Positions 1 through 64,000 of a DNA stretch of 64,000 nucleotides are shown piece by piece (within the stretch, counting starts at the first letter, position 1; every line of letters begins with the position of its first letter). The stretch is from Rhodanobacter sp. FW104-R8. Its GTDB lineage: Bacteria; Pseudomonadota; Gammaproteobacteria; Xanthomonadales; Rhodanobacteraceae. The notes beneath the pieces were generated by a model. It was not told the DNA's origin, searched no databases, and saw only the letters and a list, made by a program, of their open reading frames with translations. Location: NCBI RefSeq assembly GCF_001617365.1, contig NZ_LVJR01000023.1, positions 1 through 64,000 of the forward strand, written 5' to 3'. The position numbers and the translations under genes are program-made.

Positions 1-1086
1 CGAGCGCAGGTGCCCCAGAAACAACACGCAGACCAGCGTCACCACCAGGAATTCTTCGAACAACTTGCTCCACAGGTTCTCCACCGCGGCGTCGATCAGC
101 TGCGAGCGGTCGTAGGTAGGCACGATCTCGACGCCGGCCGGCAGGCTGCGCTGCAGTTCCGCTAGCCGTGCTTTCACGGCGGCAATGGTGGCCTTCGCGT
201 TCTTGCCCGTGCGCATCACGATAATGCCGCCGACCACTTCACCTTGCCCGTCCAGCTCGGCAATGCCACGGCGAAACGTCGGGCCCCGCCGCACCGTCGC
301 CACATCGCGCAGCAGCACCGGCACACCGCCGGCGTTGGTGGTGATCGGCACGTTCTCGAAGTCCGCGCGGCTCTTCAGATAGCCTTCGCTGCGTACCATC
401 AGTTCCGCTTCGCCCTGTTCGATCACCGAGCCACCGTTGGCGCCGTTCGCGCTGCGTACCGCATCGACCAGCTGCGCCACGGTGACGCCGCGCGCCGCCA
501 GCGCCTGCGGATCGGGCACGATCTGCCAGGCGCGCTCCATGCCGCCCAAAGTGGCGACCTCGGCGACATTCGGCACGGTTTTGAGCTGATAGCGCAGGAA
601 CCAGTCCTGTAGCGCACGCAACTGGCCAAGATCGTGCTGACCGGTACGATCCACCAGCGCGTATTCGTAGATCCAGCCGAGTCCCGTGGCATCAGGGCCG
701 AGGGCAGGCGTGACTCCGGCCGGCAGGCGATCCCGCGCCTGGCTCAGGTACTCCAGCACACGCGAACGTGCCCAGTACAAGTCAGTGCTGTCATCGAACA
801 ACACATCGACGTAGGAGTCGCCGAAGAACGAAAAGGCGCGCACCGTCGTCGCGCCAGGTACCGAGAGCATGGTGGTGGCCAATGGATAGGTGACCTGATC
901 CTCGACCACCTGCGGCGATTGGCCCGGGTAACTGGTGCGGATGATCACCTGGGTGTCAGACAGGTCGGGCAGCGCGTCGACCGGCGTGCGCGTCACCGAG
1001 AACATGCCCATCAGGGCCAAGGCCAGTGCAGCCAACAGCACGAACACGCGATGCGCAATCGCCGCGCGAATCAGGGCGGCGATCAT
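1..1086 (-). CDS. cusA: CusA/CzcA-type heavy-metal RND efflux pump, N-terminal part (cut by window edge)
   Basis: Inner-membrane proton-driven pump of a tripartite metal efflux system. The window holds the first 362 codons. The N-terminus reads [20 protein letters not shown], a first membrane helix, followed by the HME-type signature with [13 protein letters not shown], the periplasmic pore-domain start. The ATG overlaps the TGA of the adaptor gene by 4 bp (ATGA at 1083-1086), so the two are translationally coupled. With the DUF411, Cu-ATPase, CopAB and CopL genes upstream, copper/silver is the likely substrate. The catalytic membrane residues lie outside the window, so the Cu-versus-Zn/Co choice rests on context. 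Confidence 0.9.
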
Positions 1087-2390
1087 GGTCGGTCTCCCAT
1101 CGGCATGCCCGGCATGGGCACGCTCGTGGCCGGCGCCGGTTTGGTGGGGGCGTCATTCAGACGCTCCAGCGCACCGGACAGGCTCGCTTCGGAATCGATC
1201 AGAAACTGGCCGGAGACCACGACTTTCTCACCACCCGCGAGGCCATCGAGAATTTCCGTATAGCCGCCGGCCGCCCGCCCGATGCGCACCGATACGGCAC
1301 GAAAGTGGCCATCTCCCTCGGCGAGAATGACTCGCGTGTGGGTGCCCGTCGCGATCAGCGCGTCGTCCGGTACCACCGGTACGGCCACGTCCGGAGTCGG
1401 GTTGAGTTGCACGGTAGCGAACATGCCCGGACTCAAGGCACCGTCGGGATTGTCGAGCACGATGCGGGCGCGCTGGGTGCGCGTCACCGCATCCACGTCC
1501 GACAGCAAGGTTTCCACGGTGCCGTGGAACGACCGACCCGGCAGGGCATCGACCGTGACCCCCACCGGCGTGCCGCTGCGCACCGTGCCGGCCACCGCCT
1601 GCGGGAGTGCCGCCTCGACCCACACGGTGGACAGACCGTTCAAGGTCATCAGGGTCTGGCCTGCAGTGACGCGCTGGCCTTCACGCACATCCAGTGTCGT
1701 GACGACGCCCGCTTGCGGGGCGTGCAGTGTGATCGCCGCATCCGCGCCATGACGCGACGACTGAATATCCGCCGCTGTCAGCCCCAACACCTGCAGCCGT
1801 TGCCGCGCTGCGGAGCGCAGCTCGCGCGCGTCGGCGGACCGCGCCTGCTCCAGCGCGCGATATTCCGCCAACGCACTGTTCCATTGCGGCGCCAGCAACT
1901 GCGCCAGCGGTGCGCCGGCAGCGACCACGGTATACGGCGCGCGCACATCAAGCTTGCTGATTACCGCATCAACCCGCGCGCTGATCGTGCTGGCCTGGCG
2001 CAAGTCCCAGGTAATCGTACCGGGCACCCTGATGGCCGAAGCCAGCACCCGCCGCTCGACTAGTGCCGTGCGCACGCCGAGGTTTTGCACGGTGGTGGGA
2101 TCGATTTGGATGACATCCTTGGGTCCACCATCATCGGCATACTTGGGCACCATCTGCATGCCCATCGGCGACAGGCCCGGCTTGTCGAAATGCTGCTGCG
2201 GCACCATCGTGTCGTACCAGTACAGGACTTTTCGCTCACCGGCATCCGTTGCTGATGCCGCGTTGCCAGTCGACGCCGATGCCGACGGTGCATGCCGGCG
2301 ACCGCCGAGATAGCCAACCACCAGCAGTACCGCCGCGAGCAAGACGCCGGCGAAAATCATCAGGGCAGGTTTCAAGTGTGCGCGCTTCAT
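1083..2390 (-). CDS. cusB: CusB-type periplasmic adaptor (membrane fusion protein)
   Basis: Periplasmic adaptor joining the RND pump to the outer-membrane channel. The protein is 435 aa with one N-terminal membrane anchor (about residues 8-28). Next comes a heavy-metal-binding segment ([20 protein letters not shown], then GMQMVPKY, around residues 55-85), then the lipoyl/barrel-sandwich and beta-barrel domains of HlyD-type adaptors. The C-terminus is His/Met-rich. I start it at the ATG at 2390 because this overlaps the upstream stop as ATGA (2387-2390), as the next gene pair does; an in-frame start 15 codons further upstream would lie inside cusC. It is sandwiched between cusC and cusA in one operon. 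Confidence 0.92.
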
Positions 2391-3661
2391 GGCGTCGTCT
2401 CCGAATTGGGTAGCAGATAGGCCAGCGCGGCCCACAGGCGCGCATGGGTCGCCAGTGCCTCGGCGTAGGCCAGCCGCTGTTCGATTTCATCGCGACGAGC
2501 ATCGAGCCATGGCTGCAGCGCACCACCACCGCGGTAGCTGGCCAGCGCCGTGCGTGCACGATCCCGTGCGAGTGGCAGCAACGTGTCCTGATAGCGCTGG
2601 ACTTGTCGTCCCCAACCCTGCCAATTCACCACCGCACGCGCCACCGCTTCGCGCTGGGCGCGACGCGCATCTTCGTGATCGGCCTGCACTGCATCCCATT
2701 GCGCCTGCTTGGCGCTGATTCCCCGATCCTGCCGGTTGCGGGTGAACAGCGGCAGGCTCACACCCACCTGCAAGGTCACCATGTCCGAGAGATACGGCGC
2801 GCGCCGGCCATACTCCACCGACACGTTCCAATCCGGGTGTTTGGCAGCCCGTGCCTGGGCGAGTGCGGCCTCAGCTACCTGTTCGCGTGCTTGCCACGCC
2901 TGCATGGGTGCCTGCTGATCAATGGCTTGCTCAAGTCGAGCAGGCGCTACCGGCAGCACCTGGAAATCAGGCGTGTCGGCCACGGTGGCCGCGTCCTCAC
3001 CAAGCCAACGCTGCAACCCCGTATGTGCTGCGGCGAGATCGGCGTCAACGGCCTCCAGTCGGTTGTCCAGTGTGGCCGCATCCGTGCGCGCCGCCAGCGC
3101 GTCGGTGGCGCTGCCGTCGCCACCGCGCAGCCGCGCCTGCGCAATCAGCACGGCTAATGCGCTTTCGCCGCGCAACTCGCCCAGCAGCGCACGTTTCTGT
3201 TGTGTGGCCCATACCTCGATCCACGCATCGGCAATGCGTTCGCGCACCGTTTGCGCGGCGCCGACGTAATCGGCTTCGGCTGCGTCAATCTGCGCAGCGG
3301 CCAAACCGCGCTCGGCGTCGCGCGCCGCTCGCGATGGAATCGTCTGCATCACGCCGACGGTGCGCATGGTCATACTGTCCGAGCGCAGGCTGAAAGCCCC
3401 TGGGCTGGTGACGGGGAAATTGGAAAGTCCGAGCGTCAGGGTGGGATCCGGCAACTGTCCGGCGCGCGCACCTTCCTCGCGGGCTGCCGCCGTATCGGCG
3501 GTACGCGCTTCAAGTTGCGGCGCCCGCGCCAGGCCTTGCCGAACGGCCGCCTCAAGCGTCAGCGGTGGCTCGATGGCACCGGCCGCCGTGGCCAAGGCTC
3601 CCCACAGGAGCGCGGCCAGACCCGGCACCATCAGGCGCCGGGCAAAGTGATGGGACAACAT
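2387..3661 (-). CDS. cusC: CusC-type outer-membrane efflux channel (TolC family)
   Basis: Outer-membrane factor of the tripartite metal pump, 424 aa, with an N-terminal signal peptide (MLSHHFARRLMVPGLAALLW). The two TolC repeats follow, each with long helical, Ala/Gln/Arg-rich stretches. No lipobox Cys is evident, unlike the second TolC-family gene of this window (42210-43625). It is first of the cusCBA triad and its stop overlaps the cusB start by 4 bp. A GGAG lies 9 nt before the ATG. Family assignment is firm; the metal specificity is taken from the neighbours. Confidence 0.9.
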   Translation of the reverse strand: MLSHHFARRLMVPGLAALLWGALATAAGAIEPPLTLEAAVRQGLARAPQLEARTADTAAAREEGARAGQLPDPTLTLGLSNFPVTSPGAFSLRSDSMTMRTVGVMQTIPSRAARDAERGLAAAQIDAAEADYVGAAQTVRERIADAWIEVWATQQKRALLGELRGESALAVLIAQARLRGGDGSATDALAARTDAATLDNRLEAVDADLAAAHTGLQRWLGEDAATVADTPDFQVLPVAPARLEQAIDQQAPMQAWQAREQVAEAALAQARAAKHPDWNVSVEYGRRAPYLSDMVTLQVGVSLPLFTRNRQDRGISAKQAQWDAVQADHEDARRAQREAVARAVVNWQGWGRQVQRYQDTLLPLARDRARTALASYRGGGALQPWLDARRDEIEQRLAYAEALATHARLWAALAYLLPNSETTP

Positions 3662-3743
3662 GGGTGAATACTCCGCTGGTCTGCGATCTGCGTCGCGCCA
3701 TGCAGGCGCGACGCCACATACGTCAATGCCGCAACGTGTCAGA

Positions 3744-4166
3744 TCAGATCAGGAGTGAGCAGAACAACAACATGGGCGGAGGTGGCGGCGCGCGCAGATG
3801 CCCGGCCCGTTGGAGCGCGCGATTCGATGGCAGCGCAACGACGGCGGGCGCCATCAGCATCGATGGCATTGCCGGCAACACGCTTAATGGCACCGCCGTC
3901 GTATGCGCTTCAACCTGCGTCGCGTGATCGGGCGTGCAATGCTTTTGGCACAGCGGGCTGGCGGGGGCATCCTGATTCTGCGCACAGCCGCCGTCCATGC
4001 CCGACATCGAAGTCATCAGCGCAGCCGCCGGTGTCGCTTCGGGGACCGTCGGACAAACGTAGGCAGCCAGTGCCGTCTGCTGCCAAAGCAGCAGCAGCGT
4101 CACCAGCCAGATAAGGCGGCGACGTGTGGCGCGATGCATGCGGAAAGGACGGGCCATAGGCAACAC
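3744..4166 (-). CDS. secreted Cys/Met-containing protein upstream of cusCBA (function unknown)
   Basis: A 140-aa protein with an N-terminal hydrophobic signal (IWLVTLLLLWQQTALAAYVC). A short metal-ligand-rich centre follows (Met-Ser-Met, CAQNQ, CQKHCTPDH around residues 60-85), then a Pro-rich tail. It resembles the small DUF2946-like proteins often seen in front of copper efflux genes, but I cannot assign a family with certainty. The start is probably the GTG at 4166, with GGAG 5 nt upstream; an ATG at 4157 is the alternative. It lies between the Cu-ATPase and cusC in the same direction, so periplasmic copper handling or sensing is plausible but is an inference. Confidence 0.65.
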   Translation of the reverse strand: MLPMARPFRMHRATRRRLIWLVTLLLLWQQTALAAYVCPTVPEATPAAALMTSMSGMDGGCAQNQDAPASPLCQKHCTPDHATQVEAHTTAVPLSVLPAMPSMLMAPAVVALPSNRALQRAGHLRAPPPPPMLLFCSLLI

Positions 4167-4402
4167 TATATCTCCAAAATACCAAGAATTTCATTGACCT
4201 GAATCAACTACAGATTGTCGGCCCGGTCTCCTTCGCTGTTCTTGCCGGCCAACCCCGGCCCTCCTGGAGAACGGGGTGGTCGCCAAGCCCGATACCAAGG
4301 TGTGCTGGGCGTGAGGAAGGAAACACATGGTGGCGTACTCCCGCGTGCCGGCGAAGGCATCGCGCTGGATTCGCTTCGCTTCATTCGCCGGCGTTGGTCA
4401 TC

Positions 4403-6751
4403 TCAGCCATGCCGTTTTCGGCCCAGTCGCAATGCGTTGGCAACCACCGACACGGAGCTCAGGCTCATCGCCAAAGCGGCGATCATCGGGCTGAGCAACA
4501 GGCCCGTCACGGGGTACAGCACGCCGGCCGCAATCGGTACACCCAGCGCGTTGTAGAGGAACGCAAAGCCCAGGTTCTGCTTCATGTTGGCGACGGTGTC
4601 GTTGGAAATCGACCGTGCCCGCACGATGCCGCGCAAGTCGCCCTTCACCAGCGTCACCTGCGCGCTCGACATTGCCACGTCGGTGCCGGTGCCCATGGCG
4701 ATGCCGACATCGGCGCCGGCAAGCGCGGGTGCGTCGTTGATCCCGTCGCCAGCCATCGCGACCCGGTGTCCCTCGGCTTGCAGCTGTTGTACAAGTTCGA
4801 TTTTGTCCTTCGGGCGGACCTCGCCATGTACTTCGTCGATGCCCAGGGTACGCGCGACCGCATGGGCGGTGGTGACGCCGTCACCGGTGGCCATCACGAT
4901 GTTCAGGCCCGCATCGTGCAGTGCCACGATGGCATCTTCGGTGGTGGCCTTGATCGGATCGGCCACCGCGAGCAGGCCGGCCAGGACGCCATCGACCGCC
5001 AGATACATCACGCTGGCACCGGCCCGGCGCAGCTCTTCGGACGGGATGGAAAGAACGGAGGCATCGACCCCGACCTCGTGCATCAGCGCGGTATTGCCGA
5101 TCGCCAGGATGGCGCCTCCCACTTTGCCGCGTACCCCGATGCCGGTGGACGACTCGAAGCTCTCCGGCGTTTCTAGCGTCAGGTTACGATGGCGGGCTTC
5201 CGCGACGATCGCGTCGGCCAGTGGGTGCTCGCTGCCCTGATCGAGGCTGGCCGCCAGGCGCAGCACCTCCTGCTCGGTGAACCCTTCGGCCGCGAGCGCG
5301 GTGTGGAACGCCGGACGTCCCTCGGTCAAGGTTCCCGTCTTGTCCACGATCAGGGTGTCAATCTTGCGCAGGTTCTCGATCGCCTCGGCATCACGGAACA
5401 ACACGCCTTCCCCGGCGGCGCGGCCGGTCGCCACCATGATCGACATCGGCGTGGCCAATCCCAGCGCGCAAGGGCAGGCAATGATCAAGACCGAGATCGC
5501 GTTGAGCACTGCGAACGTCCACGACGGGTCCGGGCCGAACAGTCCCCACACGAAGAAGGTCGCGACGGCGATCGCGAGGACCGCGAGCACGAACCAGAAA
5601 GCTACCTTGTCGGCCATGCGCTGCATCGGTGCGCGCGAGCGTTGCGCCTGTGCGACCAGTTGCACGATCTGCGACAGCACGGTCGCCGAGCCGACTTTCT
5701 CCGCCCGGATCACCAGGCTGCCGGTGCCGTTGAGGGTCGCGCCGATCACGCTGGAGCCGATGGCCTTTTCGACCGGGACGGGCTCCCCGGTCAGCATCGA
5801 CTCGTCGACATGGGAGTGTCCCTCGATGACTTCGCCGTCCACCGGCACCTTTTCGCCGGGGCGTACGCGCAGGCGATCACCGACGTGAACGCGGCTGAGT
5901 TCGACATCCTCCTCGCCGCCATCGTCGCGCAGGCGGCGTGCGGTTTTGGGGGCCAGCCCTAGCAGGGCTTTCAGGGCAGTCGAGGTCTTCGAGCGGGCAC
6001 GCAGTTCGAGTAGCTGGCCGAGCAAGGTCAGCGAGACGATCACCGCGGCGGCTTCGAAGTAGACGCCCACGCGGCCGTGTTCGTGGAATGACTCCGGGAA
6101 CAGGTCCGGTACAAGGGTGGCGACGATGCTGTAGCCGAACGCCGCGCCGACGCCGATGCCGATCAGGGTCCACATGTTGGGACTGAGGTTGCGGACCGAC
6201 TGCACGCATCGAACGAAGAAGGGCCAGCCTGCCCACAACACCACCGGCGTGGTCAGTACCAGCTCGATCCAGGTCCGGGCGTCCACCGGCAATCGGGGGA
6301 AGTGGTGGCCGAACATCGCCAGTACGAGCACCACCAGCGTTGCCGGCAAGGTCCACCAGAAGCGGTGGCTGAAATCACGCAGTTCGGGATGGTCCTCATC
6401 GTTCAGTCCTGGCATTTCCGGCTCCAGTGCCATGCCGCAGATCGGGCAGATGCCGGGACCGTCCTGGCGCACTTGCGGATGCATCGGACAGACATACATC
6501 GTTCCCGTCGGTGCCTGCACGGGGGCACCATCGGGTCGCCGGGTCAGATATTTGGCCGGATCCCTCGTGAAACTTTCCAGGCAGCGCGCCGAACAAAAAT
6601 GATGCGTTACTCCATCATGTTCGGCGTGATGGGCGGTCTGGTGTGGATCGACCTGCATGCCACAAACCGGATCGATCGCGGTTGTCACTGCGCCGGGTTG
6701 GGTGTGACGTCCGTGGTTGTCGGCGCCCGTGTGGTGATGATGGGTGTTCAT
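4403..6751 (-). CDS. copA: copper/silver-translocating P1B-type ATPase with YHS and heavy-metal-binding N-terminus
   Basis: Exports Cu(I)/Ag(I) across the inner membrane using ATP. The 782-aa protein opens with a His-rich stretch (MNTHHHHTG). It continues with a YHS domain (DPVCGM...HFCSARC, about residues 26-62) and a CPMHP...CPICGM metal-binding motif (about 87-106) instead of classical HMA domains. P-type landmarks follow: TGEP near 322, the CPC ion-binding motif near 426, phosphorylation motif DKTGT near 470, SEHPL near 507 and GDGIND near 668. The ATG at 6751 gives the His-rich start; an in-frame ATG at 6763 is possible. The gene symbol is shared with the multicopper oxidase at 9752-11539, so read it as the ATPase class. 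Confidence 0.95.
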
Positions 6752-6796
6752 GCATCCTCCCATGACGATGGCAATGGCTTGACGTTGATCGACGTG

Positions 6797-7354
6797 TCAG
6801 TGTCCGTGGCGGGCGAAGTCGGACGTCGTGCCGTCGCGGCCGACCAGCTCAACCACGTAAGGCTGGACGCGGCCATCGGGCATCTCCATGCCCGGCGAAC
6901 CGGCCGGCATGCCCGGCACGACGAGGCCCTTGGCATCGGGCTTTTCAGCCAGGAGCCGCTTGATGTCCGGCGCCGGCACATGGCCTTCGACAAAATAGCC
7001 GCCCACTTCGGCGGTATGGCATGACCCTTTGCCGAACGGAATGCCGACCTGACTCTTCACCGAATCGAGGTCGTCGACATCGCGCACGTCGACGTTGAAG
7101 CCCGCGGCACGCATATGGTCGACCCACGCGCCGCAACATCCACACGTAGCGCTTTTGTGCACCAGCATGACTGGAAGCGATGCGGCCGGTGAGCTTGCTG
7201 TTGCGGCATGGATTGTCGCGGAGGATGGCTGGCTGGACTGCGCATCGACGGGGTAGGTGCAGGCACCAAGCGCGCTGAAGGAAACAACGGAGATGGCTGC
7301 GAACAAAACGTTTCTTGCATTCATGGCTGAGATGCTCATTCGCTTCACGGTCAT
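6797..7354 (-). CDS. DUF411 (CopG-like) metal-binding lipoprotein
   Basis: A periplasmic metal-binding protein of the DUF411 family, found in many cop clusters. The motif SATCGCCGAW (CxCC) forms the metal site and the downstream GKGSCHTAEVGGYFVEGHVPA is the conserved core, with a Met-rich PGMPAGSPGMEMP near the end. The N-terminus carries a lipobox-like FSALGAC, so the mature protein is probably membrane-anchored on the periplasmic side. The start is ambiguous. The ATG at 7354 overlaps the preceding stop as ATGA, the pattern used throughout this operon; a GTG at 7348 (GGGAG 7 nt upstream) and ATGs at 7339 and 7324 are alternatives. It sits between the cytochrome fusion and the Cu-ATPase. Confidence 0.85.
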   Translation of the reverse strand: MTVKRMSISAMNARNVLFAAISVVSFSALGACTYPVDAQSSQPSSATIHAATASSPAASLPVMLVHKSATCGCCGAWVDHMRAAGFNVDVRDVDDLDSVKSQVGIPFGKGSCHTAEVGGYFVEGHVPAPDIKRLLAEKPDAKGLVVPGMPAGSPGMEMPDGRVQPYVVELVGRDGTTSDFARHGH

Positions 7355-8460
7355 TCTCCCGATACCGGTGCGGATTGCCACTGGATCGAGACGATCTTCC
7401 AGTCTTTGCCGTCCTTCTTGAGATTGAGCAGTTCGCGGCTGCGCAACATGGTCGGCTTGCCCTTGACCATGGCTTGGATGTCGCTCTCGCTGCCGACCAT
7501 CGCGGTGTCGCCCATCGGCATCGAACCGAGCGAGACGGGTGTGATCCTCGCGCTCTTCAGGAACGCGATGTCCTCGCCGAGATGGCCGTTCGCGTAGTCG
7601 TCACGCGTCTGGGTATGCCCGCCTTCGCTGATGGTGACATCAGGTGCCAGCAGGGCAAGCACCGCCGTTCGATCGCCATGCTGCAAGGCCGTGTGGAACG
7701 CCTGTGCCACAGCTTCGGCCTCTGGTGCCGCCTTTGGCTTCATTCCATCCAGCGACAGCGGGGTTTCGGCTGCAGGCGCGGTGGTCGACGCATGATCATG
7801 GCTATCCTCTGGAGCGGCGCCATGGCTGTGACCGGCCTCGCCGGACATGACCATGTCTTTCATGTCGGCAGCACCGTGAGCGTCCTCGTCAGCAGCCCCA
7901 CCGTGGCTATGGCCGCCTTCGTCGCCCATGTCCATGTCTTCATCCGGCGGCGCCTTCGCCACCATGTCCTTGTATTGCTCCGGCGTCATGGCCGGCAGCT
8001 TCTGCAGGAACGCGACCATGCTCCAGATGGTGGGATCGTCGTGACTGCCACCCCATGCCGGCATCGCGCTCATCTTGATGCCGTGCTTGATGATCCAGAA
8101 CGCGTCCTTCGGATCGACCCGCGTCTGTGACAGATTCGGTGGCTGCGGGTACAGTCCGGGGCGAAGCTCCGAGTCCTTCATGCCCGGCTTGAGGTGGCAC
8201 TGGGTACACATAGCCGCGTACTGGCCGGCCCCTTTCAGGATCAGCTGGGGATCGTTGAGATCCGGAACCGTGAGGTCTTCCGAGCGGACATGAATGGAGC
8301 GCTCGCGCAGGGTCTGCATGACCGCGAACACCGGCTTGGTGTGATGGTCGTCGGCGCCGATGTTGTAGATGCCGGAGTACACGAACGCGCCTGCACCGAT
8401 GGCAAGGACGCCAAGAACAACGGCGACGGTGATGCTGTGATGCTTGATGTGCTGTTTCAT
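7351..8460 (-). CDS. cytochrome c - His/Met-rich linker - NTF2-like fusion protein
   Basis: A 369-aa envelope protein in the copper operon. Residues about 10-30 form an N-terminal membrane anchor or signal. A monohaem cytochrome c domain follows, with haem motif CTQCH at 85-89 and a likely axial Met in KMSAMPAWG (about 130-136). A long acidic, His/Met-rich linker (MDMGDEGGHSHGG, HSHGAAPEDSHDH; about 175-230) could bind copper. The C-terminal 120 residues look like an NTF2/SnoaL-like fold (AVAQAFHTALQHGD...). The gene lies 11 bp after copB and its stop overlaps the DUF411 start. The domain order is visible; a role in copper oxidation or electron transfer is inferred. Confidence 0.85.
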   Translation of the reverse strand: MKQHIKHHSITVAVVLGVLAIGAGAFVYSGIYNIGADDHHTKPVFAVMQTLRERSIHVRSEDLTVPDLNDPQLILKGAGQYAAMCTQCHLKPGMKDSELRPGLYPQPPNLSQTRVDPKDAFWIIKHGIKMSAMPAWGGSHDDPTIWSMVAFLQKLPAMTPEQYKDMVAKAPPDEDMDMGDEGGHSHGGAADEDAHGAADMKDMVMSGEAGHSHGAAPEDSHDHASTTAPAAETPLSLDGMKPKAAPEAEAVAQAFHTALQHGDRTAVLALLAPDVTISEGGHTQTRDDYANGHLGEDIAFLKSARITPVSLGSMPMGDTAMVGSESDIQAMVKGKPTMLRSRELLNLKKDGKDWKIVSIQWQSAPVSGE

Positions 8461-8471
8461 GATGTTTCCCC

Positions 8472-9755
8472 TTAAAACCAGATGCGAACGCCGGCCACGA
8501 TCTGCCGGTCGAGAACGGGTTGATGATCCTGCCGCGCGTAGTCGGCGGTGGTGCCGATGCGACGCACCCAGTTCACGCCGATGTACGGCGCGAACTGACG
8601 ACGGATCTCGTAGCGCAGACGCAAGCCGAACTGAATGTCGGACACGCCGCTACCGATCCGGCGTTGCGGATCGTTCTTGCCGTACAGGTTGATCTCCGCT
8701 TCCGGCTGCAGGATCAGGCGCTGGGTGAAGAGCATTTCGTATTCGGCGCGCAGACGCGCGGCTGTACGACCGGAAGCCCCGACGTAACCCGTCGCTTCCA
8801 CCTCGAACCAGTACGGTGCCAGGCCCTGCACGCCAAAGGCCGCCCACGTGCGCTTGGGGCCTTCGCCCACGTCCTGGCGACCGCCGAGCTGAGTGCTCCA
8901 GAACGTGGCGATGTTGTGGTTCCAAAACGCTTCGAGGTCGCCGTCTTCCAGCTTGCCGCGGCTGCGCTCGCCTTCAGTGCGTACCCACAGCTTGTTCTCG
9001 TCGTTGCCGTACCAGCCTTCGGCTTCCCAACTCTGGCCGTTGGCATCGCGGCCGTGGAAGGCTTCCAACTGGTCGATCAACAGCCTGCCCAGCGGTGCGT
9101 TGTCGGCCATGTCCATGCCTTTCATGGAGCCGTAGCCGACGCCGTCGGAGTAGTCGGAGCTGCGCGCATTCGCTGGCGGACTCCCGCCCTGCATCGGGCC
9201 CATCGTCATGCCCGGCATCGCACCCATGCCGGTCATGTCGCCTTGATCCTTCTTCGGCATCGCGCCGTGATCCATACCGGCCATGCCGCTGTGGTCCATC
9301 CCCTGCATCGCTTCCGGGCTCATGCCGGGCATCGACGAGTGATCCATCCCCGACATGTCGCCGGCGGGTGCTGCCGATGCGGCAGGTTTGGCGGGCGTGG
9401 GCATGTCCGACATCGCGCGGTGATCCATGCCAGGCATGCTGCTGTGATCCATGCCCTTCATGCCATCCATGTTGTGGGAAGCCGGCGTCGGCGGGGCTGC
9501 GACGGGTTTCTTCCTGGCTTTCTTGGCAGGCGGTTTCGTTGCCGGCTTCGCCGTGCTGCTCGCAGCAGCCGGCATGGCCATACCGGACATGCTGCCGTGA
9601 TCCATGCCTGGCATGGAGCTCATGTCCATCGACGATGTGCTGCTGGACGCGGGTGCACTCTGCGCCGTGACCACCGGTGGCAACGCCAGCAATATTGCGG
9701 CCAGCAACGCGGAACGCAGCGGGACGACTGAGGTGCTGCGGCGATTCATTTTCAT
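8472..9755 (-). CDS. copB: CopB outer-membrane copper-resistance protein
   Basis: CopB-family beta-barrel protein that works with CopA in sequestering or exporting copper. The 427-aa precursor has a signal peptide (VPLRSALLAAILLALPPVVT). About 200 residues of MDHSSMPGM/MDHGAM-type Met-His repeats follow (roughly residues 30-190) and look like a copper sponge. The conserved C-terminal domain follows (GYGSMKGMDMADNAPLGRLL through the final AGVRIWF, an outer-membrane barrel ending in an aromatic). The ATG at 9755 overlaps the copA stop as ATGA. Two codons later is another ATG (9749). The repeats are coding, not a DNA repeat element. Confidence 0.93.
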   Translation of the reverse strand: MKMNRRSTSVVPLRSALLAAILLALPPVVTAQSAPASSSTSSMDMSSMPGMDHGSMSGMAMPAAASSTAKPATKPPAKKARKKPVAAPPTPASHNMDGMKGMDHSSMPGMDHRAMSDMPTPAKPAASAAPAGDMSGMDHSSMPGMSPEAMQGMDHSGMAGMDHGAMPKKDQGDMTGMGAMPGMTMGPMQGGSPPANARSSDYSDGVGYGSMKGMDMADNAPLGRLLIDQLEAFHGRDANGQSWEAEGWYGNDENKLWVRTEGERSRGKLEDGDLEAFWNHNIATFWSTQLGGRQDVGEGPKRTWAAFGVQGLAPYWFEVEATGYVGASGRTAARLRAEYEMLFTQRLILQPEAEINLYGKNDPQRRIGSGVSDIQFGLRLRYEIRRQFAPYIGVNWVRRIGTTADYARQDHQPVLDRQIVAGVRIWF

Positions 9756-11539
9756 GACACCACCACTTCGCGGAACATGCCCGCTTCCATGTGATACAGC
9801 AGGTGGCAGTGGTAGGCCCACCGACCGGGGTTGTCGGCCGACACCGCATAGGTGATGCGCTGCGCCGGCTGCACGTTGATGGTGTGCTTGCGTACCTGGA
9901 ACTGGCCTTCGGGATTCTCCAGCTCGCTCCACATGCCGTGCAGGTGGATCGGATGGTTCATCATGGTGTCGTTGACCAGCACGATGCGCAGCCGTTCGCC
10001 GCTGTTGAAATGCACCGGCTTGGCGTCGGAAAACTTCACGCCATCGAACGACCAGATGAAGCGATCCATATTGCCGGTCAAGTGCAGCTCGATCTCCCGG
10101 CTGGGTTCGCGCGCGTCGATCGGTCCGCCGATGGTGTGCAGGTCGGCGTAGGTCAGCACGCGTCGACCGTTGTCGCGCAGGCCGATGCCCGGGTCGTCGA
10201 GGTTGGTACGCGGCATGTCCACATGCATGTCCACGCCGGGGCCGTATTCGGTGCGGGCGTGGCGCACCACAGGCGCTGGCGCAGGTGCCATGCCCGGCAT
10301 CGCACCGTGATCCATGCCGGCCATGCCCTGCATGCCCTGCATGCCGCTCATGCCCGACATGCCTTGCATGTTCCCGTGACCGGCATCACCCATCGCCATC
10401 GCACCCATCATGTCCTGCATGGCCAGCCACTGAATGGGATCGGGCTTGGGCACGTCTGCTTCCATGCCGGCGCGCGGCGCCAGCGTGCCGCGAGCGTAGC
10501 CGCTGCGATCGATCGACTGGGCGAACAGCGTGTACGCGCGCTCGTCCTGCGGCTCGACCATCACGTCGTAGGTTTCGGCCACCGAGATGCGAAATTCGTC
10601 GACCGACACCGGCTCGACGTCCTGGCCATCGGCCGAGATCACCGTCATCTTCAGGCCCGGAATGCGCACGTCGAAGATCGTCTGCGCCGATCCGTTGATG
10701 AAGCGCAACCGGATCTTCTCGCCGGGTTTGAAGATGCCGGTCCAGTTGCCCGCCGGCGCCGCACCGTTCATCAGGTAGGTGTAGGTGTAGCCGGAGACGT
10801 CGCCGAAATCGGTCGGGTTCATGCGCATCTCGTTCCACATCTTGCGCATGGCCAAGGCCTGGCCCAGCCCCTTCTCGCGCACATCGCGAAAGAAATCCGG
10901 CACCGTGGGCTGGGCGAAGTTGTAGTAGTCGCTCTGCTTCTTTAGCTTGGCGTAGATGCGCTCGGGATTTTCATCGGTCCAGTCGTTGAGCATCACCACG
11001 TAATCGCGATCGGTCGGATGGCGATCCGGGCTGGCCGGTTCGATCACCAACGGGCCATACAAACCCGTCTGTTCCTGGAAGCCCGAGTGCGAGTGGTACC
11101 AATAGGTACCGCTCTGGCGCACCTTGAACTGGTAGAGAAAGGTTTCGCCGGGAGCGATGCCGTCGAAGCTGATACCCGGCACCCCATCTTCCTGGAACGG
11201 CAGGATGATGCCGTGCCAATGGATCGAGGTCGGCACGCGTAACCGGTTGGTCACTCGAAGGTTCACCGTAGTGCCTTCCTTCCAGCGCAGAATTGGACCC
11301 GGGATGCCGCCATTGACGGTGGTCGCCAGACGCGTGGCGCCGGTGTAGTTGACCGGTGTTTCGGCAATATCGAGTGCGAAATCGGTGCCGCTCAGCACGG
11401 TGGGCTGGCCGGGGCTGGTCAGCGCCCAGGCATTCGAAGGACGCAGCAGGCCCAGGCCGGCTACGGCACCGCCGATGGCCACGCCTTGCACGAAACGACG
11501 CCGCGACAGATCCGCCGGGGGCGGGGAAAACAAGTTCAT
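9752..11539 (-). CDS. copA: CopA periplasmic multicopper oxidase
   Basis: Exported multicopper oxidase that oxidises or binds periplasmic Cu(I). The 595-aa precursor carries a Tat signal (LSRRRFVQGVAIGG, residues 11-24). Copper ligand motifs are in order: HWHG (107-110), YWYHSHSG (about 147-153), HPIHLHGMW and the final WAYHCHLLYHMEAGM type-1/trinuclear motif. A Met-rich insert (MQGMSGMSGMQGMQGM) lies before the third domain. The ATG at 11539 has GGAGAG a few bases upstream; an earlier in-frame ATG at 11587 would add residues before the Tat signal. It is coupled to copB by ATGA. The copper-resistance CopA class is clear. Confidence 0.95.
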   Translation of the reverse strand: MNLFSPPPADLSRRRFVQGVAIGGAVAGLGLLRPSNAWALTSPGQPTVLSGTDFALDIAETPVNYTGATRLATTVNGGIPGPILRWKEGTTVNLRVTNRLRVPTSIHWHGIILPFQEDGVPGISFDGIAPGETFLYQFKVRQSGTYWYHSHSGFQEQTGLYGPLVIEPASPDRHPTDRDYVVMLNDWTDENPERIYAKLKKQSDYYNFAQPTVPDFFRDVREKGLGQALAMRKMWNEMRMNPTDFGDVSGYTYTYLMNGAAPAGNWTGIFKPGEKIRLRFINGSAQTIFDVRIPGLKMTVISADGQDVEPVSVDEFRISVAETYDVMVEPQDERAYTLFAQSIDRSGYARGTLAPRAGMEADVPKPDPIQWLAMQDMMGAMAMGDAGHGNMQGMSGMSGMQGMQGMAGMDHGAMPGMAPAPAPVVRHARTEYGPGVDMHVDMPRTNLDDPGIGLRDNGRRVLTYADLHTIGGPIDAREPSREIELHLTGNMDRFIWSFDGVKFSDAKPVHFNSGERLRIVLVNDTMMNHPIHLHGMWSELENPEGQFQVRKHTINVQPAQRITYAVSADNPGRWAYHCHLLYHMEAGMFREVVVS

Positions 11540-11653
11540 GGGATCTCTCCAAGGCAGGTGATATCGAACATTACCGATACCGATCACAGCCGATTGCTTG
11601 CGATCGCCGACACGCGACGATCGAACGCAAAGCTCATTAGCAACGAGGGAGAG

Positions 11654-12058
11654 TCAGACCGCCGGTGGTCGCAACGGAGGGGCGGTATTCAACGAAGGCG
11701 CGCTGCTGGGCAGCGGCAAGGCGTAGCGGGCGGTGATCGCAGTCGAGATCAGGGCAACTGCTGGTCCGGGTGGCAACGTGGTACTGCACATCGCGGCACA
11801 ATTGCAGGTGTGTCCCGTCATGCCACCGCAGCAACCGGCCTGATCGTCGCAACAGGATCGGGATGCCTTGACGGCCACATGGTGGTGACAGTGTTCACTG
11901 ACCGCCGCGACCGTTGCGTGCATGGGATGGGAGTGAGGACCTCCCGTCATGCCCATCGGTGCAGCGGCCAATGAGTTGATGACCAGCATCAGCCACGCCA
12001 ACACGCCCATCGCCCGAAGGCGACGTGAACGAGCAAGCAGACGTAGCGAGAAGGTCAT
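11654..12058 (-). CDS. copL: CopL-like Cys/His-rich metal-binding regulatory protein
   Basis: Small 134-aa protein directly upstream of copA, matching the copL-copA-copB order known from Xanthomonas. The N-terminal half is a hydrophobic signal/anchor (MGVLAWLMLVINSLAAAPMG). It is followed by a dense metal-ligand region (PHSHPMHA, EHCHHH, SCCDDQAGCCGG, HTCNCAAMC) and a Pro-rich end (PPLRPPAV) typical of CopL. In Xanthomonas CopL is needed for copper-induced expression of copAB; whether it acts as a protein or through its leader has been debated. The family call rests on composition, position and the C-terminal motif. Confidence 0.82.
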   Translation of the reverse strand: MTFSLRLLARSRRLRAMGVLAWLMLVINSLAAAPMGMTGGPHSHPMHATVAAVSEHCHHHVAVKASRSCCDDQAGCCGGMTGHTCNCAAMCSTTLPPGPAVALISTAITARYALPLPSSAPSLNTAPPLRPPAV

Positions 12059-12116
12059 AGGGGGAGCTTACCCGTGTGACCTGACACCCTCAACTCTGGA
12101 GGTGGGTTCAGGGGAT

Positions 12117-12446
12117 TCACGGCTTGCTGAAACCCATATGCAAGGTGATTTTGTCGCCGGCCTTCAGGCTGGCCATGGCGGACGGTGGGAAATGCACCTT
12201 CAAGGCCATGCCCTCAGTCGTCACATCAACCACGCCGGTCTTCGTATCGGCCGCCGTCACCGTCGCCGGCATCATGTGCATGCCCATCATGTTGTCGTGC
12301 ATGCCCTTCATGTCCGAGTGCATCGCACCCATCTTGTCCATGCCGCTTGTGGGCGTGCTGTCTTGGGCCACGGCGACGCCACTGAGGGCCAATGCGAGCG
12401 CCAGAGAGCCAAGCGTCGAAAGTAGTGATTTGCGTGAAGTAGTCAT
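12117..12446 (-). CDS. secreted CusF-like copper-binding protein
   Basis: A 109-aa periplasmic protein. The signal peptide is LLSTLGSLALALALSGVAVAQ. A Met/His-rich stretch follows (MDKMGAMHSDMKGMHDNMMG) and a small domain resembling CusF (TKTGVVDVTTEGMALKVHFP...LKAGDKITLHMGFSKP). CusF-type proteins deliver Cu(I)/Ag(I) to the CusCBA pump, which fits the operon downstream. I start at the ATG at 12446, directly before the signal peptide. Its sequence match to CusF is by pattern only, so 'periplasmic copper-binding protein' is the safe statement. Confidence 0.75.
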   Translation of the reverse strand: MTTSRKSLLSTLGSLALALALSGVAVAQDSTPTSGMDKMGAMHSDMKGMHDNMMGMHMMPATVTAADTKTGVVDVTTEGMALKVHFPPSAMASLKAGDKITLHMGFSKP

Positions 12447-12558
12447 ATGGCTGTCCCAACGATGAGTTGCCAAACGCAACAGTGTCGAGCGTGTGCCCAT
12501 TTGTGTGTACGCAAGTTGAAATTCCGGCCGATTGTCCACTTTGCTACGGGCAATGTGG

Positions 12559-12867
12559 TTACACCTTTAAATAATCCTCACAGGCCACAATGAGTTCGCG
12601 TACCTCGGGTTCGCCGGCATCGGTACGCGCCAGAAGTATCGCGCGAAGCTGCGAAATCTGGTCGTTGTTCGGGATCAACTCCGACGGGCTTTCCCACATC
12701 CAGTCGACCACGATCGGGAGGAGTTTGGCGGCAGAAAGGGTAGCTACTTCCTGCCGAGTCGGGACATACATGCCCGCCCGAAAAACCGGGCTATTCACGC
12801 CGTGGCTTTTCCGGGCGGCCTTGAACGCACTGTCTGGCATGCCAAAGCGGTCGTCGGGGTCAGTCAT
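12559..12867 (-). CDS. orf102: conserved small protein coupled to the tnpS recombinase (function unknown)
   Basis: A 102-aa protein starting MTDPDDRFGMPDSAFKAA. I do not recognise a domain. Its ATG overlaps the recombinase stop as ATGA (12864-12867). A second copy, about 80% identical by eye, sits in the same coupled position behind the second recombinase (31067-31375). The double occurrence with the same overlap shows this is a real, selected gene of the resolution module rather than cargo. Motifs visible are FRAGMYVPTR and WMWESPSELIP. A role as accessory factor for the recombinase is possible but unproven. Confidence 0.85.
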   Translation of the reverse strand: MTDPDDRFGMPDSAFKAARKSHGVNSPVFRAGMYVPTRQEVATLSAAKLLPIVVDWMWESPSELIPNNDQISQLRAILLARTDAGEPEVRELIVACEDYLKV

Positions 12868-14027
12868 GGCACGTCTCCGTGGGACACCGATGGCTCGATG
12901 CGTGGCTTCGTGGTGCTGGCATGTCGCGCATCCTCTTCCGCATGAATATAGATCGAGGTCGTACCAATGGAGCTGTGACGCAGATTCTGCTGGATGTGGT
13001 GGATCGGGGTGCCGTCCTCGGCCTGGTGCGTGGCGGCCGTATGCCGCAGCCAATGGGTCGAGGCCCGCCGCACCCGCGCGGCTTGGGCACCATCGTGCTT
13101 TTGCAGCTCGTCGGCCACGCGCCGGAAGGTGTCCTTGACGATCTGGTAGACCGCCGTGGGTGTCAGCGGGGAAGACCGTCCGGCGATGCCCAGAATGGCC
13201 GGGGCTGTGCCGTCGCCCGAAGGCAACGCCGGCAGTCCATGGAAGCGCCGATAGCGTGCAAAGTCTTCCATGAGACCGTCGCTTAGGGGAATCGTGCCCT
13301 CGACGCCGCCTTTCCCCACGGTATGCAGCCACCACCGGCCACGAATAGGCTGAAAATCGCCCTCGCTGGCGGCCGCGGCTTCGGCGGCCCGCAAGGCGGT
13401 TTCATAGAGAAAGCGAAGGATCCAGCGAACGCGTTCGTAGCGCTGCCGTTCCCGCGCAGTTGTCTGTGGCCAGCCGTCGACGACGCGTAGCACCTGGTCC
13501 CAGAGGGCACGGTCCAGGTAGCGTTCGATCGTGCGGCGGGGGCCGCGGCGTGCCCGTCGGCGCTGCAGCACAAACGGACTGCCCGCGAGATAGCCAGCGC
13601 GCACGAGGTAATTGAACAGCCCCGCCAGGATGCCCAAGGCCTGCCGGCGACTGCGCTCGGCCAGCGGCCCGATGAACAGTCGCCGATGCTCACCGCGACG
13701 GGCGAGACCGGCGTCGCACCAGGTCGCCGGTGGCTGGGCAAGAAACGCCTCATAGGCGATGACATCCTCGCGGGTGAGACTGGACACCGGCTTGCCACGC
13801 ACTTGGGTGGCCCAAAGCAGCAATCGCTCGGCCTCCTTGCGGTAGCTGCGGAAGGTATGCGGCGAGTCGTGATATTCCGCCAGCCACAGGCCGATCGCGG
13901 CCACGTCGTCGTTGGCGGCGATCTGCCGCGCCACACTGGCCGGTGCGCGGTTGGTGCCGACACCTCCCGACAGGGCGGGCGGCAAGGCTTGGGGCAACGC
14001 CAAAAGGGTCACTGCAGGCTCAGTCAT
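12864..14027 (-). CDS. tnpS: tyrosine recombinase (TnpS-type cointegrate resolvase), copy 1
   Basis: Site-specific tyrosine recombinase of 387 aa. It has an N-terminal SAM-like DNA-binding domain (IAANDDVAAIGLWLAEYHDS..., residues 35-130) and a C-terminal catalytic domain. Catalytic residues are visible: Arg in FLYETALRAAEA, Lys in GKGG, HWLRHTAATH (HxxR), the late His in LRHSSIGTTS and the nucleophile Tyr in SIYIHAEED. It is divergent from a KfrA-like coiled-coil gene across a 168-bp region with inverted repeats, the arrangement of tnpS/tnpT in Tn4651-type transposons, where the pair resolves cointegrates. It might instead be annotated as a plain phage-type integrase, but the partner gene argues for TnpS. 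Confidence 0.88.
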   Translation of the reverse strand: MTEPAVTLLALPQALPPALSGGVGTNRAPASVARQIAANDDVAAIGLWLAEYHDSPHTFRSYRKEAERLLLWATQVRGKPVSSLTREDVIAYEAFLAQPPATWCDAGLARRGEHRRLFIGPLAERSRRQALGILAGLFNYLVRAGYLAGSPFVLQRRRARRGPRRTIERYLDRALWDQVLRVVDGWPQTTARERQRYERVRWILRFLYETALRAAEAAAASEGDFQPIRGRWWLHTVGKGGVEGTIPLSDGLMEDFARYRRFHGLPALPSGDGTAPAILGIAGRSSPLTPTAVYQIVKDTFRRVADELQKHDGAQAARVRRASTHWLRHTAATHQAEDGTPIHHIQQNLRHSSIGTTSIYIHAEEDARHASTTKPRIEPSVSHGDVP

Positions 14028-14195
14028 GCTTTCCGATGTCCGACGCCACGGAAAACACAGCGTACTGCCAAAAGACTTTCGATTATAGGAGTTATCGTAA
14101 ATTTCTTGATTTAATCATTACGTATATAACGTAATACTATGATATACATTCTCTTATCCTTCGAAATTGACCCTCCGAGCGACTGGGAATTTGCC
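14028..14195. other. resolution site (rst/res) between tnpS and tnpT, copy 1
   Basis: An AT-rich 168-bp intergenic region in otherwise GC-rich DNA. It contains an inverted repeat ATTACGT-5 nt-ACGTAAT (14117-14135) and flanking AT-rich segments (14081-14115, 14136-14152). About 65 bp recur nearly unchanged, in opposite orientation, in the second tnpT/tnpS intergenic region (29786-29865). Conservation of a noncoding stretch between two diverged gene copies marks it as the recombinase core and operator region; both divergent promoters must lie here too. Confidence 0.75.
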
Positions 14196-15203
14196 ATGAG
14201 CCGTGTCAGCGATACCCGTCAGCGTACCCGTGAAGCCGCCGCCCAACTCGTTGCCGGTGCGAAGCGGCCGCACGAAATCACCGTCGACCAGATCTACGCC
14301 GTCATCCAGCAAGGCAGCCGTACGACGATCAATGACGAGCTGAAGCAGTGGAAGGACGAACGTACGAAGGCCGATGCGCTCGGTGCTGATCTCCCGGCTG
14401 CTGTGGCCGACGCCATGCGTGCCCTGTGGGTGGTGGCCGTCGAACAGGGCGAGGTGGTGTTCGCCGAACAGCGGAGCACTTTGGAAGCTGCCGTGGCAGA
14501 TGCGGAGCAGCAGCACGCTACGGTTACGCAGGCGCGCGACGACGCATTGGCGACCTCAACGACACTGACCGAACAGTGCGAAACACTTCGACAGCAGATC
14601 ACCACGCTGCAAACGCGAGTGGAGTTCGAGGCCACCGCGAAGAATCAAGCGCTTCAGGATGGCCAGGCACTGCAGCAGAAACTCATCGCACTCCAGACCG
14701 ACACCGCCGAACAGATCGAACGCATCCGTCAAGCGCAAACTGACCAGGCCGAAGAATTCCAAGCCGTGATTGCGAGCCGGGATGCGGCTTTTCAGGTCGA
14801 ACGTGATACAGCGAACGAGCGGCTGGAGGCCGCCCAAGCCCGCATGCTGCAGGAGATCGATACAGCTCGCGAAGGCCAGCGGCGCGCAGAACAGCAGATG
14901 GTCAAAACGCGAGAACGACTGGAGCGACAACAAGCCAGTTTGGCGGAGCTGCGCACCGAAGCAGGACATCACCGTCGTGAACTGGCCGAGCGTGATACCC
15001 GCTTGGGGGCATTGGCCGCGGCTGTCGCGGATCGCGATCGCATGGCCATCGAACTGGCCGCAGCTCGCGGGCAATTGGAAGGTTTGGGAACGGCGATGCA
15101 GTCGCTCGAAACTCGGGCTATCACCGCCGAGTCGCGTATCAGTACGCTGCTGGACGAACGGAAGTCGCCAGCAACGCCTCGGAAGAAACAGGGCAAGAAG
15201 TGA
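14196..15203 (+). CDS. tnpT: KfrA-like coiled-coil DNA-binding protein (TnpT), copy 1
   Basis: A 335-aa protein. It has an N-terminal KfrA-type winged DNA-binding domain (VSDTRQRTREAAAQLVAG...ITVDQIYAVIQQGSRTTINDELKQWK, residues 3-55), then an almost continuous Gln/Glu/Arg/Ala-rich coiled coil to residue about 315 and a Lys-rich tail. In Tn4651-type transposons TnpT binds the resolution region and helps the TnpS recombinase. I start at the ATG at 14196 because the second copy starts with the same MSRVSDTRQRT; an upstream in-frame ATG at 14139 lies in the conserved res region. This copy is full length, the other is truncated. Confidence 0.85.
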   Translation: MSRVSDTRQRTREAAAQLVAGAKRPHEITVDQIYAVIQQGSRTTINDELKQWKDERTKADALGADLPAAVADAMRALWVVAVEQGEVVFAEQRSTLEAAVADAEQQHATVTQARDDALATSTTLTEQCETLRQQITTLQTRVEFEATAKNQALQDGQALQQKLIALQTDTAEQIERIRQAQTDQAEEFQAVIASRDAAFQVERDTANERLEAAQARMLQEIDTAREGQRRAEQQMVKTRERLERQQASLAELRTEAGHHRRELAERDTRLGALAAAVADRDRMAIELAAARGQLEGLGTAMQSLETRAITAESRISTLLDERKSPATPRKKQGKK

Positions 15204-15209
15204 GACGCG

Positions 15210-15229
15210 TAAGCCTTGTTTGAGGCTTA
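15210..15229 (+). terminator. hairpin after tnpT overlapping the transposon terminal repeat
   Basis: Perfect 7-bp stem TAAGCCT / AGGCTTA with a 6-nt loop, 7 nt after the tnpT stop and overlapping the inner end of the terminal repeat. It may serve as a terminator or protect the end from read-through; no strong T-run follows. Confidence 0.5.
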
Positions 15230-15263
15230 TGACCCAATTTTACCCTTATCCGGGCACGACCCC
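15226..15263 (-). repeat. 38-bp Tn3-family terminal inverted repeat (right end of copper transposon)
   Basis: Read on the minus strand it begins GGGGTCGTGCCCGGATAAG and ends with ATAAG after 38 bp, the GGGG...TAAG layout and length standard for Tn3-family ends. The outer end is at 15263. The sequence beyond is the patatin gene, whose reading frame runs into the repeat and stops at the TAA inside GGATAAGG. The mate lies outside the window. Confidence 0.75.
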
Positions 15264-16286
15264 ATCCATGGCCATCGGAAAATCCAGACGCGGGTTGATG
15301 CGGTGGTAGGCGGTACCCAGCAGGCCCGCCGCCAACAGATTGGTGTACTGCGACTGGCTTTCGTCGATGACGTTGTGGAAGTGCGCACCCCAGGCCAGCA
15401 AACCGCCGTTACGCAAGCGTTCTGGGGTATAGGGCATGGCACATTGCTCACCGGTGCCTATCGACAATACGGCCAGTTGTGCCAGGCACGTGGCACCAAG
15501 GTCGTGAGGCGGCGCGATACCGCGCCGACTCGGGCGGCTGAACTGGAACGCCTCCACCACACCGAGTAGCGCGGGGTTGTTGGCGTAGAGCCCACCATCG
15601 ACGAGATCGCTCAGGCGTTCCGTCGCGTGGGCGGCGAAGAAGGTTGGCGCCGCCGAGGTGGCTAATGCCAGATCGGCGAGACGATCTTCGCCACGCCATG
15701 GGCCTGGCTTCGCGTAATCGCTGCGGAAGAGATGGGGTCGTGCATTGGTCAGCGAGGCCGCGGTGACGCAGACATCCGTCTGCACCGCGCCTAAGGTGAG
15801 GTCGCCGAAGAACGCATGCATCGCCTCGCGTAAGGCGTCGCTGCGGTAACGGGGGCGGAAATTTCTCATCCACCCGAAGCGCCGCATCGTTGAACCGAAG
15901 ATGCGCGGCACGTGTCTTTCATACAGGGCGGATATCTCGCTCACCGGTCGGCCCAGTGCCAGCGCCAGTGCGATGATCCCGCCCGTCGACGTACCACAGA
16001 TGAGGTCGAAACGCGCCCCCAGCGGCAGCGCGTTATCAGTCAGCGTATTCAAATACGCTTCGACGCATTCGAGAATCTTGAGTGTCAAATAACCGCGGGC
16101 GCCGTCCCCATCCAGGGTGAGCACCGAAAACAACCGGGCGGTACCGGCACGAGGCGATGGGGGTTGCGCTAAATGCATGGCAGAGGGTGTGCTGGCTTGG
16201 ACTCTTCGATGCATGAGAGGAAACGCGAAGGCTGCCCTTGTCTTGACGAGTTCGTTATGCGCCTCGCGTGGGTTGAGGTGCTGCAC
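15246..16286 (-). pseudogene. patatin-like phospholipase, 3' end replaced by transposon terminal repeat
   Basis: Predicted lipid acyl hydrolase. Family motifs are present: an oxyanion loop LDGDGARGY (the usual GGGxRG has Asp for the second Gly), nucleophile motif GTSTGG and catalytic Asp motif VDGGLYANNP. About 341 native residues remain. The last codons (after PMAMD) come from the 38-bp transposon end, which supplies the stop. The native C-terminus and anything downstream is therefore lost or moved. The patatin core including the Ser/Asp dyad is intact, so residual activity is possible. It sits 54 bp after the disulfide reductase gene in the same direction. Resemblance to CBASS CapV effectors is only at the family level; no CD-NTase gene is adjacent. 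Confidence 0.8.
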
Positions 16287-16340
16287 TAGGTCACGTCAGG
16301 AAAGCTACACGCCGTGCGGACTTTTTGCTTGGCGCGCCTG

Positions 16341-17696
16341 CTACACCATCGAACTGATGTCCGAGGCATAGCTGGGATAGGCAAAGATGATGCCCTTGAG
16401 CTTGTTCGCCGTCAGTCCAGCGCCCATGGCCATGGCGAGCAGATTGATCTGTTCCTCGGCGCCGGGGCCGATCAGATGCGCGCCCAGGATGTTCCCGCTG
16501 CCTTTCTCGACCAACACCTTGTAGGCGCTGTGTCGCGCGCCCACGCGCAGGGAGGAATACCACTGCGCGGTTATCTCGAAATGCGCGTCAAAGTCCAGCC
16601 CCTGCTCGCGTGCCGCGTCTTCGGACAGCCCGACGGACGCCACGGGCGGAAGCGTGAAGACGACGCTGGGGATCGGCGGGTAGTGGATCGCGCGCTCGTC
16701 TTTTCCGGCGAGCAGGTTCTTGCCCGCGATCCGGCCCTCGTTGGCCGAGACCGGGGTGAGATTGGGGCCGCTGTCCGCGCAGTCGCCGGCCGCGAAGATC
16801 GCCGGGTTGGTCGTGCGCATGAAGGGACTGACTTGGATGCCCTTACGGCCGTAGGCCACGCCCGCGGCGTCCAGGTTGAGATGCTCGATGTTGGGCACGC
16901 GCCCGGTGGCATGCACCACCCTGTCGCAGGCAATGGTCTGGGTGCCTTGCGGCGTTTCATAGGTCACGATGAACCCGGCGCCGTCCTGCTCGATCGTCAA
17001 CACCCTGGCCTCGGTCCGCAGGTCGATGCCCAGATCGGCGGTCGCTTCGGAAAGCATGCCGACCATGTCGGGGTCGAAATTGCCCAACGGGCGCTTCATC
17101 ATTTCTAGTACCGTGACGTCCCTTGAGCCGGCGCGTTTGCAGATGTGGGCAAATTCCATCGCGATGAATCCGCCGCCGACGAAGACGACCCTGTCCGGCC
17201 GCTCCGGCAATTCGAGGAAGTCGGTGCTGGTGATCAGCAGGTTTTCGCCCGGGATATTCAAGGTCATCGGCCGGGCGCCGGTGGCAAGGTGAAAATGCCG
17301 AGCGGTCAGGAGTTCGCCATTCACTTCAATCGTGTTTGGTCCGGTGAAGCGGGCCTGGCCATGCAGGGGAACGACACCGGCCCGCTGCATCCCGGCTTCG
17401 ATCCGACCTGACATGAGGTCGGTAAAGCTGCGCTTGAAAGCGATCATGTCGGGCCAATCGACAGCGGTTTGCGCCCGAAGCCCCTTGCCTTTCAAGTTGC
17501 GCGCCCAGTCGACGCCCTCGGTCACGGCGATCAGCATTTTTTTGGGGTCACACCCGCGTAAGGCGCACGTACCGCCATAAGGCAAGCTATCGACCACGGC
17601 GACCTTCCAGCCTGCCGCCGCAGCCATGCGGGCGACGCCCGTACCGCCGGTACCGGCCCCGATCACGATCAGGTCGAAACTCTCATTTGGGTTCAT
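16341..17696 (-). CDS. FAD-dependent pyridine nucleotide-disulfide oxidoreductase (glutathione/mercuric reductase-like)
   Basis: A 451-aa flavoenzyme with an N-terminal FAD-binding GxGxxG (IVIGAGTGGTG, 10-20), redox-active CX4C pair in GGTCALRGCDPKK (Cys44, Cys49), an NAD(P)-binding region (VVFVGGGFIAMEFAH), AAGDCA near 315 and a C-terminal dimerisation domain. Two features separate it from MerA: no HMA domain and no terminal vicinal Cys pair (it ends SDISSMV). The usual HPxxxE base motif is AYPSYASD, so the catalytic His appears missing. It starts at the ATG at 17696 with AAGGAG 6 nt upstream, 11 bp after the truncated haemoglobin gene, at the end of the mer operon. Substrate unknown. Confidence 0.85.
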   Translation of the reverse strand: MNPNESFDLIVIGAGTGGTGVARMAAAAGWKVAVVDSLPYGGTCALRGCDPKKMLIAVTEGVDWARNLKGKGLRAQTAVDWPDMIAFKRSFTDLMSGRIEAGMQRAGVVPLHGQARFTGPNTIEVNGELLTARHFHLATGARPMTLNIPGENLLITSTDFLELPERPDRVVFVGGGFIAMEFAHICKRAGSRDVTVLEMMKRPLGNFDPDMVGMLSEATADLGIDLRTEARVLTIEQDGAGFIVTYETPQGTQTIACDRVVHATGRVPNIEHLNLDAAGVAYGRKGIQVSPFMRTTNPAIFAAGDCADSGPNLTPVSANEGRIAGKNLLAGKDERAIHYPPIPSVVFTLPPVASVGLSEDAAREQGLDFDAHFEITAQWYSSLRVGARHSAYKVLVEKGSGNILGAHLIGPGAEEQINLLAMAMGAGLTANKLKGIIFAYPSYASDISSMV

Positions 17697-17707
17697 GCCA
17701 TGCTCCT

Positions 17708-18085
17708 TTACTTCCGACGGACGTCGAGCAGCGCTTCGAGGTTGACAGCGATCGTGGACGCAAGGCGCTTGGCCTGGATGGCGGCGTGCCCGCGGAATTG
17801 CTCGTCCACGGTTGCCACAAATAACGCCAACCACCGCTGAAAGTGGTGGTGGTGCAAGGAATGTCGCGTGTGCAGCGCCATGTGCTGGGCAATCATGTTG
17901 CGTCGATAGCCCTCATGGTCACCGAGCAGCATCTTGCGCCAATACGCGCGAATCTTTGGTATATGTTGCTGCAGGTCAACGTCTTTGAAGATCGGTCCAA
18001 GCGCGGCATCAACCCTCACCTTGGCGTAAAAGGCGTCCACGAAGTCGGCAATGGCCTCCGGTGAGTTCAGTTCACGCGAATCCAT
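17708..18085 (-). CDS. group III truncated haemoglobin
   Basis: A 125-aa haem protein of the truncated 2-over-2 globin family. Visible landmarks are FYAKVRVDAALGPIF (helix B/C region), WRKMLLGDHEGYRRN, the proximal-His segment ALHTRHSLHHHHFQRWLALF and the C-terminal helix IAVNLEALLDV. Group III members are linked to NO or peroxide chemistry and to reductase partners. It is immediately followed (11 bp) by a flavin disulfide reductase and lies 87 bp after merE, so it appears co-transcribed with the mer operon. I start at the ATG at 18085; an earlier in-frame ATG at 18151 would add 22 residues without family similarity. Confidence 0.83.
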   Translation of the reverse strand: MDSRELNSPEAIADFVDAFYAKVRVDAALGPIFKDVDLQQHIPKIRAYWRKMLLGDHEGYRRNMIAQHMALHTRHSLHHHHFQRWLALFVATVDEQFRGHAAIQAKRLASTIAVNLEALLDVRRK

Positions 18086-18172
18086 GGCGATCGTTTTCAC
18101 CTGGCGCTCAAGGGCATGCGGATGCGTCCGATCGGCCCTCGACGAATTCAAGCCGGCCGTGCATCAAACCGC

Positions 18173-18391
18173 TCATACGCGTCCTCCAAACGCACGTATC
18201 GCCCGCCACACGGATAGCCCGAACAAGCTGATCAACCCCAGTGCCGCGATGACCCAGTGCGCACTGAAAAAGGCGCCGGCCGTCGTACCCGCCAAGAGCG
18301 CGGCCAGGATCGGGAGGTGACACGGGCACGTCAGCACAGCCAGCCCGGCCCACAGGTAACCCGTGATGGATTTGCGCTCGTGACCGTTCAT
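18173..18391 (-). CDS. merE: MerE mercury transport membrane protein
   Basis: A 72-aa protein with two membrane segments and the hallmark TCPCHLPILAALLAGTTAGAF motif, matching MerE of Tn21/Tn501-type operons almost residue for residue in the core (KSITGYLWAGLAVL). MerE moves Hg(II)/organomercury across the inner membrane. Its ATG overlaps the merD stop as ATGA (18388-18391), the classical merD-merE coupling. Confidence 0.95.
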   Translation of the reverse strand: MNGHERKSITGYLWAGLAVLTCPCHLPILAALLAGTTAGAFFSAHWVIAALGLISLFGLSVWRAIRAFGGRV

Positions 18392-18753
18392 CGCCGTGCC
18401 TCTTCGTGTCGACCAACCTCTGCCCGCAGCGCGCTCAATTGCGCCTCCAACCCCACCAATGCCTGCCGCCGCTCATCGACGATTCCGCCTACCTCTGCCA
18501 GGCACATCACCGTCTTATCGGCATTCGATGCATCCAGCGACCGGCACAGTCGCGTCACGACGTCCAGGCCGACCCCTGCCTCGACCGCGGACCGCACGAA
18601 ACAAAGCCGGTGCAGGGCGTTCGCGTCGAACACGCCATAACCTCCATCGGTGCGCGCGGCCGGATGCAGCAGCCCGCGCACCAGGTAGTCACGCACGATA
18701 TGCACGCTCACGCCGGCGTCTTTAGCCAGCTGTGACACGGTGTAGGCGTTCAT
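18388..18753 (-). CDS. merD: MerD co-regulator of the mer operon
   Basis: A 121-aa MerR-like regulator: MNAYTVSQLAKDAGVSVHIVRDYLVRGLL is the canonical MerD N-terminal helix-turn-helix, followed by GGYGVFDANALHRLCFVRSAVEAGVGL. MerD antagonises MerR activation to switch the operon off after mercury is gone. The start at 18753 matches MerD proteins; an upstream in-frame ATG lies in the merA tail. Only 16 bp separate it from the merA stop. Confidence 0.95.
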   Translation of the reverse strand: MNAYTVSQLAKDAGVSVHIVRDYLVRGLLHPAARTDGGYGVFDANALHRLCFVRSAVEAGVGLDVVTRLCRSLDASNADKTVMCLAEVGGIVDERRQALVGLEAQLSALRAEVGRHEEARR

Positions 18754-18769
18754 CGAACACCCCGTCTCC

Positions 18770-20599
<1,830 letters not shown>

Positions 20600-20701
20600 T
20601 TAGCAGCAATAGGGCACCACGACGATCAACAAAAGCACGATGCCGATGACGATCGCGGCCGTGATGAGGTCGGTTTTCTTGGCACTCAGCCATGCTTTCA
20701 T
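20600..20701 (-). CDS. 33-aa single-pass membrane peptide with terminal Cys pair, between merC and merA
   Basis: A very small reading frame: MKAWLSAKKTDLITAAIVIG, a hydrophobic IVLLLIVVVP stretch, and C-terminal YCC. It is predicted as a single membrane helix with an adjacent cysteine pair at the end, the kind of vicinal thiol used by mercury transporters. A CGGAG lies 9 nt before the ATG at 20701; an ATG three codons earlier is the alternative. It occupies an otherwise unexplained 298-bp gap between merC and merA. It is not MerF, which has two helices and two Cys pairs. Function unknown; a mercury-relay role is an inference. Confidence 0.5.
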   Translation of the reverse strand: MKAWLSAKKTDLITAAIVIGIVLLLIVVVPYCC

Positions 20702-20792
20702 GGGTGTCATCTCCGATAGGGTGATCCAACGAACGCCGGTACTCCACGGGGTTTGATCCCACATCTCCACCCGCGGAAGGTGGGGTGAGTGT

Positions 20793-21200
20793 TCAACAGC
20801 AGGCGTCGTCTCGCTTCGCACCGCGGTGCCCCTTTCCCGGCGGCGATACCAGATCCCAGATGGATACCGCGACCATCAAGACCAGCCCGGGATAGAGCAG
20901 CCACGCCGCCATGCGCAAGGCCCCGATCAGCACCAAGACCGGTCCGATCACGCCAAGGGCCATGCGTAACCACTGCCGATGACGGAAGCCGGCGATCCCG
21001 TTGGCAAGCAAGGCGACCATCGCAAACAGTGGCAGCAAGTAATGGATGAATACGCCCTCGTACTGGCTCAGAAAGCCCAATCCGATCGCGGCGCCCAGGC
21101 TGGCGAGTGCAGGAAAGCAAGCAGCGCATCCCATCGCTGTGACGATGGCCCCGATTACGCCCGCTTTGTCGGCGGTGCGTGTGAGTGGAGTGAGAGACAT
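20793..21200 (-). CDS. merC: MerC inner-membrane mercury transporter
   Basis: A 135-aa membrane protein with four hydrophobic segments. The MerC signature ADKAGVIGAIVTAMGCAACF is present and provides the Hg(II)-binding Cys pair; FLSQYEGVFIHYLLPLFA and a C-terminal Cys pair (DDACC) follow. MerC provides a second uptake route in parallel to MerT. The ATG at 21200 has a GAGG about 8 nt upstream. It sits 19 bp after merP. Confidence 0.94.
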   Translation of the reverse strand: MSLTPLTRTADKAGVIGAIVTAMGCAACFPALASLGAAIGLGFLSQYEGVFIHYLLPLFAMVALLANGIAGFRHRQWLRMALGVIGPVLVLIGALRMAAWLLYPGLVLMVAVSIWDLVSPPGKGHRGAKRDDACC

Positions 21201-21219
21201 GGGAATGACCTCGGGCGCT

Positions 21220-21498
21220 TCAATTCTTAACGGTGGAGGGGTAGCCCGCATCCGTCGTGGCGCTGACGAGTGCCCGGGTGCTGGTCTTGGCATCATCGAA
21301 GGTCACAACGGCTTCCTTCTTGTCGAACAGGATCTCGGTCTTTTCGACACCGGGAACCTGGGACAGCGCTTTCTTGACGGTGATGGGACATGCGGCACAC
21401 GTCATACCGGACACCGACAGGGTGGCGGTCTTCGTAGCCGCCCAGGCAGGCGCGGAAATGGCGGTGGCAAGGACGATGAGAGCGGCAAGTTTCTTCAT
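21220..21498 (-). CDS. merP: MerP periplasmic mercury-binding protein
   Basis: A 92-aa precursor with a signal peptide (MKKLAALIVLATAISAPAWA) and one HMA domain with the metal site SGMTCAACPITVKKAL. MerP captures periplasmic Hg(II) and hands it to MerT. It lies 19 bp downstream of merT in the standard order. Confidence 0.97.
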   Translation of the reverse strand: MKKLAALIVLATAISAPAWAATKTATLSVSGMTCAACPITVKKALSQVPGVEKTEILFDKKEAVVTFDDAKTSTRALVSATTDAGYPSTVKN

Positions 21499-21517
21499 GG
21501 GTGGATCCTCCGACGGG

Positions 21518-21880
21518 TCAGTAAAACAGCGTGGCGAGATAGGGAAAGGTCAGCGCCACGAGCACCAGGGCTGCGACGATCCAGAACAAGACTTTGTAGG
21601 TGGTCCTGACCTGCGGCACAGCGCAGACGTCACCAGGCGCGCACGCCGTAGCAGGCCGGTAGATGCGTCGCCAGGCGAAGACCATCGCGATCAGCGCTGC
21701 ACCGATAAAGTACGGGCGGTACGGCTCAAGCACAGTCAGGTTGCCGATCCAGGCGCCACTGAACCCAAGGGCGACCAAGACCAGGGGACCAAGGCAACAG
21801 GTCGACGCCAGTAGTGCGGTGATACCCCCGGCCAGAAGAGCGCCGGAACCTGTTTTCTTGACGACTTGGGTATTTTTCAT
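21518..21880 (-). CDS. merT: MerT inner-membrane mercury transporter
   Basis: A 120-aa protein with three membrane helices. The first helix carries the Hg-binding pair in LLASTCCLGPLVLVALGFSG, followed by AWIGNLTVLEPYRPYFIG, and the cytoplasmic loop has a second Cys pair (TACAPGDVC). MerT brings Hg(II) to MerA in the cytosol. First gene of the mer structural operon, 36 bp from the promoter's -10 element. Confidence 0.97.
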   Translation of the reverse strand: MKNTQVVKKTGSGALLAGGITALLASTCCLGPLVLVALGFSGAWIGNLTVLEPYRPYFIGAALIAMVFAWRRIYRPATACAPGDVCAVPQVRTTYKVLFWIVAALVLVALTFPYLATLFY

Positions 21881-21916
21881 GGAGGGCTCTGCGTGGATGG
21901 GGGCGACTATGGGAGC

Positions 21917-21947
21917 ACTCTATTCGCGTACTTAGGTACAGAGTCAA
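21917..21947 (-). promoter_or_regulatory. MerR-type promoter/operator P1 driving merTPC-A-D-E
   Basis: On the minus strand: -35 TTGACT (21942-21947), 19-bp spacer (21923-21941) containing the dyad GTACCTAAGTAC, and -10 TAGAGT (21917-21922). The over-long 19-bp spacer with GTAC-N4-GTAC is the hallmark of MerR-activated promoters and matches the layout of the Tn501 mer promoter. Confidence 0.9.
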
Positions 21948-21965
21948 GCGCAAGAATTTTTAGCG

Positions 21966-22715
21966 TCAACCCGCTGCAATCAGTTGGTGCTTCAGCAGAC
22001 TGCGCAGACAAACCGCGAGATCGAATGCTCCGTCGATGGCCCGAGCCGCCGCATACGCGGCCTCCAGATCACGCGTATCGATCAGCGCGGCGATGCAGGC
22101 GAAGCTCGCTGCGTCCAGCACGGTCATCGCCACCTCGCCGCCGTCACGCCACAACACGACCTGTTCGCCGCGACCATCCAGCTGCAGCCGCTCGCCTTCG
22201 GGGGCGGTGGCGTAACGCCAGATCGTCAGCACCGGATGCGTACTGCCCAGCAGGCGCACGCTGGGATGCAACCGCCAGGACAACGATGTCGTGTCATCGA
22301 GCGTGGCCGGAGCCAGTGGCGATGCTTCAGCGGCCAGTGCGGACTGCTGGCGTAGCCACTCCAACTGCGCCACATCAGGCAAATAGGCAAGTGCTGCCGC
22401 TTCGGGCATCGTGGCCAGAAACGCGGCGAAGGCGCCGCCGAACGCCTGCAGGTTGCCGCGCGTCGACGGATGATGCAGGCGATAGCGCGTCGCTGCGGCC
22501 TCGAAGAAGGCCTCGCCGACCAGCGCTTGCACCGCGGGGTACGTGGCGCGCAGCGTTTCGATCTGCGTACTGGCGATGGCGTTGCCGTACACCTGCAACC
22601 GTGCAGCGGGGGCGAGGCCGGCACCGACAACCCACTGCGCGAGGTCACTGCCGCGATCGAGCACGGCGTTGGCGAAACCGCGTTGCAACTCAAGCAATGT
22701 GGGTGCGGTGACCAT
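21966..22715 (-). CDS. bufC: BufC-like DUF2063 (MbnC-type) partner protein
   Basis: A 249-aa protein with an N-terminal DUF2063 domain (LLELQRGFANAVLDRG...RLQVYGNAIASTQIETLRATYPAVQALVG, residues 5-60) and HHPSTRGNLQAFGGAFAAFL. In bufferin and methanobactin-like systems this partner binds the DUF692 enzyme and presents the precursor peptide. It overlaps the end of bufB by 26 bp, so translation is coupled. I start at the ATG at 22715 (MVTAPTLLELQ). The order bufA-bufB-bufC is the canonical bufferin order; the next genes downstream are the mer structural operon. Confidence 0.85.
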   Translation of the reverse strand: MVTAPTLLELQRGFANAVLDRGSDLAQWVVGAGLAPAARLQVYGNAIASTQIETLRATYPAVQALVGEAFFEAAATRYRLHHPSTRGNLQAFGGAFAAFLATMPEAAALAYLPDVAQLEWLRQQSALAAEASPLAPATLDDTTSLSWRLHPSVRLLGSTHPVLTIWRYATAPEGERLQLDGRGEQVVLWRDGGEVAMTVLDAASFACIAALIDTRDLEAAYAAARAIDGAFDLAVCLRSLLKHQLIAAG

Positions 22716-23562
22716 TGAGCAGGGCCTCCGCGCGGCCGGCTTCCGCCAGCAACACCTCAAGTTCGGGGATGTCCTGATCCCACTCAATCAGGGTGGGTAC
22801 GGGGCCGAACAGATCCAGTGCCCCGGCATAAAGCGCCCAGACTTCGGCATCCACCGGCCGGCTGTGGCTGTCGATCAATAGCGGTACCGCGAGATCGGTC
22901 TTGCGAATAAATCCACCCAAGTGGATCTCGCGCACCGCCGCGCGCGGCATCGCACGCAGATAGGCATGCGCGTCGAAGCCGTGATTGACGCTGTTGACGT
23001 AGACATTGTTGACGTCGAGCAACAGGCCGCAGCCACTGCGACGTATCAATTCGGCGACGAACTCCCACTCGCTCATCTCGGCGTGTTGGAACGTGAGATA
23101 GCTGGAAACGTTCTCGACCAGGAACTCGCGGCCCAGCGCGTCCTGCACCTGCTGCACGCGCGTCACTATCAGGTCCAGCGCCTCCCGGGTGAACGGTAGC
23201 GGCAGCAGGTCGTTGAGGTGGATGCCGCCGATCGCGCCCCAGCAAATGTGATCGGAGACCAGCCCCGGTTCGAAGCGTTGCACCAGCGCACACAGCGTCG
23301 CCAGATGCTCGTCGTCGAATGTGTCGGCTGATCCCAGCGAGAGGCCGACACCGTGCAGGCTCAGCGGATAGTCGGCGCGCACATGCTCGATCGCCGCATG
23401 CAGTGCTCCGCCGTCGGCAAACAAATTCTCACTGTGCACCTCGAACCACGCCACGCGCGGACGTTCGCTCAACACCCGCTGCATGTGTGGCGCACGCAGA
23501 CCGATCCCGACTCCAGAAGGAGCCGAGATCGGTGGCGCCGCGAGCGTGCTCGCGTCGTGCAT
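22690..23562 (-). CDS. bufB: BufB-like DUF692 multinuclear iron enzyme (RiPP maturase)
   Basis: A 290-aa TIM-barrel enzyme of the DUF692/MbnB family, which modifies Cys residues in RiPP precursors with a bi- or trinuclear iron centre. Conserved ligand motifs are all visible: FEVHSENL, SLHGVGLSLG, VSDHICWG...HLNDLLPLPFT, VENVSSYLTF, LLLDVNNVYVN, EIHLGGF, DSHSRPVDAEVW and IEWDQDIP. Length equals the family norm. The start (23562) is 11 bp after the bufA stop. In bufferin systems this enzyme converts precursor cysteines into metal-binding heterocycles; the chemistry on this precursor is inferred. Confidence 0.92.
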   Translation of the reverse strand: MHDASTLAAPPISAPSGVGIGLRAPHMQRVLSERPRVAWFEVHSENLFADGGALHAAIEHVRADYPLSLHGVGLSLGSADTFDDEHLATLCALVQRFEPGLVSDHICWGAIGGIHLNDLLPLPFTREALDLIVTRVQQVQDALGREFLVENVSSYLTFQHAEMSEWEFVAELIRRSGCGLLLDVNNVYVNSVNHGFDAHAYLRAMPRAAVREIHLGGFIRKTDLAVPLLIDSHSRPVDAEVWALYAGALDLFGPVPTLIEWDQDIPELEVLLAEAGRAEALLNGHRTHIA

Positions 23563-23573
23563 CGTGGTGTTGC

Positions 23574-23858
23574 TCAGCCCTTCTGTGCCGGTTCGAGTTT
23601 GCCGCCGTCGATCTTCTCGCACAAGCCCTTGGGCACCGCGACGAAAGAGTTTGGATCGCGGGCCTTGGTGTCCTGGCTGGCGCAGGAGTGGCCTGCTGCT
23701 TTGCAGTCGTTCTTCTGCGCAGCGTTGATGCCGTAACACTTCTCCATATGACTCATTGACATCGGTTTGCTCTGCATGCCTGCGGCCGCTGCGACTGTGG
23801 TCAGACCCAACGTGAGTCCTCCCGCCAGAACGGATTTCAGAATCGATGCGGTATTCAT
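23574..23858 (-). CDS. bufA: BufA-type DUF2282 bufferin precursor (ribosomally synthesised metallophore)
   Basis: A 94-aa precursor. Residues 1-26 are a signal peptide (ILKSVLAGGLTLGLTTVAAAA). The core has four conserved cysteines in the DUF2282 pattern: MEKCYGI, KNDCKAAGHSCAS and PKGLCEKIDGGK. GGAGAG lies 6 nt before the ATG at 23858. With the DUF692 and DUF2063 genes directly behind it, this is a complete bufferin cassette: precursor, iron enzyme, partner. Bufferins described elsewhere buffer excess copper in the periplasm. Here the gene follows a MerR-type promoter and lies inside a mercury operon, so Hg(II) capture by the modified peptide is the obvious hypothesis, not a shown fact. Confidence 0.88.
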   Translation of the reverse strand: MNTASILKSVLAGGLTLGLTTVAAAAGMQSKPMSMSHMEKCYGINAAQKNDCKAAGHSCASQDTKARDPNSFVAVPKGLCEKIDGGKLEPAQKG

Positions 23859-23877
23859 TCTCAACTCTCCAGTACGT

Positions 23878-23896
23878 GGCCAGAAACACTCTGGCC
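23878..23896 (-). promoter_or_regulatory. leader hairpin upstream of bufA
   Basis: Perfect 7-bp inverted repeat GGCCAGA / TCTGGCC with a 5-nt loop in the roughly 140-nt untranslated leader between promoter P2 and bufA, ending 19 nt before the start codon. It could stabilise the mRNA or tune translation of the precursor relative to bufB and bufC. Confidence 0.4.
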
Positions 23897-24004
23897 TTCT
23901 TTGAAAATGACAATCGGTAACCCATGCAGAAACTTTCCCGTGTCGACCAGCAGCCATCCTCATCTTCGAACCGCGCGTCCGGTCAATCTCCGCCCATGGC
24001 GCAG

Positions 24005-24035
24005 AGCCTACTGCCGTACTTCGGTACGACATCAA
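24005..24035 (-). promoter_or_regulatory. MerR-type promoter/operator P2 driving bufABC
   Basis: On the minus strand: -35 TTGATG (24030-24035), 19-bp spacer (24011-24029) with dyad GTACCGAAGTAC, and -10 TAGGCT (24005-24010). The spacer length and GTAC-N4-GTAC dyad are the same as in the merT promoter of this window, and the next gene downstream is bufA. Confidence 0.8.
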
Positions 24036-24074
24036 GCGTGGATTGCCAAGACCGCGGGAGCCTTGACCGACGTC

Positions 24075-24296
24075 CTACTGCCCATCGTGGCTCGGCCTGA
24101 GATGGAAGGTCGGATGTGCGCATGCGATTTCCGTGATGATGTCGCTTAGCAGCTGGCGTGCTTCCTGCTCGCAGCCTCCGCAGCCACCCGAGCAGCCGGT
24201 GAGCCACTGCAATGCTTCGAAACTGCGCACCCCGGCCACCACCGCGTGGCGAATGTCCTCCTCGGTCACGCTGTGGCACACGCAAACGTCAGTCAT
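24075..24296 (-). CDS. BFD-type [2Fe-2S] ferredoxin-like protein
   Basis: A 73-aa protein with the bacterioferritin-associated-ferredoxin fold signature: MTDVCVCHSVTEEDIRHAV with CxC near the start and GCSGGCGGCEQEARQLL with the CxxC pair later. Such proteins hold a [2Fe-2S] cluster and shuttle electrons or iron. It lies in the mercury-controlled leftward unit between promoter P3 and promoter P2. A role in supplying electrons or iron to the DUF692 iron enzyme is possible by position only. The ATG at 24296 directly precedes the conserved part. Confidence 0.8.
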   Translation of the reverse strand: MTDVCVCHSVTEEDIRHAVVAGVRSFEALQWLTGCSGGCGGCEQEARQLLSDIITEIACAHPTFHLRPSHDGQ

Positions 24297-24407
24297 GATC
24301 CAACTCGCGTGGCGGAGCCGTCCTGTCGTAGCCTGAGACGCGGCGGATCGCAGATGTCGGTCCTGAAGCACGGAGTCGTACCCACGATCTGACGCGAAGT
24401 CGGCACG

Positions 24408-25001
24408 TCAACCCGCGGCCTCGGGCAGGAGCGCAGCGGGCGTCAACCACGCCTCCAGCTGCGGCAGCGCGTTCGGTCCGAGATGCTGCTGGAATGTGTT
24501 TCGCGCCACCCCGAGTAGCCGGGCAAGTCGAGCTTCGATAGGCAAGGCCTCGTCTGCCACAAGAACCTCTAGCAGCGCACACGCGAGATCGCATTGCAGC
24601 GCGGCCCCATCGGGCAACGGAACGCGTGCTTGCGACAGCCGCTGGACGAGACGGGCGGCCATGGTGTGCGCCTCCTCCTGACTGAGCTGATCGACCGTCT
24701 CGCGCCGGTACCAGTATGAAGGGTTCGGAAATGTGGCAAGCAACGCCGACGCCGTCGTGGCAGCTACCAAAGCAACCTGGCTGTCACCGCCGAGGGCAGC
24801 ACGCAGGAGGCCGACCTGCTGGTCGACCCGAAGCTCACGCAGCCATTTGATCGCGATCACGTCACCGCGATGGTGCAGCCAAACCTCTGCAATATCAGGA
24901 TGAACCTCCAGGCGTGCCAAAACGGGTTTGGCAAGGCACCCGCAACCGATCTGCGGCACCGCCTCGCACACGAGCGGCACCGTGTAGAAGTGAATGAACA
25001 C
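24408..25001 (-). CDS. unknown protein with Cys motif, first gene after MerR promoter P3
   Basis: I do not recognise this family. The protein is about 197 aa, mostly helical, Ala/Leu-rich, with cysteines near the N-terminus (VCEAVPQIGCGCLAKP) and two in the middle (LQCDLACALLEVLVA). The start must lie downstream of promoter P3, whose -10 is at 25031-25036. The GTG at 25001 fits, with GGGAG 6 nt upstream, and gives MFIHFYTVPLVCEAVPQ. In-frame ATGs at 25079 and 25049 lie upstream of or within the promoter. It is not MerB: length is similar but the MerB Cys/Asp catalytic pattern is absent. Its promoter marks it as a mercury-induced gene. Confidence 0.7.
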   Translation of the reverse strand: MFIHFYTVPLVCEAVPQIGCGCLAKPVLARLEVHPDIAEVWLHHRGDVIAIKWLRELRVDQQVGLLRAALGGDSQVALVAATTASALLATFPNPSYWYRRETVDQLSQEEAHTMAARLVQRLSQARVPLPDGAALQCDLACALLEVLVADEALPIEARLARLLGVARNTFQQHLGPNALPQLEAWLTPAALLPEAAG

Positions 25002-25030
25002 GAACGTCTCCCAGGGGGTGAGGTGGGTGT

Positions 25031-25061
25031 ACGCTATGTCCGTAGTCATGTACGGAGTCAA
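25031..25061 (-). promoter_or_regulatory. MerR-type promoter/operator P3 (divergent from merR)
   Basis: On the minus strand: -35 TTGACT (25056-25061), 19-bp spacer (25037-25055) beginning CCGTACATGACTACGGA, -10 TAGCGT (25031-25036). The left half (TTGACTCCGTACATGA) resembles the Tn501 operator closely; the dyad is imperfect on one side (GTAC/CTAC). It lies next to the merR start, as expected for an autoregulated divergent mer operator. Confidence 0.88.
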
Positions 25062-25066
25062 TGGGT

Positions 25067-25474
25067 ATGGGGAAGCCATCGGAACAACTGACCATCGGTG
25101 CGTTTGCCAAAGCCGCGGGGGTCAACCTGGAAACCATCCGGTTTTATCAGCGCAAGGGGCTGCTTCCGGAACCGGACAAACCCTATGGCAGCATCCGCCG
25201 CTATGGTGATACCGATGTCGCTCGTGTGAAATTCATCAAGTCAGCGCAGCGTTTGGGCTTCAGCCTCGACGAAGTCGCACAGTTGCTCGCCCTGGAGGAC
25301 GGCACCCATTGCAGTGAGGCGGCACAATTCGCCGCGCAGCACCTGGCCGACGTGCGGGGACGCCTGAAAGACCTCAAGCGCATGGAAACCGTACTGGCTC
25401 GATTGGTCGCGCAATGTCATTCGCATCGCGGCACCATTACCTGCCCCCTCATCGCCTCCCTGCATGGCCGTTGA
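25067..25474 (+). CDS. merR: MerR mercury-responsive transcriptional regulator
   Basis: A 135-aa regulator. Winged helix-turn-helix [20 protein letters not shown] (residues about 8-27), then [27 protein letters not shown] and a dimerisation helix. The three Hg(II) ligands are present: GTHCSEA, VAQCHSH and TITCPLI, with the 8-residue Cys-x8-Cys spacing of Tn501 MerR. It is therefore mercury-specific rather than a CueR or ZntR. I start at the ATG at 25067 (GGAG 9 nt upstream); an ATG at 25061 overlaps the -35 of P3. It is the only merR in the window and would control P1, P2 and P3. Confidence 0.95.
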
Positions 25475-25551
25475 GACGTCCTGCCGGCGACGCCTGACAG
25501 CCTGGCGCACTCTTTGGTGGATCAGCCGGACATGAAGGCAAGCTGTTCGCC

Positions 25552-25570
25552 GGCTTATCGGCAATGCCCC
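25552..25570 (-). repeat. possible degenerate Tn3-type terminal repeat end
   Basis: Minus strand reads GGGGCATTGCCGATAAG, similar to the GGGGnnnTGCCnGnATAAG outer part of the 15226-15263 repeat with a small gap. As there, a reading frame from the other side stops at its TAA. No mate was found, so the assignment is tentative. Confidence 0.3.
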
Positions 25571-26190
25571 GTCAGCAGCCGCGTGATGCGCGACCGAAAC
25601 TGGTCAGGGGTCAACGTCGTGATCGGTTCGCGCTGCGGCCATACCTTCAGGATGGCGGCTCGGAAATTGGCGGGCGTGCTGCCTTGCTCGGGACCAATGA
25701 TGTAGGTCGGCACCGTGGTGACCGCGTAGTGCGGGTACATCTGCCGCGCGACGTCTTCGAACCGACCATGATCGGTGGCGCCTTCGGCAAACACCAGCAA
25801 AGCCACCCATGCACCGCAGCGGTCGCAACGCACTTCTTCGACGGGGATGGTGCCGCCGGGCAGCGAGTGCTTTGCCGCCAAGGGTGGTGGTGGCGTACTG
25901 CTCGGACCGCGAATGGACTCCAGCGCCGTCACGATCTGGTGCGACAGGGGTTCCAATATCGCGCGCCGCTGGGCAAACATCGCCTCCCGTTCGTCGCCGG
26001 CGATGTCGGTGACCACGCAGGTTTCGCCGGACGCGGTACCTGTGACGCGCAGGCGTCCCAACTCCCCCAGTTCGGCGTGCCGAAAGACGTAGGCGATACC
26101 GTCCGGCAAAGGGTCGCGGTGAAAGGACACATCCGGTGGCAGCTTTAATCCGGCAGCCGCTTCGGCGGGCGATTTGCGTTGGGAGGTCAT
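25555..26190 (-). CDS. unknown protein downstream of tnpA (211 aa)
   Basis: I do not recognise a family. The N-terminal half is rich in charged residues (DVSFHRDPLPDGIAYVFRHA, then LGELGRLRVTG). A CxxC pair lies in VRCDRCGAWVALLVFAEGA, followed by MYPHYAVTTVPTYIIGPEQG and a C-terminal helix. The gene is 39 bp downstream of the Tn3-family transposase stop and in the same direction, so it may belong to that element. Its stop TAA falls inside a transposon-end-like GGGGCATTGCCGATAAG, so the C-terminus could be truncated. Confidence 0.6.
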   Translation of the reverse strand: MTSQRKSPAEAAAGLKLPPDVSFHRDPLPDGIAYVFRHAELGELGRLRVTGTASGETCVVTDIAGDEREAMFAQRRAILEPLSHQIVTALESIRGPSSTPPPPLAAKHSLPGGTIPVEEVRCDRCGAWVALLVFAEGATDHGRFEDVARQMYPHYAVTTVPTYIIGPEQGSTPANFRAAILKVWPQREPITTLTPDQFRSRITRLLTGHCR

Positions 26191-26229
26191 GCGGGATTCC
26201 GTGCGAACGCGTGGCGGCTTCCAACGACG

Positions 26230-29163
26230 TTAACGCATGTTCCGCAGCACCGGCCTGACCGGCTGCAGGGTGGGCAGCAACCGCGCCATGTACCGCTCGA
26301 CCGGGAACAGGAACAGCCCGCGAAAATTCACGAGACGCTCCTGGATCGGCGCGATATGGCGCAGGTTCTCGGGCACCGCGAGGGCTGCGATGTCGGCGGG
26401 CAAGGTCGCGAGCGATTGCTGCATGCGCGCCGTGGTCCACGCCATGACGATGTTGCTCAACAGCGTGATGGCGGAGGAGACACTTCGGAGGCGCGCGTTG
26501 TGGCTCATCTGATGCCGCGGCACCTTGCCCGTTTCCAGCGCATGCTCCAGCACATGGACACGTTCCCCGTGATTGAGGGTGCGCAGGATTTCCCGGCGGA
26601 AGTCGGGTAGCGTGAACCAGCGGCACAGATAGAGCGTGAGTAGCAATCGGCCGATCTGGACGCCCGCGTCGTACAACTGCTCACCGGCCGCGGCGGAGCC
26701 GAAGCGGGACAGGATGTCGACCGCGCTCGCTTTGCCGACATGGGTGGAGGCCGCCATGCGGACCCATTCATCCCATACGGGCTCCACCTTCTCAGGATGC
26801 GCTCGGTTCTTGGCGATCACGCTGCGCAGCCCCTCGGGCACCGTCATCGCCGGGGTCACATACAGCTTGTGTGCGCTGGCATCACGCAGCCGTGGGCACA
26901 TATCCTTTCCCACCGTTTTCGCCAAGAACATGCCGAATTCGGTTTGACCGTGCGTATCCACCGCCAATTGGTTGATCGTGACCGTGCTTTGGCGAAGGAC
27001 CCCTTCCAAGGCCACACCCTGTTGCCGTTCGCCGAGCACGACGGGCTGGTCGTGAAAGATGCCCCAGCGGTCATGGATGTGCGTGTAGATGCCAATCGAC
27101 TTCTTCTTCGTGCGCGGGTCGCGACGTGCCAGGGGGCTGCTCTTGACGGTTTCACGACTCATCATGTCCGCGGACGCCAGATCGGCGCGTCCCCAGGATT
27201 CGGCAATGGGGTGGCTGTGCATGTACTCGAAGACGGCGGTATTGGCTTCCCGTAAGCGCTTTTCTTGGGCGATCCAACGCATGCTCTGATTGACGGCATC
27301 CGCGGAGAGGCCCGGCATCATGCGCGCCGTATCGGCGGCGGACAATGCCGTGCCGTGCGCAAGAAGACCGGCATACACCAAGCGCAACTCATCGATCGAG
27401 CGCGGCTCGCGGCCCAGCAGCGTCCAGCTGAAGCGGGTGTGGCTGTCCACTTCCATCATGACGCCCGGCAGCTCTTCCGCTCCCATGCGCTCCATCAGGG
27501 CATCCCGAAGCACCATCACGGCTTCCGGCACGTCCTCCGCCGGGAGTTTGGGCAAGTGCACACCGTCTCTGTCCACGGTGACGTCGCCAGCCTGCGCGGC
27601 TTCACTCAGGTGCTGGAGCTGCTTGGACACTTCCTCGACCAGCGGACCGGTGAATTCCTTCGCGTCGCGGGGCAGCTTCAAGCGCGCGTAATGATGCGTC
27701 TTGCTCTTGGTCCATTCCGCGGACGGAATCAGCATGCTTTCGCGACTGCGGAAGCTGAAACTGTGCGCGACATACACGCTGCCGTTCTTCAGGGCACGGC
27801 GTAACGCCAGCAGCGTCGCCACCTCGAAGGCCTGCAGGGCACGTTGCCGGTCGGGATTTGCCAGCATGTCGTCCCACACTTTGCCGAGGTGAACCGGTAT
27901 CGCCTCGGGCAGTGCTGGTTTGCGCTGCAGATAGATCTCGCGCAAGGCGTCCAGCGCCTGACGAACCGGGTGCGGCGCCACGCTCTCAAAGGGAAGCGCA
28001 CACAGCATTTTCAACAGCGAGCGCGAGTGGCGGTTGTTTTTGAGGAGGAGTTGTTCACGGGTCAGGTGCGCTCGGCTGAGTTTCTTGCCGCCGCCGACCT
28101 GTTCCACCGCACGCAGAATCGCCGCACGCAGATCCTCTTCGCGAAGGGAGCGATCGAGGGCCAGCTCGCGGACTTCCTTCGCAAAGGTGGTCAGCGTGCG
28201 CGCACGCGCCTCGGCGGATTGGACCACGGCGCGCATCCCGTTGCCCCAAAGATCGGCTACGTGTTGGCGCGTCATGGCCAGCACCCGGTCCGTGGCGGTG
28301 CACAGCGCCGTCTGCAGGTAACAGGCGACCTCGATGGTCCGGCGCGTTGCCGCAATACGCTTACTCGCCGCGGGTGGCCGATCTGCCATCGCCTGGGCGT
28401 AATGGCGCTTGATGTGATCCGACACGGAAGGCATGGGGTGTGCGGCCACACCGAGTTGGGTCAGGTATTGGATCCGCTCGAACTGTTCGCGAATCTGGGG
28501 GAGCGACTGCCGGCGTGGTGCTTGCGCAAGCCATTCCTGAAAGGAAAGACCAGAGCGATGGGGTTCGTCGCAGGCCCGCACCCACGCATCGAGGACAGTG
28601 AAAGGGGCGTCCTTCTGCAGCACGGTGCCGAGTTCATCCTCGGCCAGCTTTAGCGCGACATCGATGGCGCTCTTCAGTGGGCGCTCGCCCTCAATGAGGA
28701 TGCCGTGCTCGTACAGCCACGTTTTGACGTGTGTTTTCAAACGATGACGATCGAACTCGGACAGCACCTCGACACGCAGGTAGCGCACCAGGGCACGGCG
28801 CTGGTGTTCGGACATGCGACCAAAACCCAACGTTTCCATGGCGGCGTTCTGGTGCGCGAACAAGGTCGGCCGGCGGCGATATAGCGAGCGGAGCGAGGCA
28901 ATATCCGGCGTCGTGATCTCCAGCGTTTTGCCTAGATGTGCCCATAGCTCGGCAGGGACTACTTTGACGGCCGCAAGCACGCTGCCAGTCATCCGGATGA
29001 AGCCGATCTGCAACGCCAGGCCCAGCCGGTGCAGCGCGTCGCGCTTGGCGAGAATGACGCGCCGTTCCTTGGCCGAGTAAGTGAAGAAGGCATGGAGCTC
29101 GAACTGATTGAGCTCCTTGGGAATGGTGCGCAGCCCAAGATACGGCGCCTGCCAGTACTGCAT
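26230..29163 (-). CDS. tnpA: Tn3-family transposase (TnpA), 977 aa
   Basis: Replicative DDE transposase. The N-terminal DUF4158-like domain starts MQYWQAPYLGLRTIPKELNQ and continues with RDALHRLGLALQIGFIRMTG. The C-terminal catalytic core has LAVDTHGQTEFGMFLAKTVG and RFGSAAAGEQLYDAGVQIGRLL. Length (977 aa) is normal for the family and no frameshift is visible. A GGAGG lies 5 nt before the ATG. This subtype resembles the ISXc5-like group. No resolvase gene directly accompanies it. It lies between the mercury region and the truncated tnpT copy, and probably took part in truncating that gene. Its own terminal repeats were not identified. Confidence 0.92.
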   Translation of the reverse strand: MQYWQAPYLGLRTIPKELNQFELHAFFTYSAKERRVILAKRDALHRLGLALQIGFIRMTGSVLAAVKVVPAELWAHLGKTLEITTPDIASLRSLYRRRPTLFAHQNAAMETLGFGRMSEHQRRALVRYLRVEVLSEFDRHRLKTHVKTWLYEHGILIEGERPLKSAIDVALKLAEDELGTVLQKDAPFTVLDAWVRACDEPHRSGLSFQEWLAQAPRRQSLPQIREQFERIQYLTQLGVAAHPMPSVSDHIKRHYAQAMADRPPAASKRIAATRRTIEVACYLQTALCTATDRVLAMTRQHVADLWGNGMRAVVQSAEARARTLTTFAKEVRELALDRSLREEDLRAAILRAVEQVGGGKKLSRAHLTREQLLLKNNRHSRSLLKMLCALPFESVAPHPVRQALDALREIYLQRKPALPEAIPVHLGKVWDDMLANPDRQRALQAFEVATLLALRRALKNGSVYVAHSFSFRSRESMLIPSAEWTKSKTHHYARLKLPRDAKEFTGPLVEEVSKQLQHLSEAAQAGDVTVDRDGVHLPKLPAEDVPEAVMVLRDALMERMGAEELPGVMMEVDSHTRFSWTLLGREPRSIDELRLVYAGLLAHGTALSAADTARMMPGLSADAVNQSMRWIAQEKRLREANTAVFEYMHSHPIAESWGRADLASADMMSRETVKSSPLARRDPRTKKKSIGIYTHIHDRWGIFHDQPVVLGERQQGVALEGVLRQSTVTINQLAVDTHGQTEFGMFLAKTVGKDMCPRLRDASAHKLYVTPAMTVPEGLRSVIAKNRAHPEKVEPVWDEWVRMAASTHVGKASAVDILSRFGSAAAGEQLYDAGVQIGRLLLTLYLCRWFTLPDFRREILRTLNHGERVHVLEHALETGKVPRHQMSHNARLRSVSSAITLLSNIVMAWTTARMQQSLATLPADIAALAVPENLRHIAPIQERLVNFRGLFLFPVERYMARLLPTLQPVRPVLRNMR

Positions 29164-29304
29164 GCCTACCTCCGGCCTTTCCGTGGAGAAGATCTGAGGC
29201 TAACAGCAAACTGTTGATTTTATGAAGATTGCTTCCCGGGCGCCTACATTATTCCCCGTCAAATCAAAGAGTTGCTTGACGAGGCTAAGCGTTACTATTT
29301 GCAC

Positions 29305-29739
29305 CTAAAACAAGGTGACACCTTGCTGCGCGGCAACTTCATGTCGAAGTGTTTCGCACTGTTCGGTCAGTGCTGTCGCCATCTCCATGGCATCGGCGCG
29401 CGTTTGCAGGGCTGCATTCCGCTGCTGCTCGGCCTCCGCCAAAGCGGTCTCCAAGGCGCCCCGCTGTTCGGCAAATACCGCTTCGCCCTGCTCGACAGCG
29501 GACACCCACAGGGTGCGCATCGCATCGGCCACAGCGGCCGGGAGATCGGCGCCGAGGGCGTCCGCTTTTGTACGTTCGTCCTTCCACAGCTTCAACTCGT
29601 CATTGATCGTCGTGCGGCTGCCCTGCTGGATGGCCGTATAGATCTGGTCGACCGTGATTTCGTGGGGTCGTTTGCCGCCGACAACGAGCTGGGCAGCGGC
29701 TTCGCGGGTACGTTGGCGGGTATCACTGACACGGCTCAT
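29305..29739 (-). pseudogene. truncated KfrA-like tnpT, copy 2
   Basis: The first 140 or so codons match tnpT copy 1 closely (MSRVSDTRQRTREAAAQLV, ITVDQIYTAIQQGSRTTIND, GADLPAAVADAMRTLW) up to LTEQCETLR. The sequence then diverges into HEVAAQQGVTLF and stops. About 60% of the coiled coil is missing. The DNA-binding domain remains, so a truncated protein could still bind the res site. The break lies near 29320-29335, on the side of the Tn3-family transposase gene. Confidence 0.85.
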
Positions 29740-29906
29740 GGGCATTCTCAGTTGCTGGCGGGTCAATTTCGCAGGATATGAATCATGTATATCATAGTAT
29801 TACGTTATATGTGTAATGATTAAATCAAGAAAGTTATGATAATCCCTATAATCGAAAGTAATTCAGCAGTACGCTGGTGGTCCCGCGGCATTGGACATCG
29901 GAAAGC
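29740..29906. other. resolution site (rst/res) between tnpT and tnpS, copy 2
   Basis: AT-rich 167-bp intergenic region with inverted repeat ATTACGT-5 nt-GTGTAAT (29799-29817). The segment about 29786-29865 is nearly identical to the reverse complement of the copy-1 site, including the conserved GATTAAATCAAGAAA and CTATAATCGAAAGT blocks. Its orientation relative to copy 1 is inverted. Confidence 0.75.
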
Positions 29907-31070
29907 ATGACTGAACATCCTTTGAGCCTCGCCGTACCCCAGGCCCTGCCTCCTGTCCTGTCGGGATGCGCCGGAACCAACCGTGCTCCGGCGAACGTGG
30001 CCCGACAGATTGCGGCCAATGACGACGTGGCGGCGATCGGCCTGTGGCTGGCGGAATATCACGACTCGCCCCATACCTTTCGCAGCTACCGCAAGGAGGC
30101 AGAACGGCTGCTGCTCTGGGCCACGCAAATACGTGGCAAGCCGGTGTCGAGCCTCACCCGCGAGGATGTGATCGCCTACGAAGCATTTCTCTGCCATCCG
30201 CCCGCCACTTGGTGCGACGACAGTCTGGCCCGTCGTGGTGAGCATCGGCGCCTGTTCACGGGACCATTGGCCGAGCGCAGCCGACGTCAGGCCTTGGGCA
30301 TCCTCGCAGGGCTGTTCAACTATCTCGTACGCGCCGGCTATCTCGCCGGCAGTCCGTTTGTGCTGCAGCGGCGACGGGCGCGTCGCGGGATGCCCCGTGC
30401 TATCGAGCGCTATCTGGACCGATCCCTTTGGGACGACGTGCTTCACAGCATCGACGGTTGGCCACGGTCGACGAACCGGGATTGCCAACGCTACGAACGC
30501 GCTCGTTGGGTACTGCGTTTCCTGTACGAAACGGCTTTACGGGCTTCCGAGGCCGCCGCGGCCTGCGAGAGCGATTTCCAGCGCGTTCGTGGTCGGTGGT
30601 GGCTCCATGTCGTGGGCAAAGGCGGCGTCGAGGGTCAGATCCCCCTCAGCGACCATCTCATGGAGGATTTCGCGCGCTATCGCGGCTTCCATGGGTTGCC
30701 GCCCGCGCCGGCCGACAATGGCAAGATACCGGCCATTCTGGGGATCGCCGGCCGCGCTTCTGCGCTCACTCCCACGGCGATCTATCAGATCGTCAAGGCC
30801 ACCTTCCGGCATGTTGCGGATACGCTCCAAAAGGAAGATGCCGCCAAAGCCTCCCGAGTGCGGCGGGCGTCGACTCATTGGCTACGGCATACGGCCGCCA
30901 CGCATCAGGCCGAAGACGGAACACCGATCCACCACATCCAGCAGAATCTTCGCCACAGCTCGATCGGCACGACATCGATTTACCTCCACGCAGAAGAAGA
31001 TTCACGGCATGCAAGCACAACGAGAACGCGAGCCGACGCCTCGCAGCAAAGAGAAGGAGACCTGCCATGA
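29907..31070 (+). CDS. tnpS: tyrosine recombinase (TnpS-type), copy 2
   Basis: A 387-aa recombinase closely related to copy 1 (about 80% identical by eye). All catalytic residues are visible: Arg in YETALRASEA, Lys in GKGG, HWLRHTAATH, late His in LRHSSIGTTS and Tyr in SIYLHAEED. I start at the ATG at 29907 because it aligns with the copy-1 start (MTE...); an upstream in-frame start at 29877 falls in the promoter region. It appears intact although its partner tnpT is truncated; it could use the intact TnpT copy in trans. Confidence 0.88.
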   Translation: MTEHPLSLAVPQALPPVLSGCAGTNRAPANVARQIAANDDVAAIGLWLAEYHDSPHTFRSYRKEAERLLLWATQIRGKPVSSLTREDVIAYEAFLCHPPATWCDDSLARRGEHRRLFTGPLAERSRRQALGILAGLFNYLVRAGYLAGSPFVLQRRRARRGMPRAIERYLDRSLWDDVLHSIDGWPRSTNRDCQRYERARWVLRFLYETALRASEAAAACESDFQRVRGRWWLHVVGKGGVEGQIPLSDHLMEDFARYRGFHGLPPAPADNGKIPAILGIAGRASALTPTAIYQIVKATFRHVADTLQKEDAAKASRVRRASTHWLRHTAATHQAEDGTPIHHIQQNLRHSSIGTTSIYLHAEEDSRHASTTRTRADASQQREGDLP

Positions 31071-31375
31071 CTGACCCCGACGATCGTTTCGGCATGCCCG
31101 CCAGTGCTTTCAAGGCGGCCAGGGAAAGTCATGGGCTGGATAGCCCCGTTTTTCGGGCGGGCATGTATGTACCCACCCGGCATGAAGTGGCCACGTTGTC
31201 TGCCACCCAACTTTTGCCGATCGTGATCGACTGGATGTGGGAAAGTCCGTCCGAACTGATTCCAGACAATAAACAGATTGGGGAACTTCGCGCCCTGCTG
31301 GCGGCCCGTCCTGATGCGGATGAGCCGACACTGCGAGAACTCATCACCGCGTGTGATGATTATTTGAAAATTTGA
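31067..31375 (+). CDS. orf102 copy 2, coupled to tnpS (function unknown)
   Basis: A 102-aa protein beginning MTDPDDRFGMPASAFKAARE, about 80% identical by eye to the product of 12559-12867. Its ATG overlaps the tnpS stop as ATGA exactly as in copy 1. The substitutions between the copies are mostly conservative (V/L, D/N, K/E, I/V), which indicates purifying selection. No domain recognised. Confidence 0.85.
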   Translation: MTDPDDRFGMPASAFKAARESHGLDSPVFRAGMYVPTRHEVATLSATQLLPIVIDWMWESPSELIPDNKQIGELRALLAARPDADEPTLRELITACDDYLKI

Positions 31376-31432
31376 TAGCGTGCTTTTTTCAACCGGGTTC
31401 AGTTGGAAAATTCGTCCAAAGGGTGCGGTTGT

Positions 31433-33067
31433 TTAGTTCGCCTTCGGCAGGCCTTCGCGGCCGGCGGCCAATTCGCTGGCTGGCCATATGGTCAACCACA
31501 CGCCACGAAACGGCTGTACATAAAGAGCTATACGTCGATCGAGAGATGTCACCGTGGCTGGGTAGCTCACGATCCATCCTCGGGGATGTGCCTTTGCCCA
31601 CACTTGCACCGACTCGCCTTCGGACAGCTGCGTCATGGGCCGTGTCAATCGGCCCAGAAAGTCGAACTGACCGTCGTACGTTTCCACATTGGCGATGGGT
31701 CTGCCCTGAGCTTCGGCACGTGCCAGTAACACCGCCGCCGGCTTGAGATCGAAAGCCGGCCACCAGGTGAGCGTGAATAGACCGTTGGCGGCGACGGCAC
31801 CCACAAGGCCCACCAAAGCAATGCGGTGCAACTCGCCCCTTCTTGGCAGAAGCAGGCCACCGAGCAAAATATAGAACACGCCGAACGCGCTGCTGAAAGC
31901 CCCCAGCGTGGCGAGCTGCGGATCACGGACTACCCCGCGCGCAATGAGCTGCGGAAGTGCAAACAGGGACAGACCAGCTCCCACGGACAAGAATGCCAAC
32001 GGCCACGGACCGAGCCAACGGCTCCTTCCCGGAGGAGCATGTTTCCGAGCCACGGCGGCGGCGAACAGCAAGGCGAAACCCGCACATTCCGGCAACAGGT
32101 AATACGGCTGCTTGCCGCTGATCAGCGAGAACACCAGTAACACCGGACCCAGCCAAGCGAACACGAAACGCAGTCCTGGTTCGAACGGACGCCGCAGGGC
32201 CCCTAGTGCGAACCACAGCCTCGGCCATAGCGCGAACGGAAACACCAACAGCGGCAGTAGCGGCAGGTACCACCAGAGCGGTTTCGCATGCGCGAACGCT
32301 TCCACCACGCGCCCTGCCGTCTGGTGGAACAGCAATTGCTCGCGATAGGTGGGGCCACCGATCGAGGCGGCCGTGAGCGCCCACGCTAGCAGCATGCCGC
32401 ATCCGGTCAGTACAGCGAGCAGACCGCCGGCGTACCACCGCCGTGATTCACGCCGCGCCCAGTCATTCCACAGTGGACCCAGTAACCAGGGAAAGGCGAC
32501 GTGCAACAGCATCACCGGGCCTTTGGTAAGCAACCCCACGCCGATCGCCAGTGCGAATCCGATGAAACAAGGCGCTTCACGACGCGAGCTCGGGGCAAGA
32601 CTGACCAAGGCACCAAGAACACTGGCGGCAAGCAGCACTTCGTACATGGTTTGCAGGCCGAACAAGAACGCATAGCTGAAGGCGAATAACACCCATGGAG
32701 TCGTTCGCGCGACCGCCGCGCGTTCGGGGAACAAACGATGTGCGAGCACGGTGGCAAGCACCAACTCGACAGCCCCCATCAAAACTTCGAGCACACGGGG
32801 CCAGACGTCGCCCACGCCTCCGACAGCCCATCCCACATGAATCAGCCAGAACAGCATGGGCGGTTTGTCGCTGTAAGGCGCGCCGTTGAGGGATGGCACG
32901 ATGAAGCTGTGCCGATGCCACATGTCCCACGCCACCGCGAGCGTACGGGTGGAATACATCGGCATCGGGCCGTGCATGAAGATCGCGACCAACGCGACAG
33001 CCATCCACAGGGGGAGCCAGGGCCACAGCATGCGCAGCGCGTCGAAACGGTTTGAACGGAATGACAT
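31433..33067 (-). CDS. GT39-family (ArnT/PMT-like) membrane glycosyltransferase, copy 2
   Basis: A 544-aa multi-pass protein with about 11 to 12 predicted membrane helices and a soluble C-terminal domain. The first periplasmic loop has the ArnT/PMT-like pattern (MYSTRTLAVAWDMWHRHSFIVPSLNGAPYSDKPPMLFWLI), including the substrate-binding Trp-Asp and DKPP motifs. Such enzymes use polyprenyl-phosphate-linked sugars to glycosylate lipid A or other periplasmic acceptors. It is the last gene of the leftward train and is separated from gtrA by the IS5-type insertion, so it may have lost its promoter. Confidence 0.85.
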   Translation of the reverse strand: MSFRSNRFDALRMLWPWLPLWMAVALVAIFMHGPMPMYSTRTLAVAWDMWHRHSFIVPSLNGAPYSDKPPMLFWLIHVGWAVGGVGDVWPRVLEVLMGAVELVLATVLAHRLFPERAAVARTTPWVLFAFSYAFLFGLQTMYEVLLAASVLGALVSLAPSSRREAPCFIGFALAIGVGLLTKGPVMLLHVAFPWLLGPLWNDWARRESRRWYAGGLLAVLTGCGMLLAWALTAASIGGPTYREQLLFHQTAGRVVEAFAHAKPLWWYLPLLPLLVFPFALWPRLWFALGALRRPFEPGLRFVFAWLGPVLLVFSLISGKQPYYLLPECAGFALLFAAAVARKHAPPGRSRWLGPWPLAFLSVGAGLSLFALPQLIARGVVRDPQLATLGAFSSAFGVFYILLGGLLLPRRGELHRIALVGLVGAVAANGLFTLTWWPAFDLKPAAVLLARAEAQGRPIANVETYDGQFDFLGRLTRPMTQLSEGESVQVWAKAHPRGWIVSYPATVTSLDRRIALYVQPFRGVWLTIWPASELAAGREGLPKAN

Positions 33068-33082
33068 AAGACAACCAGCTAA

Positions 33083-34270
33083 GGATGCTCTGATTTATTC
33101 CCGATCTGCGGCATCATAGCGACAGACCTCAGGAAGCACCCGTCGATGAAGCAACGTTCCTTTGCCTCGCTCAGTTTCGAGTCCAAGAAGAAGCCGACGC
33201 GGCGGGAGAAATTTCTTGGAGAGATGGACAAGGTGGTGCCGTGGGAAGCGCTGTTGGCGTTGATCGCACCCGCCTATCCGACGTCTGGCCGACGTGGCCG
33301 ACCGCCCATGCCAGCAGCGACCATGCTGCGCATCCACTTCATGCAGCAATGGTATGCGCTGAGCGATCCTGCGATGGAAGACGCGCTGTATGAGATCGAG
33401 TCAATGCGGCGCTTCGCTGGGTTGGAGTTGAACGAGGAGGCGATCCCGGATGAGACAACGATTCTCAAATTCCGCCGGTTTCTGGAACAGCACGGCTTGG
33501 CGGTTCGGATTCTCGAAACGGTGAACTCCTACCTCGGTAAACAGGGCTTGCTCTTGCGTCAGGGCACTATCGTGGATGCCACGATCATCCAGGCTCCGTC
33601 GTCGACGAAGAACCGCGACAAGCAGCGCGACCCCGAAATGCATCAGACGAAGAAAGGCCAGCAGTGGTACTTCGGCATGAAAGCGCACATCGGAGTGGAC
33701 GTTGAATCGGGCTTGGTGCACACGGTGACCACCACACCAGCAAACGTGGGTGACGTGACGGAAGTAGACAAGCTGCTGCACGGCAAAGAGAAGACGGTGT
33801 ACGCCGATGCCGGTTACCAGGGTGCCGAGAAGCGAGCAGCCAAGCGCGGTCGCACTTGGTACATCGCTGCCAAACGCGGCAGCGTCAAGGCGATGCCCGA
33901 AGGTGAGTTGAAGGAAGCGGTGAAGCACACCGAACACATGAAGGCAGCGGTTCGTTCCAAGGTAGAGCACCCGTTCCGGGTGGTGAAGCGCCAGTTCGGC
34001 TATCAAAAAGTGCGTTTCAAGGGACTATTCAAGAACACCGCGCAGGTACTGACGTTGTTCGCACTCTCAAATCTTTGGATGGCACGGCGAACGTTGCTGA
34101 CTTCCGTAGGGGAGGTGCGCCCGTGAGGCACCCAATCATGGTGATTCGGCGCAAAACGGCACCGTGACAGTGCTGGAACTGCTCAAAAGTCATCTTTCTA
34201 TGTAACAAGACCGGAAGTTTTGGCACGGCCGTCTGGACGGCTGTTTCGAACTTCATTGATCAGAGCATCC
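33083..34270 (+). mobile_element. IS5-family insertion sequence, 1188 bp, with 4-bp CTAA target duplication
   Basis: Left end GGATGCTCTGAT (33083-33094) and right end ATCAGAGCATCC (34259-34270) form a perfect 12-bp terminal inverted repeat. The element is flanked by CTAA on both sides (33079-33082 and 34271-34274), the YTAR-type 4-bp duplication typical of the IS5 group. It carries one complete transposase gene. The intact duplication means a simple, fairly recent insertion. Confidence 0.93.
33146..34126 (+). CDS. IS5-family transposase
   Basis: A 326-aa DDE transposase. It has an N-terminal DUF772-type domain (FLGEMDKVVPWEALLALIAP...GRPPMPAATMLRIHFMQQWY, residues 25-75) and a catalytic core with IVDATIIQAPSSTKN, KAHIGVDVESGLVHTV and VYADAGYQGAEKR, ending with the E motif in EHPFRVVKRQFGYQKVR. 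It is complete and reads against the surrounding operon. Confidence 0.95.
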   Translation: MKQRSFASLSFESKKKPTRREKFLGEMDKVVPWEALLALIAPAYPTSGRRGRPPMPAATMLRIHFMQQWYALSDPAMEDALYEIESMRRFAGLELNEEAIPDETTILKFRRFLEQHGLAVRILETVNSYLGKQGLLLRQGTIVDATIIQAPSSTKNRDKQRDPEMHQTKKGQQWYFGMKAHIGVDVESGLVHTVTTTPANVGDVTEVDKLLHGKEKTVYADAGYQGAEKRAAKRGRTWYIAAKRGSVKAMPEGELKEAVKHTEHMKAAVRSKVEHPFRVVKRQFGYQKVRFKGLFKNTAQVLTLFALSNLWMARRTLLTSVGEVRP

Positions 34271-34354
34271 CTAATGGGAGACATGGTGCGGCGGAAAATG
34301 CGCACCAAAGTGCACTACATCGACCGAACGCATTCGGTCGATGCAATTACCGTA

Positions 34355-34756
34355 TCAGTGGCTGTGAAACACCAGCTTTGACTGGACGACATAGGAAATC
34401 AAAGCGCCCGTGATTCCTGCAATGAGAAAGATCAGACCTCCCGACAATCCCATGGTTGTCCCCCATGCGGTGAGCCCCGAAACGAGTGCCGCATTGCCCA
34501 GCTGGAGCGCCGCATAGCGTGGGAGTGCCTGTCGCTTCGGCGCATCACTTTGAAATGTAAGCCGGCGCTGCATCCAGAATGTCGGCGGAATGGGCAGTAA
34601 CGTTCCGCAGATCGCTGAAACGACCTCGCCGACGTGAAACACATAATGCAAGACCATCGAAATGCACAGATAGAGCAGGAATCCAGTACCGCCCGCGAGG
34701 AAGAAGAAAAAGGTTCGGCGGACGCCCTCATTCAAGGCGATCGATCTGATAGACAT
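34355..34756 (-). CDS. GtrA-family membrane protein
   Basis: A protein of about 133 aa with four predicted membrane helices (FFFFLAGGTGFLLYLCISMVL, VGEVVSAICGTLLPIPPTFW, the NAALVSGLTAWGTT region, LIFLIAGITGALISYVVQSK) and the family end RKLVFHS-like motif (SKLVFHSH). GtrA proteins act with a GT2 enzyme and a membrane glycosyltransferase to move polyprenyl-linked sugars across the membrane, and both partners are encoded in the same train. The start is uncertain: ATGs at 34756, 34771 and 34843 are in frame; the first fits the family N-terminus best. Confidence 0.8.
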   Translation of the reverse strand: MSIRSIALNEGVRRTFFFFLAGGTGFLLYLCISMVLHYVFHVGEVVSAICGTLLPIPPTFWMQRRLTFQSDAPKRQALPRYAALQLGNAALVSGLTAWGTTMGLSGGLIFLIAGITGALISYVVQSKLVFHSH

Positions 34757-34846
34757 GCTTGAATAACTCATTGAGTGTTGACGCGACGAGAGAGCAGTCG
34801 CATGTTTGCTGGAGATAGCCGATTGAATAAGCACGCTGTCCATCCT

Positions 34847-36028
34847 TCAGATAGTTGCCGCACGCCGTGTCGGCAAGATCACCCACAACAGTACCGCGCT
34901 CACGATGGCCAGGACGCCGAACGCCCCGAACGCGGTACCTGCGGTGGACTGCTGCCAAATGACGCCGAACATCAACCCGGCAGGGATGGCTCCCAACCCC
35001 GAAATCATCGTGAACCACCCGAAGGCGGTACCGCGGTCAGCTTCCGTCGCCAAGGTGCTGACCAGCGTTTTTTCCGCGCCTTCGCCGACGCCGCTGAGCA
35101 ACGCATAGACGATCACGACGATCCACAGGCCCAGGATATTTTCCACGAACGCGAACAGCAGCAAGCCCACGCCGTAGGCCAACCAGGTGAAGGTCACGAC
35201 CCCGACTTTGTTGAAACGGTCGGAAACCTTTCCGGCACGCCAGGCGACCCCTGCTTGCACAGCGCACAACACGGCCCAAAGCAGAAGCACCTGGACATTG
35301 CCCATACCGATTTCGTGAGCACGTAACAGAATGAAACTCTCCGACGCACTGGCGAAGGCAAAAAGCATGAAGACGGTCAGGAAACGCCGCGATGGAACGG
35401 TCAACGCACGCCAGCGCAAAGGCGCTGGCGCCGTTCCTGGCTTGATCGTTTTCGCCGGCACATCCTTGACGAGAGTCATCAAAACCACCAGCGCGAGGGC
35501 CGCGGGAATGGCCGATAGCATGATGACCACGCTGATGCGATGGCTGATCCACAGCAATGCCGCCGCAGCGATCAGGCTGCCGCCGACCGCGCCGGCGTAA
35601 TCAAAGGCGCGATTGATGCCGTACGCATACCCCCGCAATGCCGCCGGCGTGGCATCGGCCACCAACGCATCGCGGGGGGCACCACGCACCCCCTTGCCGA
35701 CGCGGTCGAGACTGCGCAGCAACAGCACCATCGGCCAGTTGAGCGCCAGTCCCACGAGCGGTCGCGCGATGCTCGACAGACCATAGCCCATGATGACGAA
35801 GATCTTGCGCCGGCGCCCACGCACATCTGAGCGACGACCGGCCCACAAACGAAACCCGCTGGCGACCGCATCCGCCACGCCATCGACGAGGCCCATCGCC
35901 ACCGGACCCGCACCCAACGTCGTGACCAGCAACAGCGGGATCAGCGGTGCAACGATCTGCGACGACAGTTCGTTGAGAAAGCTCACGACGCCGAGCACGA
36001 TGACGGTCTTGGAAACGGTTGGCCTCAT
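34847..36028 (-). CDS. MFS transporter
   Basis: A 393-aa major-facilitator permease with 12 predicted helices. The loop 2-3 motif is present as GLVDGVADAVASGFRLWAGRRSDVRGRRRK and a related motif follows in the second half (GVAWRAGKVSDRFNKVG). The N-terminus VLGVVSFLNELSSQIVAPLI is typical of the DHA-like exporters found beside metal or drug efflux genes. Substrate cannot be read from sequence. It overlaps or abuts gtrA and lies 84 bp after the histidine kinase gene. Confidence 0.85.
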   Translation of the reverse strand: MRPTVSKTVIVLGVVSFLNELSSQIVAPLIPLLLVTTLGAGPVAMGLVDGVADAVASGFRLWAGRRSDVRGRRRKIFVIMGYGLSSIARPLVGLALNWPMVLLLRSLDRVGKGVRGAPRDALVADATPAALRGYAYGINRAFDYAGAVGGSLIAAAALLWISHRISVVIMLSAIPAALALVVLMTLVKDVPAKTIKPGTAPAPLRWRALTVPSRRFLTVFMLFAFASASESFILLRAHEIGMGNVQVLLLWAVLCAVQAGVAWRAGKVSDRFNKVGVVTFTWLAYGVGLLLFAFVENILGLWIVVIVYALLSGVGEGAEKTLVSTLATEADRGTAFGWFTMISGLGAIPAGLMFGVIWQQSTAGTAFGAFGVLAIVSAVLLWVILPTRRAATI

Positions 36029-36112
36029 CGTTCGCGTTCAACGAACGGGATGGGGTCCCATGGGTCCCTCTTTCCCGAGTCAGCGGCGGTCTGTGACGTA
36101 TCGGGGCGGCCG

Positions 36113-37357
36113 TCATGCATGGTTGGAGTCCGCAAAGGTGAGCGTCAACGGCTCACCGGGCTGCTGTGGCCAGCGCACCGTCCATCCCAACCGTTCGCAT
36201 AGACGACTGATCAAGGTCAACCCGAAGCCATTGTCGGACCGCTGTTGGTCGACATTCGGCGGCGTCTTCTCACCAGCCTCCGGCCAGGGGCTGAGTTCGA
36301 TGCCCGCGGAGGTAATGGCAACGGATACCGCGGCCCCATTCGAAAGTTCGACCGCTCGGCGTAGCAATTGCCCAAACACCAACGATGCGGCACGTGGGGG
36401 AGCCAGCACGGTGACGCTGGCATCGCCGTGCAATTTCACCGACGTCGACGTGGCCTGCATCTGCTCGTCGACGAGGTGTTGCCATATGGCCCACACCGGA
36501 ACAGGTTCGGCAACGATCGCCATGTCCGTCTCGTGACGGGCCAAGTAAAGCAGTGCATCGAGCAGATCGGTCAATTCAGTGGTACGCCGCCGCACCCGCT
36601 CGATGGCACGTTGGCCGGGAAGGCTTACCGTGGGGTCTTCCGCCAGTAGATCGACGCTTGCCTGTATCACCGACAGCGGTGAACGCAATTCATGACTGGT
36701 GTCTGCGGTGAACTCCCGTTCGCGCGTCAGGAACGCATCCAAACGTGCCTGGTAGTGCTCGAAGGCGACCGCCAATGCACCGACCTCGTCATTGGCGAAG
36801 TGGGTACGAAGCCGGTTATCACGACGGGGCGGCGCCGATGCCTCGACCCATTGCGCCAGTCGCTGAACCGGGGCAATCAGCCGACCGGCCAGGAGAAGGC
36901 CCAGCGCGCCTGAGACTAGCGTGCCGATCAGGATGACACCGGCCATCAACCAGCGCAGGAAAACTTCGCGCTGGGCGATGTCGCTCAGATCGATGACGAA
37001 GTACAGCCGCTGTGCGCCGTCGTCCGAGACGGCGACATAGGTTTCCCGATTCCCTTCGCGATCCAGTATGTGTGTCCCCGGTGGCAGGCCGGCCATTTCT
37101 GCGGGTACATCATGGCGATCGCTCACTCGGCTCACATACGCATAGATCCGCTGCGAGGCTGGTAGGGGCGTACTGGGTTGAATGTGAAGGTGTGCGATCA
37201 GGTTGCTGGTTTCGACCTGCAGCAACTCCGTCATCAGGATGCGTTCGAAGTCGGCCATCGAGGTGAGGGCCACGGCGGCGAACAAGCTGGACAACACCAC
37301 GCCGAAGGCGAGGAACGCCAAGATAATCCGGGTGCGGAGAGTGAATCTAGGACGCAT
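36113..37357 (-). CDS. sensor histidine kinase with divergent ATP-binding domain
   Basis: A 414-aa inner-membrane sensor: first helix (RTRIILAFLAFGVVLSSLFAAVAL), a periplasmic sensor domain (about 35-135), second helix (LMAGVILIGTLVSGALGLLLAG), HAMP, and a dimerisation domain with the phospho-acceptor in FTADTSHELRSPLSVIQ. The catalytic domain is unusual. Where NLLxNAxKY is expected it has GQLLRRAVELSNGAAV, and the DxGxG motif is not recognisable; only the second Gly box (DNGFGLTLISRLCERLGW) remains. It may act mainly as a phosphatase or have divergent ATP binding. Start at 37357 with GGCGG 6 nt upstream; it overlaps the regulator gene by 11 bp. Confidence 0.85.
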   Translation of the reverse strand: MRPRFTLRTRIILAFLAFGVVLSSLFAAVALTSMADFERILMTELLQVETSNLIAHLHIQPSTPLPASQRIYAYVSRVSDRHDVPAEMAGLPPGTHILDREGNRETYVAVSDDGAQRLYFVIDLSDIAQREVFLRWLMAGVILIGTLVSGALGLLLAGRLIAPVQRLAQWVEASAPPRRDNRLRTHFANDEVGALAVAFEHYQARLDAFLTREREFTADTSHELRSPLSVIQASVDLLAEDPTVSLPGQRAIERVRRRTTELTDLLDALLYLARHETDMAIVAEPVPVWAIWQHLVDEQMQATSTSVKLHGDASVTVLAPPRAASLVFGQLLRRAVELSNGAAVSVAITSAGIELSPWPEAGEKTPPNVDQQRSDNGFGLTLISRLCERLGWTVRWPQQPGEPLTLTFADSNHA

Positions 37358-38027
37358 CGTCATCCGCCAAACGGTAGCCGATACCATGCACGCTGTGCAG
37401 TAGGGGTTTCTCGAAGGGTTTGTCGATCGCTTGCCGCAGGGCATGCAGGTGCGTGCGCATGGCATTGGGGTCACCCACCGCCTCGCCCCACAGCGCCCGT
37501 GCCAAATCCGCATGGCTCACCACGAGCGGCGAGCGACGCATCAACACCTCCAGCAGGCGCAGGCCGGCACGGGTCACCGTGACGGAAACACCCCCACGGC
37601 GAACCCGAAAACGAGCGGCATCGTATTCGAGATCAGCGACCTGCAGGGGCGCACCGAGCAGGGGCTGCACGCGTCGATGCAGCGCATGCAGCCGCGCCAC
37701 CAGTTCCTTCATAGCGAACGGTTTGACCAGGTAATCGTCCGCACCCTCGGCGAAACCGCGCAGCTTGTCGTCCAGGGTCTCGCGGGCCGTCAACATCAAC
37801 ACCGGCATGTCGTGCTGGGCAGCGCGCAGATGACGGCAGACCTCCAGGCCATCCAGACGTGGCAGCCCCAGATCCAGCACGATCAGATCGTGCGTGCCCG
37901 TCAACGCCAGACGCAACCCGGTCATGCCGTCGTAGGCATGATCCACCGCGAAACCATGCAACTCCAGGTAATCCCACAGAGTGGTGGCCAAGTCGCGATT
38001 GTCTTCGATGAGCAGCACGCGCAACAT
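37347..38027 (-). CDS. OmpR-family response regulator
   Basis: A 226-aa two-component regulator. The receiver domain has the acidic pair (LLIEDNRD), phospho-acceptor Asp in DLIVLDLGLPRLDG, Thr/Lys switch residues (LMLTARE, DDYLVKPF). A C-terminal winged helix with SVTVTRAGLRLLEVLMR and HSVHGIGYRL follows. It is 5 bp downstream of the RND pump gene and overlaps the kinase gene, so the pair is co-transcribed with, and likely controls, the efflux and glycosyltransferase train. Confidence 0.93.
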   Translation of the reverse strand: MLRVLLIEDNRDLATTLWDYLELHGFAVDHAYDGMTGLRLALTGTHDLIVLDLGLPRLDGLEVCRHLRAAQHDMPVLMLTARETLDDKLRGFAEGADDYLVKPFAMKELVARLHALHRRVQPLLGAPLQVADLEYDAARFRVRRGGVSVTVTRAGLRLLEVLMRRSPLVVSHADLARALWGEAVGDPNAMRTHLHALRQAIDKPFEKPLLHSVHGIGYRLADDDAS

Positions 38028-38032
38028 GATCG

Positions 38033-41000
38033 TTAGGCCACCGCGGGGTTGGCGTCTTCCGGCGTATCGCGCTGGAAACGACCGTAACGCAGGGCCAGCG
38101 TGGGCAGCACCAGCAGATTGAGCGCCGTGCTGGTAACCAGCCCGCCGAGAATGACCAGCGCCATCGGTCCCTCGATCTCGCGACCCGGAGCACCACTGCC
38201 AATCGCCAGTGGAAGCAGCCCCAAGGCGGTGACCAGCGCCGTCATCAAAATGGGCGAGAGGCGTTCTTGCGCGCCGCGCAGGGCGGCCTCCGGCCCCCAG
38301 GTCATGCCTTCGACGTTGACCAGATGGTCGTAGTGCGACAGCAGCATGATCGAGTTGCGCAAGGTGATGCCAAACAGGGTGACGAAGCCCACCATCGAGC
38401 CGATGGAAAGGCCGCCGCCGGTGGCGAACACCGCCAGCACGCCGCCGACCAGCGCGAACGGCAGGTTGGCCAGCACCAGCAACAAACTGCGCATGCTGCC
38501 GAGCACCATGAACAACAACAAGACGATGGCGACACCGGCGATCAGTGAGTTGATCAGCAGATCATGCGTGGACTGGCTCTGCGCCGCCGCTGCACCACCA
38601 AACTCCACGTAGCTGCCGGGCGGCAGCGCGACCTTGGCGGCAATCTGTTGTTTGGCGGCGGCGACAAAGGCCGACACGTTGCCCCCGCTCACATTGGCGG
38701 TCACGGTCTGCACGCGTCGGGCGCCGTCGTGCAACACGACGTAGCGCCCCGCATCTTCGTAGATGTCGGCCAGTTCCTTCAGCGGGACATACGTGCCGGC
38801 GGCGTTGCGTATCGGCAATGCCCCCACTTCGGCCACCTTTCCGCGTTGTTGAGGCGCGAGGATGACTGAGACATTGAACACGCGGTTACCGTCGTAGACC
38901 TGACCGACCTGGTCGCCTTGATACGCGGTGCGGATGGCATCGAGCACTGTCACGGCATCGAACCCCCAGCGGGCCAACGCTTGTTTGCGCAGGCGCACCA
39001 CCAACTGCGGCGTCCCCGGCGGTGACTGCACCTGGACATCCGCTGCGCCAGGCAGCTGCCCCAGAATTTTCGCGACGTCCGCCGCCTTGGTGTCGAGTGT
39101 GTCCAGGTCGTTGCCGTAGATATTGACCGCCACGGCGGCGGTAAAGCCCGACAGGGTTTCTTCGACACGTTCCGTCAGGAAGGTCTTGACCGCAAAGTTG
39201 ACGCCGGGAAACGGTGCCAGCGCCTTGCGAATATCCGAGACGGCCGCTTCGGCGGCATCGCCGCTGAGAGGTTTGAGATCGACGTTGAATTCGCTGTATT
39301 GCGTGCCCCACGTGTCATCCGCCTTTTCGGCACGTCCCGCGTTCTGCGCCACCGAACGAACGAAGGGCAGCTTCAGCAGCGCGGCAGTCACATGGTTGCC
39401 GATACGGATCGACTCCTGCAGCGAGGTTCCCGGCACCGCCGACATGTGGACGATGAAATGGCCCTCACGCAGCTCCGGCAGAAAGCCGCCCCCGAAGAAC
39501 GGCAGCGCCGCCACCGCCATCAGCGTCAGCACGAGGACCACGGTCATGACCGCACGGTAGCTGGTCTCTACCCGCAACAGCACGCCGCGATACCGGTCCT
39601 TGGTCCAACGCACCAAGGGAGCCTCGCGTTCCGGCAACGGGCGGTTGGCCAACAGCAAGTAGCACAAGGCTGGGGTGACCGTCATGGCCACCAGCAGCGA
39701 GGCGAGTGTCGCCAGCACATAGGCAATGCCCAACGGCGCGAACAGACGGCCGGCGATGCCCGACATGGTCAGCACGGGAATGAATACCAGCGCGATCGCC
39801 AGCGTCGCATAGACCACCGCGCTGCGCACTTCCAGCGAGGCGTCCAGCAGCACCGCGAAGACGGGACGCGGTACCTCGGCATGGCGATTCTCGCGCAGTC
39901 GGCGGTAGATGTTCTCCACCACGATCACCGCATCGTCCACCAGCAAACCGATGGCGATGGCCAATCCACCCAAGGTCATAGTGTTGAGGCTGAAGCCGAA
40001 GTATTCCAGCACCGTCACGGCGGCGAGCAGCGACAACGGGATCGCCACCAGCGAGATCGCGGCCGTGCGCAGGTTGTAAAGGAACAGCATCAGCACGATC
40101 ACGACCAGCACGCCGCCGATCAGCAGCGAGGACTTGATGTTGCCGGTTGCGGTCGTGATGAAATTGGCCGGACGAAACAGATCGGCATGCAGGGTGATGC
40201 CCTGCGCGGTCAGACCGGACTTCATGCTGGCCAACGCCTTTTCCACGCTCTGAGTCACGACAAGCGTATTGGCGCCGTATTGCTCGGAAATCACCAGTTG
40301 CACAGCCGGATGGCCCATGACCGAGGACGCTCCGATGGGCGGCTCCGGCGCGACGACCACCTGCGCGACATCGCCCAAGGTGACATTGCCGCCCGCCTGA
40401 TGCCGCACGATGGTACCGGCGATCTCCTGCACGGCGAGCGCCTGACCGTCGCTCTGCAGGACGATGCGCTGATTGGGCGTGTCGATGAAACCGGCACCAC
40501 GCACCCCCGTGGCCCGCCGCGCCGCCGTCAGGACGTCGTCAACCGCGAGATTGTATTTGAGCAATTGCTCCGGGCGGATCTGGACCTGGTATTCCTTGGT
40601 GTCACCGCCGAACACCGCGACCTTCGCGACGCCCGGTACCGCCAGCAACGCCGGTTTCAGCGTCCAGTCGGCCAGCGTGCGCAGCTCCATCAGTGATCGC
40701 TTGTCGGAGGTCAGACCGATATCCAGCACCACACTGGTGGAAGAGGTCAGCGGCGACATCACGGGCACCTGCACGCCTTGCGGCAGCTGGGTGGCGAGCG
40801 CGCCGAGACGTTCCCCGAGATTCTGCCGATCCCGATAGATGTCGCTGCCCGGATTGAAGGTGATAGTGATCACCGACAAGCCCTGGATCGATTGCGAGCG
40901 CAGCGCCTGCAGTCCCGGCAGACCGTTGATCGCGTTCTCGATCGGCTGGGTCGCCAATACCTCCACCTGTTCAGGCGCCAACCCCGGGGCTTCGGTCTGA

Positions 41001-41167
41001 ATCGACACCTGCGGCGGGGCAAATTCAGGAAACACGTCGTACTTGCTGCGCGACAGCGTGAGCGCGCCATAGACGATCAGGATGCCCGCCAGCACCAGCA
41101 CCACGCCGCGAAACCGCAACGAGAAGCGGACGATCGCCGCCAGCAGACCCGGTGCGTCCTGCCTCAT
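38033..41167 (-). CDS. RND efflux pump (CusA/CzcA-like, metal or drug)
   Basis: A 1044-aa inner-membrane pump with 12 helices and two large periplasmic loops. The N-terminus YDVFPEFAPPQVSIQTEAPG is of the heavy-metal (HME) branch, while helix 4 reads LAIAIGLLVDDAVIVVENIY with the double Asp seen in AcrB-like pumps rather than the single Asp/Glu of CzcA/CusA. The substrate is therefore uncertain. The second repeat has LGSMRSLLLVLANLPFALVG and GFVTLFGITLRNSIMLLSHY. It overlaps the adaptor stop by 4 bp (ATGA at 41164-41167). Confidence 0.88.
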   Translation of the reverse strand: MRQDAPGLLAAIVRFSLRFRGVVLVLAGILIVYGALTLSRSKYDVFPEFAPPQVSIQTEAPGLAPEQVEVLATQPIENAINGLPGLQALRSQSIQGLSVITITFNPGSDIYRDRQNLGERLGALATQLPQGVQVPVMSPLTSSTSVVLDIGLTSDKRSLMELRTLADWTLKPALLAVPGVAKVAVFGGDTKEYQVQIRPEQLLKYNLAVDDVLTAARRATGVRGAGFIDTPNQRIVLQSDGQALAVQEIAGTIVRHQAGGNVTLGDVAQVVVAPEPPIGASSVMGHPAVQLVISEQYGANTLVVTQSVEKALASMKSGLTAQGITLHADLFRPANFITTATGNIKSSLLIGGVLVVIVLMLFLYNLRTAAISLVAIPLSLLAAVTVLEYFGFSLNTMTLGGLAIAIGLLVDDAVIVVENIYRRLRENRHAEVPRPVFAVLLDASLEVRSAVVYATLAIALVFIPVLTMSGIAGRLFAPLGIAYVLATLASLLVAMTVTPALCYLLLANRPLPEREAPLVRWTKDRYRGVLLRVETSYRAVMTVVLVLTLMAVAALPFFGGGFLPELREGHFIVHMSAVPGTSLQESIRIGNHVTAALLKLPFVRSVAQNAGRAEKADDTWGTQYSEFNVDLKPLSGDAAEAAVSDIRKALAPFPGVNFAVKTFLTERVEETLSGFTAAVAVNIYGNDLDTLDTKAADVAKILGQLPGAADVQVQSPPGTPQLVVRLRKQALARWGFDAVTVLDAIRTAYQGDQVGQVYDGNRVFNVSVILAPQQRGKVAEVGALPIRNAAGTYVPLKELADIYEDAGRYVVLHDGARRVQTVTANVSGGNVSAFVAAAKQQIAAKVALPPGSYVEFGGAAAAQSQSTHDLLINSLIAGVAIVLLLFMVLGSMRSLLLVLANLPFALVGGVLAVFATGGGLSIGSMVGFVTLFGITLRNSIMLLSHYDHLVNVEGMTWGPEAALRGAQERLSPILMTALVTALGLLPLAIGSGAPGREIEGPMALVILGGLVTSTALNLLVLPTLALRYGRFQRDTPEDANPAVA

Positions 41168-42213
41168 TGCTTGTCTCCGTCTTCACCGACGGCAATGCGT
41201 GAACGCTGCTCTTCCGACAGCAGCAGTTGCGCGCCCGTCGCCACGATCGGTTCGCCCCGCGCAAATCCCTGGGCCACGAACCAGCCACCGTCCACCGGGT
41301 TGTCGACCGGCAGCGCATGGCGCACAAAACGATCGGGCTGGTTGCGGCTATAGACCCACGAGCGACCCTGCCACCACACCACCGCCGAGCCGGGAATCAT
41401 CGTTCCCTGGACCACCGTGCCCGAGGGTAGATACGCGGTGATCGCCATGCCAGGCAGGAGACCCTCAGCGGACACGGCATAGAAGAAACTGAGCCCTTGC
41501 AAACGGGGGTCCGTGCGTGGCGCGGGCGAGATCAAGGTGGCGGCGTGAAAGTCCCCGTTGACGGTCTGCACGCGCGCCTGGACAGGGGGGGCGAGTGCGG
41601 TGACCGCGGGCAGCACCACCTGGACGAGGACTTGCTGGCGGGTGGCCAGACGCGTAAACAACGACGTATTCGCGGCCGCCGCCTTCGCCAGGACGTCGCC
41701 CCATTGCTGGCTCGCGGTCTGTTGCGCGGCGGTCAGCGCGGCTTGCGCTGCCCGCGACGCGGCTTGGTCGGCATGCCACACCGCGGCGGCCGCCTGCAAG
41801 GCCTTGTCGGAAATGTTCCGTTCGTCACGATGCAACGACTGCAGTCGCTGGTATTCGGCGTGGGAAGCCTGCAGCGCGGCGTCGGCTTTGTCCGCCTGGG
41901 CCTGGGCGGCGACGTCGGCGTTGCGCAACGCGATCAGATCCGCCACATCCAGCACCGTACCGAACGTCTGCAGCATCGGACGATGGGCCATGGACTGTGG
42001 CGTGACCACGACGATCCCACTCTGCTTTTGATCCGCGGCATCCAGCGTGACCGCCGTCAGATCCTGCACTTGCGAGACGCGCGACGGCGCCTTCACCGGT
42101 GTCTCGCGCTGGGCCTCCGTAGCACGCTCCTTCTGGCCGGCCAGGAATCCCCAGACCGCTAGCGCCAGCACGATGGCACCCAGAAGGGCCGCGAGAATGG
42201 ATTTCTTGTTCAT
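41164..42213 (-). CDS. RND periplasmic adaptor (HlyD family)
   Basis: A 349-aa membrane-fusion protein with an N-terminal anchor (SILAALLGAIVLALAVWGFL). A hairpin rich in Ala/Gln follows (ADVAAQAQADKADAALQASHAEYQ..., about 95-170) between lipoyl halves, then a barrel domain (AYLPSGTVVQGTMIPGSAVV). It lacks the CusB metal-binding N-terminal segment, another hint that this pump may not be a classical copper pump. Overlaps both neighbours by 4 bp. Confidence 0.88.
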   Translation of the reverse strand: MNKKSILAALLGAIVLALAVWGFLAGQKERATEAQRETPVKAPSRVSQVQDLTAVTLDAADQKQSGIVVVTPQSMAHRPMLQTFGTVLDVADLIALRNADVAAQAQADKADAALQASHAEYQRLQSLHRDERNISDKALQAAAAVWHADQAASRAAQAALTAAQQTASQQWGDVLAKAAAANTSLFTRLATRQQVLVQVVLPAVTALAPPVQARVQTVNGDFHAATLISPAPRTDPRLQGLSFFYAVSAEGLLPGMAITAYLPSGTVVQGTMIPGSAVVWWQGRSWVYSRNQPDRFVRHALPVDNPVDGGWFVAQGFARGEPIVATGAQLLLSEEQRSRIAVGEDGDKQ

Positions 42214-43625
42214 GGCTGGGAATCCTGCATGCGGGGCGCGTTTTCAAGGGTATGAATGTCGGTCGCAAGTGCACCCAAGGGGTGCCGCATGGCATCTTCG
42301 AGCGCGCCCAGCGATTGCTGGGCCTGCAGGAGGGTATCGAGACGGGCCAGTTCGGCCGCGGCCAATTCCACCTGGGCGCCGATCAGACTCAACCGATCCG
42401 TTTCGCCCGCCCGGTACAGCGCTTCGGCGGAAAGGGATGCCTTGCGTTGGGCCGCCAGCAAGGCATCGGCCGTGGCGAGTTTGCGGACGACCTGGCGATA
42501 ACCGGCCAGCGCCTGATCGACTTCGCCGATCGCCTGCGCTTGCACGGCAAGAAAGTTGGCGGCCGCTTGCTGACGACGCGCTCGGGCTTCGGCGATCGGG
42601 CCCTGATTGTGGTTGAGCAACGGCAGTACCAGTGACAACCCCAACGACCACTTGGCCTGTGCGGCATCCCACAGAAAGCCCGGACCGAGCGTGATGTCGG
42701 GATATTGTTTCGCCACTTCGCCTTGCAACGCGGCCTGACTGGCTTCGTAGTCCGCCAGTGCCGCGCGGACGTCGGGTCGATCCCGCAGCGCTTGCCGTCG
42801 CACGTCATGCGACGGCAGCGCGCTCAGGGGTGGTACCTGCTCGAACGCCGTCAGCGACAGCGTGATGCCATCAAGCGCACTCACGGGCAGGCCCAGGGCC
42901 GAGGCCAACTGCACCCGGTTTTCTGCGAGACGCTTCTGCGCCTCCTGCAGATTCAAGCTGAGCTGGTTGAGCGTGATGCGTGCCTGGGTGAGCTCCGGTT
43001 GCGATGCCTCCCCGGTTGCCGTGCGCCGTTCGATCAACCTGACCAGCTCCGCTTGTCGCTCCTGTTGTCGACGCAGCAAGGGCACGGTGGGATACACGCC
43101 AAGCAAGCTGCTGCGCACGCGACGGCGTACCTGCCACGCGGTCTCCGCGATATTCAAGCGTGCCGCTTCGGCCAGTTGCTGCGCCTGTCGAATCCGGTCG
43201 CCGCGCTTACCTGCCGTCTCGATCGGCACATTGAGCGTCGGGCCCACCGTCCAGGGCCCGACGCCAGCGGGTGCATCGACGTTGTACTGATTGGTGAAAT
43301 CCAACGTCGGATTCGGACGGGCGCCGGCCGTGATCACCGCCGCCTCGGCAACGCGCCATTTCGCGCGCGCCACATCAAGATCCGGCTGATAGTACAAAGC
43401 CACCCACGTGAGGGAGCGCAGATCCCAGGAGGATGGCGTCGTGGTCGTGGTCGGCGTGGCGTCATGGCGTTGCAGAAACACCTGCAGCCCCGGATCGCGC
43501 AGCGACCGTTGCTCGAAGGCAGCGACGGTGGTGGCCGGTTCCAGCGGTCGTGGCCGATAGCTTGCGCAGGCGGTCAAACCGAGCGTCAGTCCGATGACCA
43601 GGAGGCGTGTAGCGTGCTTATTCAT
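42210..43625 (-). CDS. TolC-family outer-membrane efflux lipoprotein
   Basis: A 471-aa outer-membrane factor. The N-terminus MNKHATRLLVIGLTLGLTAC is a lipoprotein signal with lipobox LTAC followed by ASYRP. The two TolC repeats are visible (AKWRVAEAAVITAGARPNPTL; ALADYEASQAALQGEVAKQYPD). I start at the ATG at 43625; an upstream in-frame ATG (43673) would bury the signal peptide. Its stop overlaps the adaptor start. Confidence 0.9.
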   Translation of the reverse strand: MNKHATRLLVIGLTLGLTACASYRPRPLEPATTVAAFEQRSLRDPGLQVFLQRHDATPTTTTTPSSWDLRSLTWVALYYQPDLDVARAKWRVAEAAVITAGARPNPTLDFTNQYNVDAPAGVGPWTVGPTLNVPIETAGKRGDRIRQAQQLAEAARLNIAETAWQVRRRVRSSLLGVYPTVPLLRRQQERQAELVRLIERRTATGEASQPELTQARITLNQLSLNLQEAQKRLAENRVQLASALGLPVSALDGITLSLTAFEQVPPLSALPSHDVRRQALRDRPDVRAALADYEASQAALQGEVAKQYPDITLGPGFLWDAAQAKWSLGLSLVLPLLNHNQGPIAEARARRQQAAANFLAVQAQAIGEVDQALAGYRQVVRKLATADALLAAQRKASLSAEALYRAGETDRLSLIGAQVELAAAELARLDTLLQAQQSLGALEDAMRHPLGALATDIHTLENAPRMQDSQP

Positions 43626-43724
43626 GAATCTTCCGCGCAGGAGATCAGTCGGTTCCTTCGAGGGAAAGGGCATCGTGCGAACCCTGCCTTCCCGTCAGTG
43701 TCATCACGCATCATCGGCGCCCCG

Positions 43725-45440
43725 TCATGGCGTCGACCGCAAGGGCGGCGCCGTTTCGTGTCGCGTGATAATGACACCGGTGGCTTCCCGGCCCAGCTCA
43801 CGAAACGGCAGCCCTTCGCTGCGCAGCTGTCCCACCAGGTCGTCCGCGACCAACGCGATCGCATCGTGGCTGGCGCGCCAGCGCTGCTCGAACGTGGCGA
43901 GGTCGGCGATGTAGCCATCAGGCCGCGACGCCAAGCCGGGCGTCAGATCATCGGAATCCTGGTCGACCACGGTAACTGGCCGCCCGAGGTAGAACGGCAA
44001 CGCCCGCAAATAGGCATGCACCGTGAATACTTCGGTGTGCGGTCCGAGCTCCGGTTGGATGAGGCGAGCGACCGGATCCGCGGAACGCATGTCGTTCAAG
44101 GGCTGCGATGACACTAGCGTGAGCTGCCACGCGATCAAGGTGGCCAGGGCAAGCCCATGGATGGCCGTACGGCGCCGGCCGCGATGCAACGCCCAGGTGC
44201 CCACCATCGCGGCGAGCGCCATCAGCACCAAGGCCAAAGACAAGCCGCTCAACACATCCTGCAACACGGCTTTCGGGATCGCCGTGCGCGCGGCGAGCGC
44301 GATTGCCGTGGCGGTGGCGGCACCCAGGGTCGTGAGCGTGGCGACCCACCAAAAACGGCGCACCAAGGCCTGCAGCGACAGCACCGTGGCTGCACGACCC
44401 AGCAGCAGCGCCAAAGCAGGAAACACCGGCAAAATGTAGAACGGCAGCTGGGAATGCGAGAACGAAAAGAACACGAAGACCACGCCCACCCATACCAGCA
44501 GGAAGCGTTGTGCGGGACCACCGGCACCAATGGCACGCCAACTGGTTTTGCTCCACGGCAACAGCAACGTCCAGGGAAACAGGCCGAGGAGCACGACGGG
44601 GAGAAAGAACCCAAAGACCTTGGAGCGACCGTCGGCCGAGGTCAAGAACCGCGTGAAATGCTCCCGGATGAAGAAATAGTCGAAGAAATCCGGATGCAGG
44701 CGGCATATCAAAATGAACCAAGGCGCGCACAGCACCAGCAGCACCAGTACACCGGGCACGAGGGACACGCGCCGCAGTACCCCCCAGTCACGCTGCCACA
44801 GCATGAAGATGCCCAGGATCATGCCGGGCAACACCACGCCGATGAGCCCTTTGGACAGCACCGCCAAGGCCAGCGCTGCCCACATCAGCAGATTCAGTCG
44901 CGTGCGCAGATGCCGTGCGGTCGGATCGAATTGCGCGACCAGAAAACACGCCATGCCCACGGCGAGAAACGCCGCAACCCCTATATCCAGCGTATTGATA
45001 TGCGCGGCAAAGACGAACAGTAACGAGCTGCCGAGGATGACGGCCGCGTAGCCGCCCGCCTCACGACCGAAAAGCCGCGCCCCGGCCCAGCCGATCGCCA
45101 CGATCGCCAGCAAACCGGTAAGCGCGCACCACAGGCGTGCGCTCCACGGATGCGCACCGAAGAGCGCATAGGCCGTCGCGCTGGCCCAGTAATGCAAGGG
45201 CGGCTTGTCGAAGAAATTGAAGCCATCCAGGCGGGGCGTGATCCAATCGCCGCTCGTGAACATCTCGTGGGCCACTTCCGCATACCGTCCCTCGTCGGGT
45301 TCGGCGAGCGCACGGCCAGCCAATCCGTAGAACCAGGCCGCGAGCCATCCGATCCCCAGTAGCACGGCGGCTGCGCTGAATCGCGCGTGCCACGCACCCG
45401 CTGGACGAACATCGTTCTGAGCCATGTGCTTGACGCTCAT
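43725..45440 (-). CDS. GT39-family (ArnT-like) membrane glycosyltransferase, copy 1
   Basis: A 571-aa multi-pass enzyme. The first periplasmic loop has the ArnT active-site pattern (LAEPDEGRYAEVAHEMFTSGDWITPRLDGFNFFDKPPLHYW) with Asp/Glu acceptors and DKPP. About 12 helices follow, then a soluble C-terminal domain. ArnT-type enzymes transfer an aminoarabinose-like sugar from undecaprenyl phosphate to lipid A. The start at 45440 overlaps the GT2 stop as ATGA; an earlier in-frame start lies within that gene. It pairs with GT2 and GtrA of the same train. Confidence 0.9.
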   Translation of the reverse strand: MSVKHMAQNDVRPAGAWHARFSAAAVLLGIGWLAAWFYGLAGRALAEPDEGRYAEVAHEMFTSGDWITPRLDGFNFFDKPPLHYWASATAYALFGAHPWSARLWCALTGLLAIVAIGWAGARLFGREAGGYAAVILGSSLLFVFAAHINTLDIGVAAFLAVGMACFLVAQFDPTARHLRTRLNLLMWAALALAVLSKGLIGVVLPGMILGIFMLWQRDWGVLRRVSLVPGVLVLLVLCAPWFILICRLHPDFFDYFFIREHFTRFLTSADGRSKVFGFFLPVVLLGLFPWTLLLPWSKTSWRAIGAGGPAQRFLLVWVGVVFVFFSFSHSQLPFYILPVFPALALLLGRAATVLSLQALVRRFWWVATLTTLGAATATAIALAARTAIPKAVLQDVLSGLSLALVLMALAAMVGTWALHRGRRRTAIHGLALATLIAWQLTLVSSQPLNDMRSADPVARLIQPELGPHTEVFTVHAYLRALPFYLGRPVTVVDQDSDDLTPGLASRPDGYIADLATFEQRWRASHDAIALVADDLVGQLRSEGLPFRELGREATGVIITRHETAPPLRSTP

Positions 45441-46462
45441 CGAGGGTCCTTGGTGGGAAGCGATGCGACGGCCACCGATGGCGGCGCGTCGGCGCGTGCC
45501 GTGCTGTGTAGCGGGGGCATCATCGGCACCTGACACGCCGTTTCGATCAGATAGATCGGCCGCTGTTTGACCTCGGCGTACACACGGCCGAGGTATTCGC
45601 CGACCACGCCCAATGCCAGCAGTTGTAGACCGCCCAGCACCAGGACCACGACCATCAGCGAGGGATACCCTTTGACCGGATCACCCCACAGCACGGCCTT
45701 GATGAAGGCCCCTGCGCCGTAGCTGAAAGCGCACACCGATGTGGCCACACCCACTGCCGTGGCCAGTCGCAGTGGCAAAATGGAAAACGAAGTGATGCCT
45801 TCCACTGCCAGATTGAACAGCCGCCAGTAGTTCCATTTGGTGCGACCCGCCTGGCGCGGGCTGCGCTGATACATGACCGCCGTATGGGGATAGCCGATCC
45901 AGCCGAACAGGCCCTTCATGAAACGTTGGCGCTCGCGCAACTGGCGCAGCGCGGCCACCGCACGCGCCGACATCAGGCGGAAATCACCGGTATCGTGCGG
46001 CACGTTGAACGCCGCCATGCGCGCCATCAATCGATAGAAGAGATGTGCCGTCGCTCGCTTGAACCAGCTCTCGCCTTCACGGTGTTCGCGAGTGGCGTAA
46101 ACCACGTCGTAGCCATCGCGCCAGCGTGTCAGCAGGTCCGGAATGAGTTCGGGGGGATCTTGCAGATCGGCATCAATGATGACGATGGCATCGGCCTCAT
46201 CCGTCACGGCGTCGAGACCCGCGGTCAGTGCGGCTTCCTTGCCGAAGTTGCGGCTCAAGCGCAGCGTGCCGATGCGCGGGTCTTGGCCCATCAGCCGGTT
46301 GAGTACGAGCCATGTGCCATCGCGACTTCCGTCATCGACATAGATCACCCGCGCATCGAGCGCCATCCCATCGAGCACGCCGACAAGACGCGCATGAAAC
46401 AGGGGGAGCACTTCCGCTTCGTTGTACGCGGGCACCACAACGGTGAGGCGGATCGGGGCCAC
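45437..46462 (-). CDS. GT2-family polyprenyl-phosphate sugar transferase (ArnC/DPMS-like)
   Basis: A 341-aa enzyme with a cytosolic GT-A domain: VVVPAYNEAEVLPLF, DDGSRDGTW, nucleotide/metal-binding IIDADLQDPPELI, and RQAGRTKWNYWRL. Two C-terminal membrane helices follow (LRLATAVGVATSVCAFSYGA; SLMVVVLVLGGLQLLALGVV) and LGRVYAEVKQRPIYLI. It makes a polyprenyl-phosphate sugar used by the GT39 enzymes. It is the first gene of the leftward train; the 243-bp gap to the divergent transposase start (46463-46705) must hold the promoter, though I saw no clear consensus. Confidence 0.92.
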   Translation of the reverse strand: MAPIRLTVVVPAYNEAEVLPLFHARLVGVLDGMALDARVIYVDDGSRDGTWLVLNRLMGQDPRIGTLRLSRNFGKEAALTAGLDAVTDEADAIVIIDADLQDPPELIPDLLTRWRDGYDVVYATREHREGESWFKRATAHLFYRLMARMAAFNVPHDTGDFRLMSARAVAALRQLRERQRFMKGLFGWIGYPHTAVMYQRSPRQAGRTKWNYWRLFNLAVEGITSFSILPLRLATAVGVATSVCAFSYGAGAFIKAVLWGDPVKGYPSLMVVVLVLGGLQLLALGVVGEYLGRVYAEVKQRPIYLIETACQVPMMPPLHSTARADAPPSVAVASLPTKDPR

Positions 46463-46705
46463 GAATATCCCTGCGCGCTATGACATCCGCGGCACAGTAG
46501 CGAGCGAGGCTCGTGCTGCCCCTCAACCATTTCTCAACTGTTCGTTAAGACACACTCGATGCGTCGATTCGCAACACTGCGAACGATTGTCGCTGGGAAT
46601 AAGGCCTTGCCGAGTGAGTGAACGGGGTAGATGGCAGCACACTCTGGTCAGACACATTTTTCTGTGATGGCATACCCGCATCGACTTTCTATGGAAGAAG
46701 CCCTG

Positions 46706-49699
46706 ATGCCTGTGAGCTACGTCACCGAGGAACAACGTGAGAGCTATGGTCGATACAACGGCCCACCTTCCAGCGATGATTTGGCGCGCTATTTCCATCT
46801 CGACGATGCAGATCGTGTGTATATCGCTCGCAGGCGCGGCCACGCGAATCGTCTAGGTATCGCGTTACAGCTCACGACACTCCGTTACCTTGGCGCGTTC
46901 CTCGATGACCCACTGGATCTTCCTTCGCTGGTGCTGTCCACCGTTGCCAAACAGTTGGGGATTACGGACACCGATCCCTCCCTCCATGGCTATCGCACGG
47001 GGGAGCTACGATGGGATCATCAGAGTGATATTCGTCGTCATTGCGGCTTTGTCGAAATCACCGAACCGTCCGTCGGCTTTCGATTGGGGCGTTGGCTGTA
47101 TGCGTTGTGCTGGACGGGAACGGAGCGACCCAGCGTTCTGTTTGAGCGGGCAACGGCATGGCTCTTGACACATAAGGTGCTGCTGCCCGGTCGCAGCACG
47201 CTCGAACGGTTTGTCGCCCGTGTAAAGAGTCGCGTCGAAGAGCACCTATGGCGGCGATTGGGAACCAGCCTCTCCGATGAGCAGCGCGAACGACTGGAGC
47301 GCTTGCTGACCGTGCCGGCCGGCAGCCGAAATTCGCATCTGGATCAGCTGCGATCAGGTCCCGTCCGAGTCAGTGGCCCGTCACTCATCCAAGCGCTGAC
47401 CCGGCTGCAGGTGGTCCGCGAACTCGGCATCGAGCTACCTACCGTAGCCCATCTTCCGGCCAGTCGAGTCACGGCACTGGCCCGCTTTGCGGGAGCTGCC
47501 AAAGCCAGCGCGGTTAGCCGTTTGCCCGATATTCGGCGCTTGGCCACCCTGGTAGCTTTCGTGCACTGCCTGGAAGCCACCGCGCACGACGATGCCGTCG
47601 AAGTCTTGGAAATGCTACTGCGGGACGTATTTGCCACGGCACGGAAAGAGGATCGAAAGACGCGTTTGCGCACGCTGAAAGACCTTGATCGGGCTGCCAC
47701 CCTATTGGCCGATGCCTGCCAAGTGGTGTTGGACACCACACTCCCTGACAAGACGTTGCGCAAGACGCTGTTCGCCAAGGTGCCTCGTGACATCCTTGCA
47801 CGGGCGCTTCAGGAAGTGAGCAACTTGGTGCGGCCACCCGACGATGTGTTTTATAGCGAACTGAGTGAGCGCTACCGACGCATTCGCCGCTTTCTGCCCT
47901 TCGTCTTGGAGAACCTTCGTTTCGGAGCAAGTCCGGCGGGTGAGGCGGTTGTTGCTGCCTATGAGTGGCTTCGTACGCACCCCGGACGATTCAAGGTCGA
48001 TGACGATGTCCCTCGCGAGGTGATTCGCAAACGCTGGCAGCGCTATGCAGTACGCGAGGACGGCAGTATCGATCACCGGGCCTATACCTTCTGCGTGCTC
48101 GATGAACTGTACACGTCATTGCGCCGACGTGACGTGTTCGTCGCTCCCAGCTGGAAGTATGCCGATCCGCGCGCAGGCTTGCTCAACGGCAATGAATGGG
48201 AAACCGCGCGTCCCATCATTTGCCGCACGCTGGGTCTATCACCGACACCCTCGCCGACGCTCCTCGCGATCACCAAAGAACTGGATGACACCTATCGAGC
48301 AGTCGCTTCCCGACTGCCGGACAACCCAGCCGTGCGCTTCGAAGGAACGAACGAATTGGTCGTCAGTTCCCTCGACAAGCTCGAAGAACCCGCGTCCCTT
48401 CTGGCATTGCGCACCGCGGTCAATGCGCGTCTTCCGCGTGTGGACATCGAGGAAATTTTGCTGGAGATCGCCGCGCGTACCGGTTTCACCGATGCCTTCA
48501 CGCATCTCACTGAACGCTCCGCTCGCGCCGCGGATCTCCCGATCAGTATCTGCGCCGTCTTGCTGGCCGAAGCGAGCAATACCGGATTCGAACCACTCAT
48601 TCGCTCGGATATGGCCGCCCTGAAGCGGTCGCGTCTGTCGTGGGTCGACCAGAATTACTTCCGCAACGACACCATCACACCGGCCAATGCCATCTTGGTG
48701 GCGGCCCAGAACCGCTTGGTACTCGCCCAGCAGTGGGGAGGGGGAGAGGTGGCTTCGGCCGACGGCATGCGCTTCGTCGTTCCCGTGCGCACCGTCCATG
48801 CCGCCGCCAACCCGAAGTATTTTGGTCGAGAGCGCGGCGTGACTTGGTACAACCTGATCTCTGATCAGTTCAGCGGCCTCAATGACATCACCGTGCCGGG
48901 CACGTTACGCGACAGCTTGATCTTGCTGGGCGTCGTGCTGGAACAGCCGACCGAATTGCAACCGACCCAGATCATGACCGACACCGGCGCCTACAGCGAT
49001 GTGGTGTTTGGATTATTCCGTCTATTGGGGTATCGATTCTGTCCGCGCTTGGCCGATGTCGGCGGCACGCGGTTTTGGCGTATTGATGCGCAGGCGGACT
49101 ATGGTGATCTCAACGCCGTGGCACGCCAGCGTGTGAACATGCCATTGATCGAGCAGCAGTGGGATGACATTCTGCGGCTCGTGGGCTCGTTGAAACTGGG
49201 GTGCGTATCGGCAAACGGCATCATGCGGACCTTGCAGATTGGCGACCGTCCCACTCGCCTGGCACAAGCATTGGCGGAGTTTGGAAGGATTGAAAAAACG
49301 CTACATACGCTGACCTATATCGACGACGAAGCGAAACGACGCGGAACACTGACTCAGCTCAATCGCGGTGAAGGACGCCACAGCGTTGCGCGTGCGATCT
49401 TTCATGGAAAACGCGGCGAACTTCGGCAGCGCTACCAAGAAGGTCAGGAGGACCAGCTAGGGGCGCTGGGTCTGGTACTCAACATGGTTGTCTTGTGGAA
49501 CACCATCTACATGGAGGCGGCATTGGACCAGTTACGTCAAGAAGGCTTTCCCGTACGCGATGAGGATGTCGCACGACTCTCGCCGCTAACCCACGACCAC
49601 ATCAACATGCTTGGACGGTATTCCTTTGCCGTGCCCGAGGCCGTAGCCCGCGGGGAGTTGCGTCCGTTACGGAATCCGGACGATGGCGAGGATGACTGA
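46706..49699 (+). CDS. tnpA: Tn3-family transposase (TnpA), 997 aa
   Basis: Replicative DDE transposase beginning MPVSYVTEEQRESYGRYNGP, with the N-terminal DUF4158 region (LARYFHLDDADRVYIARRRG) and the C-terminal catalytic core (QIMTDTGAYSDVVFGLFRLL; LNRGEGRHSVARAIFHGKRG; NMVVLWNTIYMEAALDQLR). Full length without visible frameshifts. An in-frame start 25 codons upstream is possible but MPVS is the family N-terminus. It belongs to a different subgroup from the 26230-29163 transposase. Position at the right end of the second tnpS/T-type element makes it that element's likely transposase. Confidence 0.92.
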   Translation: MPVSYVTEEQRESYGRYNGPPSSDDLARYFHLDDADRVYIARRRGHANRLGIALQLTTLRYLGAFLDDPLDLPSLVLSTVAKQLGITDTDPSLHGYRTGELRWDHQSDIRRHCGFVEITEPSVGFRLGRWLYALCWTGTERPSVLFERATAWLLTHKVLLPGRSTLERFVARVKSRVEEHLWRRLGTSLSDEQRERLERLLTVPAGSRNSHLDQLRSGPVRVSGPSLIQALTRLQVVRELGIELPTVAHLPASRVTALARFAGAAKASAVSRLPDIRRLATLVAFVHCLEATAHDDAVEVLEMLLRDVFATARKEDRKTRLRTLKDLDRAATLLADACQVVLDTTLPDKTLRKTLFAKVPRDILARALQEVSNLVRPPDDVFYSELSERYRRIRRFLPFVLENLRFGASPAGEAVVAAYEWLRTHPGRFKVDDDVPREVIRKRWQRYAVREDGSIDHRAYTFCVLDELYTSLRRRDVFVAPSWKYADPRAGLLNGNEWETARPIICRTLGLSPTPSPTLLAITKELDDTYRAVASRLPDNPAVRFEGTNELVVSSLDKLEEPASLLALRTAVNARLPRVDIEEILLEIAARTGFTDAFTHLTERSARAADLPISICAVLLAEASNTGFEPLIRSDMAALKRSRLSWVDQNYFRNDTITPANAILVAAQNRLVLAQQWGGGEVASADGMRFVVPVRTVHAAANPKYFGRERGVTWYNLISDQFSGLNDITVPGTLRDSLILLGVVLEQPTELQPTQIMTDTGAYSDVVFGLFRLLGYRFCPRLADVGGTRFWRIDAQADYGDLNAVARQRVNMPLIEQQWDDILRLVGSLKLGCVSANGIMRTLQIGDRPTRLAQALAEFGRIEKTLHTLTYIDDEAKRRGTLTQLNRGEGRHSVARAIFHGKRGELRQRYQEGQEDQLGALGLVLNMVVLWNTIYMEAALDQLRQEGFPVRDEDVARLSPLTHDHINMLGRYSFAVPEAVARGELRPLRNPDDGEDD

Positions 49700-49719
49700 C
49701 GGGGAGATGTCATCATCCG

Positions 49720-49743
49720 AAAAACATCTAAATCAATGTTTTT
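49720..49743 (+). terminator. hairpin after tnpA
   Basis: Inverted repeat AAAAACAT / ATGTTTTT with an 8-nt loop, 20 nt after the tnpA stop and ending in five T residues, resembling an intrinsic terminator. It abuts the partial transposon terminal repeat, as the tnpT hairpin does at the other element's end. Confidence 0.5.
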
Positions 49744-49768
49744 AAGTGGTAATTTTCCCTTATCCCGG
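49744..49768 (-). repeat. partial Tn3-type terminal repeat at right end of second element
   Basis: Minus strand CCGGGATAAGGGAAAATT matches the core of the 15226-15263 repeat (CCGGATAAGGGTAAAATT). The outer GGGG part is not recognisable; the adjoining sequence encodes the end of the ISL3 transposase, whose stop TAA lies inside this repeat. One of the two elements has therefore cut the other here. Confidence 0.5.
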
Positions 49769-50986
49769 TTTTCCGTTCCATTGCTCCCCGAACCCCAGCT
49801 TGGCGCAGATCAGGTAGCTGATGGCAATCAGGTGGCGGTCGGTGCCGTAGCCACGGGCGCGCGCCTTGGCAGCCTGGATGCGCCCATTGATCCCTTCGGC
49901 AAAGCCGTTGCTGAGGCCGGAGCGGAAGTGTTCGAGGATGCCGTCCCGATGCTTCTTGATGGTGGCCGCCAACCGCTTGAACGGCGTCAGCCGGCAACGC
50001 CGGGCCCAGCGGATCCAGCCATCGAGCAGCGCCTCGGCCTGCTCGATCATGCCGCCGCGAGCGAACACGTCGCGCAGCGCCTGCTTGAGCCGCCACGCCC
50101 GCGCCGTCTGCAGGTTCGTGCGCTGCAGCCAGTGCATCTGGTCGATCTGCGCGCGCGTCCAGTTCGCTGCATCCTTGAGCGTGCCCCAGCGGATGTGTTT
50201 CAGGTCACCCACCTGCTTGACCTCGGCGCGCCGCACTTGATCCAGCGCCGCGTTGGCCAGCGCCACCACATGGAACGGGTCGAAGCTGACCTTGGCGTTC
50301 GGGCAGTGCTCGCGCGTGCCGGCCTGGTAGGCCGCGCCCAAGTCCAGGCTGACGTCGGTGATCGCCTCGGCGTCGCCGCCGTGCGCTGCCAGATCCTCGG
50401 CGAAGGCCTTGAACGTCGCGGCGGTGCGGCCCTGCGTGGCAAACAGCAGGCGGCGCGCATCCAGGTCGCAGAACAGGGTCAGGAAGCGCTGCCCCTTGCG
50501 CGCACTGCGCTCGTCCGCGCTGATCCGGCGCACCTCGGCGTAGTCTTCGCGCGCACGCGCCGCGTTGACGTGGAAGTCCAACACACGCCAGATGCGGTCG
50601 TCGGAAACGCCCAGCAGCTGCGCCACCGCGTCCACCGGCATCTGCATGCACAATGCGATGACGAAGGCTTCCAGCGTTTCCGTGAACCCCGCACCCGCAC
50701 GCGCCCACGGCACCCCGACTTGCGTGGTCTTCTCGCACTCCCGGCAGCCGACGCGCGGCACGTTGGCCCCGATGATGGCCCGGTACTGGAAGAAGTGCAG
50801 GTGTTGCCAGCGGCGCGACAGGCGATCATGGATGGGCTGATCGGCGGCACCGCACGCCGGGCAGGTCAGCCGTTTCGCCGTGTTCTCGACCGTGAATACG
50901 ATGCGGCCTGCAGCCTGCTGAAAGTCGACGTTGACCACGCGCCACGGCGCGGCGAGCCCGAGGGCTTGAGTAAAGAGTGTTTCCAT
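49760..50986 (-). CDS. ISL3-family transposase (C-terminus possibly altered)
   Basis: A 408-aa transposase. Zn-finger-like Cys sets lie near the N-terminus (RLTCPACGAADQ; VGCRECEKTT), followed by a DDE core: DLDARRLLFATQGR, ITDVSLDLGAAYQ, SFDPFHVVALAN, and the C-terminal NGFAEGINGRIQAAKARARG. The end (LGFGEQWNGKPG) runs into a transposon-end-like sequence that supplies the stop, so the native last residues may be missing. Catalytic residues appear complete. Confidence 0.92.
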   Translation of the reverse strand: METLFTQALGLAAPWRVVNVDFQQAAGRIVFTVENTAKRLTCPACGAADQPIHDRLSRRWQHLHFFQYRAIIGANVPRVGCRECEKTTQVGVPWARAGAGFTETLEAFVIALCMQMPVDAVAQLLGVSDDRIWRVLDFHVNAARAREDYAEVRRISADERSARKGQRFLTLFCDLDARRLLFATQGRTAATFKAFAEDLAAHGGDAEAITDVSLDLGAAYQAGTREHCPNAKVSFDPFHVVALANAALDQVRRAEVKQVGDLKHIRWGTLKDAANWTRAQIDQMHWLQRTNLQTARAWRLKQALRDVFARGGMIEQAEALLDGWIRWARRCRLTPFKRLAATIKKHRDGILEHFRSGLSNGFAEGINGRIQAAKARARGYGTDRHLIAISYLICAKLGFGEQWNGKPG

Positions 50987-51060
50987 CGACCAAGCCTGCC
51001 TTCAACACGCCATCCATGGCAAGATCGGGCCGACGTCAACCACACCAAACGCGAGAGAGC
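49760..51060 (-). mobile_element. ISL3-family insertion sequence, one end missing
   Basis: The 5' end reads GGCTCTCTCGCGTTTGGTGT on the minus strand from 51060, the GGCTCT start common in ISL3 elements. No matching inverted copy occurs on the transposase 3' side (49700-49760), where a Tn3-type end is found instead. The element is therefore likely truncated and immobile by itself. Boundaries are approximate. Confidence 0.6.
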
Positions 51061-51557
51061 CGAATCTATTTGCGGGATTGGCTGTCATCCTTGTGGCCTA
51101 CGCCGTTGTGCGCTGGTATCGGCATCCCATGCTACGGATTGAAGCATTACTAAAAGGAGAAAATGAGGAAAGCATTGAATTCGAAGTGCTAGCTCGAAAT
51201 CTTGGTCGGTTAAACTTCGCCACGAATGAAATCTATTGGCATATTTTTGTTGACGATAGAATTGAAATAGCAGCATCCACTCAAGAACCAGAATTCGACA
51301 AGCAAATTGTAGCTGGCAATACGATGAAGCATTTCAGCGGAGCAATTGATGGCGCGCTCTTTCCTAACCGACCATGGAACCTACTACGGATGACGGTGAA
51401 AAGACCGAACGCGAACGGCCTTGGGCTGCACTACTTCATTTCAACCGCATATGGTCAATTCCCTATATTTTTACGACGCTTAAATAATGGAGAATCTCGG
51501 CAACAGAATCTGCCGCGCTTTGCGGAGATCAATTCAAGTGGCTTGGTTAAATTGTAG
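51061..51557 (+). pseudogene. 5'-truncated membrane protein fragment, AT-rich, unknown
   Basis: The reading frame is open from the ISL3 end and encodes NLFAGLAVILVAYAVVRWYR, a clear membrane helix, then RHPMLRIEALLKGENEESIEFEVLARNLGRLNF and about 110 further soluble residues. No start codon precedes the helix except a TTG at 51078, so the N-terminus was probably removed by the insertion. The sequence is clearly more AT-rich than its surroundings, which suggests foreign origin. No family recognised. Confidence 0.55.
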
Positions 51558-51678
51558 GGAGCGTAGGGGCGAAAAACGGGGCCGAGTTCACTTACTCCAT
51601 GAAGAAAAGCTTGCGCCGAAAATGAAGCCAGCCCTGTTCGCGAAACCCCTCCGCACAACCTGCGCCATCCCACCAAAT

Positions 51679-51714
51679 GCAAACGGCCGGCACCTCGCGA
51701 TACCGGCCGTTTGC
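51679..51714. terminator. strong hairpin downstream of gstA
   Basis: Perfect 12-bp inverted repeat GCAAACGGCCGG / CCGGCCGTTTGC with a 12-nt loop, between the truncated fragment and the gstA stop. It can act as a bidirectional terminator, although no long T-run follows. Confidence 0.65.
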
Positions 51715-51731
51715 GCTTGAGCGGCGACCGA

Positions 51732-52349
51732 TCAGGCGGCCGCCTTGATCAGCCCTTCTGCCTCCATCGCCTTCTGCACCGCCGGCCGCTCCGCCACGCG
51801 CTTCTGGAAAGCCAGCAACGCCGGGAAGCCGGACAGGTCCAGGTCGATGTGCCTGGCCCAGTTGGTGACGGTGAACAGGTAGGCGTCGGCGGCGGTGAAA
51901 TGGTCGCCCAGCAACCATAGCTGCTTAGCCAGCACGTCTTCGATCAACTGGTAGCGCTTCAGCAGGTATGCCTTGCGCTCGGCGCGGGTGGCCTCGGGCG
52001 TGTCCGGCTTGAACAGCGGGCTGTAGCTCTTGTGGATCTCGGAGTTGATGTAGCCCAGCATCTCCTGCAGGCGGTAGCGCGCCAGCGTGCCGTTGGCGGG
52101 CGCCAGGCCGCTCTCGGGCTTGAGGTCGGCCAGGTACTGCACGATCGCCGGGCCTTCGGTCAGCAGTTCGCCGTTGTCCAGCGCCAGCGCCGGCACGTAG
52201 CCCTTCGGGTTGACCTGCCAGAAATCCGCGCCGCCCTCGGTGCGCTTGGCCTTGCCGTCGACCTTTTCCAGCGGCAGCGCGATGCCGGCTTCCAGCGCCA
52301 CGATGTGCGGCGACAACGAGCAGGCGCCCGGCGAGTAATAAAGCTTCAT
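51732..52349 (-). CDS. gstA: glutathione S-transferase (GstA-like)
   Basis: A 205-aa GST. It has an N-terminal thioredoxin-like domain (MKLYYSPGACSLSPHIVALE, with the beta-class catalytic Cys10/Ser region; GYVPALALDNGELLTEGPAIVQYLAD with the cis-Pro and glutathione-binding motif) and a C-terminal helical domain (LLGDHFTAADAYLFTVTNWA). It detoxifies electrophiles with glutathione in the cytosol. GGAG lies just before the ATG at 52349. It is divergent from an HxlR regulator. Confidence 0.93.
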   Translation of the reverse strand: MKLYYSPGACSLSPHIVALEAGIALPLEKVDGKAKRTEGGADFWQVNPKGYVPALALDNGELLTEGPAIVQYLADLKPESGLAPANGTLARYRLQEMLGYINSEIHKSYSPLFKPDTPEATRAERKAYLLKRYQLIEDVLAKQLWLLGDHFTAADAYLFTVTNWARHIDLDLSGFPALLAFQKRVAERPAVQKAMEAEGLIKAAA

Positions 52350-52470
52350 GTGTTTTCTCCGTGTTGGGGGCGTGGGGAAGAACCACCGCTGCGGCCGCGC
52401 GAGGCGGCTGCCTGCACGCGACACAGCGATGGCGGCATGCTAGCCATCATGGTTACCCATGGATACCACC

Positions 52471-52483
52471 TAACCATCGGTTA
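52471..52483. promoter_or_regulatory. palindromic operator candidate between gstA and hxlR-type gene
   Basis: TAACCATCGGTTA is a perfect 5-bp inverted repeat around a 3-nt centre. Further GGTTAC half-sites occur at about 52451 and 52508, all in the 185-bp divergent promoter region. A likely binding site for the adjacent HxlR regulator. Confidence 0.55.
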
Positions 52484-52534
52484 GCGGGAAAATGTAGTAT
52501 CCCTCCGGTTACCGCACTCTCCGATGGAATTCCG

Positions 52535-52960
52535 ATGGGCCTGCCCGTACGCAAGAGCAAGGTCACCGCACCGCCGGCCTGCCCGCTCACCGAGAGCCTG
52601 GCGCTGCTGCGCGGCGCGTGGGCGCCGAACGTGGTGTGGTACCTGAGCGCCGAACCGCGCCGCTTCGGCGAACTGCGCCACGACATCCCGCGCATCTCCG
52701 CGCGCGTGCTGAGCGCGCGGCTGCGCGAGCTGGAATCGCGCGGGCTGGTGACGCGGCGCGTGCTCGACACCTCGCCGCCGTCGGCCGAGTACGCGCTCAC
52801 GCCACTCGGCCGCGAGCTGCTGCCGGCGATCCGGGCGCTGGCCAGCGTGGGCCAGAAGCTGATCGCGGAATGGGAAGCGGGGGCGTCGAAACGCGCACCC
52901 GCCGCCGCACGCGGAACGATCTCGGGCGGTCACCGGCAAGCCAGGGCGACCGGCCCATGA
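52535..52960 (+). CDS. HxlR-family transcriptional regulator
   Basis: A 141-aa winged-helix regulator with the HxlR core: CPLTESLALLRGAWAPNVVWYL, RRFGELRHDIPRISARVLSARLRELESRGLVTRRV and VEYALTPLGRELLP-type end (SAEYALTPLGRELLPAIRAL). The N-terminal Cys of the family (PACPL) is present, which in some members senses electrophiles. It is divergent from gstA and probably controls it. Its stop almost meets the convergent cysK gene. Confidence 0.9.
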   Translation: MGLPVRKSKVTAPPACPLTESLALLRGAWAPNVVWYLSAEPRRFGELRHDIPRISARVLSARLRELESRGLVTRRVLDTSPPSAEYALTPLGRELLPAIRALASVGQKLIAEWEAGASKRAPAAARGTISGGHRQARATGP

Positions 52961-52966
52961 CCACGC

Positions 52967-53905
52967 TCAGACTTCGTCCGAACCCTCGTTGACCCCCTCG
53001 AACAGGAAGGTCGACAGATACCGCTCGCCGGTATCCGGCAGCATCGCCAGCAGCACCGAGCCTTCGGGTGCCTCCGCGGCGACGTGCAGCGCCGCGGCCA
53101 GCGTGGCGCCGGAGGAAATACCGGTGAAGATGCCTTCCTGCTGCGCCAGCACGCGCGAGGTATCGCGGGCCAGCACGTCGTCGACCGGCACGATGCGGTC
53201 GACCACCTTGGGGTTCAGCACGGCCGGCACGAAGTCCGGCGTCCAGCCCTGGATCTTGTGCGGCTGCCATTCCTTGCCGGAGAGCAGCGCCGCGCCGGTC
53301 GGCTCGCTGGCGATGACCTTCACTTCCGGCCGCGCCACTTTCAGCACTTCGCCCACGCCGGTGAGCGTGCCGCCGGTGCCCCAGCCGGTGACGAAGTAGT
53401 CCAGCCGGCGGCCGGCGAAGTCGCGCAGGATCTCCGGCGCGGTGGTCTGCCGGTGATAGGCCGGGTTGGCCGGGTTCTCGAACTGGTTGGTGAAGAACCA
53501 GCCGTGTTTTTGCGCCAGCTCCACCGCCTTCGCCACCATGCCGGTGCCGCGCGCGGCGCCTGGCGTGAGCACCACCCTGCCGCCGTAGGCGCGGATCAGC
53601 TTGCGCCGCTCGAGCGAGAACGTGTCCGACATCACCGCCACGAACGGGTAGCCGCGCGCCGCGCAGATCGCCGCCAACGCCACGCCGGTGTTGCCCGAGG
53701 TGGCCTCGATCACGGTCTGGCCGGGTTTCAGAACGCCGCGCTGTTCGGCGTCGAGGATGATCGCCAGGGCAAGCCGATCCTTCACCGAGCCGGCGGGGTT
53801 GAACGCCTCCACCTTCACGTACAACTCGACGTGCTTCGGGGGGAGGCGATGGAGCCGGATGATCGGGGTATTGCCGATGGTGTCGAGGATGCTGTCGTGG
53901 ATCAC
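52967..53905 (-). CDS. cysK: cysteine synthase (O-acetylserine sulfhydrylase)
   Basis: PLP enzyme that makes cysteine from O-acetylserine and sulfide. The 312-aa protein shows the PLP-lysine motif in FNPAGSVKDRLALA, TSGNTGVALA for substrate/phosphate binding, GWGTGGTLTGVG and the C-terminal GISSGATLAA. The start is most likely the GTG at 53905 (MIHDSILDTIGNTPIIRL), with GGAG 7 nt upstream; an upstream in-frame ATG at 53950 would add 15 unrelated residues. It sits beside cysG in a sulfur-assimilation block. Confidence 0.94.
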   Translation of the reverse strand: MIHDSILDTIGNTPIIRLHRLPPKHVELYVKVEAFNPAGSVKDRLALAIILDAEQRGVLKPGQTVIEATSGNTGVALAAICAARGYPFVAVMSDTFSLERRKLIRAYGGRVVLTPGAARGTGMVAKAVELAQKHGWFFTNQFENPANPAYHRQTTAPEILRDFAGRRLDYFVTGWGTGGTLTGVGEVLKVARPEVKVIASEPTGAALLSGKEWQPHKIQGWTPDFVPAVLNPKVVDRIVPVDDVLARDTSRVLAQQEGIFTGISSGATLAAALHVAAEAPEGSVLLAMLPDTGERYLSTFLFEGVNEGSDEV

Positions 53906-53974
53906 GGGAAGGCTCCGTTTGGCAGGGTGAAAAAGCGGTCGCGAAAGCATGCTCGCGCCCAGGTGAAACTACTG

Positions 53975-55444
53975 TCAGGCGCGGTGCACCGCCGCCAGCA
54001 CGTCGGTGGCGACCGGGGCGGCCGCGCGCGCGGGGCGGATGTCGCGTACCGCGGCACCCAGCGGCGGCGCCCCGAACCAGGCCAGCGAAGTGGCCAGCGA
54101 TGCCACTTCGCCCAGGATCAGCAAGGCTGGTGAACGCACCCCGTGAACCACGGCCCGTTCGGCCAGGTTGGCCAGGGTGCCGGTGACCACCCGCTGCTCC
54201 GGGCGCGAACCGTTCTCGACCAGGGCGAACGGCGTCGACGGGGCGCGGCCATGCCCGATCAGCCGGGCCTGCAGCTCGCCCAGCCCGGCCACGCCCATGT
54301 AGACGGCCAGGGTCTGCCGCTCCTGCGCCAACGCGGCCCAGTCCAGGCTGTCGTGCGAGGACTGGCAGTGCGCGGTGACGAAACGCACCGACTGCGCGTG
54401 GTCGCGATGGGTCAGCGGAACGCCTGCATGGGCCGCGCAAGCCACCGCCGCGGTGATGCCGGGCACCACTTCATACGGAATGTCGTGCGCGCGCAGGAAT
54501 TCCAGCTCCTCGCCGCCGCGGCCGAACACGAACGGGTCGCCGCCCTTCAGCCGCACCACCCGCTTCCCGGCCCGCGCATGCCGCAGTAGCAGCGCGTGGA
54601 TGCCGTCCTGGGTGGTGTGGTGGTGGCCGGCCTGCTTGCCGACCTCGATCCGCTCGGCGTCGCGCCGGGCCAGTTCCAGCACCTCGGGGCTGACCAGCCG
54701 GTCATGCAGGATCACGTCCGCCTCGTTCAGCGCACGCAGCGCGCGCAGGGTCAGCAGGCCCGGATCGCCGGGGCCGGCGCCGACCAGCACCACCGAGCCC
54801 GCCCGCGCGGGCGACGGCGCCGCCAGCGCCTGTTCGGCCGCCCGCCACGCCTCGTCCGGCCGGCCCTGGCGCAGCAGCGCGGCGACCGGGCCGGCGAACA
54901 GTGCCTCGTAGAAACCGCGCCGCGCCGCCGGCTGCGGATGGCGCAGGCGGATGCGCCGGCGCAGGCGCGCCGCCAGCGTGGCCAGCGCGCCCAGCGAATG
55001 GTCGAGCAGGGTTTCCAGCCGTTCGCGCAGCAGCCGTGCCAGCATCGGCGCCTCGCCGCCGCTGGAGATCGCGATGGTCAGCGGCGCGCGGTCCACCACC
55101 GCCGGCACGTGGAAGCTCGACAGCGCCGCGTCGTCGACCACGTTGACGAAGATCCGCCGCAATTCGGCGAAGGTGGCGATCAGCCGGTTCAGTTCGGCGT
55201 CGGAGGTGGCGGCCACCACCAGCCAGACCCGTTCCAGCCAGGCCTCGCGGAACGCATCGGGACGGTGGGCGATGCGCCCCGCCGCCGCCCAGCGCTGCAG
55301 TTGCGGCGTGAGCGTGGGCGCGTTCACCGTGACCTGCGCCTGCGCGCCGAGCAGGGCCGCCACCTTGCGCTCGGCCACCGCGCCGCCGCCCACCACCAGC
55401 ACGGCGCGGCGGGACAGGTCGGCGAACAGGGGATAGAGCTTCAT
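53975..55444 (-). CDS. cysG: siroheme synthase CysG (uroporphyrinogen methyltransferase/dehydrogenase/ferrochelatase)
   Basis: Trifunctional 489-aa enzyme that makes sirohaem for sulfite reductase. The N-terminal dehydrogenase/chelatase domain ([32 protein letters not shown]; residues 1-200) is followed by the SAM-dependent methyltransferase domain ([22 protein letters not shown], from about 203; [37 protein letters not shown]). Starts at the ATG at 55444, the family N-terminus. The tail beyond the methyltransferase domain is Ala-rich. Confidence 0.95.
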
Positions 55445-55765
55445 TCGGGCGGAACCGCATCGCGCAAGGGAGGGCGAAGCCACGCTACGCAGCCGTCACC
55501 GCCCCGGCAAATGATTTGCGCTTCCGCCGATATGCCGCCGCGTTATGACGCATGCCGGACCACGCCGCACTTGACCATTCACCAAAATAGACGTATAGAC
55601 GTCCAATCATGACTCCCCTTTCCAACCAGAACGAACCCGCCCCCAACCCCTGGCCGGCCGCCTGCGCCCAGGCTCCATGCACGATGCCGGCTCGCGCCAT
55701 GCGATGTATCCGTGTTCCGTCCGCGCCCCGATCCCACGATCCCGACCGCCCACGAGACCATCGCC
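55445..55765. promoter_or_regulatory. 321-bp divergent region between cysG and the LysR regulator, with tandem AGACGT boxes
   Basis: No gene is supported here. The region contains a tandem 8-bp repeat AGACGTAT-AGACGTCC at 55589-55604, close in form to MetJ-type boxes, and an AT-rich patch around 55580-55600 in otherwise GC-rich DNA. A related GGACGTCC palindrome lies upstream of cysJ. The binding protein cannot be named from sequence. Confidence 0.5.
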
Positions 55766-56761
55766 ATGACGCTGACCCAATTACGTTACCTCGTTGCCAT
55801 CGCCGACTCCGGCCTCAACATCACGCTGGCCGCCGAGCGCGTCCACGCCACCCAGCCCGGCCTGAGCAAGCGGCTCAGGCAGCTTGAGGACGAGCTGGGC
55901 TTCCAGCTGTTCGTGCGCAAGGGCAAGAGCCTGGACGCGGTAACCCATGCCGGCCGCCACGTGCTCGAACGCGCCCGCACCATCCTCGCCGAGGCGGCCA
56001 ACATCCGCTCGATCGCCGCCAATCTGCGCAACGAGGCGCACGGCGAGTTGCGCATCGCCACCACCCACACCCAGGCCCGCTTCGCCCTGCCCGCCGCGAT
56101 CGGCGCGCTGAGCCAGAGCTATCCGCAGGTCAGCGTGCACCTGCAGCCGGGCCGCGACAGCGAAGTGCTGGCCCAGCTGGAGGCCGGCCGCGTCGACCTG
56201 GCGGTGATCAGCACGGCCGGCGCGCCGCCGGCCACGGGCATCGCGCTGCCGGCCTACCGCTGGCACCGGGTGATCGTGACGCCGCATGGGCATCCGCTGG
56301 GCGCGCGCGGGCAGCCGCCCACGCTCGACGAGCTGGCCGCCCTGCCGCTGGTCAGCTACGACTCCTCGCTGAAGGCCGACTCGTCGCTGAGGCGCGCGTT
56401 CGAGGCCGTCGACCTGCGCCCGCAGATCGCGATGACCGCCGGCGACGCCGACCTGATCAAGACCTACGTGCGCACCGGCCTGGGCGTCGGCGTGCTGGCC
56501 GAGATGGCGATGCTGGAAAGCGATACCGACCTGCACGCGCTGCCGGCCGACCATCTGTTCCCCCAGTGCACGACCTGGATCGTGCTGCGCCGCGAGAGCG
56601 TGCTGCGCGAATACGTGCTGGAGTTCATCTCGCAATTCGCGCCGCACCTGGACCGCCGCGACGTGGTGCGTGCGCTCGCCGCCGATACCGTGCCGGCCGA
56701 GTGGTCGGCGGTGCCGCACTGGCGCGAGCGTTCGCCCGCGGCGCTGCCCGATGCGGCCTGA
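55766..56761 (+). CDS. cysB: CysB-like LysR-family regulator of sulfur assimilation
   Basis: A 331-aa LysR regulator. The N-terminal winged helix MTLTQLRYLVAIADSGLNITLAAERVHATQPGLSKRLRQLE is CysB/Cbl-like (note the absence of the usual SFTxAA pattern), followed by a linker helix and an effector domain (IATTHTQARFALPAAIGALSQSYPQV; TAGDADLIKTYVRTGLGVGV). The ATTHTQARY-like segment is the CysB sulfate/acetylserine pocket motif. It is flanked by cysG and cysHIJ, supporting a role in cys regulation. The ATG at 55766 is the family start. Confidence 0.88.
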   Translation: MTLTQLRYLVAIADSGLNITLAAERVHATQPGLSKRLRQLEDELGFQLFVRKGKSLDAVTHAGRHVLERARTILAEAANIRSIAANLRNEAHGELRIATTHTQARFALPAAIGALSQSYPQVSVHLQPGRDSEVLAQLEAGRVDLAVISTAGAPPATGIALPAYRWHRVIVTPHGHPLGARGQPPTLDELAALPLVSYDSSLKADSSLRRAFEAVDLRPQIAMTAGDADLIKTYVRTGLGVGVLAEMAMLESDTDLHALPADHLFPQCTTWIVLRRESVLREYVLEFISQFAPHLDRRDVVRALAADTVPAEWSAVPHWRERSPAALPDAA

Positions 56762-56819
56762 AGCCTGATCGGCATCCCGCCGCGCCGGATGGGATGCCGG
56801 CGGGTTCGGGGCGGCGAGC

Positions 56820-57542
56820 CTACGCGAGGCTGTGCAGTCCGCATTCGCGCTTGAGCCCGAAGAAACGGGTGTCCTCGACGTCCATGCCCGGCTCCCAGCG
56901 ATGGCTGGTGTGGCTGTCGCCGATCGAGACGTAGCCCTGCTGCCACAGCGGGTGGTAGGGCAGGCCGTGGCGCGCGAGGTACTGGCCGATGTCGCGATCG
57001 CTCCAGTCGGCCAGCGGGTGGAATTTCCAGCGGCCGTTGCGGATCCCGGCGAACTCGATCGCCGCCCGACTCCTCGATTGCCCGCGGCGCAGGCCGGCGA
57101 ACCAACCCACCGCGTGCAGGTCGGCCAGCGCGCGCTGCATCGGCTCGACCTTGCGCAGCCGGTTGTAGCGGTCGAGCCCGGCCACGCCCTGCTCCCACAG
57201 CCGCCCGTGGCGCGCCTCCATCCAGGCGGGGCTGAGCGGCGAGCTGTACACCTTGAGGTTCAGCCCGAGCCGCTCGGTCAACTCGTCGACGAAGCGATAC
57301 GTCTCGGGAAACAGGTAGCCGGTGTCGATCAGCACCACCGGCAGCTGCGGCCGCTGCCGCGTCACCAGGTGCAGCGAGACCGCCGACTGCGCGCCGAAGC
57401 TGGACGACAGCACGTGCTCGCCGGCGACGTTTTCCAGCGCCCACGCCACCCGGCGTTCGGCATCGAGCCGGGACAGCACGGCGTTCAATTCGGCCAGCGC
57501 CCGCGGCTCGTGCGGCGCCTGCTCGAGCAGCGCCGCGCTCAC
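56820..57542 (-). CDS. cysH: phosphoadenosine phosphosulfate reductase
   Basis: Reduces PAPS to sulfite. The 240-aa protein has the P-loop-like [15 protein letters not shown], the substrate loop ([20 protein letters not shown]), [14 protein letters not shown] and the C-terminal catalytic KRECGLH motif. It lacks the extra Cys pairs of APS reductases, so PAPS is the likely substrate. The start codon is GTG at 57542, overlapping the cysI TGA as GTGA. Confidence 0.94.
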
Positions 57543-59236
57543 GCGACCAGCTCCGCCGGAATGCGCCGCGACGGCAGCGGCGCGAGGATGCCGGCGCGCA
57601 GCAGGAAATCGCCGAAGCCCTCGCCGTCCGTGCGCTCGGCGGCGTAGCGCGCGAACAGCGGATCGAGTGCGGCGAGGATCGCCGCCTCGTCCACGTTCTC
57701 GCGGTAGACCTGGTTCAGCCGCTGGCCGCTGAAGTCGGCGCCCAGGCGCAGGTCGTAGCGCCCCGGCCCGCGCCCGACCAGGGCGATCTCGCCGAGGTAC
57801 GGCCGCGAGCAGCCGTTCGGGCAGCCGGACAGGCGCAGCAGGATCGGCGCGTCGGCGAGGCCGTGATGGTCGAGCCGCGCCTCCAGTTTCGGCAGCAGCG
57901 CCGGCAGGTAGCGTTCGCTCTCGGCCATCGCCAGGCCGCAGGTGGGCAGTGCCACGCAGGCGATCGCGTGGCGGCGGATCGCGCTCTGCCGGCGGTAGCC
58001 GTCCAGACCGTGCTCGCGCACGATCGCGTCGATGCGCTCGCGCTCGCCCGCCGCGACGTTGGCCACGATCACGTTCTGGTTGCAGGTCAGGCGGAAGTCA
58101 CCGGCATGCGCCTTCGCCAGCTCGCGCAGGCCGGTGAGCCAGCGCCGTTCGCCGGTGTCGGCGAGCCGGCCGGATTCGATATGCAGGGTAAGATGCCAGC
58201 GGCCGTCGCCGCCCTCGACCCAGCCGTAACGGTCGCCGTTGTGTTCGAAGCGGTACGCGCGCGGCGCGGCAAGCGCGTACCCAAGGCGCGATTCCAGTTC
58301 GGCCTTGAACGCGTCCAGGCCGTGCCGGTCGAGCGTGTACTTCAGCCGCGCGTGCTTGCGTTCGGCACGGTCGCCCCAGTCGCGCTGCACGCCGATCGCC
58401 GCCTCGGCCACGCCGAACAATTGTTCAGGCGTGACGAAGCCGATCACGCTGGCCAGCCGCGGATAAGTGGTGGCGTCGCCATGGGTCGCGCCCATGCCGC
58501 CGCCGACGGCGATGTTGAAGCCGCGCAGCACGCCCTGCTCGGCGATCGCGATCAGGCCCAGGTCCTGGGCGAACACGTCGATGTCGTTGAGCGGAGGGAT
58601 CGCCAGGCCGATCTTGAACTTGCGCGGCAGATAGGTGGCGCCGTACAGCGGTTCATGCTCTTCCACGGGGCGAGCGCCGCCATGCAGCTTCTCGCCGTCC
58701 AGCCAGATCTCGTGATAGGCGTGCGTCTTCGGCGCCAGTTCGGCGGAGAGCCGCGTCGCCCAGGCATACGCCTCGGCGTGCGCGGCCGATTCCACCGGAT
58801 TCGCCGTGCTGACCACGTTGCGCACCACGTCGCCGCAGGCGGCGATGGTGGTGGCCAGCGCCTCGTGGATCGCCGCGATGGTCGGCTTCAGCCGGCGCTT
58901 GATGATGCCGTGCCACTGGAAGGTCTGCCGCGTGGTGATGCGCAGCGTGCCGTTGGCATGCTCGCGGGCGATGCGGTCGAACACCAGCCACTGCGCCGGC
59001 GTCACCACGCCGCCAGGCAGGCGCGCGCGCAGCATGAACGAGTACGCCGGCTCCAGCTTCTGCCGGCGGCGCTCCTCGCGCAGGTCGCGGTCGTCCTGCT
59101 GGTAGCTGCCGTGGAACTTCAGCAGCTTGGTGTCGTCGTCGCCGATCGCGCCGGTGACCGGGTCGGCCAGCCCTTCGGCGATGGTGCCGCGCAGATGGCG
59201 GCTGGCCGCCTTGATATGTTCGAGCTGAGAGGTCAT
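57539..59236 (-). CDS. cysI: sulfite reductase hemoprotein beta-component
   Basis: Six-electron reduction of sulfite to sulfide with sirohaem and a [4Fe-4S] cluster. The 565-aa protein shows both ferredoxin-like halves, [12 protein letters not shown], and the cluster/sirohaem Cys motifs [19 protein letters not shown] and [20 protein letters not shown]. It lies between cysJ and cysH in the leftward operon and needs the CysG product encoded nearby. Confidence 0.96.
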
Positions 59237-59315
59237 GGGGTGCTTTTCTGAAGAGTGCGGCCATGGATGGCCGCTTCTTGACTCTCGCGTTCACGGATGA
59301 GCGCAGAAATAAATC

Positions 59316-61115
59316 TCAGTACACGTCGCGGGCGTAGCGGCCCTGTTGCAGGAGATCGCCGAGCCAGGCCTGCGCCTCCTCGGCGGAACGGTGGCCGTGG
59401 GCGGCGATCACGTCGACCAGCGCGGCATGCACGTCGCGGGCCATGTGCGTGGAGTCGCCGCAGACGTAGACATGCGCGCCGCCCTGCAGCCACGCGTACA
59501 GCTCGGCGCCACGCTCGCGCAAGCGCTGCTGGACGTAGGTTTTTTGCTCGGAGTCGCGGGAAAACGCCAGGTCGAGCCGATGCAGCGAACCGTCCTGCAG
59601 CGCCTGCTGCCACTCCACCTGGTAGAGGAAGTCGCTGGCGAAGTGGCGGTTGCCGAAGAACAGCCAGTTGCGGCCCGCGGCGCCGCTTTCGCGCCGCTCC
59701 TGCACGAACGCGCGGAACGGCGCCACGCCGGTGCCGGGGCCGATCATGATGATGTCGCGCGAGCCGTCGGCCGGCAGGCGGAAACGCTCGTTCGGCTCGA
59801 TGAACACCGGCAGCCTGCCGTCCTCGGCGGCCGCGGCGAGGAACGAGGAGGCCGCGCCCCAGTGCGTGCTGCCGTGCGCCTCGTAATCGACCACGGCCAG
59901 GGTCAGGTGCACCTCCTCGCCCACCGCCTTCGCACTGGAGGCGATCGAATACAGCCGCGGCGCCAGCGGCCGCAGCGCGGACAGCAGCGCCTCGGGCTGC
60001 CAGGCGGCCGGGTAGCGGCGCAGCAAGTCGATCGGCTGGTCGCCGGCGAGCACCGCCGCCAGCTGCGCCGACCGCTCCGGCTGCAGCAGCCCGGCCAGTT
60101 CGTCATGGCCGCCGGCGGTCGCCAGCGCGGCGATGAAGCCGCGATGGAGCCGGGTGATCTCGCGCTCGCCCTCCAGCCATTGCCGCAACGGCAACGCGCG
60201 GCCCTGGTGGCTCACCTCGACCGTGCCATCGAGCTGCAGCACCTCCAGCCACTGCGCCACCAGCGCGGGCGGATTGCGCGGCCACACGCCCAGCGCGTCG
60301 CCGGGCTGGTAGCGCAGGCCGGAGCCTTCCAGCGACAGCTCGACATGCCGCACGTCGCGCGCACTGCCGCGCGCCACGATGCGCTGGTTGGCCAGCACCG
60401 CGGCCTGGAACGGCTGCTCGCGCGACCAGGCGCTGCGGCTGGGCACGACGTGCAGCGGGGTCGCCCGCACCGGTGCGCCGGCCTGCCGCAGCCGCTCCCG
60501 CGCCTGTTCCAGCGCCTGCTCCACCCACGGCCCGGCCACCGCCTCGAGTTCCACGTCCGCCTCGCCGAAGGCGGCGATGCGGCTACCGCCCAGCTCGGCC
60601 AGCCGCGCGTCGAGCTGGCGCCCGATCGTGCAGAACTGCGGGTAGCTCGAATCGCCCAGCCCCAGCACGGCGAACTGCAGCGCCGGCAGCTTCGGGGCGC
60701 GCTTGCCGCTGATGAACTCGAACAGGCCGCGCGCGTCGTCCGGCGGTTCGCCGTCGCCCTGGGTGCTGATCACCACGAGCAGGTGGCGTTCCTGCGCCAG
60801 CTCGCGCTGCGGGTAGGCATCGGCGCGCAGCAGCCGCACCGGCAGGCCGGCCGCCTCGCCCCGGCTGGCCAGCTGCTCGGCGATGCGCTTCGCGTTGCCG
60901 GTCTGGCTGCCGTAGACGATGCTCAGCCGCTCGGCGGTCCGCCCGGCGACCGCGACGGGGATGTCCTGCGGCGCCTGCGCCGCCTGCGCCGCGCTCCACG
61001 CGGCGATCCAGTACAGCTGGGCCGCCGTCAGGCTCTCCAGCTCGCGGATCAGCCTGGTCAGCTTTTCGGCATCCAGGCTCGGCGCTGGAAGGTTCGGCAC
61101 GGCGACGGTATTCAC
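59316..61115 (-). CDS. cysJ: sulfite reductase [NADPH] flavoprotein alpha-component
   Basis: Electron-supplying subunit of 599 aa. The flavodoxin domain (IVYGSQTGNAKRIAEQLASRG...STQGDGEPPDDARGLFEF, about 65-205) binds FMN. The FAD domain follows (RLYSIASSAKAVGEEVHLTLAVV), then the NADP domain (MIGPGTGVAPFRAFVQERR; VYVCGDSTHMARDVHAAL) and terminal Tyr. First gene of cysJ-cysI-cysH. A GGACGTCC palindrome lies directly upstream. Confidence 0.96.
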   Translation of the reverse strand: MNTVAVPNLPAPSLDAEKLTRLIRELESLTAAQLYWIAAWSAAQAAQAPQDIPVAVAGRTAERLSIVYGSQTGNAKRIAEQLASRGEAAGLPVRLLRADAYPQRELAQERHLLVVISTQGDGEPPDDARGLFEFISGKRAPKLPALQFAVLGLGDSSYPQFCTIGRQLDARLAELGGSRIAAFGEADVELEAVAGPWVEQALEQARERLRQAGAPVRATPLHVVPSRSAWSREQPFQAAVLANQRIVARGSARDVRHVELSLEGSGLRYQPGDALGVWPRNPPALVAQWLEVLQLDGTVEVSHQGRALPLRQWLEGEREITRLHRGFIAALATAGGHDELAGLLQPERSAQLAAVLAGDQPIDLLRRYPAAWQPEALLSALRPLAPRLYSIASSAKAVGEEVHLTLAVVDYEAHGSTHWGAASSFLAAAAEDGRLPVFIEPNERFRLPADGSRDIIMIGPGTGVAPFRAFVQERRESGAAGRNWLFFGNRHFASDFLYQVEWQQALQDGSLHRLDLAFSRDSEQKTYVQQRLRERGAELYAWLQGGAHVYVCGDSTHMARDVHAALVDVIAAHGHRSAEEAQAWLGDLLQQGRYARDVY

Positions 61116-61125
61116 GATGACTCCA

Positions 61126-61139
61126 TTTGGACGTCCAAA
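61126..61139. promoter_or_regulatory. palindrome TTTGGACGTCCAAA upstream of cysJ
   Basis: Perfect 14-bp palindrome 11 bp upstream of the cysJ start, sharing the GACGTCC core with the tandem boxes in the cysG/LysR intergenic region. A shared sulfur- or methionine-related regulator is likely. Confidence 0.5.
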
Positions 61140-61270
61140 CTCTCGATGTGAAAAATATTTTCCGGACGCCCTTCTTGGAAAGGATGTGTCGGCATGTGCA
61201 TATGCCGAGAGCTTATTTCCGCGCCATGAGGCCGCTTCCGATACTTGCTACACTTTTGCATCGCGCACGG

Positions 61271-62035
61271 ATGTCTCCTGCCATGCCTCCGCTTTCCGAA
61301 TTCCTCACCTTCGCTGCCGTGGGCGCGTTCGCCCAACTGGTCGACGGCGCGCTGGGCATGGCTTACGGCGTCGTCTCCGCGGCGATGCTGCTTGGGCTGG
61401 GGTTGCCGCCGGCCGTGGCCAGCGCCAGCGTGCACTACGCCGAGACCTTCACCTGCGGCGCCTCCGGCCTCAGCCATCTGGCGGCCGGCAACGTGCGGCG
61501 GCGGCTGTTCTGGACGCTGGCCATCCCCGGCGTGATCGGCGCCGTGATCGGTGTCTACGTGGTCACCCATGTCCCTGCAAGCTGGATGCGGCTGCTGCTC
61601 ACCCCCTACATGCTTGGCATGGGCGTGTTCCTGCTGCGGCGGGCGACCCGGGGCGACCGCAGCCATGACGACGTGGTGCCGCGCGCGGCCCGCCCGCTGG
61701 GGCTGGTGGCCGGTTTCGCCGATGCCGTGGCCGGCGGCGGCTGGAGCGCCCTGACCGTGACCACCCTGGTCGCCCGCGGCGCCACGCCGCGCACGGTGAT
61801 CGGCACCGTGCACCTGGCCAAGTGCGTGGTCAGCGCCGCCGCCAGCGTCAGCTTCCTGCTGCACGTCGGCGCCACCAACGGCGTGGCCGTGCTCGGCCTG
61901 ATCGTCGGGGGCGTGACCGCCGCGCCGCTGGGCGCCCTGCTCGTCCGGCACATGCCGGCACGGGCCGCGACGTTGCTGGCCGCCACCGCGGTGCTGGTGC
62001 TGGGGCTCAACACCGTGGTGAAGGCGCTGCACTGA
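61271..62035 (+). CDS. TSUP-family (TauE/SafE) permease, possible sulfite/sulfate-related transporter
   Basis: A 254-aa membrane protein with about eight helices in the two-repeat TSUP layout: FAAVGAFAQLVDGALGMAYGVV and LVAGFADAVAGGGWSALTVTTLV carry the family's paired G-rich motifs. TSUP proteins export or import sulfite, sulfonates or related anions. Position divergent from cysJIH supports a sulfur-compound role. The start is uncertain; ATGs at 61271 and 61283 precede the first helix, and earlier ones add an unconserved extension. Confidence 0.87.
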   Translation: MSPAMPPLSEFLTFAAVGAFAQLVDGALGMAYGVVSAAMLLGLGLPPAVASASVHYAETFTCGASGLSHLAAGNVRRRLFWTLAIPGVIGAVIGVYVVTHVPASWMRLLLTPYMLGMGVFLLRRATRGDRSHDDVVPRAARPLGLVAGFADAVAGGGWSALTVTTLVARGATPRTVIGTVHLAKCVVSAAASVSFLLHVGATNGVAVLGLIVGGVTAAPLGALLVRHMPARAATLLAATAVLVLGLNTVVKALH

Positions 62036-62069
62036 CATCGCCCCTGCCGGTCGCCGCTACAATGCGCGC

Positions 62070-63263
62070 ATGACCAAGCCAGCCCCCTTTCCGATCGAAG
62101 TCCGCGGCTCCGCGAAACAGCCCCTGGGCATGCCGCCCGCGCGTTTCCTGCGCGATTACTGGCAGAAGCGGCCGCTGCTGGTTCGCAACGCCTTCCCGGA
62201 TTTCCAGCCGCCGCTGCAGCCGGACGACCTGGCCGGCCTGGCCTGCGAGCCGGCCGCGCTGGCGCGGCTGATCGTGCACGACGAGAAGCGCGACCGCTGG
62301 CAAGTCAAATCGGGCCCGCTCGACGAGGCCGACTTCGCCGGCACCCCCGACAGTCACTGGACCCTGCTGGTGCAGGATGTCGACAAGTGGGACGCGGACG
62401 TGGCCGGCCTGCTGCAACATTTCCGCTTCCTGCCGAGCTGGCGCGTGGACGACGTGATGGTCTCCTACGCCGAGCCGGGCGGCGGCGTCGGCGCCCACGT
62501 CGACCAGTACGACGTGTTCCTGCTGCAGGGCCTGGGCCAGCGCCACTGGGCGATCAGCGACGACCCGCTGGCGCCGAAGGCGTTCCGTCCCGACGTGGAG
62601 CTGAAGCAGCTGGTGCATTTCGAGCCGACCCACGAATGGCTGCTGGAGCCGGGCGACATGCTGTACCTGCCGCCGGGTGTGCCGCACGACGGCGTCGCCT
62701 TCGGCGGCCCCTGCATGACGTTCTCGGTGGGCATGCGCGCGCCCTCCCAGGCCGAGCTGACCGGCGACCTGGCCGACTACATCGCCGAGCGCCTGCCGGA
62801 GGAATTGCGCTACGCCGATCCGGACCTCAGGCCGGCCACCGCCACCGGCGAGATCGACCGTGCCGCGATCGAGCGGCTGAAGGACGCGCTGCCGTTTGCC
62901 GCCGCCCTGCGCGAGGAGCTGCTGCGCGACTGGTTCGGCCGCTTCATCACCCGCTACCGCAGCGCGCAGGCGCCGGCGGCACCGGACAGGCCGCTGACCG
63001 ACGCCGCGCTGGCGAAGCAGCTCGATGCCGGCGCGCAGTTGCTGCGCCACCCGTGGTCGCGGTTCGCCTGGAGCCGCGGCAAGTCCGGCTGCACGCTGTA
63101 CGCCAACGGGCAGGCATACCCGGCCACGCCGGCGCTGGCGCAGCAGCTGTGCGAGCAGCGCGCGCCCACCGTCGCGCGCAGGCTCGATGCCACCGAGCGC
63201 GCCCTGCTGCTGGCCCTGGTCAACGACGGCCACCTGCTGCCGCGCAAACCCCGCCGCCGATGA
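62070..63263 (+). CDS. cupin-domain ribosomal oxygenase-like protein (RoxA/YcfD family)
   Basis: A 397-aa JmjC-type 2-oxoglutarate/Fe(II) oxygenase. The Fe ligands are the HxD in GAHVDQYDVFLLQGLGQRHW and a downstream His in PPGVPHDGVAF. The N-terminus (FLRDYWQKRPLLVRNAFP) and C-terminal winged-helix region fit YcfD, which hydroxylates an Arg of ribosomal protein L16. Length and motif order match the family. It overlaps the next gene by 4 bp. Confidence 0.92.
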   Translation: MTKPAPFPIEVRGSAKQPLGMPPARFLRDYWQKRPLLVRNAFPDFQPPLQPDDLAGLACEPAALARLIVHDEKRDRWQVKSGPLDEADFAGTPDSHWTLLVQDVDKWDADVAGLLQHFRFLPSWRVDDVMVSYAEPGGGVGAHVDQYDVFLLQGLGQRHWAISDDPLAPKAFRPDVELKQLVHFEPTHEWLLEPGDMLYLPPGVPHDGVAFGGPCMTFSVGMRAPSQAELTGDLADYIAERLPEELRYADPDLRPATATGEIDRAAIERLKDALPFAAALREELLRDWFGRFITRYRSAQAPAAPDRPLTDAALAKQLDAGAQLLRHPWSRFAWSRGKSGCTLYANGQAYPATPALAQQLCEQRAPTVARRLDATERALLLALVNDGHLLPRKPRRR

Positions 63264-64000
63264 AACTGCAGGACTTCCACGTCGAGCCCGCCGACTGGTC
63301 GCGCACCGACCAGCGCAGCGCCCTGCTCGATCTGCGCGAGGTCGTGTTCATCCGGGAACAGGGGGTGCCCGAGCAGCGCGAGCGCGACGGACTGGATGCG
63401 GACTGCTGGCACGTGCTGGCGCGCGACGAGGCCGGCCAGCCGATCGGCTGCGGCCGGCTCACGCCGCAGCACAAGATCGGCCGCATGGCGGTGCTGCCGG
63501 CGTGGCGCGGTCGCGGCGTCGGCATGGCGCTGCTGCGCGAACTGGTCGCCCGCGCCCGCGCGCTGGGCTGGCCGCAGGTGGCGCTGGATGCCCAGGTCGG
63601 CGCGATCGGCTTCTACGAACGCCAGGGTTTCACCGCATTCGGCGACGAGTTCGAGGACGCCGGCCTGCCGCACCGGGCCATGCGTCTCGAACTGCCCGCG
63701 GCTGCCGGCCTGCGGGAGCCGCCGCGCGACGGCATCGCCCTGCCCACCGGCAGCCGCAGCGAGATCGCCGCCGCGCGCCTGCTACTGCTCGGCGACGCCC
63801 GCCACCGGCTCTCCATCCGCCTGCCGCTGCTGGAGAGCGACTGCTACGCCAGCACGGAGGAACTGGCCGAGTTGCGGCGCATCGCGAACTCCGGCCGCGC
63901 CGCGCAAATCCGCATCCTGCTGCACGACGCGGCCGCGGCCCAGCGCGACGACCACCGCCTGATCGCGCTGGCGCAGCGCCTGTCCAGTGCGATCCAGATC
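63260..64000 (+). CDS. GNAT acetyltransferase with C-terminal extra domain (cut by window edge)
   Basis: At least 247 residues. Residues 1-145 form a GNAT domain (LREVVFIREQGVPEQRERDGLDADCWHVLA; acetyl-CoA loop IGRMAVLPAWRGRGVGMALL; AIGFYERQGFTAFGDEFEDAG). A second domain begins near 160 (GSRSEIAAARLLLLGDARHRLSIRLP) and runs out of the window. The ATG overlaps the upstream stop as ATGA. Substrate unknown. Confidence 0.88.
   Translation, partial: MKLQDFHVEPADWSRTDQRSALLDLREVVFIREQGVPEQRERDGLDADCWHVLARDEAGQPIGCGRLTPQHKIGRMAVLPAWRGRGVGMALLRELVARARALGWPQVALDAQVGAIGFYERQGFTAFGDEFEDAGLPHRAMRLELPAAAGLREPPRDGIALPTGSRSEIAAARLLLLGDARHRLSIRLPLLESDCYASTEELAELRRIANSGRAAQIRILLHDAAAAQRDDHRLIALAQRLSSAIQI

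Follow-up and report, generated by a model that had tools for sequence, protein, structure and literature searches.

A mer operon of the soil bacterium Rhodanobacter encloses a complete type-1 bufferin operon, which lies on the minus strand between merR and merT (21966-23858 of the window, as we call the whole 64,000-nucleotide stretch of DNA analyzed here). The promoter that precedes it, P_buf, is very probably under MerR control, as judged from its sequence. We lean slightly toward the reading that a type-1 bufferin operon was captured by the mer operon and placed under MerR, and that its product would buffer periplasmic Hg(II). Below we present the layout of the cassette, the promoter evidence, the origin and spread of the bufferin block, and the competing explanations.

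Layout of the cassette and its copies

The host genome (Rhodanobacter G000, 3.72 Mb) carries the mobile mer island on contig C23. Read along the minus strand from the merR side, the gene order is unnamed gene, bfd-like gene, bufA, bufB, bufC, merT, merP, merC, merA, merD, and merE; beyond merE follow a truncated hemoglobin gene and an FAD oxidoreductase gene (Table 1). Further copies of the cassette reside on 2 named plasmids and, in 3 copies, in genome G386. Over 18000-26200, identity is 100% to plasmid NZ_CP088926.1 of R. denitrificans FW104-MT042 and 96.7% to plasmid NZ_CP088981.1 of FW104-R5. The FW104-R5 copy encodes the same BufA and BufB as the window, while its MerA is 94% identical and its MerC only 80%.

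The span 21966-24035, that of the earlier note, excludes the 2 genes before merR. One of them, the bfd-like gene, belongs to the inserted block and has no match in the bufferin-less sister cassettes described below or among the best 80 BufB loci; the other, the unnamed gene, is also present in the bufferin-less cassettes. The predicted structure of the unnamed gene product (mean pLDDT 51) was set aside as far as a fold search is concerned.

Table 1. Features of the mer-bufferin cassette, listed from the merR side (window coordinates)
Feature	Position	Strand	Basis or remark
merR, Hg(II)-type activator	25067..25474	+	TIGR02051, 171.9 bits (cut-off 150.85)
Third MerR-type promoter, divergent from merR	25031..25061	-	reads into unnamed gene and bfd
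Unnamed gene, CEAVPQIGCGCLAKP motif	24408..25001 (ORF extendable to 25079)	-	WP_153021737.1 in identical plasmid copy
bfd-like [2Fe-2S] protein, within inserted block	24075..24296	-	PF04324, E 2.5e-13
P_buf, MerR-type promoter	24005..24035	-	-35 TTGATG, 19-bp spacer, -10 TAGGCT
bufA, type-1 bufferin precursor, 94 aa	23574..23858	-	PF10048 (DUF2282), E 1.7e-20
bufB, MNIO (DUF692) maturase	22690..23562	-	PF05114 (MbnB_TglH_ChrH), E 9.6e-107
bufC, DUF2063 partner protein	21966..22715	-	PF09836, E 1.5e-20
P_merT, MerR-type promoter before merTPCADE	21917..21947	-	pattern match
merT	21518..21880	-	PF02411, E 2.8e-55
merP	21220..21498	-	TIGR02052, 139 bits (cut-off 92.55)
merC	20793..21212	-	NF033784, 178.5 bits (cut-off 140); identical plasmid copy L003 annotates the start at the equivalent of 21200
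merA	18770..20494	-	annotation in identical plasmid copy L003
merD and merE	18173..18753	-	annotation in L003

A complete type-1 bufferin operon

Caulobacter provides the founding case of type-1 bufferin operons. The operon in the window has the parts that define the type: a DUF2282 precursor with a signal peptide and 4 cysteines, a BufB-type MNIO, and a DUF2063 partner. The family matches of all 3 genes exceed the Pfam cut-offs, and BufB additionally scores 381.6 bits against the NCBIfam model NF050167 MNIO_BufB (cut-off 310) and matches PDB 3bww in the structure database (E 1.5e-39). An 11-bp gap separates bufA from bufB, and bufB and bufC overlap by 26 bp. The completeness of the operon, as the earlier note had claimed, is thereby borne out.

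The Sec-type signal peptide of BufA, MNTASILKSVLAGGLTLGLTTVAAAA, was assigned by eye only. The cysteines, at positions 41, 52, 59, and 80, are invariant across an alignment of 6 sequences (the window and 5 relatives). The four-Cys core resembles that of relatives located outside mer operons, and the alignment with the 5 relatives reveals no Hg-specific change in the core.

MerR-type promoters in front of bufA and the mer genes

The P_buf spacer holds the dyad GTAC-CGAA-GTAC (GTAC-N4-GTAC), and 146 bp separate the end of the promoter from the bufA start. We take the MerR promoter consensus to be a 19-bp spacer with a GTAC-N4-GTAC-type dyad, which fits the mer promoters fetched. Searches used the pattern TTGANNNNGTACNNNNSTACNNNNNTA, of the form TTGA-N4-GTAC-N4-STAC-N5-TA. 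Of its 4 matches in the 3.72 Mb genome, 3 are in the island, where they precede merT, bufA, and the unnamed gene, and the fourth belongs to a second mer operon, on contig C28. As a control over the same whole genome, the reversed pattern gives 0 matches. A further 1.63 Mb of sequence from other loci, some of which overlap one another and none of which is a cassette copy, yielded another 10 matches; 9 lie directly before mer genes, and the tenth precedes a small PtrA-domain gene 0.5 kb from merR.

P_buf is thus not readily explained by chance, since the matches in its own genome and in the 1.63 Mb sit at mer loci while the reversed control is empty. A fortuitous site, or a site for another MerR-family regulator, could be argued from the -35 (TTGATG) and -10 (TAGGCT), which are unlike their counterparts in the other mer promoters examined; the confinement of all 4 genomic matches to mer operons, together with an Hg-type merR only 1 kb away, makes this explanation very improbable. 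Over nearly its whole length, the MerR itself aligns with that of PDB 5crl (E 8.2e-60), and it carries Cys82, Cys117, and Cys126, presumably the Hg ligands. The window thus pairs a dyad promoter with a 19-bp spacer before bufA with a cognate MerR of the Hg(II) type, and the promoter described in the earlier note holds up.

Transcription from the third promoter possibly extends into bufABC as well. A CGCTTGA stretch upstream is common to P_buf and P_merT; it is too short to tell whether P_buf copies P_merT. Terminator-like and sigma-70-like sites in the region are no more numerous than in shuffled sequence. Tn501/Tn21-type mer operons have merR divergent from the mer genes and MerR promoters with 19-bp spacers. 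The window cassette shares both features, and differs from those operons in its 3 MerR-type promoters and its inserted bfd-bufABC block.

Origin of the bufferin block

In Rhodanobacter genome G110, 2 sister mer cassettes (L020 and L021) are without bfd and buf, so that P_merT and merT directly follow the unnamed gene. Their shared parts have 83-85% DNA identity with the window cassette. Therefore, either one line gained a block of about 2.45 kb (bfd, P_buf, and bufABC) by insertion or the other line lost it.

The relatives of the window operon point to its source. In a tree of 87 BufB sequences, the window BufB is sister to 2 chromosomal Rhodanobacter BufB (support 99/93, the bootstrap value not being fully settled), within a set of 10 that has support 100/97. 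L012 and L013, across which bufB is split, stand outside the tree. A label-clustering test on this tree is weak, as 77 rows are unlabelled, L057 included. A doxX match follows bufC in 8 of the 9 other members of the set (L005, L011, L015, L025, L026, L027, L028, and L034); the contig of the ninth, L032, ends about 0.1 kb past bufC. With L012, where doxX follows bufC too, 9 related operons bear doxX. An ECF-type sigma match accompanies 8 of these: the L005 sigma query matches 7 (L005, L011, L012, L015, L025, L026, and L028), L034 matches a different sigma query, and L027 matches none. Pfam confirms the ECF type for the sigma genes of L005 and L015. Two further chromosomal Rhodanobacter operons, L121 and L122, also have doxX and sigma.

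In the 64 kb window, tblastn with 2 doxX, 2 sigma, and 1 anti-sigma queries returns no match. The window operon is therefore not an ECF-controlled bufferin cluster in the sense of a doxX gene following bufC with an ECF sigma gene close by, both of which are frequent accessory genes and absent from some bufferin clusters. Since the window has no doxX or sigma match and 8 of the 9 related operons with doxX have both, control seems to have passed from an ECF sigma factor to MerR. On these sequence comparisons, the simplest reading is that the mer operon took in a Rhodanobacter-type bufferin operon and that control shifted from ECF sigma to MerR.

A diverged copy and signs of selection

Among 45 Rhodanobacter genomes, G000 has the stretch from P_buf to bufA at full length and G386 has it 3 times; G794 has a nearly full-length version (1-725 of 727) with 92% identity. 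The remaining matches are partial, covering the bufA core or bfd. The 3.7 kb G794 contig (L119) retains the order unnamed gene-bfd-bufA-bufB-bufC-merT-merP. Its P_buf differs from that of the window at 2 of 31 positions and at none of 14 core positions, which were chosen by the analyst; elsewhere in the bfd-bufA spacer, differences affect 36 of the 188 alignment columns. Because the comparison of site and spacer gives a Fisher p of 0.12, non-significant alone, conservation of the site is suggestive only.

Between the window and the G794 copy, dN/dS is 0.155 for bufA, 0.118 for bufB, and 0.309 for bufC, with 0.443 for bfd and 0.306 for merT; the values indicate purifying selection on bufA and bufB. 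They speak to the explanation that the bufferin operon is a passenger: a block without a part in Hg resistance, whose MerR promoter came from a duplication and has little effect. Such a passenger would be in keeping with the loose bufferin-mer neighborhoods of other metal islands and with the existence of bufferin-less cassettes. We judge it improbable, as the buf genes evolve at dN/dS of 0.12-0.31, the site is intact in a copy of 92% identity, and the block lies inside the mer operon rather than alongside it. The earlier view that the bufferin operon sits within a mer island can accordingly be sharpened to integration in the mer operon, to judge from the diverged copy that keeps the site, the lack of a doxX or ECF match, and the bufferin-less sister cassettes.

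How widespread the linkage is

Mer-like genes lie in the flanks (up to 10 kb) of at least 7 of the best 80 BufB loci (L028, L032, L043, L055, L057, L058, and L070), a lower bound because several contigs are short. MerA-like matches of about 32-33% near buf in 9 loci (L005, L011, L012, L025, L068, L072, L091, L121, and L122) were not counted as mer; the one in L005 is a VTT-domain/pyridine nucleotide oxidoreductase and so no mer gene. L097, with weak merR and merP matches, was also left out. The linked loci vary in arrangement. In L032 (Castellaniella), merA and merR are divergent, and the end of merR lies about 1.2 kb ahead of bufA; the interval holds a single gene-like ORF, read from the sequence. 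In L058 and L070, bufABC diverges from 2 genes read as ECF sigma and anti-sigma, beyond which lie merT and merP (L058) or merP (L070); for the L058 sigma query, the sigma factor annotated on pMR68 is a match at 34%. L055 also contains a gene read as a copper-type ATPase.

Broader samples yield limited counts. In the order, 398 genomes were covered, of which 85 have MerT, 67 DUF2282, and 19 both; in these 19, MerT is found within 10 kb of 5 of the 26 DUF2282 places (random expectation 0.30), and the 5 pairs represent 3 genomes and 2 lineages, 3 of them being G386 copies. In the phylum sample, DUF2282 occurs in 102 of 398 genomes. MerT is present in 12 of 80 of the other 101, and in 0 of the 80 does it lie within 25 kb of DUF2282, with distances taken on listed coordinates so that contig breaks may conceal some. 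Mer-linked bufferins are therefore uncommon in these samples. Several looser associations were examined and rejected. In G000, G374, and G386, about 17 kb separates chromosomal buf from a second mer operon; these are separate operons, an ECF sigma gene adjoins buf, and the neighborhood is loose. As for MerC-bufferin fusions on plasmids, a joined query of MerC and BufA core was covered to at least 80% in 2 of 3589 records, and the matches overrun the merC stop. In viral contigs, where bufferins were also sought, none of 16 pattern stretches is a relative.

The MerR-type site is more restricted than the neighborhood. When 101 bufA upstreams were scored (rows of tblastn bufA matches, with several per locus in places and some loci duplicated), the 6 copies of the cassette reached 16.5 of a maximum of 18.3 and the next-best upstream 12.5, so that the site is found only in the 6 copies. 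L029, L037, and L038, which lie at contig starts, were scanned over most of the locus and still score at most 11.8. Within the samples, a MerR-controlled bufferin operon is thus apparent only in this cassette, in one lineage, and we count this restriction against the mercury-bufferin explanation. On the question raised in the earlier note, recurrence is thus limited: mer-like genes lie near bufferin genes at 7 of the best 80 BufB loci, on listed coordinates MerT lies within 25 kb of DUF2282 in none of the 80 phylum-sample genomes, and among the 101 upstreams the MerR-type site before bufA goes no further than the cassette copies.

Known systems and the choice of metal

According to the available text of PMC12452194, Buf1 and Buf2 bufferins are copper-stress peptides that bind copper through thiooxazoles, gig operons are bufferin clusters, and a few MerC-Buf1 and MerC-Buf2 fusions occur in mercury clusters; roles with other metals are suggested there (Antoine et al. 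2025). Both Cu and Au induce the gigPABT operon of Cupriavidus metallidurans, for which a divergent ECF sigma gene is described (PMC10304878, available text). The window operon has the signal-peptide four-Cys precursor, DUF692 enzyme, DUF2063 partner, and gene order of type-1 (DUF2282) bufferin operons such as gigPABT. In what is described of them, those operons are linked to copper or gold, often with doxX and ECF sigma/anti-sigma genes, whereas the window matches neither and has a MerR-type promoter instead. The MerC fusions likewise place a bufferin domain in a mercury-resistance setting (PMC12452194); they join it to the MerC transporter, while in the window the precursor stands free and has dedicated maturation genes and a MerR-type promoter.

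Mobile mercury genes are on record for Rhodanobacter. Genomic islands of the genus carry mercuric transport genes (PMC8809349), mobile mercury genes are cited by PMC11128244, and genomes have been obtained from mercury-treated soil (PMC4415585). The word DUF692 is absent from the available text of PMC8809349 and PMC11128244, as is "mercur" from that of PMC13097082 and PMC12538549. Because MerC-bufferin fusions in mercury clusters are published (PMC12452194), a bufferin-mercury connection is already known in general, which takes some of the novelty from the earlier idea of a new arm of mercury resistance. The part that stands is the MerR-controlled operon, for which we found no report in open-licence PMC papers on DUF692, DUF2282, or MNIO and mercury, an absence that is no proof.

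The leading rival explanation is a copper (or gold) bufferin behind a mercury switch, the product of which would handle Cu(I) that is displaced by Hg(II) or accompanies Hg in mixed waste. It draws on the copper-stress role of described bufferins (PMC12452194), the response of gig operons to Cu and Au (PMC10304878), the unchanged BufA core, and the origin of the 2 named cassette copies, FW104-MT042 and FW104-R5, in Tennessee wells. Bufferin-type MNIO genes are also found in copper islands, with mer nearby on a P. mandelii plasmid and in L055, and with no mer in the stretch viewed on a P. kurunegalensis plasmid; a copper role imported along with metal resistance is therefore possible. Regulation argues the other way. 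In the identical plasmid copy, the annotation of the merR-merE stretch names no regulators besides merR and merD, the window has no ECF sigma match, and a sigma-70 scan of 21400-25600 finds no site directly upstream of bufA and one weak match, at chance level, at 24891-24920. We regard a copper or gold bufferin as unlikely, if less so than a passenger.

A proposed model for mercury buffering and its implications

In the preferred reading, capture by the mer operon would bring a type-1 bufferin operon under MerR control. When Hg(II) enters the cell, Hg(II)-MerR would activate P_buf and the upstream divergent promoter, leading to production of BufA, BufB, and BufC. Cytosolic BufBC would turn the 2 central BufA cysteines into thiooxazoles, possibly with the BFD-like [2Fe-2S] protein supporting the iron enzyme, which is a guess, and Sec would export the modified BufA to the periplasm. 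In a type-1 bufferin, the outer pair of cysteines would be joined as a disulfide. There the putative product would bind Hg(II) and lower free Hg(II) before import by MerP/MerT and reduction by MerA. We infer the modification, export, and Hg induction of BufA from known families. Whether Hg(II) is the biological ligand is, on sequence grounds, an even call. The fullest version, a dedicated mercury bufferin, in which an Hg(II)-induced, MNIO-modified periplasmic peptide arose when a Rhodanobacter-type bufferin was rewired from ECF sigma to MerR and doxX was lost, is put forward tentatively, at slightly under even chance.

MerR is well understood and responds to Hg, and a bufferin operon placed behind a MerR site offers a natural experiment on the metal range of bufferins: there is a known inducer, the strains named as carriers were isolated from the environment, and a single genus holds both sister cassettes that have the bufferin block and others that lack it. 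The arrangement suggests that bufferin-type peptides may be usable against mercury as well as copper. If this is true, mercury resistance would gain extracytoplasmic sequestration beside transport and reduction.

Companion genes in the mer island

The BFD-like gene within the inserted block had no match among the best 80 BufB loci. The unnamed protein encoded beside merR scored above the cut-off for no Pfam family and was present in only 1 of 200 genomes of the phylum, the window's own. Plasmid pMR68 of Pseudomonas K-62 encodes a relative, whose neighbours are sigma-70-family, DUF1109, merT-type, and cation transporter genes. A low-confidence structural model suggests a beta-alpha-beta-beta-alpha-beta N-terminus. 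On the Pseudomonas mandelii JR-1 plasmid, a MerR-type promoter precedes the gene of a small PtrA-domain protein adjoining merR, possibly another accessory mer gene.

Features of the mer island and of compared loci
Feature	Location	Remarks
Inverted repeats	12566-14593; 29342-31368	both sides of mer island
ORF	15246-16286	near island edge
BFD-like [2Fe-2S] gene	24075-24296	same strand as bufA; upstream of the bufA promoter (P_buf)
Unnamed protein gene	24408-25001 (ORF to 25079); L105:5902-6603	motif C-x3-P-x-I-x-C-G-x-LAKP
bufABC, divergent putative ECF sigma/anti-sigma genes	L058:7400-12100	merT/merP farther out
bufABC, divergent putative ECF sigma/anti-sigma genes	L070:7650-12100	merP farther out
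P. mandelii promoter and PtrA-domain gene	L106:9183-9455

A second neighbourhood

Beside the window's MerR-site cassette, a second type of bufferin-mer neighbourhood occurs at two BufB loci (L058 and L070) from Paraburkholderia and Collimonas hosts; within their tabulated spans, neither carries a MerR-type site.

Borders and mobility

The flanking inverted repeats are imperfect (about 2 kb, 79%), and integrase-like and DNA-binding-protein-like ORFs overlap them. The ORF near the island edge matches a gene annotated as a CBASS phospholipase in the identical plasmid copy of the cassette (L003). Because another genome, G386, carries three near-identical copies (L007, L008, and L009) on a single contig, the mer-bufferin cassette is probably a mobile element.
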